DNA of 32,204 nt from Candidatus Methylomirabilis sp. (GTDB lineage: Bacteria > DYJV01). A program made the position numbers and the translations under genes. Below, one piece after another: positions 1-32,204 of this stretch. Location of the stretch: contig DYJV01000027.1 of NCBI GenBank assembly GCA_020722945.1, forward strand, positions 1 through 32,204, in the 5' to 3' direction. Position 1 is the stretch's first letter; each line of letters opens with the position of its first letter. Under the pieces are notes generated by a model, which was not told where the DNA came from, made no database searches, and was given only the letters and a program-made list of their open reading frames with translations.

Positions 1-12
1 TAGAGGGGAATT
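1..12 (-). repeat. Partial copy of the REP-like repeat, cut by the window edge
   Basis: The first 12 bases (tagaggggaatt) match the outer-hairpin end of the repeat copies at 31566-31610 and 31734-31774 when those are read in the same orientation. A second gaggggaat follows at once at 13-21. The rest of the element would lie before the window, so this identification rests on a short match. Confidence 0.5.
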
Positions 13-357
13 GAGGGGAATAAGAGCATTCCTGAGATGACAGAGATTTGCTTGAGAAGCACAGAGTTTGGTTTTGAGATGACAAATGTTGGAGTTAGAG
101 ATGTTTTTTAAGCTGGTGGGTGTTTTTTGAGATATCTTAAGAATTAACAAAACTGGGAGTGTTCTTTATTTTGCGTTATTTTCATTTTACCAATAGTTTT
201 TAGTTAAGAACAATTCATCATTCATAATTTTAATAGAGTGTTTCAGCTCTACACTCCTTGAAACCTTGAAGATTGAAATTTTATAATTAGCTCTTAAAGA
301 TTTAAAAAATAGTATATCAAATGGGATAAATAAAAAATATTAAAAGATAAAAACTTC
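13..357. other. Non-coding region with decayed repeats
   Basis: No open frame here has a start and ribosome binding site. The 10-mer tgagatgaca occurs as a direct repeat at 33-42 and 75-84, 42 bases apart, and a related tgtcatttca lies near 32111 at the other window end. Around 205-235 the sequence is built of catcattcataatttt-like AT words, as also seen near 31640-31670. I read this as decayed intergenic repeat sequence; I cannot assign it a function. Confidence 0.5.
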
Positions 358-386
358 TTGACAATAAAATATTTTTAGTTTATTGT
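358..386 (+). promoter_or_regulatory. Sigma-70-type promoter of the tRNA-fMet gene
   Basis: A perfect -35 box TTGACA (358-363), a 17-base spacer and a -10 box TATTGT (381-386) stand directly ahead of the tRNA. The expected transcription start is near 393, giving a leader of only about nine bases before the mature 5' end at 402. Box match, spacing and position agree, so this is one of the two best-supported promoters in the window. Confidence 0.85.
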
Positions 387-401
387 TGTTCTCCAATTTG
401 A

Positions 402-478
<77 letters not shown>

Positions 479-825
479 AATCCTCAATTATCCTAAGATT
501 TACTTCCAATTTTTTCCCCCTGTGTTATATATTCAAATAGTATCTTTCCCACCATATTAAATCATTAAAATATTTTTGAGAAGTAATAGAAATGTAAAAT
601 TAAATCTTTACACCCAAATTGCACCTAAAGTGTAAAAGTAAAGAATTTTAATAGTTTAATGATTATTGTTTGAAGTATCAAGATTGTATCACAACACTCA
701 AAAGTAGTTGTTTCCATAAATTCAAAAAATATGAGAGGTAAAGGTAAAATAACTTCGAAGCAGTTAAATGCAAATTATCTCTTTACCGGTTGATTTAAAA
801 AGTTCTTAATCTGGAAGCTTAAATA
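479..825. other. Non-coding spacer between tRNA-fMet and xer
   Basis: No gene is supported in these 347 bases. A 7-bp inverted repeat, tttacac (607-613) and gtgtaaa (630-636), has a 16-base loop but no T-run, so it is not a clear terminator. A 20-codon ATG frame near 731 lacks a ribosome binding site and is discounted. A second weak inverted repeat (ggtaaag / ctttacc, about 736-787) lies just beyond the 3' end of the recombinase gene and could stop its transcript, but it also lacks a T-tract. Confidence 0.5.
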
Positions 826-1779
826 TCAATCTTTCCTGCTTTTCGGATGAGCTTTATCGTAAACTTTAAGTAGAGTGTCAATGCCAAGATTTGTATATAT
901 CTGTGTTGTTGATAATGAAGAGTGTCCAAGCAGCTCTTGAATCATTCTTATATCCATCCCTTCATCGAGAAGATGAGTTGCAAAAGAGTGCCGTATAACA
1001 TGAGGGGTGACTTTTTTATTTATTCCGAGGGATTCACCTCTCTCTTTTATCATCATCTGAATAGCTCTTGGAGTAACTCTACCCCCCTTTAGGTTGGTAA
1101 AAAGTGGGGTAACAGATCTCCTCTTTTCACTCTCTTTTATAGGTGGTTTCCTCTTGCTGATATAAAGGGATATCCTCTCTTTTGCTCTATCATTAATAAT
1201 GACTACTCTCTCCTTTTTCCCTTTACCACTCACTCTTATTATTTTTTCTTCAAAATTTATATCTTCAAGATTGATCCCTGTAAGTTCTGAGACTCTTATT
1301 CCTGAGGAGTAAAGTAATTCTATTACTGCTTTATCTCTAAGTGCAGCTTCGATACTTTTTTTATCACTATCTACATCTGCATCAAGAAGGAGAGTTATCT
1401 CATCAAAATTTAAGGTATTTGGTAGTTTCTTACACTGTTTGTGATGAGTTATCTCTGCAAAAGGGTTATTTGTAATGAGTTTCTCTTTAAATAAAAATTT
1501 AAAAAAATGTTTTAATGCCGATATTTTTCTATTTATAGAGCTTTTTTCAAGTTTCTTATCGTATATAAGGTGGTGTAAAAATCTTAAAATATCCTCTTCA
1601 CTACTATTTACAAGACAGAGCCCTCTCTCTTTAATAAATTGGTCAAACTGAGTAATATCTCTCTGATAAGATTTGGCGGTATTTTCAGAGTAATTTTTTA
1701 AAAATTTTAACTCTACTTTAAAAGAATTTAATAAATTTTCAGTTGATAAAAATTTTTTATTATGAGAATTTTGCACCAT
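826..1779 (-). CDS. Tyrosine recombinase of the XerC/XerD family
   Basis: The 317-residue protein is a site-specific recombinase of the kind that resolves chromosome dimers at dif. The N-terminal SAM-like DNA-binding domain spans about residues 12-105 and the catalytic domain about 122-310. All six catalytic residues are visible: Arg162 (in SSGIRVSEL), Lys186, His260 and Arg263 (HVIRH), His286 (LLGHSS) and the nucleophile Tyr295. The C-terminal KVYDKAHP resembles XerC, but XerC and XerD cannot be separated by eye. The start ATG (1777-1779) shares two bases with the divergent tonB start, so any promoter lies inside tonB, and no good Shine-Dalgarno precedes it. A GTG at codon 2 is an alternative start. 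Confidence 0.9.
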   Translation of the reverse strand: MVQNSHNKKFLSTENLLNSFKVELKFLKNYSENTAKSYQRDITQFDQFIKERGLCLVNSSEEDILRFLHHLIYDKKLEKSSINRKISALKHFFKFLFKEKLITNNPFAEITHHKQCKKLPNTLNFDEITLLLDADVDSDKKSIEAALRDKAVIELLYSSGIRVSELTGINLEDINFEEKIIRVSGKGKKERVVIINDRAKERISLYISKRKPPIKESEKRRSVTPLFTNLKGGRVTPRAIQMMIKERGESLGINKKVTPHVIRHSFATHLLDEGMDIRMIQELLGHSSLSTTQIYTNLGIDTLLKVYDKAHPKSRKD

Positions 1780-2854
1780 GTCACACAGAAAAAAGATAAT
1801 TTTATTTTTTATTATTTCAATATTGATCCATCTTTTACTTTTTGTAAGTTTAAAAAAAGATCTCTTTTTTCCTAATATAAAAATAGAAGATAAAAATAAA
1901 GATAAAAATATCTCAAAAGTAAAATTTATTGATCTACCTGATGAACAAGTGGAGAAGAAACATGATGATCCTTCAAAATATGTAGCTCAAAAGTCATTTA
2001 AAGCTGAAAAGGATGTAAAAAAGGATAATCCTCTCACCAAAAATAAAGAGATTCCTGAAACAAAGCCTAAAATAGCAGAAGTAAAGGAAATTCTACCCAA
2101 AATTCCTACAAACGCTGATTTGCCTAAACCTAAAAGAGAGAGGAAAGATAAAATCAAAGAAATTCCCAAGCCTCATAAAGAAGTGATTCAAAAAGAAGTT
2201 GAGCATAAGATAGCTGAGAAAGAATCAGAAGATAAGCAGAAAAAGATGACAGAGTCTTTAAAAGCCAAAAGTAACATTGCATTCAACAAAATTACCCCTG
2301 ATTACAAAGAGCTTCTTGAAAAGGGCCTACTTCCCCCAAAATCAAAAGATGATATTAATAAGAGTAAAATTTATAAAAACAATCAGGAGAAACAGGGGGA
2401 TAAAACTTTTCAACCAACTTCAAAAGGGGCTACTATGGAAAGTTCTGAGGCTCATCGACTCTCTCCCAATGTTTTTAGACCGTCACAGATTTACCCTGAT
2501 GATATTGATATTAGTGATTCTATCTCTATCTCTACTCAATCAAATAAATTTGCTTCATATCTTCATAAAGTGAAGAGAAAGATTGAATTAGTCTGGGAGT
2601 ATCCGAGAGTTGCAGGTGAGATGGGGATAGGGGGACGTCTTTTTGTTAAATTCACAATAAACAAAACAGGTAAACTTGAAAAAGTTGAGCTTCTAAAATC
2701 ATCAGGAGCTCAAATATTAGACAGAGAGGCTATAAGAGCAATTAATGATGCAGCAGATTACCCCTCTTTCCCTAAGGATAACAGCTTTGGAGTAGAGAGA
2801 ATCAAGATACATGCATGCTTTGATTATATAATTTCAGGGAGAGAAGTGTGGTAA
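1778..2854 (+). CDS. tonB: TonB family energy transducer
   Basis: The 358-residue protein has the TonB layout. A short cytoplasmic basic start and one transmembrane helix (about residues 6-25) are followed by a long periplasmic linker rich in Lys, Glu and Pro (about 40-240). A C-terminal TonB domain (about 262-355) carries WEYPRVAGEMG and the GRLFVKFTINKTGKLEKVEL strand pair. Such proteins pass proton-motive force from ExbB/ExbD to outer-membrane receptors, or act as TonB-like periplasmic partners. No exbB, exbD or receptor gene is in the window, so the partner is unknown. It is longer than E. coli TonB (239 residues), mostly through the charged linker. It starts head to head with xer and its end overlaps the next gene by 7 bases. 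Confidence 0.85.
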   Translation: MSHRKKIILFFIISILIHLLLFVSLKKDLFFPNIKIEDKNKDKNISKVKFIDLPDEQVEKKHDDPSKYVAQKSFKAEKDVKKDNPLTKNKEIPETKPKIAEVKEILPKIPTNADLPKPKRERKDKIKEIPKPHKEVIQKEVEHKIAEKESEDKQKKMTESLKAKSNIAFNKITPDYKELLEKGLLPPKSKDDINKSKIYKNNQEKQGDKTFQPTSKGATMESSEAHRLSPNVFRPSQIYPDDIDISDSISISTQSNKFASYLHKVKRKIELVWEYPRVAGEMGIGGRLFVKFTINKTGKLEKVELLKSSGAQILDREAIRAINDAADYPSFPKDNSFGVERIKIHACFDYIISGREVW

Positions 2855-3471
2855 AGTATAAAATGGTAATTTATGATTGTGATGGGGTTATCTTTGATTC
2901 ATTTAATGCAAATTACGAATTCTATAATTATATTTTTAAAAAATTTGATATTCCTAAACTTGATAAAAATGACAAATTAAGTAATGAAATTATGCATACT
3001 TACTCTGTCAATGATGTTTTCAAATATTTTGTGAAGGAAAAGCAGATTCTTCCCGATATTTTGAGCTATGCAAAGAGTATTGATTACTCAATTTTTTATA
3101 AGTTTATGGTAATGGAGGATAATTTTTTCCAAGCATGTTACTCTATCAAAGATATGGGTCTCAAAATAGCTGTTGCGACAAATCGGAGCACCTCTTTCAA
3201 AGGAATAGCAGAATATTTTAATATAAATAGATTTCTTGATGACTATACAACCGCAATTGATGTAGAAAATCCAAAACCTGCACCCGATATGCTTAATTTG
3301 ATACTTTTGAGGAATAATCTCAGAAAAGATGAAGTTTTATTTATTGGTGATTCAAATGTTGATTATGAAGCTTCTTTGAATGCAAAAGTTGATTTTGTTG
3401 GTTATAAATTTTATCATAAAAATATACTTTCTTTGAATAACCATTTGGAAATACTGAGTTTGTTGTCTTAA
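2848..3471 (+). CDS. HAD-superfamily phosphatase (Gph/PGMB-like)
   Basis: The 207-residue protein carries the four HAD motifs: nucleophile Asp10 and acid Asp12 in YDCDGV, a Thr in AVATNRS (motif II), the Lys of ENPKPAPD (motif III) and FIGDSNVD (motif IV). The helical insert after motif I is the cap seen in phosphoglycolate-phosphatase and beta-phosphoglucomutase-like enzymes. The substrate cannot be read from sequence. The GTG start at 2848 is chosen because GGGAGAG precedes it at suitable spacing and the frame overlaps tonB by 7 bases, implying coupled translation. An ATG at 2863 is possible but would leave only four residues before the catalytic Asp. Confidence 0.85.
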   Translation: MVKYKMVIYDCDGVIFDSFNANYEFYNYIFKKFDIPKLDKNDKLSNEIMHTYSVNDVFKYFVKEKQILPDILSYAKSIDYSIFYKFMVMEDNFFQACYSIKDMGLKIAVATNRSTSFKGIAEYFNINRFLDDYTTAIDVENPKPAPDMLNLILLRNNLRKDEVLFIGDSNVDYEASLNAKVDFVGYKFYHKNILSLNNHLEILSLLS

Positions 3472-3474
3472 AAT

Positions 3475-3580
3475 TTAACTTGCAAAAAGTGATTTCTTAT
3501 GGTAGGGACACCCAAAATACACACACTTACCAACGTGGTTGATTAAATAAAGGGTAAGTGGAGGATAAAACCAAGGAGGA
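3475..3580 (+). promoter_or_regulatory. rpsB leader: tentative promoter plus hairpin, possible S2 autoregulatory RNA
   Basis: A weak promoter candidate is TTAACT (3475-3480), a 17-base spacer, then TATGGT (3498-3503). Downstream lie GGG-ACA-CCC (3505-3513) and a perfect 8-bp stem, cacttacc (3524-3531) with ggtaagtg (3553-3560). Its 21-base loop contains a small aac-gtg-gtt hairpin. The stem ends 11 bases before the AGGAGG (3574-3579) of rpsB, close enough to affect ribosome access. Structured rpsB leaders used for S2 feedback are known in other bacteria; that this is one is inference from position and structure. Confidence 0.45.
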
Positions 3581-3585
3581 TTTTT

Positions 3586-4380
3586 ATGTCAATTTCTATG
3601 AAAGAGCTTTTGGAAGCAGGGGTTCATTTTGGTCATCAGACCAAAAGATGGGATCCAAGAATGAAGAAGTATATTTTTACAGCAAGAAATGGTATTTATA
3701 TCATTGATCTTCAGCAGACAGTCAGATTGTTCAAAGATGCTTACGATTTTATTAGAGACGGGGTTGTTGGTTCAGGGAAAAAGATAATTTTTGTAGGGAC
3801 AAAGAAACAGGCACAAGAGTCAATTAAAGAGGAAGCTGAAAGATCTGGTATGTTCTACATCAACCAAAGATGGCTTGGTGGTCTTCTAACTAACTTCAAA
3901 ACTATCAAAAAATCAATTGATAAGCTCAAAAAAATGGAAACAATGAAAGCTGAAGGTGTTCTTGATCTTCTTCCCAAAAAAGAGGTTATTAAGATCACTA
4001 AAGAGATGGATCGACTCCAAAAATTGCTTGGTGGAATCAAAGAGCTTAAAGATCTACCGGGAGCAATATTTGTTATTGATACCAAAAGGGAGAAACTTGC
4101 AATCTATGAAGCTAAAAAACTTGGCATACCTATAGTAGCAGTAGTTGATACCAATTGCAATCCTGATGATGTTGACTATGTTATCCCCGGCAATGATGAT
4201 GCTATAAGAGCAATCAAATTATTCTGTTCAAAGATAGCAGAAGCATCTATTGAAGGAGAAAAGCTATATCAGGAGAGTTGCACAGCAATGTCAGACAAAG
4301 AGATAAATGAAGAATCTGAAGTTGTTATTCAGTCCCAAAATAGTGATCAAGAGTATCAAAAAGAGGAAGAGGGGGTTTAA
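3586..4380 (+). CDS. rpsB: 30S ribosomal protein S2
   Basis: The 264-residue protein is S2 of the small ribosomal subunit. Family signatures are clear: the N-terminal [19 protein letters not shown], the central [25 protein letters not shown], and the C-terminal [20 protein letters not shown]. The last 30 or so residues form an acidic Glu/Gln/Ser tail, a variable feature of this family. A strong Shine-Dalgarno AGGAGG lies seven bases before the ATG. It heads the conserved rpsB-tsf-pyrH-frr cluster and is preceded by a structured leader. Confidence 0.97.
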
Positions 4381-4385
4381 TATAT

Positions 4386-5036
4386 ATGGAAATATCAGCA
4401 CATATAGTTAAAGAACTTAGAGAGAAAAGTGGTGCAGGATTTATGGACTGCAAAAAAGCTCTTGCAGAAGTCGGTGGTGATCTTGATAAAGCAGTTGAAT
4501 ACCTCAAAAAGAAAGGGATAGCAGATGCATCCAAAAAAAGCAGTAGAATTACTGCTGAAGGTTTGGTTGCTTCATATATACATATGGGTGGGAAAATAGG
4601 TGTTTTATTAGAGGTAAACTGCGAGACAGATTTTGTTGCAAAGACTGAAACTTTCCAAACATTGGTAAAAGATATTGCAATGCAGGTAGCAGCAGCGAAA
4701 CCACTTTATGTTAGAAGAGAAGATGTTCCTTCAGATATAATTGAAAAAGAGAAAGAGATATACAAAATTCAGGCTAAAGAGAGTGGAAAGCCTGAAAAGA
4801 TACTTGAGAAGATAGCAGATGGTAAGCTTGAAAAGTATTATTCAGAGATATGCCTACTTGAGCAGAAATTTATAAAAGACCCTGAGAAAACTATCGAACA
4901 AGTAGTTAAAGAGTCTATTGCAAAGACAGGTGAAAATATAAGTTTAAGAAGGTTTGTAAGATATGAGCTTGGTGAGGGTCTTGAGAAGAGACAGTGTAAT
5001 CTTGCAGAAGAAGTATCAAAAGAGCTAAACAAATAA
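4386..5036 (+). CDS. tsf: Elongation factor Ts
   Basis: EF-Ts is the nucleotide exchange factor that recycles EF-Tu. The N-terminal UBA-like domain ([20 protein letters not shown], then [15 protein letters not shown]) and the EF-Tu contact motif [11 protein letters not shown] (about residues 80-90) are present. At 216 residues it is shorter than the E. coli protein (283) and has room for one core subdomain plus the C-terminal helix, as in other compact EF-Ts. It starts five bases after the rpsB stop, and the GAGGAAGAGGGGG at the rpsB end serves as its ribosome binding site. Confidence 0.96.
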
Positions 5037-5759
<723 letters not shown>

Positions 5760-5763
5760 TCAA

Positions 5764-6321
5764 ATGTTTGATAATATTTACAAAGATTTAGACAAAAAGA
5801 TGAGTAGTGCTGTAAAAGCTTTTCAGGATGATATTGCTAAATTAAGGACAGGTAGAGCATCTCTATCATTGTTAGATGGGATAATGGTCAATTATTATGG
5901 GAATCCTTCTCCACTTAATCAGGTTGCAACATTGTCGGTTCCGGACAGTAGAACTATTACCATCCAACCTTGGGAATCAAAACTTATAGTTGATATAGAA
6001 AAATCGATTGCAGCATCAGACATAGGACTTTCACCTGCTAATGATGGGAAGGTGATAAGGTTAACTATCCCTATTCTTACAGAGGAGAGACGCAACGACC
6101 TTGTCAAAAAACTTGGTAAAAATGTTGAAGCTGCCAAAGTAGCTATCCGAAATATAAGAAGAATTTTCAATGAGGATGTTAAGAAGCTTGAGAAAAACAA
6201 AGAAATTACAGAAGATGAGTCAAAGAAAATTTTAGATGATATTCAGAAAAAGACAGATGATTTTATAAAAAAGATAGATGAAATTTCTTTAAAGAAAGAG
6301 AAAGAGATAAAAGAAATTTAG
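5764..6321 (+). CDS. frr: Ribosome recycling factor
   Basis: RRF splits post-termination ribosomes together with EF-G. The 185-residue length is typical. The N-terminal helix, LRTGRASLSLLDGIMVNYYG and the domain II strand with SVPDSRTITIQPW are diagnostic. The C-terminal helix contains RRNDLVKKLGK and AIRNIRR. It lies four bases after the pyrH stop (taaaGGAGtagtcaaATG), with the Shine-Dalgarno inside the end of pyrH. Confidence 0.97.
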   Translation: MFDNIYKDLDKKMSSAVKAFQDDIAKLRTGRASLSLLDGIMVNYYGNPSPLNQVATLSVPDSRTITIQPWESKLIVDIEKSIAASDIGLSPANDGKVIRLTIPILTEERRNDLVKKLGKNVEAAKVAIRNIRRIFNEDVKKLEKNKEITEDESKKILDDIQKKTDDFIKKIDEISLKKEKEIKEI

Positions 6322-6353
6322 TAATATCAATAAATTTAAAAGGAGGTTTTCTA

Positions 6354-6521
6354 ATGTACAGAATAACTGATGAGTGTGTTTCTTGTGGGACATGTGCTGA
6401 AGAGTGTCCATCAAATGCAATTTCTGAAGGTGAAGATACTTATCAAATTGATCAAGACAAGTGTACCCAGTGTGGGACTTGTTCTGAAGTTTGCCCTACA
6501 GGTGCTATTGTAGAGGAGTAA
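6354..6521 (+). CDS. 2[4Fe-4S] clostridial-type ferredoxin (55 residues)
   Basis: This small gene encodes 55 residues beginning MYRITDECVSCGTC. Two complete CxxCxxCxxxCP motifs are visible: Cys8, 11, 14, 18 followed by Pro, and Cys37, 40, 43, 47 followed by Pro. They predict a soluble, low-potential electron carrier with two [4Fe-4S] clusters, common in anaerobes. The length is normal for the bacterial 2[4Fe-4S] family. A strong AGGAGGT (6341-6347) sits seven bases before the ATG and an intrinsic terminator follows 28 bases after the stop, so it is the last gene of the rpsB transcript. The partner oxidoreductase is not identifiable here. Confidence 0.95.
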   Translation: MYRITDECVSCGTCAEECPSNAISEGEDTYQIDQDKCTQCGTCSEVCPTGAIVEE

Positions 6522-6548
6522 TTTATTTATCACTTTTAGATGACTCAT

Positions 6549-6588
6549 AAAAAGGCGTAACTTCTTGTTACGTCTTTTTATTTTTTTC
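6549..6588 (+). terminator. Intrinsic terminator after the ferredoxin gene
   Basis: A 13-bp stem, aaaaaggcgtaac (6549-6561) with gttacgtcttttt (6567-6579), has one G:T wobble and the loop ttctt. It runs into a T-tract (6575-6587). The A-run on the left arm could let it work on the other strand too. It closes the rpsB-tsf-pyrH-frr-ferredoxin unit. Confidence 0.9.
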
Positions 6589-6854
6589 TACCGCACCAAA
6601 TATCCACTACAAAGTTTTAACTGATTTGTTGCTCCACTATTTGTTAAATGAACAATATTTTAGAATCAGTGTTCCCCTGTTAAGAGGAGTAATACCTTTT
6701 TTTACAATATCTTGTTTTACTTTTATCTTCATTTATTTTTTATATTTCAAATAAAGCTATGATAAACTCTTTTTTCTTAATATTGTTGATATAACAAAAT
6801 GTAGTAGCATCTCTTCTGTATATCGTAGAATATGAAAATTTTTTATAGGAAAAT
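6589..6854. other. Intergenic region before the uppS operon
   Basis: No gene is supported in these 266 bases. The region should hold the promoter of the uppS operon, since a strong terminator lies upstream. Candidate -10 boxes are TATGAT (6758-6763) and TAGAAT (6826-6831), but neither has a convincing -35 box at 16-18 bases, so I name no promoter. TAGGA (6846-6850) is the uppS ribosome binding site. Confidence 0.5.
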
Positions 6855-7577
6855 ATGGAAAATATCAGACATATTGCAATTATTATGGATGGAAATGGAA
6901 GATGGGCAAAAAAGCAAAATAAGCCCAGAATTTATGGGCACAAAGAGGGGATGTCTCGTGTCAAAGAGATAGTCCAATATTCAAGAAATCTTGGGCTTGA
7001 TGTTTTGTCACTATTTGCTTTCTCCTCAGAAAATTGGTTTAGGCCCAAGAGTGAAGTTTCCTTCCTTATGGCACTTCTTGAACAATACCTCAAAAGTGAA
7101 GTTGCAGAGCTAAAGGAAAATGGAGTAAAATTAAATTTTATTGGCAATATAAAGAAACTTCCTCCTAATGTCTGTAAAATAATAGAACAAAGTCTCCGCA
7201 CGACAGAAGATTGCAGCGATATGCTACTCAATATTGCATTAAGCTACGGAGGGAGGGAAGAGCTTCTCTCTGCGGTCAAGAGTATTGCATACGATTGCAC
7301 AACAGGGAAAATTTCCCCTGAAGATATTAATGATACTCTTTTTTCAAATTACCTATACACAAAAAGTATCCCAGACCCCGATCTTCTTATAAGAACAAGT
7401 GGAGAGATGAGAATAAGTAATTTTATGCTCTGGCAGATAGCCTATACGGAGTTGTATATTACTGATACTTTATGGCCCGATTTTAATAGCAGTGAATTTG
7501 CAAAAGCCATTGATAACTACAACAGCAGAGAGAGAAGATTTGGAAAAATATCGGAGCAGATAAACGGAGAGCAATGA
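6855..7577 (+). CDS. uppS: Isoprenyl transferase (undecaprenyl diphosphate synthase)
   Basis: The 240-residue cis-prenyltransferase builds the C55 carrier lipid for peptidoglycan and LPS from farnesyl diphosphate and isopentenyl diphosphate. The catalytic loop MDGNGRWAKK contains Asp12; FSSENWFRPKSEV and the C-terminal RTSGEMRISNFMLWQ and YTELYITDTLWPDF follow the family pattern. TAGGA lies four bases before the ATG. The gene opens an operon whose first genes form a lipid and isoprenoid set (uppS, cdsA, dxr), and it overlaps cdsA by four bases. Confidence 0.96.
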   Translation: MENIRHIAIIMDGNGRWAKKQNKPRIYGHKEGMSRVKEIVQYSRNLGLDVLSLFAFSSENWFRPKSEVSFLMALLEQYLKSEVAELKENGVKLNFIGNIKKLPPNVCKIIEQSLRTTEDCSDMLLNIALSYGGREELLSAVKSIAYDCTTGKISPEDINDTLFSNYLYTKSIPDPDLLIRTSGEMRISNFMLWQIAYTELYITDTLWPDFNSSEFAKAIDNYNSRERRFGKISEQINGEQ

Positions 7578-8359
7578 AGAAAAGAGTTTTATCAGCAATC
7601 ATCTCAATATTCATTTTATTCTTATTCCTCTTTTATCTACCTAAACATTTTTTTTATCTATTTTTTTTTGCTATAACAACCTTGTCGCTCTATGAGCTTC
7701 ACAAGATGATGTTTACTAAGATAAATATCTACTTTTACCTCTCAGTTATATCCTCTTTTATTCTATTTGGAGCTCTTATAAAAGGGTTTGATAATACTTT
7801 TTTTTATCTTTTAACAACTATCTTCCTAATTTTATCAATATTTGTCATCTTTAATTTTGATAAATTTGAGACAATGATAAACGATTTTTGTAAATTTATC
7901 TTCTCTATTTTATATATATCTATGTTGTCATCTTTTGGATTAATGATATTCAATTCAGCCAGAGGTGATATATTCCTTCTTCATTTCTTAATTATCTGTT
8001 GGGCTACAGACTCTTTTGCGTATATAGTTGGTTCAAATTTTGGTAAAAGGAAATTATGTGAAAAGATCAGTCCCAAAAAGAGTGTTGAAGGTTTTTATGG
8101 TGGGGTTGCAGGTGGTGTTTTAGCAGGTTCAGTAGGATACTTTTTTTTACACGATAAATTTATAATTATTATACTTACTTCTCTTTTTACTTCATTAGCT
8201 TGTGTTGTTGGTGATCTCTTTGAATCTGTACTTAAAAGAAAATTCAATATAAAAGATACTGGCAATATAATCCCGGGTCATGGAGGGGTTCTTGACAGAA
8301 TAGATGGTGTATTGATAGCTCTCCCTATCTACTATTTATGGAGTAAATTAGTTTTATGA
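7574..8359 (+). CDS. cdsA: Phosphatidate cytidylyltransferase (CDP-diacylglycerol synthase)
   Basis: This 261-residue integral membrane enzyme makes CDP-diacylglycerol, the precursor of all phospholipids. Seven or eight hydrophobic helices are visible. The C-terminal family signature is intact, in SVLKRKFNIKDTG and IPGHGGVLDRIDG, preceded by SPKKSVEGFYGG. The overlap with uppS upstream and dxr downstream is ATGA in both cases, indicating translational coupling. The product feeds the pathway that pgpA, at 15889, continues. Confidence 0.95.
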   Translation: MKKRVLSAIISIFILFLFLFYLPKHFFYLFFFAITTLSLYELHKMMFTKINIYFYLSVISSFILFGALIKGFDNTFFYLLTTIFLILSIFVIFNFDKFETMINDFCKFIFSILYISMLSSFGLMIFNSARGDIFLLHFLIICWATDSFAYIVGSNFGKRKLCEKISPKKSVEGFYGGVAGGVLAGSVGYFFLHDKFIIIILTSLFTSLACVVGDLFESVLKRKFNIKDTGNIIPGHGGVLDRIDGVLIALPIYYLWSKLVL

Positions 8360-9471
8360 AAACATTGAATATTTATGGTTCAACCGGCTCAATAGGGACA
8401 CAAGCTCTTGAAATTGTCAGGGGTAATAGAGATAAATTTAAAATTATTGGTCTTACATGTGGTGATAATTTACCCCTCATAAAGAAACAGATAGTAGAAT
8501 TTGCTCCTGAAATTGTTTTTGTAAAGGAGCCATCTTATGTGAAGGAGCTTGATTTTAAAGGGGAGATATTCACAGGTAGTGAAGGGTTAAAAGAGTTTGC
8601 AAATCATAAAAGAGTTGATATCTCTCTTGTAGGTATTGTTGGAGTGGCAGGAGTAATTCCTACTTATGAAGCAATAAAAAATTCAAATCTGATTGCTCTT
8701 GCAAATAAAGAGAGTCTTGTTTCTGCTGGTAAATTTATAATTTCTGAGTCTAATAAGCTCAATGTCCCAATTATCCCTGTTGACAGTGAACATAGTGCTA
8801 TTTTTCAATCTTTGAGAGGTCATAATCGAGAAGATGTAAAAAAAATTATCCTTACAGCTTCAGGTGGTCCCTTCTTTCAGAAAGATATTGACCAATTTGA
8901 TGATATTACTATCGATATGGCACTTTCTCACCCTACTTGGAATATGGGTAGAAAAATTACTATTGATTCCTCAACCCTCATTAATAAAGGTCTTGAAATA
9001 ATAGAAGCCAAATGGCTCTTTGATATTCCTTACCAGAATATTGAAGTCTTGATTCATCCGCAAAGTATTGTTCATTCACTCGTCCATTATTGTGATGGTG
9101 CATTGATTGCACAACTTGGATACCCTGATATGAAGGTTCCAATTAGTTATGCACTGTTTTACCCTCAAAGGTGTTTTTTGCAGGAGAATTTTACTCTACA
9201 AGATCATAAACTTGAATTTTACAAACCTGATACCAGAAAATTTCCTACACTAAATTTTGCCTATGAAGCACTCAGACTTGGTGATGGCTACTCTGCTGCA
9301 CTTAATGTAGCAAATGAAGTTGCAGTTTACAAATTTTTAAATGGCAAGATAAAGTTTACAGATATCTTTAAAATTTTAGAGAAGGTTTTTTTATTTGATT
9401 TTCCCAAAATTTATAATACATTAGAAGATGTTTTTAATATTAATAGGGAGGTAGAAAATATTTTATCATGA
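8356..9471 (+). CDS. dxr: 1-deoxy-D-xylulose 5-phosphate reductoisomerase
   Basis: DXR commits DXP to 2-C-methylerythritol 4-phosphate in the non-mevalonate isoprenoid pathway, which supplies UppS. The 371-residue protein has the NADPH-binding GSTGSIG (residues 8-14), the active-site PVDSEHSAIFQ, TASGGPF, LSHPTWNMGRKITIDSSTL and the Glu-rich metal site NKGLEIIEAKWLF. IHPQSIVHSL and QLGYPDMKVPI complete the central domain. It starts on the ATGA overlap with cdsA and ends on another with rseP. Confidence 0.96.
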   Translation: MKTLNIYGSTGSIGTQALEIVRGNRDKFKIIGLTCGDNLPLIKKQIVEFAPEIVFVKEPSYVKELDFKGEIFTGSEGLKEFANHKRVDISLVGIVGVAGVIPTYEAIKNSNLIALANKESLVSAGKFIISESNKLNVPIIPVDSEHSAIFQSLRGHNREDVKKIILTASGGPFFQKDIDQFDDITIDMALSHPTWNMGRKITIDSSTLINKGLEIIEAKWLFDIPYQNIEVLIHPQSIVHSLVHYCDGALIAQLGYPDMKVPISYALFYPQRCFLQENFTLQDHKLEFYKPDTRKFPTLNFAYEALRLGDGYSAALNVANEVAVYKFLNGKIKFTDIFKILEKVFLFDFPKIYNTLEDVFNINREVENILS

Positions 9472-10532
9472 TCTATGTTATTTCCACTGTGGTAGTATTA
9501 GCTGTTCTTATATTTGTCCATGAGCTTGGACATTTTACATTTGCAAAACTTTTCAAAGTCCATGTTTTAAAATTTTCTTTAGGTTTTGGTCCAAAAATTT
9601 TATCTTTTAAAAGGGAGGAGACAGAATATATGTTATCACTGCTTCCTCTTGGTGGTTATGTAAAATTGCTTGGAGAGGACCCTGATGAAGGTATTGAGGA
9701 GAATTTAAAGGAGTATTCATACAATACAAAGAGTGCTCTACAGAAAAGTCTTATTATATTTGGTGGACCACTATTCAATTTTATCTTTGCTGCAATAGTT
9801 TTTTCAATAATATTTTTAAAAGGTGTCCCTGTAATTTTGCCTGTGGTAGGTGAGGTGCAGGAGGGGATGCCTGCAATATCTTCAGGTATCAAGAAGGGCG
9901 ATATTGTAACATCTATCAATAATCTTGAAATAAAGATTTGGGATGATATTTCATCTATTATCTCTAAAAGTAAAGGTCAAGATATAGAGATTACAGTCAA
10001 AAGGGGTAAAGATGAGTTTCAATTTTCTATCAAGCCTATAATTAAAGAGGATAAAAATATATTTGGAGAGAAAAGGGAGAGATACATAATTGGTATAGTT
10101 GCTGATATGACTAAACAAGAGATAAAAAAAGTTAGTTTATTTGAAGCATCAGCTATGGGTCTAAAGGAAACATACAAATGGATCAAACTTACTGTTGTTA
10201 GTGTTGTGAAACTAATACAGCGGATTATCCCAATTGATACTATCGGCGGGCCAATAATGATTGGTCAGATTGCGGGGGATCAGGCTAAAGAGGGTATCCT
10301 AAATTTCCTTTTCTTCCTTGGAGTAATAAGTGTTAATCTTGGGGTTTTTAATCTTTTTCCGATCCCTATCCTTGACGGCGGGCATATAGTTATAATTCTC
10401 CTTGAAAAGCTGAGGGGTAAAGCTATAGATATCAAAAAACTCGAAATTGTTCAGAAATTTGGATTATCGATACTACTTCTTCTTATGTTTTTTGCTTTTT
10501 ATAATGATATTATAAGATTAGTAAACCGATGA
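9468..10532 (+). CDS. rseP: Site-2 zinc metalloprotease RseP/YaeL
   Basis: The 354-residue membrane protease cuts transmembrane segments, for instance of anti-sigma factors or leftover signal peptides. The zinc site is HELGH (residues 18-22) in the first helix, and the third ligand lies in NLFPIPILDGGH near residue 300. A single PDZ domain (about 115-200, with GIKKGDIVTSINNLEI) sits between. E. coli RseP has two PDZ domains and about 450 residues, so this is the shorter single-PDZ form common outside gammaproteobacteria. It overlaps dxr and tsaB by four bases each. Confidence 0.95.
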   Translation: MIYVISTVVVLAVLIFVHELGHFTFAKLFKVHVLKFSLGFGPKILSFKREETEYMLSLLPLGGYVKLLGEDPDEGIEENLKEYSYNTKSALQKSLIIFGGPLFNFIFAAIVFSIIFLKGVPVILPVVGEVQEGMPAISSGIKKGDIVTSINNLEIKIWDDISSIISKSKGQDIEITVKRGKDEFQFSIKPIIKEDKNIFGEKRERYIIGIVADMTKQEIKKVSLFEASAMGLKETYKWIKLTVVSVVKLIQRIIPIDTIGGPIMIGQIAGDQAKEGILNFLFFLGVISVNLGVFNLFPIPILDGGHIVIILLEKLRGKAIDIKKLEIVQKFGLSILLLLMFFAFYNDIIRLVNR

Positions 10533-11155
10533 TAATTTTGGCTGTTGACACATCGACTTCAAGTGGCAGTGTTGCTCTTTTGGATAATTGTGAATTGCTT
10601 GGTGAAATATACCTTTCACTCGACTCGACTCATTCAGAGAGAGTTCTCTCCTGTATAGATTCACTCTTTCATTTCTTAAAAATGGATATTTCAGATGTTG
10701 ATCTATTTGTTTCCTCTATAGGACCAGGTTCTTTTACAGGGATAAGGATAGGGTTGAGCCTATTAAAAGGTTTTGCTACCGCACTTTCAAAACCTTTGAC
10801 AGGTGTCCCGTCTATAGATGCAGTAGCTTTGGAATTTCCATTTTATGGGAATTTTTATGCTTTTATTGAAGGGAGGGGAGATGAGATATTTTATGCCCAA
10901 TTTGAGAAGAGCAGTAGAGGGATTTTTAGGGTATCAGATTATAAGATTGATAAATTTTCTATTATTGATAATTTTGAAAATAAAATAGGTGTATTTAAAA
11001 ATAAAAACTTAGATAAATCAATTTTTAAAGGTGTCTTATATGCTCACAATTTTGGAATACTTGGATACCACAAATTTAACTCCTTATCAAAAGAGGAGAA
11101 TAATATTTTACCCCTTTATCTAAGAAAAAGTGATGCTGAAATTGCCCAAAATTAA
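10529..11155 (+). CDS. tsaB: tRNA threonylcarbamoyladenosine biosynthesis protein TsaB
   Basis: TsaB (YeaZ) is the non-catalytic ASKHA-fold partner of TsaD in forming t6A37 on ANN-decoding tRNAs. The N-terminal ILAVDTSTSSGSVALLD, HSERVLSCID and SIGPGSFTGIRIGL are diagnostic. The 208-residue length is close to the usual 220-230, and the C-terminal domain is the less conserved half, as normal. It is coupled to rseP by an ATGA overlap and followed after two bases by an ABC permease gene. Confidence 0.92.
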   Translation: MIILAVDTSTSSGSVALLDNCELLGEIYLSLDSTHSERVLSCIDSLFHFLKMDISDVDLFVSSIGPGSFTGIRIGLSLLKGFATALSKPLTGVPSIDAVALEFPFYGNFYAFIEGRGDEIFYAQFEKSSRGIFRVSDYKIDKFSIIDNFENKIGVFKNKNLDKSIFKGVLYAHNFGILGYHKFNSLSKEENNILPLYLRKSDAEIAQN

Positions 11156-11157
11156 AA

Positions 11158-12360
11158 ATGATTAAAGAGATTTTTAAAGGTCTTTTACTAAACAAAACTC
11201 TTACTTTCCTTATGTTTCTTGGCCTTTTTATCAGCACTTTGTCTCTCAGCTCTATAATAATAATCAGTAACGGTGTAAAAAATGAGATTGTTAAAAGCTT
11301 AAAAACCTTTGGATTTGGTTACGATTCAATACTGATACTTGCTGGACCAGGTAAACTTTTTAGCCACCAGAAGGGGAAATTTAACACATTAAAGATGACT
11401 GATGTATTAGAAATAGAGCGGATAGATGGGGTGAAAGCTGTTTCACCATTTAACCATAATTTTGGTGTGAATAGTTCATACAAAAATAATTTTTTGAGCA
11501 TAGATGTTTTTGGTGTTCACCCTCAATTTTCTCGTTTGCATGAATACCCTATACGTTACGGGAGATTTATAGATGATGCTGATGTTAGGAGGAAGGCTAA
11601 AGTCTGTGTCATTGGAAATACAGTCGTAAAGAACCTATTTAAAGATAGTGGGAAATTTGCAGTAGGCCAGTTTATAAAAATATCAGACCTATATTTTCAA
11701 GTTATAGGTGTTTATCAAACAAAAGGCTCTGCTGGTCCATTTGATATTGATAAGAGGGTGCTGACACCTTTATCTGTTTTTAACGATATCCTTTTTCATC
11801 AAGATTATTTGAGAGGTGCAAAGATTGTTGTTGAAAATCCAGATCATATAACCTCTAATATGGCGGATATAGGGAAAATTTTAAGAAAGAGGCACAATAT
11901 AAAAGATGGTCATGTTGATGATTTTAGGTTAATAACATCTGATGACATAATAAAATTTGTAAATAAGTCTACTGACCAGCTTTCAAAAATATTATTCGCA
12001 ATTGCAACTATATCTTTTTTTGTCAGTGGACTGACTATACTAAACATTATGCTCACATCTGTATTTAAAAGAATAAAGGAGATAGGGGTAAGAAGGGCAT
12101 GTGGAGCAAAGAAAATAGATATATTAAAGCAATTTTTAAGTGAGTCAATACTTGTTTCCATTACAGGGGCAATGTCAGGTGTAATAGTTACTTCGTTGCT
12201 GCTTTGGGCTTTACATAGCAAAATAAAATTTAAGATACTGATTTCAGCAGAGCCGTTTATTGTAAGTTTACTTTTTGGGATATTAATAGGGGGATTTTTC
12301 GGTTTCTTCCCTGCTTTTAAAGCAGCTCAGGTTGATCCGATAAGAGCGATTAATGATTAG
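11158..12360 (+). CDS. MacB/FtsX-type ABC transporter permease (first of a pair)
   Basis: The 400-residue protein has the MacB/LolC layout. One N-terminal transmembrane helix (about 11-36) and a large extracytoplasmic MacB-PCD-like domain (about 40-270) precede three C-terminal helices in the FtsX domain (about 278-395). The coupling motif KRIKEIGVRRACGAKKIDI is clear and the end FFPAFKAAQVDPIRAI is typical. Such permeases drive extrusion or lipoprotein transfer together with an ATPase; neither an ATPase nor a membrane-fusion gene is in this window. It begins two bases after tsaB with no evident Shine-Dalgarno, so translation is probably coupled. It overlaps the second permease by eight bases. 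Confidence 0.88.
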   Translation: MIKEIFKGLLLNKTLTFLMFLGLFISTLSLSSIIIISNGVKNEIVKSLKTFGFGYDSILILAGPGKLFSHQKGKFNTLKMTDVLEIERIDGVKAVSPFNHNFGVNSSYKNNFLSIDVFGVHPQFSRLHEYPIRYGRFIDDADVRRKAKVCVIGNTVVKNLFKDSGKFAVGQFIKISDLYFQVIGVYQTKGSAGPFDIDKRVLTPLSVFNDILFHQDYLRGAKIVVENPDHITSNMADIGKILRKRHNIKDGHVDDFRLITSDDIIKFVNKSTDQLSKILFAIATISFFVSGLTILNIMLTSVFKRIKEIGVRRACGAKKIDILKQFLSESILVSITGAMSGVIVTSLLLWALHSKIKFKILISAEPFIVSLLFGILIGGFFGFFPAFKAAQVDPIRAIND

Positions 12361-13552
12361 ATACATTATAAAAGCGGTTTTAAAAGATTTTAGTCAATAC
12401 ATACTTGCAACTCTTGGTTTGATAATAGGGATAACTGCTCTTATATCAATGAGTTACCTTGGGTTAGTAGGCAAGATCAAATTGTATAATGAGATAAAAT
12501 CTCAAGGTATAAATATAATAAATGTCTATCCAGAAACAGTCAAGCAGACACCTATAAGAAAAAATGTTTCTGGAATGTTGCCATCTCTTAAAGATAGAGA
12601 GCTTGAATTCTCAAGGAGTAGTTTGCTGGCAGTTGATTACTCTATACCTGTAAAAATTGCTCAGAAGCAGATCAAATACCTTGGTAGAGTTGCAAATTCT
12701 GTTGATGTAATAGGAACCTCAGTTGAGTATCTCTATGGTATGAACTATAAAGTTGTTTATGGTGAGAGTATAGATGACAATTCAGAGGGTTGCGTAATAG
12801 GCTGGACACTCTTTAAAGACCTTTTTGATGAAAGTATTGATGCTATTGGCAGTCCGATAAATGTAAATGGGAAGTTTATAAAGGTTATTGGGATACTTGG
12901 GAAAACAGGAGTTAGCAGCTCTGGTCAGGATAAAGACAATCTAATAGTTATGCCAATAGATTACTTCATTGAAAGATTTAAAAATGATAATTACTTTGAT
13001 GCTATCTATATCCAACCTCACGAGATAGAATCTCTCAAAGATGTAAAAAACAACCTTATTTATCTTTTGAAAAGTCTCAAAAACAACTTTGTTCTTCCAA
13101 AACCTGAAGATTTTTCTGTCAGAACGATGGACTCATATCTTGATAAACAGCGTCAGATAGGTTCAATGATGGTTGTTACTACATTTATAGTTTCCTCTAT
13201 CACCATGCTTGTGGGAGGATTGGGAGTAATGGCTGTAATGCTCATACTTTCTATAAAAGAGACACGGGAGATTGGTATCAAAAGAGCTATTGGTGCTACA
13301 AGCCGAGCGGTTTTTGTTGAATATATCATCAAATCACTCTTCATCGCTTTTGTGAGCAGTTTTTTTGGAGTGATTTTAGGTTTGGTATCTTGTTTTATAA
13401 TAGAGAAATCAAATGGAGTCTCTGCTCCTTACCCTTGGAACTACACTATGTTAGGAATTTTTCTTGCTTTTGCTGTCTCTATAATTTTTGGTCTTCTCCC
13501 TGCGTATAAATCTTCAAGGATAGAACCTTATGAAGCTCTCCATTATCAGTAG
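12353..13552 (+). CDS. MacB/FtsX-type ABC transporter permease (second of a pair)
   Basis: This 399-residue protein has the same architecture as its neighbour: an N-terminal helix (about 12-35), a periplasmic MacB-PCD-like domain (about 40-265) and three C-terminal helices. The signature KETREIGIKRAIGATSRAV follows GGLGVMAVMLILS, and the protein ends LLPAYKSSRIEPYEALHYQ. The two permeases differ in sequence, so a heterodimeric exporter is likely. The substrate cannot be inferred. Sitting last in an operon with uppS, cdsA, dxr and rseP suggests an envelope role, which is inference from context. Confidence 0.88.
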   Translation: MIRYIIKAVLKDFSQYILATLGLIIGITALISMSYLGLVGKIKLYNEIKSQGINIINVYPETVKQTPIRKNVSGMLPSLKDRELEFSRSSLLAVDYSIPVKIAQKQIKYLGRVANSVDVIGTSVEYLYGMNYKVVYGESIDDNSEGCVIGWTLFKDLFDESIDAIGSPINVNGKFIKVIGILGKTGVSSSGQDKDNLIVMPIDYFIERFKNDNYFDAIYIQPHEIESLKDVKNNLIYLLKSLKNNFVLPKPEDFSVRTMDSYLDKQRQIGSMMVVTTFIVSSITMLVGGLGVMAVMLILSIKETREIGIKRAIGATSRAVFVEYIIKSLFIAFVSSFFGVILGLVSCFIIEKSNGVSAPYPWNYTMLGIFLAFAVSIIFGLLPAYKSSRIEPYEALHYQ

Positions 13553-13590
13553 TGGGGGAATTTTAATGGCCATAAAGTGGGTATTTTTAG

Positions 13591-13619
13591 TTGACTTTGA
13601 AAATATTTGAGAGTATCCG
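13591..13619 (+). promoter_or_regulatory. Tentative promoter ahead of the hypothetical gene
   Basis: TTGACT (13591-13596), a 17-base spacer and TATCCG (13614-13619) form a promoter candidate with a good -35 and a poor -10. Downstream, ttcaatatt (13625-13633) and aatattgaa (13660-13668) form a 9-bp inverted repeat followed by an A-run and a T-run. This could be an operator, or a weak terminator for the preceding operon. Confidence 0.3.
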
Positions 13620-13698
13620 TCAATTTCAATATTTTTCTACCACATTTCAAAATAATCTTAATATTGAAAAAAATTTTTTTTTCTGATAGTAGGTGAGT

Positions 13699-14211
13699 AT
13701 GAATAATATACAAGAGAATTTATTTTATACCCTTAAAGAGTTACAGATATTGATGAATGATTTTGAAAAAGTTTATCTTGTTCTTACTAAAAATATAGAT
13801 AAATTTAATATCTCCTCTGATAGTGACAAGTTTTATCTTTCATGGGTAGCAGGTCTTAACTTTTATGGTCATAACGATATTCATATAAAGCAGATGGAGA
13901 CATTTACCTTCTTTGAGAATATTGCCCAACTACTAAATATCCAAAATTTATCTCTAAAATCTATTCTCTTCATATATTTTTCAATTGCTGCTATACACAT
14001 AAAAAATTACAAAAATATAAAAAGTAACGATTTTTATATAGACTACATAAAAAATATTTTACATGGTGCAATTGTCTTGGAGGTTGTAAAGAGTGACAAT
14101 GAGAAGGATGGTAGTAAATCTTGGGATATTTCCACTCTTCACAAATATTTCACACTAAACTATCAAATAAAGGACCTCTTCCAAAAATCAAAATCTTTTT
14201 CAATTAATTAA
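13699..14211 (+). CDS. Hypothetical protein, 170 residues
   Basis: I do not recognise this protein. It begins MNNIQENLFYTLKELQ and is predicted mostly helical and soluble, with no signal peptide, transmembrane segment, Cys cluster or known motif. It is rich in Ile, Lys, Asn, Phe and Tyr. The ATG at 13699 is preferred to an in-frame GTG at 13693 because AGGTGAG (13691-13697) aligns with the 16S tail at normal effective spacing for the ATG. Codon use resembles the neighbours, so it is probably a real gene. It lies 70 bases before efp on the same strand, with no terminator between, but a link to EF-P function would be speculation. Confidence 0.7.
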   Translation: MNNIQENLFYTLKELQILMNDFEKVYLVLTKNIDKFNISSDSDKFYLSWVAGLNFYGHNDIHIKQMETFTFFENIAQLLNIQNLSLKSILFIYFSIAAIHIKNYKNIKSNDFYIDYIKNILHGAIVLEVVKSDNEKDGSKSWDISTLHKYFTLNYQIKDLFQKSKSFSIN

Positions 14212-14280
14212 GATTTACCTGCACCAATTATATAAAAATATATTTATTACAAATATATATTAAAAATATTAGGAGGAGTT

Positions 14281-14838
14281 ATGTATTCAACTTCAGATAT
14301 CAGAAAGGGTTTAAAAATAGAAATGGATAATGACCCTTATGTTATTGTTGATTTTCTTCATGTTAAGCCCGGAAAAGGTGGAGCTTTTGTAAGGACAAAG
14401 CTTAAAAACCTCAAAACATCATCTGTTATTGACAGAACATTCAGATCAGGTGAAAAGCTTAAAAAAGCAGATATGGAAGAGAAAAGTATGCAATATCTAT
14501 ACACTGACGGGGATAATTGTGTCTTTATGGATAACGAAACATACGAGCAACTTCATTTACCACTTGAGAAAATTGAGTTTGAAAAAAATTTTTTAAAGGA
14601 AAATCTCAATATTACTGTTCTATTCTTTAAAGGTATCCCTATAAGTGTAGATTTGCCAAACTTTGTCCAGCTTGAAGTTACATATACAGAGCCGGGTCTC
14701 AAAGGTGATACTGCATCTTCTGCAAGTAAGCCAGCAACACTTGAAACAGGTTATTCTTTGAATGTTCCTCTTTTTATCAATATTGGAGATGTGCTAAAAA
14801 TAGACACAAGGACAGGTGATTATCTCGAAAGGCTCTAA
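14281..14838 (+). CDS. efp: Translation elongation factor P
   Basis: EF-P rescues ribosomes stalled on polyproline. The 185-residue protein has the three beta domains of the family. The loop that reaches the peptidyl-transferase centre reads HVKPGKGGAF with Lys at position 32, equivalent to the E. coli lysine modified by EpmA. No epmA, epmB or other modification gene is in the window. QLEVTYTEPGLKGDTA and the C-terminal GDVLKIDTRTGDYLERL are signature segments. An AGGAGGAG (14271-14278) lies just before the ATG. Confidence 0.97.
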   Translation: MYSTSDIRKGLKIEMDNDPYVIVDFLHVKPGKGGAFVRTKLKNLKTSSVIDRTFRSGEKLKKADMEEKSMQYLYTDGDNCVFMDNETYEQLHLPLEKIEFEKNFLKENLNITVLFFKGIPISVDLPNFVQLEVTYTEPGLKGDTASSASKPATLETGYSLNVPLFINIGDVLKIDTRTGDYLERL

Positions 14839-14944
14839 TATAAATTTAAGGAAGGTTCAATTTTTGTATTCAAAGTTGAGTTGTCAGCTGATTTTAATGT
14901 AGTAGCAATGTTATTTACAATTTCAAAGTTGTATTTGAATCACT

Positions 14945-15697
14945 CTATTTATGATTGAGTTTCCAGCTTATCCTATTTTTTATATCTGAAAGTAAGCTAC
15001 TTGTTATATTAAATTTTACTCCATAGCCCTCAAAAAACTTCTCTCTCATTTCAGAGGTTATTTGAGGGCTATTGTAGTGATTATATTTCTTTAATGATCT
15101 CATGAATCTCTCTATATCTCTTTTTTTGTAATACAAATCATCAGAGTAGAAACTTTTATCAAAATCTATCAGTTTTACAATGTTATCTTTTGTTATGAAG
15201 TTTTTTAGGTGTAAATCGCTGTGTATTATATTGTGGTTGTGCAAACTCTTGCTTATCTCACCCATTTTAAAGAGTAAGTTAGCAATATCTCTTTTTGGAA
15301 GATTCTCTTTTAAAAAACTTATCATATCAAGACTTTCGAAATTGATTGTTACAATAAATCCGTGTGCAAAAATCTCTCTTTTTGAGATGATAGCCACTAC
15401 CTCTGTTGTTGGAAAGTTAACAGAGTTGAGATAGTGATGAATTTGGAACTCTTTTAAAAATCGATTCTCACTTATAAAATTGTTTTTAAATAGCCCCCTA
15501 AAAACTCCTCCATGGAGATACTCCCTTATTATAAAGTTATCAAATTGATAAAGTGAAGCTCTGCCGGAATATTTGTTGCACTTTTTATCAAAATTGTTTA
15601 TTAACTCATTTATCTTATCTTTATAATAGGGGGTTGTAAAGATTCTGAATCCTTTAAATTCAAATGAATTAAAATCTTGGTCAGTTGATAAACTCAT
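14945..15697 (-). CDS. Kdo kinase-like / lipopolysaccharide kinase (InaA/WaaP family)
   Basis: The 250-residue protein has an RIO/eukaryotic-type kinase fold. It shows GRASLY then IIREYLHGGVFRGLF (residues 45-70), a pattern shared with KdkA 3-deoxy-D-manno-octulosonate kinases. The catalytic HSDLHLKNF (159-167; Asp161 and Asn166) and metal-binding LIDFDKS (176-182; Asp178) are intact. KdkA phosphorylates the Kdo of LPS, so this supports a diderm envelope. WaaP-type heptose kinase is the alternative. It converges on efp downstream. Its start at 15697 lies a few bases from the inferred start of the plus-strand small ORF leading to pgpA, leaving no free promoter space. Confidence 0.8.
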   Translation of the reverse strand: MSLSTDQDFNSFEFKGFRIFTTPYYKDKINELINNFDKKCNKYSGRASLYQFDNFIIREYLHGGVFRGLFKNNFISENRFLKEFQIHHYLNSVNFPTTEVVAIISKREIFAHGFIVTINFESLDMISFLKENLPKRDIANLLFKMGEISKSLHNHNIIHSDLHLKNFITKDNIVKLIDFDKSFYSDDLYYKKRDIERFMRSLKKYNHYNSPQITSEMREKFFEGYGVKFNITSSLLSDIKNRISWKLNHK

Positions 15698-15701
15698 ACT
15701 T

Positions 15702-15908
15702 ATTCCGAGAAAAGAGATTTTTTTTGTAAATTTTATATTAGAAAGTTATGAGCATATAGGATTTGTAACCACAATAGACCCTTATGCAGCACTTCTAAAG
15801 GTAACACTTTCTGCATATTTTGTTGATGAATTTGAGAATATTATAAATGACCTCAAAAAGCAAGTAGAGATAACCTTTATTTCTCAAGATGATTCAGATA
15901 AAATATGA
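15702..15908 (+). CDS. Small DUF4911-like protein with no canonical start codon
   Basis: An open frame ending in TGA (15906-15908) encodes, after IPRKEIFF, the segment VNFILESYEHIGFVTTID and then PYAALLKVTLSAYF and IINDLKKQVEI. This resembles my recollection of DUF4911 proteins, about 70-80 residues and often near pgpA. The frame contains no ATG, GTG or TTG at a sensible position. ATT at 15702 (start as in infC) or ATA at 15696 are the nearest options, neither with a Shine-Dalgarno. It overlaps the first 20 bases of pgpA, suggesting coupling. It could instead be a gene that lost its start, or a sequencing error in the T-run at 15718-15725. Coordinates of the 5' end are provisional. Confidence 0.5.
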   Translation: MPRKEIFFVNFILESYEHIGFVTTIDPYAALLKVTLSAYFVDEFENIINDLKKQVEITFISQDDSDKI

Positions 15909-16374
15909 TTTTTTACAAAAAATACATACCCTTTTAGCAACAGGGTTTTATAGTGGATATTCAAAATATTGCCCCGGCACAGTGGGGACACTTGCCTCAA
16001 TCCCTATAATATTTTCTCTAAATATTTTATTCTCTCCAAGAGCTCTATTACTCCCTTTTTTACTCTTCACCCTCTATTCATTTTTTATATGCTGGGATGT
16101 ATCAAAGATATTCAAGAGTGATGACCCAAGGGAGATTGTTATAGATGAATGGCTCGGATTTTTTGTCACGGTATATTATTTACCTATTAATTTTACTGTT
16201 TATTTACTTGGATTTATACTTTTTAGGATATTTGACATTATAAAGCCGTTCCCGATAAATTATATAGATAGAAATATTAAATATGGTGTAGGTGTGGTGC
16301 TTGATGATATAGTAGCAGGTATATTTGCAAATGTATCTATAAGGCTTCTAATCTTTGCATATACTATATTTTAG
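15889..16374 (+). CDS. pgpA: Phosphatidylglycerophosphatase A
   Basis: PgpA removes the phosphate from phosphatidylglycerophosphate to give phosphatidylglycerol, downstream of CdsA. The 161-residue membrane protein has the family motifs CPGTVGTL (residues 28-35), EIVIDEWLGF (82-91), LFRIFDIIKPFP (111-122) and VVLDDIVAG (136-144), with about four hydrophobic helices. The ATG at 15889 lacks a strong Shine-Dalgarno and lies inside the end of the small upstream ORF, consistent with translational coupling. Its last 11 bases overlap the 3' end of the convergent diguanylate cyclase gene. Confidence 0.93.
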   Translation: MIQIKYDFLQKIHTLLATGFYSGYSKYCPGTVGTLASIPIIFSLNILFSPRALLLPFLLFTLYSFFICWDVSKIFKSDDPREIVIDEWLGFFVTVYYLPINFTVYLLGFILFRIFDIIKPFPINYIDRNIKYGVGVVLDDIVAGIFANVSIRLLIFAYTIF

Positions 16375-18172
16375 AGGATTTTTTGTCTTGATACATCCTC
16401 ACATCGGAATACCTATAAAGCTCCTCTATGGTGTTCCCATGGAGAGGATAGATAGCCAAACCTACAGCACAAGTGATATTTATCAGGATATTAGAAAGAG
16501 TATAAGGCTCCCCAATGGTGCTCTTTATCTTATCAATGATTTTGTTGTCATCTTCAATATCTTTAAAGTTATTCAAAATAATTACAAATTCATCCCCGGC
16601 AACTCTTGCAACTGTATCTGTCTCACGGAAAAGGTGTTTTAATCTTTTTGCAATATCAACAAGGAGTAGATCCCCTATTTCGTGCCCATAAGTATCGTTA
16701 ACTTTTTTAAAGTGATTTATGTCAACGAAGATAAATGCAAAATTTATATTATCTCTTCTTGAAAAGAGTATACTTTGCTCTACTCTATCTTTTAGAAGGA
16801 GACGGTTGGGTAACTTTGTGAGAAAATCGTGCTCTGCTGCATGTTTTATCCTGTTGGTTTTTTCTACTCTCAATGTTATATCAGAGATGAAATTGATAAC
16901 AGCGGGTTTATCTTGCCACTCAAATAGTGAACCACTTGTTTCAAGCCATATTATCTGACCATCTTTTCTTTTTATTCTGAAAGTCAAAAATTTGGGGACA
17001 TCTTCATTTGCTAACCTTTTTTTATGGATAGTAGAAACAAGCTCTTTATCATCAGGGTAAATATTAGTAATATAGTTCATATTATTCAGCTCTTCAGGGG
17101 AGTAACCGGTGATCTCTGTGAGAGCATGATTAAAATATACAATTTTACCATCTTGTATAACAGATATCCCTACATGTGAAGATTCGAGTATCTTTTGGTG
17201 TGAATGCTCGCTCTCTTTTAGTGCATTTGTAAGCTTTTCGTTCTCTTGAAGCTTAAAAAGGAGCTCAGCCCTTAATTTTTGGAGTTTTTCATTTAATTGT
17301 CTGGTATGTAAGAGCCATAATATAATGATACCCAAAATTGATCCAAAAATTAATGATAGATAAAATATCAGTTTGTAATCTATCCTATAATCTACCTTTA
17401 TTGAAGCGTGATCATTTGCTATCTTCCTTGCTTCCTGAGGTGTGATAGTGCTGATTGATTTGTTGATTATATCTCTTAATATCGGTAAATCGTTTCTCAC
17501 GGCTGATTTTAGACTATTTTGGGAAATTTCTCTTGGAAGTTCCCCTCCAATTTTCAGATTAAAGAATCCATAGTTTTTTATTGTATAAACAGCCATTGTA
17601 AGAGGGCGGAGAGTAATATCAGCTTTTTTGGAAGAAACAAGTTCAAAAGCTTCTTTTTCAGATTTGGTAGGGATTATTTTTAGATTAGGGTAGTTGGTTT
17701 CTATTATTTCAAAAATATTTGTTTCAGTGGGGATAGCAATACTTTTGTCTTTTAGTTCTTTAAAGTCAGAGATGTAGTTGTCATCCTCTCTGATTACAAT
17801 TATGTTGGGGTCATCAAAATAAGAGCTGGTGAAAAGGAATTTCTTTTGTCGTTCGGGTGTTTCATTCATGCCTGCTATGAGATCACATTTACCATTTTTT
17901 GAAAGAGTCATCGTCTCTTCCCAATCAGAAGTTTTCATAATGGTATATTTTAGATTTACTCTGCTTGCCATAACTTTAAAAAGATCTGCTACAATACCGA
18001 TATACTCACCTTCAGAATTAATCTTTTCGTAAGGATACCAATCAGGGTCAACACAGACTCTGACAATCTCATTTTGAATAAAATTCTTCTCATCTTCTGT
18101 AAGATCTATACAGAAAGATAGAGATGGTAAAATAAGTAGTATAAGAGCAAAAATTATTTTTGTTATAGCCAC
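16364..18172 (-). CDS. Diguanylate cyclase with periplasmic solute-binding and PAS sensor domains
   Basis: The 602-residue protein starts with a signal peptide (about 1-21), then a bacterial extracellular solute-binding family 3 domain (36-256), one transmembrane helix (268-288), a coiled-coil linker (291-325), a PAS domain (326-436) and a GGDEF domain (440-602). The active-site motif reads AGDEF (525-529), a variant known in active cyclases. RETD at 516-519, five residues upstream, is the c-di-GMP inhibitory I-site. It probably converts a periplasmic amino-acid-like signal into c-di-GMP. The start is unclear: GTG at 18172 encodes a plausible signal peptide, but AAGGGGAG abuts and overlaps it. 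Confidence 0.9.
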   Translation of the reverse strand: MAITKIIFALILLILPSLSFCIDLTEDEKNFIQNEIVRVCVDPDWYPYEKINSEGEYIGIVADLFKVMASRVNLKYTIMKTSDWEETMTLSKNGKCDLIAGMNETPERQKKFLFTSSYFDDPNIIVIREDDNYISDFKELKDKSIAIPTETNIFEIIETNYPNLKIIPTKSEKEAFELVSSKKADITLRPLTMAVYTIKNYGFFNLKIGGELPREISQNSLKSAVRNDLPILRDIINKSISTITPQEARKIANDHASIKVDYRIDYKLIFYLSLIFGSILGIIILWLLHTRQLNEKLQKLRAELLFKLQENEKLTNALKESEHSHQKILESSHVGISVIQDGKIVYFNHALTEITGYSPEELNNMNYITNIYPDDKELVSTIHKKRLANEDVPKFLTFRIKRKDGQIIWLETSGSLFEWQDKPAVINFISDITLRVEKTNRIKHAAEHDFLTKLPNRLLLKDRVEQSILFSRRDNINFAFIFVDINHFKKVNDTYGHEIGDLLLVDIAKRLKHLFRETDTVARVAGDEFVIILNNFKDIEDDNKIIDKIKSTIGEPYTLSNILINITCAVGLAIYPLHGNTIEELYRYSDVRMYQDKKSSKI

Positions 18173-18245
18173 TCCCCTTTTATATTTTCTTTTTTGAAAC
18201 GATAAAGAGAATTAGATTTATTAACATAATACAATATTTATAAAA

Positions 18246-19427
18246 TTAAAACTTTATGTTTAATGATTTGATTCTTTCAACAGCTTCTTTGAGTCTATCC
18301 TTATCCACAGTAAGAGCCATTCTTATATAACCTTCACCAGATTCACCAAATCCATTCCCCGGAGTTACTACTATACCTGCTTTTTCAAGTAAAAGTGCTG
18401 CAAAATCGGAAGATGTCCAGCTATCAGGGATCCTTATCCACATATAAAAAGTTGCTGCTGGCTTATTGACTTTAAAGCCTATCTTTTCTAAACCTTCTGT
18501 AAGGATATCTCTCCTCTCCTGATAGATATTTTGCATCTCTTTTACACAGCTTTGATCTCCTAAAAGAGCTTCAGCTCCTGCTTCTTGGATTGCTTGGAAA
18601 ATACCTGAATCTATGTTGGTTTTTATTTTACCTAATGCACCTACTATCTCTCTATGACCTGCTACCCATCCTATCCGCCATCCTGTCATATTGTAAGTTT
18701 TGGAGAGTGAGTGAAACTCTACTCCAACTTCCATAGCTCCTTTGACTTCAAGGAAACTTATTGGAGCTTTCCCATCGTAAAACATTTCACTGTAAGCAGC
18801 ATCGTGGCAGACTATGATATTGTATTTTTTTGCAAAATCTATAACTTCAAGGTAGAAATCTTTGGTTGCGGTGGCACCTGTAGGGTTGTTAGGGTAGTTT
18901 ATGAATATAACTTTTGATTTTTTAGCAATATCTGAAGGAATAGCAGATAAATCGGGGAGAAATTTGTTTCTCTCCAAAAGTGGCATATAATGAACATTTC
19001 CACCAGCAAATCTTGTAGCAACAGCATACACAGGATAACCTGGTTCAGGAACAAGTGCATAATCTCCGGGGTCTATAAATGCAAGTGGAAAATGGGCAAT
19101 CCCCTCTTTTGAGCCGATAAGAGATACAACTTCTGTTTCAGGGTCTAATGTGGTATTAAATCTATTTTTATAAAAATCAGCTACAGCCTTTCTAAATAGA
19201 AATAAACCTTCATACGAAGGGTATTGATGGTTTTCAACTTTTTGGGAAGCTTCATGTAATTTTTTTATTATATGAGGAGGTGTGGGTAGATCTGGATCAC
19301 CTATCCCAAGGCTAATGATATCAACACCTCTTTTTTTAACCTCTTCTTTCATTTTGTCTATCTTTGCAAAGAGGTATGGTGGAAGATTTTTGATTCTTTG
19401 AGATGGTTCTACTACAAATTTACTCAT
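18246..19427 (-). CDS. dapL: LL-diaminopimelate aminotransferase-type enzyme (class I/II, PLP)
   Basis: The 393-residue PLP enzyme belongs to the fold-type I aminotransferases. It shows [12 protein letters not shown] (39-50), [19 protein letters not shown] (102-113), [10 protein letters not shown] (176-185), HDAAYSE and the PLP lysine Lys243 in [12 protein letters not shown]. The GSKEGI segment and overall pattern fit the DapL family, which makes LL-diaminopimelate directly from tetrahydrodipicolinate. A related alanine- or aspartate-type transaminase cannot be excluded. AAAGGAG precedes the ATG at good spacing, and the start overlaps the dedA end by eight bases. Confidence 0.82.
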
Positions 19428-20025
19428 ATTTTTTTGCTCCTTTATTAAATTTTATCCTATTTCTTACTATGTAAAATAAAATTAGAATAGAGAGGGATAG
19501 TAAGATTATAAATGTTATCTGTCTCAAATATTGATGAATTAGCAATTCATTTTTCCCTATATAATAACCTAAGATTGCAAGTATTGCAACCCAAATCCCT
19601 GCACCAAGAGATGTATAAATAATAAAAATATCCATCTTCATCCTTGCAAGCCCCGCTGGTAAAGAGATATACTGCCTTACACCCGGGATAAGTCTACCGG
19701 AAAAAGTTGAGATATGGCCGTGGTTTCTAAAGAAATCTTCAAGTTTCTTCAGCTTCTCCTCTTTTACTATTTTTAGAAGTCCTGCTCTGCCGAATTTGAT
19801 AGCAAAATAGTAGTTAAATACTGCCCCTGCAAGGCTGCCTAATATTCCCATAAAAATAGCGAGGAGCAAACTCATTTCACCTTTATGTGCAAGGTAACCT
19901 GCTGGTATCATAACTACCTCACTCGGAAATGGGAAAAATGAGCTTTCAAGAAACATCATTATAAATATTCCCAAATAGCCAAGTGTTCCAACAGTATCAA
20001 CAATGAAAGAGATGATACTCTCCAT
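19420..20025 (-). CDS. DedA family membrane protein
   Basis: The 201-residue protein has four or five hydrophobic segments and the DedA/SNARE-associated (VTT) signatures. [20 protein letters not shown] (27-46) includes the conserved acidic residue Glu36. [18 protein letters not shown] (108-125) includes Arg111 and Arg117. Some DedA proteins flip undecaprenyl phosphate or phospholipids, so a role in lipid transport fits its neighbours, but the substrate is unknown. AAGGAG sits five bases ahead of the ATG, which overlaps the preceding stop by one base (TAATG). Confidence 0.92.
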
Positions 20026-21149
20026 TAAGACTCCTTAAATTCATAAATTCTGTATCTTTTGGATATATTACCACAAAGCTTGAGCAAACCATTTATCATT
20101 GCATAATTGTCTTCAAGTATCCAAGAGCACTCTGCTCCACGGACTCCCCTCTTGTTTACACCATTTTCAGTAATTTTTGAAATAAGAAGGTAATCTATAG
20201 CTTTGTTCCTATACTCTTTGACAACTCCAAGTGTAATCACTCGAAGATCATTGAGTTTGTTCCTCTCTGATAAAAATCTAAATATACCAAATGGCAGAAT
20301 TTTGCCATCCATTTTTTTTAAAATTATGTTAATATTTGGTAAACCGATTATAAAGCCGATAGGATTTTTATCAACTTCAGCAATCAGGATTAGATCTTTG
20401 TAAGCAATGTATTTTAAAGTTGATGCAGAGAATAAAAATTCCTCTTTATCCATTGGGACAAAACCCCAGTTCTTCTCCCAAGCAGAGTTGTAAATGTTGT
20501 AGATTATATCAAGCTCACTATTAAATTTGGAGAAATTTACCTCCCTGACCCTGATGTTGTAACGTTTCTCGATGATATTAGAAGCTTTTCTTAATCTTTG
20601 AATATCTATTTTAGCAGCATCAATATAAACTGCAAGAAGGTCTTTTGCTTTGTAAAATCCGTAATTTTCAATTAGGTTAATGTAGTATTCAAAATTATAA
20701 GGCATCATAACAGATGGAGATTCATCAAATTTGTCAATTAGAAGACCACACTCATGGTTAGTAGATAAATTTACAGGTCCTCGAATGATATTGATATTTT
20801 TACTCTTTAAAAATTGTTTTACTTTGTCAAATAACTCTCTTGAAACCTCAGGGTTGTTGATAGATTCAAAATTGCCAAAGAATCCAACATTTTCGTTATG
20901 AAAATTGTTGTGAGTGTGATTGATTACTCCGGAGATCCGACCTAATATATTTTGACTCTTATCAATAGCGAGAAAATGTTTTACATCTGATGTTTTAAAA
21001 AAAGGGTTTAATTTCTCGTTGAAAAATAAAGCTCTTTCTAAAAAAAGATGTGGAACAAAAAATGGGTTTGAGGAGTATAACGATTTGGGGAACTTTATAA
21101 ATTTTTTTAGAAGATTTTTGTTGGTTACTTCAATGATATCAAATTGCAA
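20025..21149 (-). CDS. GNAT-fold acyltransferase, YghO / bacterial ceramide synthase-like
   Basis: The 374-residue protein matches the YghO-like family. The N-terminal part has [16 protein letters not shown] (20-35) and HFLAID, then GFFGNFES (89-96), [13 protein letters not shown] (123-135), MMPYNFEYY (148-156) and [11 protein letters not shown]. The C-terminal GNAT-like acyl-CoA site lies around [18 protein letters not shown]. From memory, Caulobacter ceramide synthase (bCerS) is a GNAT-family protein related to YghO. Its position directly after an SPT-like gene supports N-acylation of a sphingoid base. It starts at TTG, since no ATG lies nearby and TAGGAT precedes it. The specific function is inference. 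Confidence 0.72.
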
Positions 21150-21160
21150 TTACTGATATC

Positions 21161-22363
21161 CTATATGATTCCAAATTTTTTGCCTAATTTCTCAAATATT
21201 GTGAGAGCATGGTCGATCTGCTCAAATGAGTGAGTAGCCATGATACTTAAACGTATTAATGCTCTATTTGGGGGAACTGCGGGTGCGGCAACAGGATTGA
21301 CAAAAACCCCAGCCTCTTCAAGTAATTTGGAGATAAGAAAAGTTTTCTCTATATCACCTATGGTTACAGGGATAATAGGGGACTCTGTGCTCCCTATTGA
21401 AAATCGTAATGTTTTGAGACCATCTTTCATCCTTGCAGTGTTGGCCCATAATTTTTGAATTCTCTCCGGTTCATCTTTTATTATTTTGAGGGCTTCAAGA
21501 GCTGCTGCTGCTGATGCAGGCGGCATACTTGCACTGAATATATGTGCTCTTGAATTGTGCTTGAGGTAGTTTATTATCTCCCTATCAGCTGCTACAAATC
21601 CACCCACTGAAGCGAGAGATTTGCTAAAAGTCCCCATTATGAGGTCAACTTTGTTGGTAAGATTGAAGTGTGCAGATGTCCCATCACCGTTTGGACCTAA
21701 AACCCCAAGACTATGAGCATCATCAACCATCAAAACAGCATTATAATTCTGACACAATCTGACTATATCGGGGAGATTTGCTATATCACCCTCCATTGAG
21801 AAAACACCATCTGTAACTACCAAAATATTGCAATTTTCATTGGAGGCAAATATTAATTTTTTTTCGAGGTCAGAGATATCGTTGTGGTTGTATCTCAATA
21901 TTTTGCCGTGTGATAGGAAACAGCCATCTATAATTGAGGCATGATTGAGCTTATCGGAGATAACATAATCGTTTTTTTTGACTAAGGTAGATATAACTCC
22001 CTGATTAACCATAAATCCTGTGGAGTATAGGAGTGCTGCTTCTTTTTGTGTAAAATCTGCAAGTGCCTCTTCAAGCTCAACATGGATATCGAGTGTCCCA
22101 TTTAGAAAACGTGAACCACCACAACCTGTGCCATACTTTCGGATGGCATTGATTGAGGCTTCTTTAACTCTCGGATGGTTGGTAAGACCTAAATAGCTGT
22201 TGGAACCAAGCATAAGGATAGGCTTTGAAGGATTGCTTTTGAGGAAAACTGTTGTATCTTGCTCAGAGATAATTTCTCTAAAGTAAGGGTATAACCCCTT
22301 CTCTTGAAGTTCGGATGCTATCTTAAAGTCAGAAATTCTATTTGTCAAAGTTTGATTTTTCAT
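21161..22363 (-). CDS. spt: Serine palmitoyltransferase-like alpha-oxoamine synthase
   Basis: The 400-residue PLP enzyme condenses an amino acid with an acyl thioester. Motifs include GLYPYFREI (23-31), [14 protein letters not shown] (51-64), [18 protein letters not shown] (77-94), His141 over the cofactor, [11 protein letters not shown] (213-223) with Asp214 and His217, and the PLP lysine Lys248 in [12 protein letters not shown]. The [11 protein letters not shown] stretch and the C-terminal [10 protein letters not shown] resemble bacterial serine palmitoyltransferases more than BioF or Kbl. No bio or tdh genes adjoin it, whereas the next gene is a ceramide-synthase-like acyltransferase. The 34-base palindrome just upstream could regulate it. 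BioF or another oxoamine synthase remains possible. Confidence 0.68.
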
Positions 22364-22378
22364 CGAGAAAAATTAACA

Positions 22379-22412
22379 TATGTAAAAAAAATATTCAAAT
22401 TATTTTTACATA
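22379..22412. repeat. AT-rich 34-base near-palindrome upstream of the SPT-like gene
   Basis: Two 14-base arms, tatgtaaaaaaaat (22379-22392) and attatttttacata (22399-22412), are inverted copies with one mismatch around a 6-base centre. The element fills most of the 59-base gap between the enoyl-CoA hydratase-like stop and the SPT-like start, and ends 16 bases before the start codon. Its symmetry and position fit either an operator or a hairpin in the transcript. The lack of GC makes an efficient intrinsic terminator unlikely. Confidence 0.55.
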
Positions 22413-22422
22413 AATTAAAAAA

Positions 22423-23211
22423 TTATTTAAATACAGCTCTCCTTTTCTCTATAAAGGCAGTTACACCCTCTTTCATCTCTTTACTTTTAGTGGATAAAAT
22501 AATCCCATCTTTCTCCATTTCGATATACTCTTCAAAAGATAGATTTTCACCTTTGTAAAAAAGTTGTTTGGTAAATATATTTGCACTATGTGGTCCATCT
22601 GCTATCTTTAAAGCGAGGTTGTTGAGATACTCTTTACCTTGATCCTCTTTGACTACTCTACTTATTATACCCCAATTATACGCTTCAGTTGCATTTAGAG
22701 GCTCATTAGAAAGGAAAAACCAGTTTGCTCTTGGGATTCCTGCATTTTTGAATATTGAGTAACCTGAACCACCATCTGGATTAACTCCAAGCCCATTGTA
22801 ACCGCCGATAAACACACTCCTCTCTGTTGCAATACTTATATCAACATTCAGAGCAAGTGATAATCCCACACCTGCACATATCCCATCAATATAACTGATA
22901 AATATTTTATCCATCTTTTTGACAAGTAAAACATAGGCATTCAGATAAAGCACAATCTCTTCAACCATCTCAGTAAGGCAATTCCCATCAAGCCCCTCTT
23001 TAAACTGTCTGACATCACCACCTGCTGAAAATGATTTCCCTATTGATTGAATAGTTACAACTCTTATATCATTGTCCCATTTTATAACTTTTGCTGCATC
23101 ATAAAGCTCTAAAGCGAGCTCCTTTCCGTAAGGATTGTATGCTGAAGGATTATTTAGAGTAATAGAAGCAACTCTTCCCCTTTTGTCAAATAAAATTTTA
23201 TTGTATTCCAT
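22423..23211 (-). CDS. Enoyl-CoA hydratase/isomerase (crotonase) family protein
   Basis: The 262-residue protein has the crotonase fold. The oxyanion-hole loop is FSAGGDVRQF and the second, DGICAGVGLSLAL, comes before GLGVNPDGGSGY. The two catalytic glutamates of true hydratases are absent: the first falls at Ser in GVGLSLAL and the second at Tyr in FIGGYNGLG. The Asp in NPDGG is kept, as in PaaG-like isomerases, so an isomerase is more likely than a hydratase. The ATG at 23211 is preferred to an in-frame GTG at 23220 because GAGGTGAG gives it good spacing. It lies between the Bat genes and the sphingolipid-like pair; any role in acyl-CoA supply is speculative. Confidence 0.85.
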   Translation of the reverse strand: MEYNKILFDKRGRVASITLNNPSAYNPYGKELALELYDAAKVIKWDNDIRVVTIQSIGKSFSAGGDVRQFKEGLDGNCLTEMVEEIVLYLNAYVLLVKKMDKIFISYIDGICAGVGLSLALNVDISIATERSVFIGGYNGLGVNPDGGSGYSIFKNAGIPRANWFFLSNEPLNATEAYNWGIISRVVKEDQGKEYLNNLALKIADGPHSANIFTKQLFYKGENLSFEEYIEMEKDGIILSTKSKEMKEGVTAFIEKRRAVFK

Positions 23212-23229
23212 CTTTCTCACCTCTTGATT

Positions 23230-23988
23230 TTAATATATTAGGTTGCTGCTTCTTATCCAGCCTGTTACATTGTTGGATAATTTTATCTTTACAAAATTTT
23301 CTACATGGTTATACAAAATTACCTTTGTTCCATCATTTACAACTGCAACAGTATCAGATTTTTCATTAAAATCAGATTTTATCTCAACATTGTTGTTTGT
23401 TATATAACCTATCTTGATAAAATTTAGTTTATAGTAATCCCAAAAGAAATTTAGTAGAAAAAATATAAAAAAGATTCCTGAAACGATTCCTCCCCTTATA
23501 AATATTATTTTCAATCTGCTTTTATAAAAGAGAGTAAGGAGTATCAAACAGATTATTAAAAGGTAAAATAAAGCTGTCCCGATGTAGAGAATATTTTTTA
23601 AAGAGAGAATATAACTGACAAAAAATAATCTTTCTAAATATTTTATGTAGGTAGTATCTTCAATCATATCTTTTGTTTTGCTGCTGGCAATCTGAATATT
23701 TTTGTTTAAAGAGGAGTTTAGAGGGATCAAAGATTTTGCCTTGGCAAACCAATAAAGACTTTTCCCGAGCATATTCTCTTTTAGATAGCATGTCCCAATA
23801 TTGAAAAAAAGATAACCGTTGTTTATTTTAAACTCTTTATAAATCTCTTCAAATATCTCTCTGCTGCTTGTAGTTTGGTTGTTTTCGTATAATTTGGTAG
23901 CTTTTTGAACTTTCTCTGCAAAATAATCGTTGGAAGCGTGCATCTCAGAAAATATCAACAGTATCATTAAAATCAAGATTCTTTTCAA
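23230..23988 (-). CDS. batE: BatE-like TPR and SH3 membrane protein
   Basis: The 252-residue protein has a signal peptide or anchor (1-18), TPR-like helices (about 20-105, with NNGYLFFNIGTCYLKENMLG and SLYWFAKAKSLIPLN), two transmembrane helices (about 132-155 and 165-186) and a C-terminal bacterial SH3 domain (about 195-252, ending VTGWIRSSNLIY). This TPR/SH3 combination after batD is typical of BatE in Bat aerotolerance clusters. It probably faces the periplasm and may touch the cell wall. It starts 12 bases after batD. Confidence 0.75.
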   Translation of the reverse strand: MKRILILMILLIFSEMHASNDYFAEKVQKATKLYENNQTTSSREIFEEIYKEFKINNGYLFFNIGTCYLKENMLGKSLYWFAKAKSLIPLNSSLNKNIQIASSKTKDMIEDTTYIKYLERLFFVSYILSLKNILYIGTALFYLLIICLILLTLFYKSRLKIIFIRGGIVSGIFFIFFLLNFFWDYYKLNFIKIGYITNNNVEIKSDFNEKSDTVAVVNDGTKVILYNHVENFVKIKLSNNVTGWIRSSNLIY

Positions 23989-24000
23989 AAAATACCCCCT

Positions 24001-25686
24001 TTAATGCTTTAAATGTTCTGAGTTGATACTTTTTATAATTTCAAAAAGTTCTCTCTTTAACTGATTGATATTTATATCATTTCTTTTTGAAAATTTTGCT
24101 TTATCCATCTCACAAAATATAGTTTCGAGAGTACTTAGCTGCTCTTGTGGGAGATTTTGGGAGTGGAGTATCTTGATTATCTCCTCAAAAGTTGCCTGTT
24201 TGTCAAAGTTCCCTGTTTTGTTTGTGAAGTATACCTTTACAGAATCACTTAACTCTTCAATGGTTGATATAGAATCGATACTTTTTTTGAAATTATGAAA
24301 AGCATTATTTTTTAATACCGTATAATAGCTATCCCTTCTGGTATTTAGATATATCTTCAAAATAATTACAAGAGCAAATATCAAAATAGGGAGAAAATAA
24401 ATAATTGCAAATTTATAATTAAGCTTGATACCTTGCTCTTCTAACTTAAAATTTGTAAATATAGTATCCAAATATTCACCCTGTGATGCAATTTCTCTCT
24501 TTGTGCTCTTTTCAACTATTTTCAGATTATCATCATTGCCTCCTTTAACATCAATGTTAATAGCTGGGAGATTAATTTCATGATACTTTTCTGTTGTAGG
24601 ATTGTAGAATATAATTGGTTTGGCTGAGATTTTAAATGTCCCCTCTTTTTCAGATATTACAACTATCTTCTCTGTTTTTTCACTTAAAACTCCATTTTCT
24701 GTTTTGCTAATTGTTACTTTCGGTTTGTCAGGGTAGTATCTCAAACCTATTACTTCTGATAGTGTAAGTTTGTCAGAGAGGTTGAGATTCCCCTCACCAT
24801 TAATTGTAAATGTAATAGTAGCACTCTCACCAATTTTTATTTTAGATTTATCTATATTGTATTTAAAAGTATAGTTCCCAACAGCATAGATAGGTTTTGA
24901 AAAAGGTTTTACTTCAATATTAGTCGGATTGCTTTGGATTGATACTTCCCTTGTATTTGCAATTGCAAAAGGATTCTTAAAAAAATTGTCTATGATATTT
25001 TCATTGCTTTCAAGGTTGCACTGTATAACAAATGGTGGAATTGTAAAAACCCCTGTCTGTGTAGGGTATAAAGCATATTTTATCTCTGAAACAAGGTATT
25101 TCTTGTTGTTAATAATTTCGTAAAACTCTTTGACATCTGTAAGTTTCTCAATTATAAATTCATTTATAGCAGGGATGTTCATCCTGATATCGTAGGTATT
25201 GAGTCGTCTGTAAAGTCTTACAGAAAGGATAATCTCTTGATTTAGGTAAACGGAGTTTTTGGTGGGTGATACTTTAATAAATATATTTTTATCTTCCTGA
25301 TTACGATTGTCAATTTTATTTTTTGTGACCTTTATATCAATAGTGTTACTTCTGAGAGTTTTATTGCCAACTTTGACTATAGCCGGTCCTATCGTAAAAT
25401 TACCCTCTTTTTCAGCTCTGATAATGTATGAATATATCTTTTCGGCTTTGTAATCCCCATTTACTATTGATACCTTACTTGAAGTCCCTCTATAGTTTAC
25501 AGTAAAATTACCCAGATTCTCTATTTGAGGTTGTTCTGATGATTTTATGTTGAGCAGAGATATATTTAAGATTGTTGTTTCACCTATGGAGAGGGTGCTT
25601 TTATCCACTGATAAGATTATACTTTTATCTTGAGCAAATGTTAATGAAACTGATAGCAATAGAAATAGTAAAATATTTTTTAACAT
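24001..25686 (-). CDS. batD: BatD family protein
   Basis: The 561-residue protein begins with a clear signal peptide (MLKNILLFLLLSVSLTFAQ), then a long periplasmic region of repeated beta domains (about 20-400). LSIGETTILNISLLN, TKNSVYLNQEIILSVRLYRR and IKIGESATITFTINGEGN mark three domain starts. A transmembrane helix (about 420-442) leads to a cytoplasmic helical tail of about 115 residues. This is the BatD (oxygen tolerance) architecture. It starts four bases after the batB-batC stop and is probably translated by coupling, since the only purine-rich match abuts the ATG. Confidence 0.85.
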   Translation of the reverse strand: MLKNILLFLLLSVSLTFAQDKSIILSVDKSTLSIGETTILNISLLNIKSSEQPQIENLGNFTVNYRGTSSKVSIVNGDYKAEKIYSYIIRAEKEGNFTIGPAIVKVGNKTLRSNTIDIKVTKNKIDNRNQEDKNIFIKVSPTKNSVYLNQEIILSVRLYRRLNTYDIRMNIPAINEFIIEKLTDVKEFYEIINNKKYLVSEIKYALYPTQTGVFTIPPFVIQCNLESNENIIDNFFKNPFAIANTREVSIQSNPTNIEVKPFSKPIYAVGNYTFKYNIDKSKIKIGESATITFTINGEGNLNLSDKLTLSEVIGLRYYPDKPKVTISKTENGVLSEKTEKIVVISEKEGTFKISAKPIIFYNPTTEKYHEINLPAINIDVKGGNDDNLKIVEKSTKREIASQGEYLDTIFTNFKLEEQGIKLNYKFAIIYFLPILIFALVIILKIYLNTRRDSYYTVLKNNAFHNFKKSIDSISTIEELSDSVKVYFTNKTGNFDKQATFEEIIKILHSQNLPQEQLSTLETIFCEMDKAKFSKRNDININQLKRELFEIIKSINSEHLKH

Positions 25687-25690
25687 CCCT

Positions 25691-27526
25691 TTACCAATCT
25701 TTCTCAGATCTATTTTTTCTATCTGAAAAATTCTTTTTTATAGATTCTTTTAGTAACTGTTTGTTATCATTATATAGCATAAGGAGTTTGCTATCAACTG
25801 TAGAGTTGTCTAAATTTCCCTTTTCTGGCATATTTTCTATACTTTGAGATAGCCCCTCTTCTCTGTTTTTATCATCTTTTGGATGGCTATCCTTTGGCTG
25901 CTCCTGTTGACTTTTATCCTGTTTTGGAGCATCTTGTGGTTGCTTCTGTTGACTCTTATTATCTCCACTATTTGGTTGACGGTTGCCACTTTTTTTATCT
26001 TTACTCTCCATGCTACTATTGTCATCTCTATTTTTACTTTTATTTGTGTCATTATCCTTGCTCTCATTACTGTTTTGACAGCTATTTTGCTTTTTACTCT
26101 CCTTTTTTTTCATCTCCTCTAATGTTTTTAAAGTAAGTTCATAATTAATTCTTGCATCTTTGTCATCAGGTGTTAGCTTTAAGACTTCTTTAAAATTTTT
26201 GAGTGCTTCATCAAATTTACTCTTCTGAAAGTTGATAACTCCTTTGTTAAAATAAGATTTAGACTTCAAAATATTGTCTTGGCTGCTGCTGATGATCTGG
26301 TCAAATAGTCCAGATGCATTGTCAAAATCCCCCTTTTTGTAGAGTGCATCAGCATCGTTAAATTGGTAAGTAAGATTGTTATCTTTGTTGAAAGCTTCTT
26401 TAAAGTAATCTGATCCCTCTGAAAAGTTGTCATTATTGTAGTAGTCAATCCCTTTTTTATTTAAAAAATATGGATTAGCGGCATTTAATGGCAAATTTGA
26501 TACTATAAGAGTAAATAGAGCTACAACAGCTACCCCCTTTAATTTTTTCCTCTCATCAATTAGAAAGTAGAGAAGTAGTGATAAAAATGCAGGGAGTAAA
26601 AACCATTGGAATCTATTGGAGTAAATCCTCTTTTTCATAACACCGTCAGTAACATCGTTACTACCTGATGATATTTTGTTGTAAATATACTCTATATCTT
26701 TTGATGTCAAAGAGCCTCTTATAAAAGTCCCACCTGTTTTTAATGCTATATCTTGAAGAAATGGTTCATTTGTCTTTGATGTTACTATATTGCCATTGTT
26801 ATCTTTTTTAAATTCTCCATTTTCTATTGGTATCGGAGTTGGTGAATCGGTGCCAATAGAGACAGTGTAGATTGTGATATTGTTATTTTTACAAAGAGTT
26901 ATTGCTTCCTCTATATTCCCACTAAAATCTTCCCCATCTGATAGGACTATAATTGATGAATTGTTTAATTTATGTCTGACTACTATATCAGATATTTTCT
27001 TTACAAGAGCATAAAAATTGGTTCCTTGAATAGGGATAATATCTGTATTTACAATATCTATAAAGGAATCAAAAATTGAGTAGTCATTGGTCAAAGGGAT
27101 AAGTAGATAAGGTTCACCAGCAAAAGGAACAAGTGATATTCTCTCACCCTTTGCAAGGGATATAAGATCAATAATTTTTCTTTTTGCAATATTGAGTCTA
27201 TTTGGTAAAATGTCAGTAGCATTCATACTCAAAGATACGTCAACAGCAATAAAAATATTACTTCCAAGAGTTGAGAGGGTAATGTCTTTGAATCCGTATC
27301 TTGGCTCAGCAAGTGCAACTATAATCAAGATATAACAGAGTGAGAGCAGAAATGATTTTAAAAATAGTTTCCCTCTACTTCTGATGCTCCCTATTTTTGA
27401 GAAATTTTCGAGTGTAAAGATTGATTTTATAAGCTTCTGACGTTTTAAAAAAAATAGATGAAATACACCCATAATTAGTGGAGCAAAGATAATAAAAAGT
27501 AGTAAATTTGGATTTCCAAATGTCAT
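25691..27526 (-). CDS. batB: BatB-BatC fusion: VWA domain plus TPR repeats
   Basis: The 611-residue protein joins two proteins that are separate in Bacteroides. Residues 1-320 are BatB: an N-terminal aerotolerance-regulator segment with two helices (about 7-26 and 57-75), a VWA domain with intact MIDAS DVSLS (about 94-98) and a helix near 310-325. A further hydrophobic segment (about 333-353) looks like an internal signal peptide, after which 355-480 carry three TPR units as in BatC. The C-terminal 100 or so residues are low-complexity Lys/Gln/Asp/Ser, including a duplicated unit (KSQQKQPQD, then KSQQEQPKD). It starts 23 bases after batA ends. Confidence 0.88.
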   Translation of the reverse strand: MTFGNPNLLLFIIFAPLIMGVFHLFFLKRQKLIKSIFTLENFSKIGSIRSRGKLFLKSFLLSLCYILIIVALAEPRYGFKDITLSTLGSNIFIAVDVSLSMNATDILPNRLNIAKRKIIDLISLAKGERISLVPFAGEPYLLIPLTNDYSIFDSFIDIVNTDIIPIQGTNFYALVKKISDIVVRHKLNNSSIIVLSDGEDFSGNIEEAITLCKNNNITIYTVSIGTDSPTPIPIENGEFKKDNNGNIVTSKTNEPFLQDIALKTGGTFIRGSLTSKDIEYIYNKISSGSNDVTDGVMKKRIYSNRFQWFLLPAFLSLLLYFLIDERKKLKGVAVVALFTLIVSNLPLNAANPYFLNKKGIDYYNNDNFSEGSDYFKEAFNKDNNLTYQFNDADALYKKGDFDNASGLFDQIISSSQDNILKSKSYFNKGVINFQKSKFDEALKNFKEVLKLTPDDKDARINYELTLKTLEEMKKKESKKQNSCQNSNESKDNDTNKSKNRDDNSSMESKDKKSGNRQPNSGDNKSQQKQPQDAPKQDKSQQEQPKDSHPKDDKNREEGLSQSIENMPEKGNLDNSTVDSKLLMLYNDNKQLLKESIKKNFSDRKNRSEKDW

Positions 27527-27549
27527 TTTTTAACCTTTTTAATCGTGAT

Positions 27550-28536
27550 TTATGGGAATACTTGTCTTACTCCATTAAAGTAAACAACTTTCACTCCTAA
27601 AAGGAGTATTGCCATAATTAAAAAATATTTATAGTAGTAAGTTGTTTCGTAGTAATTTTTTACTTTAAATGTTGTTTTTTCAAGTCTATCTATATCATTT
27701 AAGATATTTTCAAGAGATTTAAAATCTTGTGCGTTAAAATATTTACCGTCCGATATTTGGGCTATCTGCTTCAGAGTGTAATCGTCAAGATCTATATTCA
27801 CAAATACTCTCTTAGTTCCAAAAATAGTTTGCTGAATTATAGGGACAGGCTTACCCTTGCTCCCTATTCCAATGGTGTAAATCTTTACACCTTTCTGTTT
27901 TGCAAGTTTGGCTGCTGTGATAGGATTTACTTTGCCAGTATTGTTCCTTCCGTCAGTTACAAGAATAATTACTTTTGATTTTGAATCACTATTTAGCAAT
28001 CTCTTTGTTGAAAGCAGGATTGCTGAACCTATTGCAGTGCTATCGCCTGCCATACCAAGCTCAATTCTATCAACAAGAAAATCGAGTGTGGATTGGTCAA
28101 TTGTAAGTGGGCATTGTGTAAATGCCTCCTCTCCAAATACCACAATCCCCATCTTATCTGTTGTGCGTTTCTGAATAAAATCTCTGACTACTATTTTTAA
28201 TGCGTCAAGTCTATTAAGCTCTTTATTTTCATAGTTAAAATCGAGAGCTGTCATACTGCCTGATGTATCAAGAGCAAATATAATATTGATACCTTTGGTT
28301 TCTCTATCTGTGAAAGTTTTCAACTTCTGCGGGTTAGCAAGTGCAAAGATAATTGATAAAAGGAGAAAGAAGTTGAGAGTGTTTTTTAAAATAAAGTAGT
28401 AATTCTGCTCAATTACAACTTTGTGTGCAAGGGGGTAGGTAAATCTAATTTTTTTTTGGAGTTTGTTGTAATACCAGAGTAGTATGGGAATCAATATTAT
28501 CAAAAAAAAGTATTCAGGATTTGCAAATCTAAACAC
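27550..28536 (-). CDS. batA: BatA-type VWA domain membrane protein
   Basis: The product has an N-terminal segment with two hydrophobic helices (FANPEYFFLIILIPILLW, then a second near 50-65). A VWA domain follows with an intact MIDAS, ALDTSGSM, and VTDGRNNTG, and a C-terminal helix closes the protein, the BatA layout. It binds a divalent metal and probably partners BatB in the membrane. I place the start at the GTG at 28536 (328 residues) because AAGGGAG lies eight bases before it. The in-frame GTG at 28545 touches that same Shine-Dalgarno. With this start it overlaps the preceding stop by eight bases. Confidence 0.87.
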   Translation of the reverse strand: MFRFANPEYFFLIILIPILLWYYNKLQKKIRFTYPLAHKVVIEQNYYFILKNTLNFFLLLSIIFALANPQKLKTFTDRETKGINIIFALDTSGSMTALDFNYENKELNRLDALKIVVRDFIQKRTTDKMGIVVFGEEAFTQCPLTIDQSTLDFLVDRIELGMAGDSTAIGSAILLSTKRLLNSDSKSKVIILVTDGRNNTGKVNPITAAKLAKQKGVKIYTIGIGSKGKPVPIIQQTIFGTKRVFVNIDLDDYTLKQIAQISDGKYFNAQDFKSLENILNDIDRLEKTTFKVKNYYETTYYYKYFLIMAILLLGVKVVYFNGVRQVFP

Positions 28537-29428
28537 TTTTGCCACTCCCTTGCTCTATTTTCTCAACCAAACTTTTTACCCTTTCAAGCTGGGATAGAGC
28601 CTCCACTTTTGATGGAAAATCATTTGTAAACTTGTAGTATTCCCATTTTTTAAAAAGTAAAAGTAGCTCACTTTTAATATCTTTATCAATAAGGAAATCT
28701 TTTGCAAAGATGTTGGTTATCTCTTTTATTGTTGATTCAAGTGTATTTAGAAGAAATTTTCTATCAATGAATCCCCTTGATGCTTCTGAGATATTGAAGT
28801 AAAACTCCCTGAGCTTCCCTTTCTCTATCAAATCTGCTGATACGAGGGATATCTCCATAAAGTAATCTAATGCTGATTTTGACAATGTTTCCTTAACTTT
28901 TCCTCTTTTTCTAAAAAATTTAATCATCACAATAGCCAAAATCACTGCTACCAATATAGATATGGTTAGTAGAATTTTCTCATTTTTAGTGAGATAAAAA
29001 GGTGTAAGAAGAGGTGGTTTGATATCTTTAAATGACTGGTTATCTGTCAAATTTGATAATATTGTAAGTTCAGTTTGGTTTGAAGAAACTTTGTAAGAGT
29101 CGTTATCATTTTTTAGGGTAAATTCAATTTCAGGGATAACAACTTTACCTATTTTAAAAAATTGTAAATAAAAGTTGTAAATTGTCCCATTGTCGTCAGA
29201 TTTTTTCTCTATATTTTGGATGTTAAAATCTTTTAGAACCTCTTCAATGTTTGTCCCTTCAACTTTGGCACTATTGGTTGTTATCTTAATCTCAAAAGGC
29301 GCTTTCTCCCCAAGATAGATATTACCCTTTTGAGGAGTTACTATCACTGAAAAACTTTCAGATAAGAGTGGCACTGATAAAGTTATCAATGCAGATATTG
29401 AAATAAAAATTACTATTAAGATTCTCAA
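28529..29428 (-). CDS. Membrane-anchored Bat-cluster accessory protein (DUF4381/BatD-like)
   Basis: The protein has a signal peptide or anchor, a beta-rich periplasmic domain (SFSVIVTPQKGNIYLGEKAP, resembling one BatD domain), a transmembrane helix (NEKILLTISILVAVILAIVM) and a helical cytoplasmic tail. Such proteins sit between DUF58 and batA genes in many Bat clusters. I choose the TTG at 29428 (299 residues) because AAAAGGG precedes it by six bases and it begins directly with MRILIVIF, a normal signal start. An in-frame ATG at 29491 would overlap the DUF58 gene by 38 bases and has no Shine-Dalgarno. Function is inferred from context. Confidence 0.72.
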   Translation of the reverse strand: MRILIVIFISISALITLSVPLLSESFSVIVTPQKGNIYLGEKAPFEIKITTNSAKVEGTNIEEVLKDFNIQNIEKKSDDNGTIYNFYLQFFKIGKVVIPEIEFTLKNDNDSYKVSSNQTELTILSNLTDNQSFKDIKPPLLTPFYLTKNEKILLTISILVAVILAIVMIKFFRKRGKVKETLSKSALDYFMEISLVSADLIEKGKLREFYFNISEASRGFIDRKFLLNTLESTIKEITNIFAKDFLIDKDIKSELLLLFKKWEYYKFTNDFPSKVEALSQLERVKSLVEKIEQGSGKSV

Positions 29429-29453
29429 TATTAACCCTTTTATCAGAAAAATT

Positions 29454-30296
29454 TTATTTTCCCCTCTCTTTGAAATATTTTGCAATCTCATTTATGTAAG
29501 GTTTGTCAGTGGTAATTGAAATTGGGTGGATATCTATATTTTTAAATTTATTTGTTACTGTTTCTGAATGTTTGGGTGAGAAATCGAGTCGATTTTGACA
29601 GAAGAGAGCACTCTCAGAGTCTTCAAAGTTGAATATATTTTTACTACTGCTTCTAAAATTGCCTTCGTAAGGATCAGTAATAATAACAGGGACAATATCA
29701 AACTTTTTCTTTAATGATTTGAGATGGATATAAAAATTGTCATCTGATATAAAATCTGAAATGAGGAAGACTACACCCCTCTTTTTTATTGTGTCTCCAA
29801 GAAATTTTAATGCAGTTGAGATATCACTGGTTTTGTCCCTTTTTTCTGCTTCAACAACTGTTTTTATGATATTCCAGATATGTGTCCTACCCTTTTTAGG
29901 TGGGATAAATTTTTTTATCCCTCTCCCAAAAAGTATTGCTCCCACTTTGTCATTGCTTTTTACTGCTGTGTAAGCCAATAGAGCGGATACCTCTGTTGCA
30001 ATATCAGATTTGAAAGCCCATTTGCTTCCAAAATACATTGATGCTGAGATATCAAGAATTATAATTACAGTTAGCTCTCGCTCCTCTTTAAAAATTTTGG
30101 TATGGAGCTTTCCTGTTTTTGCAGAGTTGTTCCAATCTACTGTCTTTACATCATCACCAGCAATATATTCACGAATCTCCTCAAATTCAAGACCTCGCCC
30201 CTTGAAAGCACTCGTATATTCGCCAGCAAATATATCGTTGGAGAGAAATTTTATCTTTATATTTACTTTTTTGATGTAATCAAAAAACTCAAACAT
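29454..30296 (-). CDS. DUF58 domain protein (Bat cluster, VWA-like)
   Basis: The 280-residue soluble protein carries the DUF58 core IREYIAGDDVKTVDWNNSA (41-59), followed by a VWA-like domain with DISAS in IIILDISASMYFGSKWAF. LISDFIS and the C-terminal Rossmann-like half continue the family pattern. DUF58 proteins are regular partners of MoxR ATPases; the pair probably acts as a chaperone-like module for the membrane VWA proteins downstream. It starts nine bases after the moxR stop. The Asp-x-Ser-x-Ser metal site is intact. Confidence 0.9.
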   Translation of the reverse strand: MFEFFDYIKKVNIKIKFLSNDIFAGEYTSAFKGRGLEFEEIREYIAGDDVKTVDWNNSAKTGKLHTKIFKEERELTVIIILDISASMYFGSKWAFKSDIATEVSALLAYTAVKSNDKVGAILFGRGIKKFIPPKKGRTHIWNIIKTVVEAEKRDKTSDISTALKFLGDTIKKRGVVFLISDFISDDNFYIHLKSLKKKFDIVPVIITDPYEGNFRSSSKNIFNFEDSESALFCQNRLDFSPKHSETVTNKFKNIDIHPISITTDKPYINEIAKYFKERGK

Positions 30297-30305
30297 TTTT
30301 GGTTG

Positions 30306-31286
30306 CTATGGTGTGGGAACTCTGTTGAGTATCTCTTTTATTATATCGTCACTTTTTAGATTGTCTGCTTCTGCCTCGTAACTCATAAGTATCCTATGTC
30401 TCAAAATATCTGGTGCAATATCTTTTATATCTTGTGGCGTAACATATGCTCGACCCTCAAGAAATGCATTCCCCTTTGCTGCTTTAAAAAGATTGAGACT
30501 ACACCTTGGAGAAGCTCCAAAGTAAACAAATCTTTTATCCAGCCCTATTTTATCAATGCTCCTTGTGGCTGATACAATCTCAATTATGTAATTCTCTATC
30601 TTCTCATCTATATAAATCTCTTCAATTGTTCCTTTTATCTGCTGTAATGCTTTTGAATCAAATATATTTTTTAAAGCTATATCTTTTTCAAATGCATGAT
30701 TTTTCATAATCATTTTTTCCTGCTCTTTATCAGGGTAATCAAGGAGTATCTTAAACATAAATCTATCAAGCTGTGCTTCAGGGAGAGGATACACACCCTC
30801 CTGCTCCAATGGATTTTGTGTGGCAACCACAAAAAATGGTGGTGTAAGGTGAAAAGTCTCATCGCCGATGGTAATCTGCTTCTCCTGCATTACTTCAAGC
30901 AGAGCACTCTGAACCTTTGCAGGAGCTCTATTTATCTCATCAGCAAGGAGAAAATTTGTAAAGATAGGTCCTTTTTTTACAAAAAAATTCATATCTTTTG
31001 GGTTGTAAATCTGGGTGCCGATAAGATCACTCGGTAGTAAATCAGGTGTAAATTGGATTCTTTTAAAGCCAAGACCGAGTATATTTGCAAATGTGTTGGC
31101 GGTTTTTGTTTTGGCAAGACCGGGCACACCCTCAATCAGGATATGACCATCTGTAAGAAATCCTAATAAAAGTTTCTTTATAAGCTCCTCTTGACCGACT
31201 ATTACTTTATGCATCTCCTTAAAAAATATCTCTATAAGGGGTCTTGTGCTGATAATTTTAGCGTTGATAAGCTCAATATCTACCAT
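30306..31286 (-). CDS. MoxR family AAA+ ATPase
   Basis: The 326-residue ATPase shows Walker A GVPGLAKT (53-60), the MoxR segment RIQFTPDLLPSDLIGTQIY, Walker B FLLADEINRAP, sensor 1 VVATQNP and LPEAQLDRFMFKI with the arginine finger. A C-terminal lid domain follows from about residue 230. MoxR ATPases act as chaperones for VWA-domain proteins, here DUF58, BatA and BatB. It is the first gene of the minus-strand run, with a strong AAGGAG before the ATG and a good promoter 44 bases upstream. Confidence 0.95.
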   Translation of the reverse strand: MVDIELINAKIISTRPLIEIFFKEMHKVIVGQEELIKKLLLGFLTDGHILIEGVPGLAKTKTANTFANILGLGFKRIQFTPDLLPSDLIGTQIYNPKDMNFFVKKGPIFTNFLLADEINRAPAKVQSALLEVMQEKQITIGDETFHLTPPFFVVATQNPLEQEGVYPLPEAQLDRFMFKILLDYPDKEQEKMIMKNHAFEKDIALKNIFDSKALQQIKGTIEEIYIDEKIENYIIEIVSATRSIDKIGLDKRFVYFGASPRCSLNLFKAAKGNAFLEGRAYVTPQDIKDIAPDILRHRILMSYEAEADNLKSDDIIKEILNRVPTP

Positions 31287-31329
31287 ATTTACTCCTTAAT
31301 TTCTTTAATTTTTGTTTTGAAAAATAGTG

Positions 31330-31358
31330 ATTATCGTAATATTTTGAGTTTTTTTCAA
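31330..31358 (-). promoter_or_regulatory. Sigma-70-type promoter of the moxR-bat run
   Basis: On the minus strand, TTGAAA (31358-31353), a spacer of exactly 17 bases and GATAAT (31335-31330) form a strong promoter. Transcription would start near 31323 and give a leader of about 37 bases before moxR. The following minus-strand genes have gaps under 75 bases, so this promoter could serve much of the run. Confidence 0.8.
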
Positions 31359-31565
31359 TTATTTATTATTGAAATTTAGTCAAGTTAAATTTTGTTAAGA
31401 GAGGATAAATGGTTTTTATCACTGATAAATTTGATGAAGTATCAGTTAATGAAAATAAAATATTTTAAGGTGTAATAAAATCTCAATATTAAGAATTCAA
31501 ATTGGGATGGTAGATCTATAAAAATAGGCTGAATTAAAGATAAAAAGAAAATCCAAAAGAGTTGA

Positions 31566-31610
31566 CCACCCTGTCACCTGACGGTGCTACCCCTTGAGTA
31601 GAGGGGAATT
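31566..31610 (-). repeat. REP-like repeat, copy A (divergent)
   Basis: Read on the minus strand this copy starts aattcccct and ends cagggtgg. Its outer stem cccct/agggg encloses ctactca, and its inner stem cacc/ggtg encloses gtca. Both stems differ in sequence from copies C and D yet still pair. Similarity to copy C continues beyond the core through gggtggtc and a ttttggatttt tract at 31548-31558. Confidence 0.8.
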
Positions 31611-31733
31611 TTTTAAAAAAATAATTATCTATTCTCAATTATCCATTCAAAATTCATAATTCAACATTAATAATCTTGTTGGCATGAAGTTTTGAAAGAA
31701 AGAGAAAAAAATTTAAAAATAAAAAAAGAACGA

Positions 31734-31774
31734 CCACCCCACCGCTTTGCGGCACCCCTCCATAGAGGGGAATT
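31734..31774 (-). repeat. REP-like repeat, copy B
   Basis: On the minus strand this copy reads aattcccctctatggagggg and then an inner hairpin ccgc-aaa-gcgg before the terminal ggggtgg. The outer half is identical to copies C and D; the inner stem has different, compensating bases. It faces copy C across 141 bases. Confidence 0.85.
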
Positions 31775-31778
31775 AAAA

Positions 31779-31884
31779 AATAGTTGTTAGTTGATAGTTT
31801 TTACTGTTTAGGAAAGAAAAAAAGATAAAATCTCTCTGCTTTTATTTTTTTCTAACAACTAACCCCTAACAACTAACAACTATT
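31779..31884. repeat. 15-bp inverted repeat between copies B and C
   Basis: The arm aatagttgttagttg (31779-31793) is a perfect inverted copy of caactaacaactatt (31870-31884), separated by 76 bases. A further partial copy (ctaacaactaac) lies at 31851-31862. It is nested inside the head-to-head pair of REP-like copies B and C, making one large imperfect palindrome from about 31734 to 31960. Confidence 0.85.
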
Positions 31885-31905
31885 CCCCCCTTCAGCCCGA
31901 TTTTA

Positions 31906-31960
31906 TTCCTGCTTTAATTCCCCTCTATGGAGGGGTGGCAGGCAAAGCCTGACGGGGTGG
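31906..31960 (+). repeat. REP-like repeat, copy C
   Basis: This copy has an outer hairpin cccctctatggagggg, then ggtgg, an inner hairpin caggc-aaa-gcctg and the terminal ggggtgg. It is identical to copy D over all 55 bases from ttcctgctttaattc to ggggtgg. A T-rich tract follows. Confidence 0.9.
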
Positions 31961-32149
31961 TCTTTTCCTTTGGATTTTGTCTTTTTGTTTTTCTCTTTTC
32001 TCTTTTATCTTTTTCTATTTTTAATTTTTTTATCTTTGCTTTTATTTTTTAGTTTTTTTCTTCAGCACTTCAGCCTTACACCTGTTCATCAAAATGGAAA
32101 AAAGATAGTTTGTCATTTCAATTTAAATTTTGAACCTTGAAATTGCAGT

Positions 32150-32204
32150 TTCCTGCTTTAATTCCCCTCTATGGAGGGGTGGCAGGCAAAGCCTGACGGG
32201 GTGG
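32150..32204 (+). repeat. REP-like repeat, copy D, at the window end
   Basis: This copy is a perfect 55-base match to copy C, 244 bases downstream in the same orientation. The window stops at the terminal ggggtgg, so the identity may run further. Its left limit is where copy C has a and this copy has t (32149). Confidence 0.9.

Follow-up and report, generated by a model that had tools for sequence, protein, structure and literature searches.

Introduction

Four copies of a short double-hairpin repeat, two on each strand, are crowded in the last 640 bases of the DNA window analysed here (32,204 nucleotides, the entire contig C24 of a Candidatus Methylomirabilis genome), and the same repeat is found at the start of the contig as well as at its end, which raises the question of what these repeats are and which enzyme, if any, moves them. 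REP-like repeats are known, as are their pairing with a dedicated enzyme (RAYT) and the loss of that enzyme, and many bacterial palindromic repeat families lack a known mobiliser. For the CGTC REP superfamily in particular, Di Nocera et al. (2013; PMC3733652) report no dedicated transposase and state explicitly that a mobiliser is not known.

A first-pass annotation of the window had described the four copies as a REP-like family, possibly mobilised by a RAYT. In the present work, we follow the repeat through its own genome, an unselected survey of 386 genomes and further carriers, and consider the candidate mobilisers and the alternative explanations.

Results

Repeat copies in the window

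The canonical repeat (copy C in Table 1) can be described as AATT-CCCCTC-N3-9-GAGGGG-TGGC-[stem-loop]-(A/C)C-GGGGTGGT, and the family pattern, written AATTCCCCTC-N-GAGGGG-TGGC-[stem]-(A/C)C-GGGGTGGT, covers copies A to D and the fragment at position 1. A pattern composed of outer hairpin, inner stem and GGGGTGG matches three of the four copies (B, C and D), the expectation from shuffled sequences being 0, and GGGGTGG itself occurs six times in the window (0.8 expected). In folding calculations, B, C and D each form two successive hairpins (z -3.3 to -3.6). Copy A folds weakly (z -1.8), ends in AGGGTGG instead of GGGGTGG and has TAGC where the others have TGGC. The architecture which the first-pass annotation had ascribed to all four copies (a common outer hairpin, an inner hairpin and a terminal GGGGTGG) holds for B, C and D, but the terminal GGGGTGG does not apply to A; its reading of the inner stems was correct in every copy. 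C and D show no difference over 55 nt and therefore count as one variant. An Rfam search of the window returned tRNA only, the repeat having no match above the gathering score.

Table 1. Copies of the double-hairpin repeat in the window
Feature	Position	Strand	Description
Copy A, degenerate	31565..31610	-	AATTCCCCTCTACTCAAGGGGTAGCACCGTCAGGTGACAGGGTGGT read on the minus strand; inner stem CACC/GGTG
Copy B	31733..31774	-	outer hairpin CCCCTC/GAGGGG; inner stem CCGC/GCGG; tail GGGGTGGT
Copy C, canonical	31916..31961	+	AATTCCCCTCTATGGAGGGGTGGCAGGCAAAGCCTGACGGGGTGGT; inner stem CAGGC/GCCTG, G.A mismatch at the stem foot
Copy D	32160..32204	+	equal to copy C over its extent; cut by the contig end after GGGGTGG
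Fragment of a further copy	1..12	-	tagaggggaatt (minus strand: AATTCCCCTCTA); cut by the contig start

Between the copies (31340-32160), the DNA is AT-rich, with pyrimidine-rich stretches and short repeats of the CTAACAACTAAC type, and an imperfect inverted repeat of 46 nt is found at 31779-31884. The repeats sit upstream of the first gene of a minus-strand series (23230-31286) which, by eye, resembles a cluster of MoxR ATPase, DUF58 and von Willebrand-type (Bat-like) genes.

The family in this genome and in other phyla

The fragment at position 1, taken by the first-pass annotation as a hint of a dispersed family, is the end of a minus-strand copy, and a genome-wide pattern search bears the hint out: in the own genome, a strict pattern finds at least 22 copies and a wider one at least 26, spread over many contigs, against 0 for the reversed pattern. 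Among the 23 copies listed for this genome, 17 lie less than 700 bp from a contig end (10% expected; P about 8e-13). As the contig of the window both begins and ends in the repeat, the assembly breaks at these repeats, and the real copy number is probably higher than the one counted.

When 24 bases of the pattern were fixed, at least 118 stretches from many phyla were matched, the genomes being labelled as Bacteroidota, Clostridia, Deferribacteraceae, Planctomycetes, Alpha-, Beta- and Gammaproteobacteria, Propionibacteriaceae, Coriobacteriales, Endomicrobia, Elusimicrobiota, Chlorobi, Acidobacteria, Armatimonadetes, Chitinispirillia, Cyanobacteria, Nitrospinota, Calditrichia and Doudnabacteria, with numerous gut metagenome bins among them. 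The highest counts are 294 copies in a genome of 1.9 Mb and 181 in one of 2.2 Mb (reversed pattern, 0). In the unselected survey, the repeat is present in three of the 386 genomes only (the own genome, G239 and G384), and the single genome of the same order that was examined lacks it. This distribution, patchy and yet broad in phyla, therefore points to horizontal spread. Phage and plasmid records gave no blastn match to the repeat, and a scan of viral contigs gave 20 stretches. In Chryseobacterium, an orthologous spacer carries the repeat, which is decaying, in six related species and lacks it in others; among 173 Chryseobacterium genomes, an exact nucleotide empty site that is clean at both boundaries was not found, the right edge (GGTGGT) being clear and the left one blurred by divergence.

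The hairpins are mostly intergenic, and the repeat is, as REP elements are, short, high in copy number and mainly extragenic. Across 131 distinct inner stems, drawn from 80 genomes, Watson-Crick pairing mostly reaches 85-100% at the variable positions, which show two to four pair types, and in a control with the arms shuffled between genomes the pairing is about 0.1-0.8 at most variable positions. The covariation of paired positions, noticed by the first-pass annotation in the few copies of the window, is strong across 80 genomes, and the REP-like, mobile behaviour that it had proposed agrees with a genome-wide family in which paired positions change together. Hairpin-templated repair, instead of selection, could be an alternative source of these paired changes. 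At its second pair, the inner stem has a G.A mismatch when it is long and G-C when it is short, and the bases preceding the GGGGTGG tail are AC in 72 of the 131 stems (CGT on the opposite strand) and CC in 50.

Y1 domains in genomes carrying the repeat

The own genome has one Y1 (PF01797) domain only (G000:C152:39530-42650, which is L024:3534-6650, and L023). The domain lies in frame within an Eco57I-type restriction-methylase ORF, directly before the NPPY motif, and its HUH and tyrosine motifs are apparently intact; no copy of the repeat is found inside this gene or nearby. Considered as a candidate mobiliser, the Y1-methylase fusion was rejected, given that its palindromes differ from the repeat and that it has no repeat copy. 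These palindromes (two, perfect or near-perfect, with the core GGGTTGCAACCC) occur at only two places genome-wide, both within the fusion gene. Of 50 genomes that bear the repeat, 26 (including those with 181 and 294 copies) are without a Y1 match, and no repeat lies within 1.5 kb of any of 30 Y1 loci in carrier genomes. All this argues against the RAYT link put forward in the first-pass annotation: its expected counterpart, a single-copy Y1 gene flanked by the same hairpin, finds here only the domain in the methylase.

Association of the repeat with one DUF559 clade

DUF559 emerged from the clustering of repeat-adjacent ORFs across genomes; these are mostly housekeeping genes, the top cluster being QueA with an insert, and several ORFs containing repeat copies had a DUF559 (PF04480) domain. 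Such a domain is found in 34 of 53 carrier genomes, compared with 132 of the 386 surveyed (34%; odds ratio 3.5, P 3e-5), and is missing from the other 19 carriers, which enzyme loss or assembly gaps could explain. Most flanked carrier loci score above the Pfam cut-off for PF04480, with E from 1e-22 to 1e-40. Of 30 genomes, 18 have a repeat no farther than 300 bp from their best DUF559 locus, where uniform placement predicts 0.53 (tail P about 5e-30), and the same adjacency is seen in 13 of 20 low-copy genomes, against 0.09 expected; G239 and G067 each have one exact copy, which adjoins the DUF559 gene in the former and is at the DUF559 gene in the latter. As a rule, the order is repeat(+), DUF559, repeat(-), and GGGGTGGT points toward the gene from both sides (for instance in L209, L213, L217, L218 and L224), the whole unit being about 0.5-0.7 kb long.

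The flanked proteins have a common motif, DFDRQKIIGNYIVDF, and those from different phyla share 52-73% identity with the L209 protein. The repeat is present within 300 bp in all 19 tips of the DFDRQ clade, which form one clade, versus 5 of 62 other DUF559 proteins, the genes of these five having GGGGTGGT nearby. In the 386-genome survey, scores above 150 bits for the DFDRQ clade are obtained only in G239 and G384, which are also the sole carriers of the repeat apart from the own genome (hypergeometric 1.4e-5); with these left out of the clade alignment, they score 181.9 and 152.1, respectively, and the next genome 132. As a within-genome control, the repeat in G047, G049 and G074 is at the DFDRQ gene and not at the FRRQ-type DUF559 gene. 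In the own genome, neither the Pfam model nor the clade alignment gave a DUF559 match; the copies there cluster at contig ends, so that a repeat-flanked unit could have been lost in assembly, which is an indication rather than a proof.

The pairing may be general, since in other clades, too, unselected DUF559 genes often lie between inverted copies of a repeat, of other hairpin-plus-G-run types. A generic score for inverted repeats between gene flanks separated DUF559 from Y1 loci poorly, because inverted repeats flank the loci of both classes and the flanks of DUF559 genes are alike between genomes. Repeats of other colours, such as CCCTCTCCC-N-GGGAGAGGGTTAGGGTGAGGG, bracket DUF559 genes of other clades at L199-L205, L210, L221 and L229-L256.

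The predicted DUF559 fold (pLDDT 89.6) is similar to a Neisseria DUF559 protein (3hrl, Z 13.3), to I-Bth0305I (Z 10.1) and to Vsr (Z 9.3), and D55, E66, D68 and H72 are invariant. On this structural model, the product of the bracketed gene is a putative endonuclease with a Vsr-like PD-(D/E)XK fold and conserved acidic residues. The only DUF559 protein with a studied role that we found is VsrA of Caulobacter, which the DNA damage response induces and which is regarded as a repair nuclease of the Vsr type, with a proposed role in mismatch repair (PMC12907096).

Insertions inside genes

In the QueA of L218, residues 1-32 and 178-474 match the solved QueA, in whose chain few residues lie between the two matches, and the intervening 145 residues correspond to repeat-DUF559-repeat. 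Such units are also found in frame within LipA (L209), HsdR (L207) and HsdS (L146), and single repeats in frame within MnmE and Era; among the copies of the own genome, no in-frame gene insertion was found. DUF559 units with repeats of other colours are found in leucyl-tRNA synthetase (LeuRS, L204), where the insertion lies in the editing domain, in methionine synthase (MetH, L203) and in another QueA (L205). In queA, DUF559 units lie at two positions, N-terminal (L218, L220) and C-terminal (L102, L205), the C-terminal site being occupied with two repeat colours, which suggests that some genes or sites may be preferred targets.

Discussion

What can be read from the sequences is a repeat with a covarying inner stem, the bracketing of one DUF559 clade by this repeat in many phyla, and insertions of whole units and of single repeats, both in frame within conserved genes and intergenic; from these observations we infer that DUF559 is the mobiliser of the repeat. 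The copies in the window are then likely to be non-autonomous members of a mobile double-hairpin family which, with a Vsr-like DUF559 endonuclease dedicated to it, spreads across phyla. The autonomous unit would be repeat(+)-DUF559 gene-repeat(-), with the GGGGTGGT ends toward the gene. The endonuclease would recognise the repeat, probably in the form of single-stranded or extruded hairpins. It would cut at or beside the repeat or at target sites, and into the break host repair may then copy either the repeat or the entire unit, in the fashion of homing endonucleases. Single repeats would pile up as scars or non-autonomous copies, and in the own genome the enzyme would have been lost or would lie in the unassembled gaps at repeats. 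Low-copy genomes with their copies at the DUF559 gene, as in G239, suggest the order of arrival.

Homing endonucleases are often located in or beside their own recognition sequence, and the DUF559 genes might accordingly be passengers homing into existing repeats which spread otherwise, by replication or repair slippage or by some recombinase. The many carriers without DUF559, and the other repeat families that bracket other DUF559 clades, would fit this explanation. Nevertheless, we regard it as unlikely, since the few copies of low-copy genomes are those at the DUF559 gene (the one copy of G239 and the one exact copy of G067), a near-identical repeat follows one DUF559 clade from phylum to phylum, and whole units are inserted in genes such as QueA.

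Two further explanations dispense with DUF559 altogether. If the repeats were classical REP/REPIN elements, with a Y1 REP-associated tyrosine transposase as their mobiliser, the unpaired GTGG tags of the hairpins and the one Y1 domain of the genome would be accounted for; this is very improbable with that domain fused in a methylase that has no repeat, and with the absence of Y1 matches from more than half of the carriers examined and of repeats from the flanks of all 30 Y1 loci examined. Hairpins that are mostly intergenic and conserved in their pairing could also be immobile transcription terminators or RNA-processing hairpins, kept by selection. It is hard to give this much credence when 24 fixed bases are identical across unrelated phyla and yet present in three of the 386 surveyed genomes, when copies lie within coding frames, when presence and absence alternate between congeners (Chryseobacterium) and when Rfam has no match to the repeat.

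The proposed DUF559 system is similar to REP/RAYT systems (REPtrons; GTAG REPs with TnpA_REP) in having many short, mostly intergenic hairpin repeats, inverted copies of which bracket a single-copy gene for a DNA-cutting enzyme (here a predicted one). It differs in the bracketed protein, which is a Vsr-like PD-(D/E)XK DUF559 protein and not a Y1 HUH transposase, and in its two successive hairpins, with GGGGTGG after each. The CGTC-tagged REPs (PMC3733652) are defined by an unpaired CGTC and a CCA tail at opposite ends and by a stem that opens with AT. On the minus strand, the inner stem is preceded by CGTC and followed by CCA in about half of our copies; the other half have CGGC, our repeat has an extra outer CCCCTC/GAGGGG hairpin and our stems do not start with AT. 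Rickettsia palindromic elements are alike in being palindromic repeats in frame within protein-coding genes; here, however, some units carry a nuclease gene and the family spans many phyla. The Vsr-like EDxHD homing endonucleases (I-Bth0305I) have the same fold and are also small, selfish-looking genes in conserved genes, but our units involve neither intron nor intein, and the bracketing hairpin repeats also disperse without the gene. In the open-access literature, searched by sequence and by DUF559 chiefly in titles and abstracts, we found no report of the repeat-DUF559 pairing, which apparently represents an undescribed kind of mobile repeat.

Since the repeat is tightly paired with a single clade of DUF559, a widespread protein whose function is not known, a testable function suggests itself for both. 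If the proposal is true, DUF559, present in 34% of the surveyed genomes, would be a mobile-element enzyme with the repeats as its substrate, short in-frame insertions in essential genes across phyla would be accounted for, and REP-like repeats would have a second, non-HUH route of origin. A wider generalisation, to which we give an even chance, is that DUF559 proteins are bacteria-wide mobilisers of cognate double-hairpin repeats, each clade with its specific repeat colour (CCCCTC/GAGGGG-TGGC-GGGGTGGT in the window), and would thus be the missing mobiliser of many orphan palindromic repeats, including those inserted in frame in housekeeping genes.

As an additional observation on the placement of these units, three flavobacterial genomes (L072/L223, L117 and L224) have a DUF559 unit upstream of one and the same gene (MTFQEQIQQGIP...; its product is 661 aa long in two of the genomes), and the genes farther upstream differ between the three loci.
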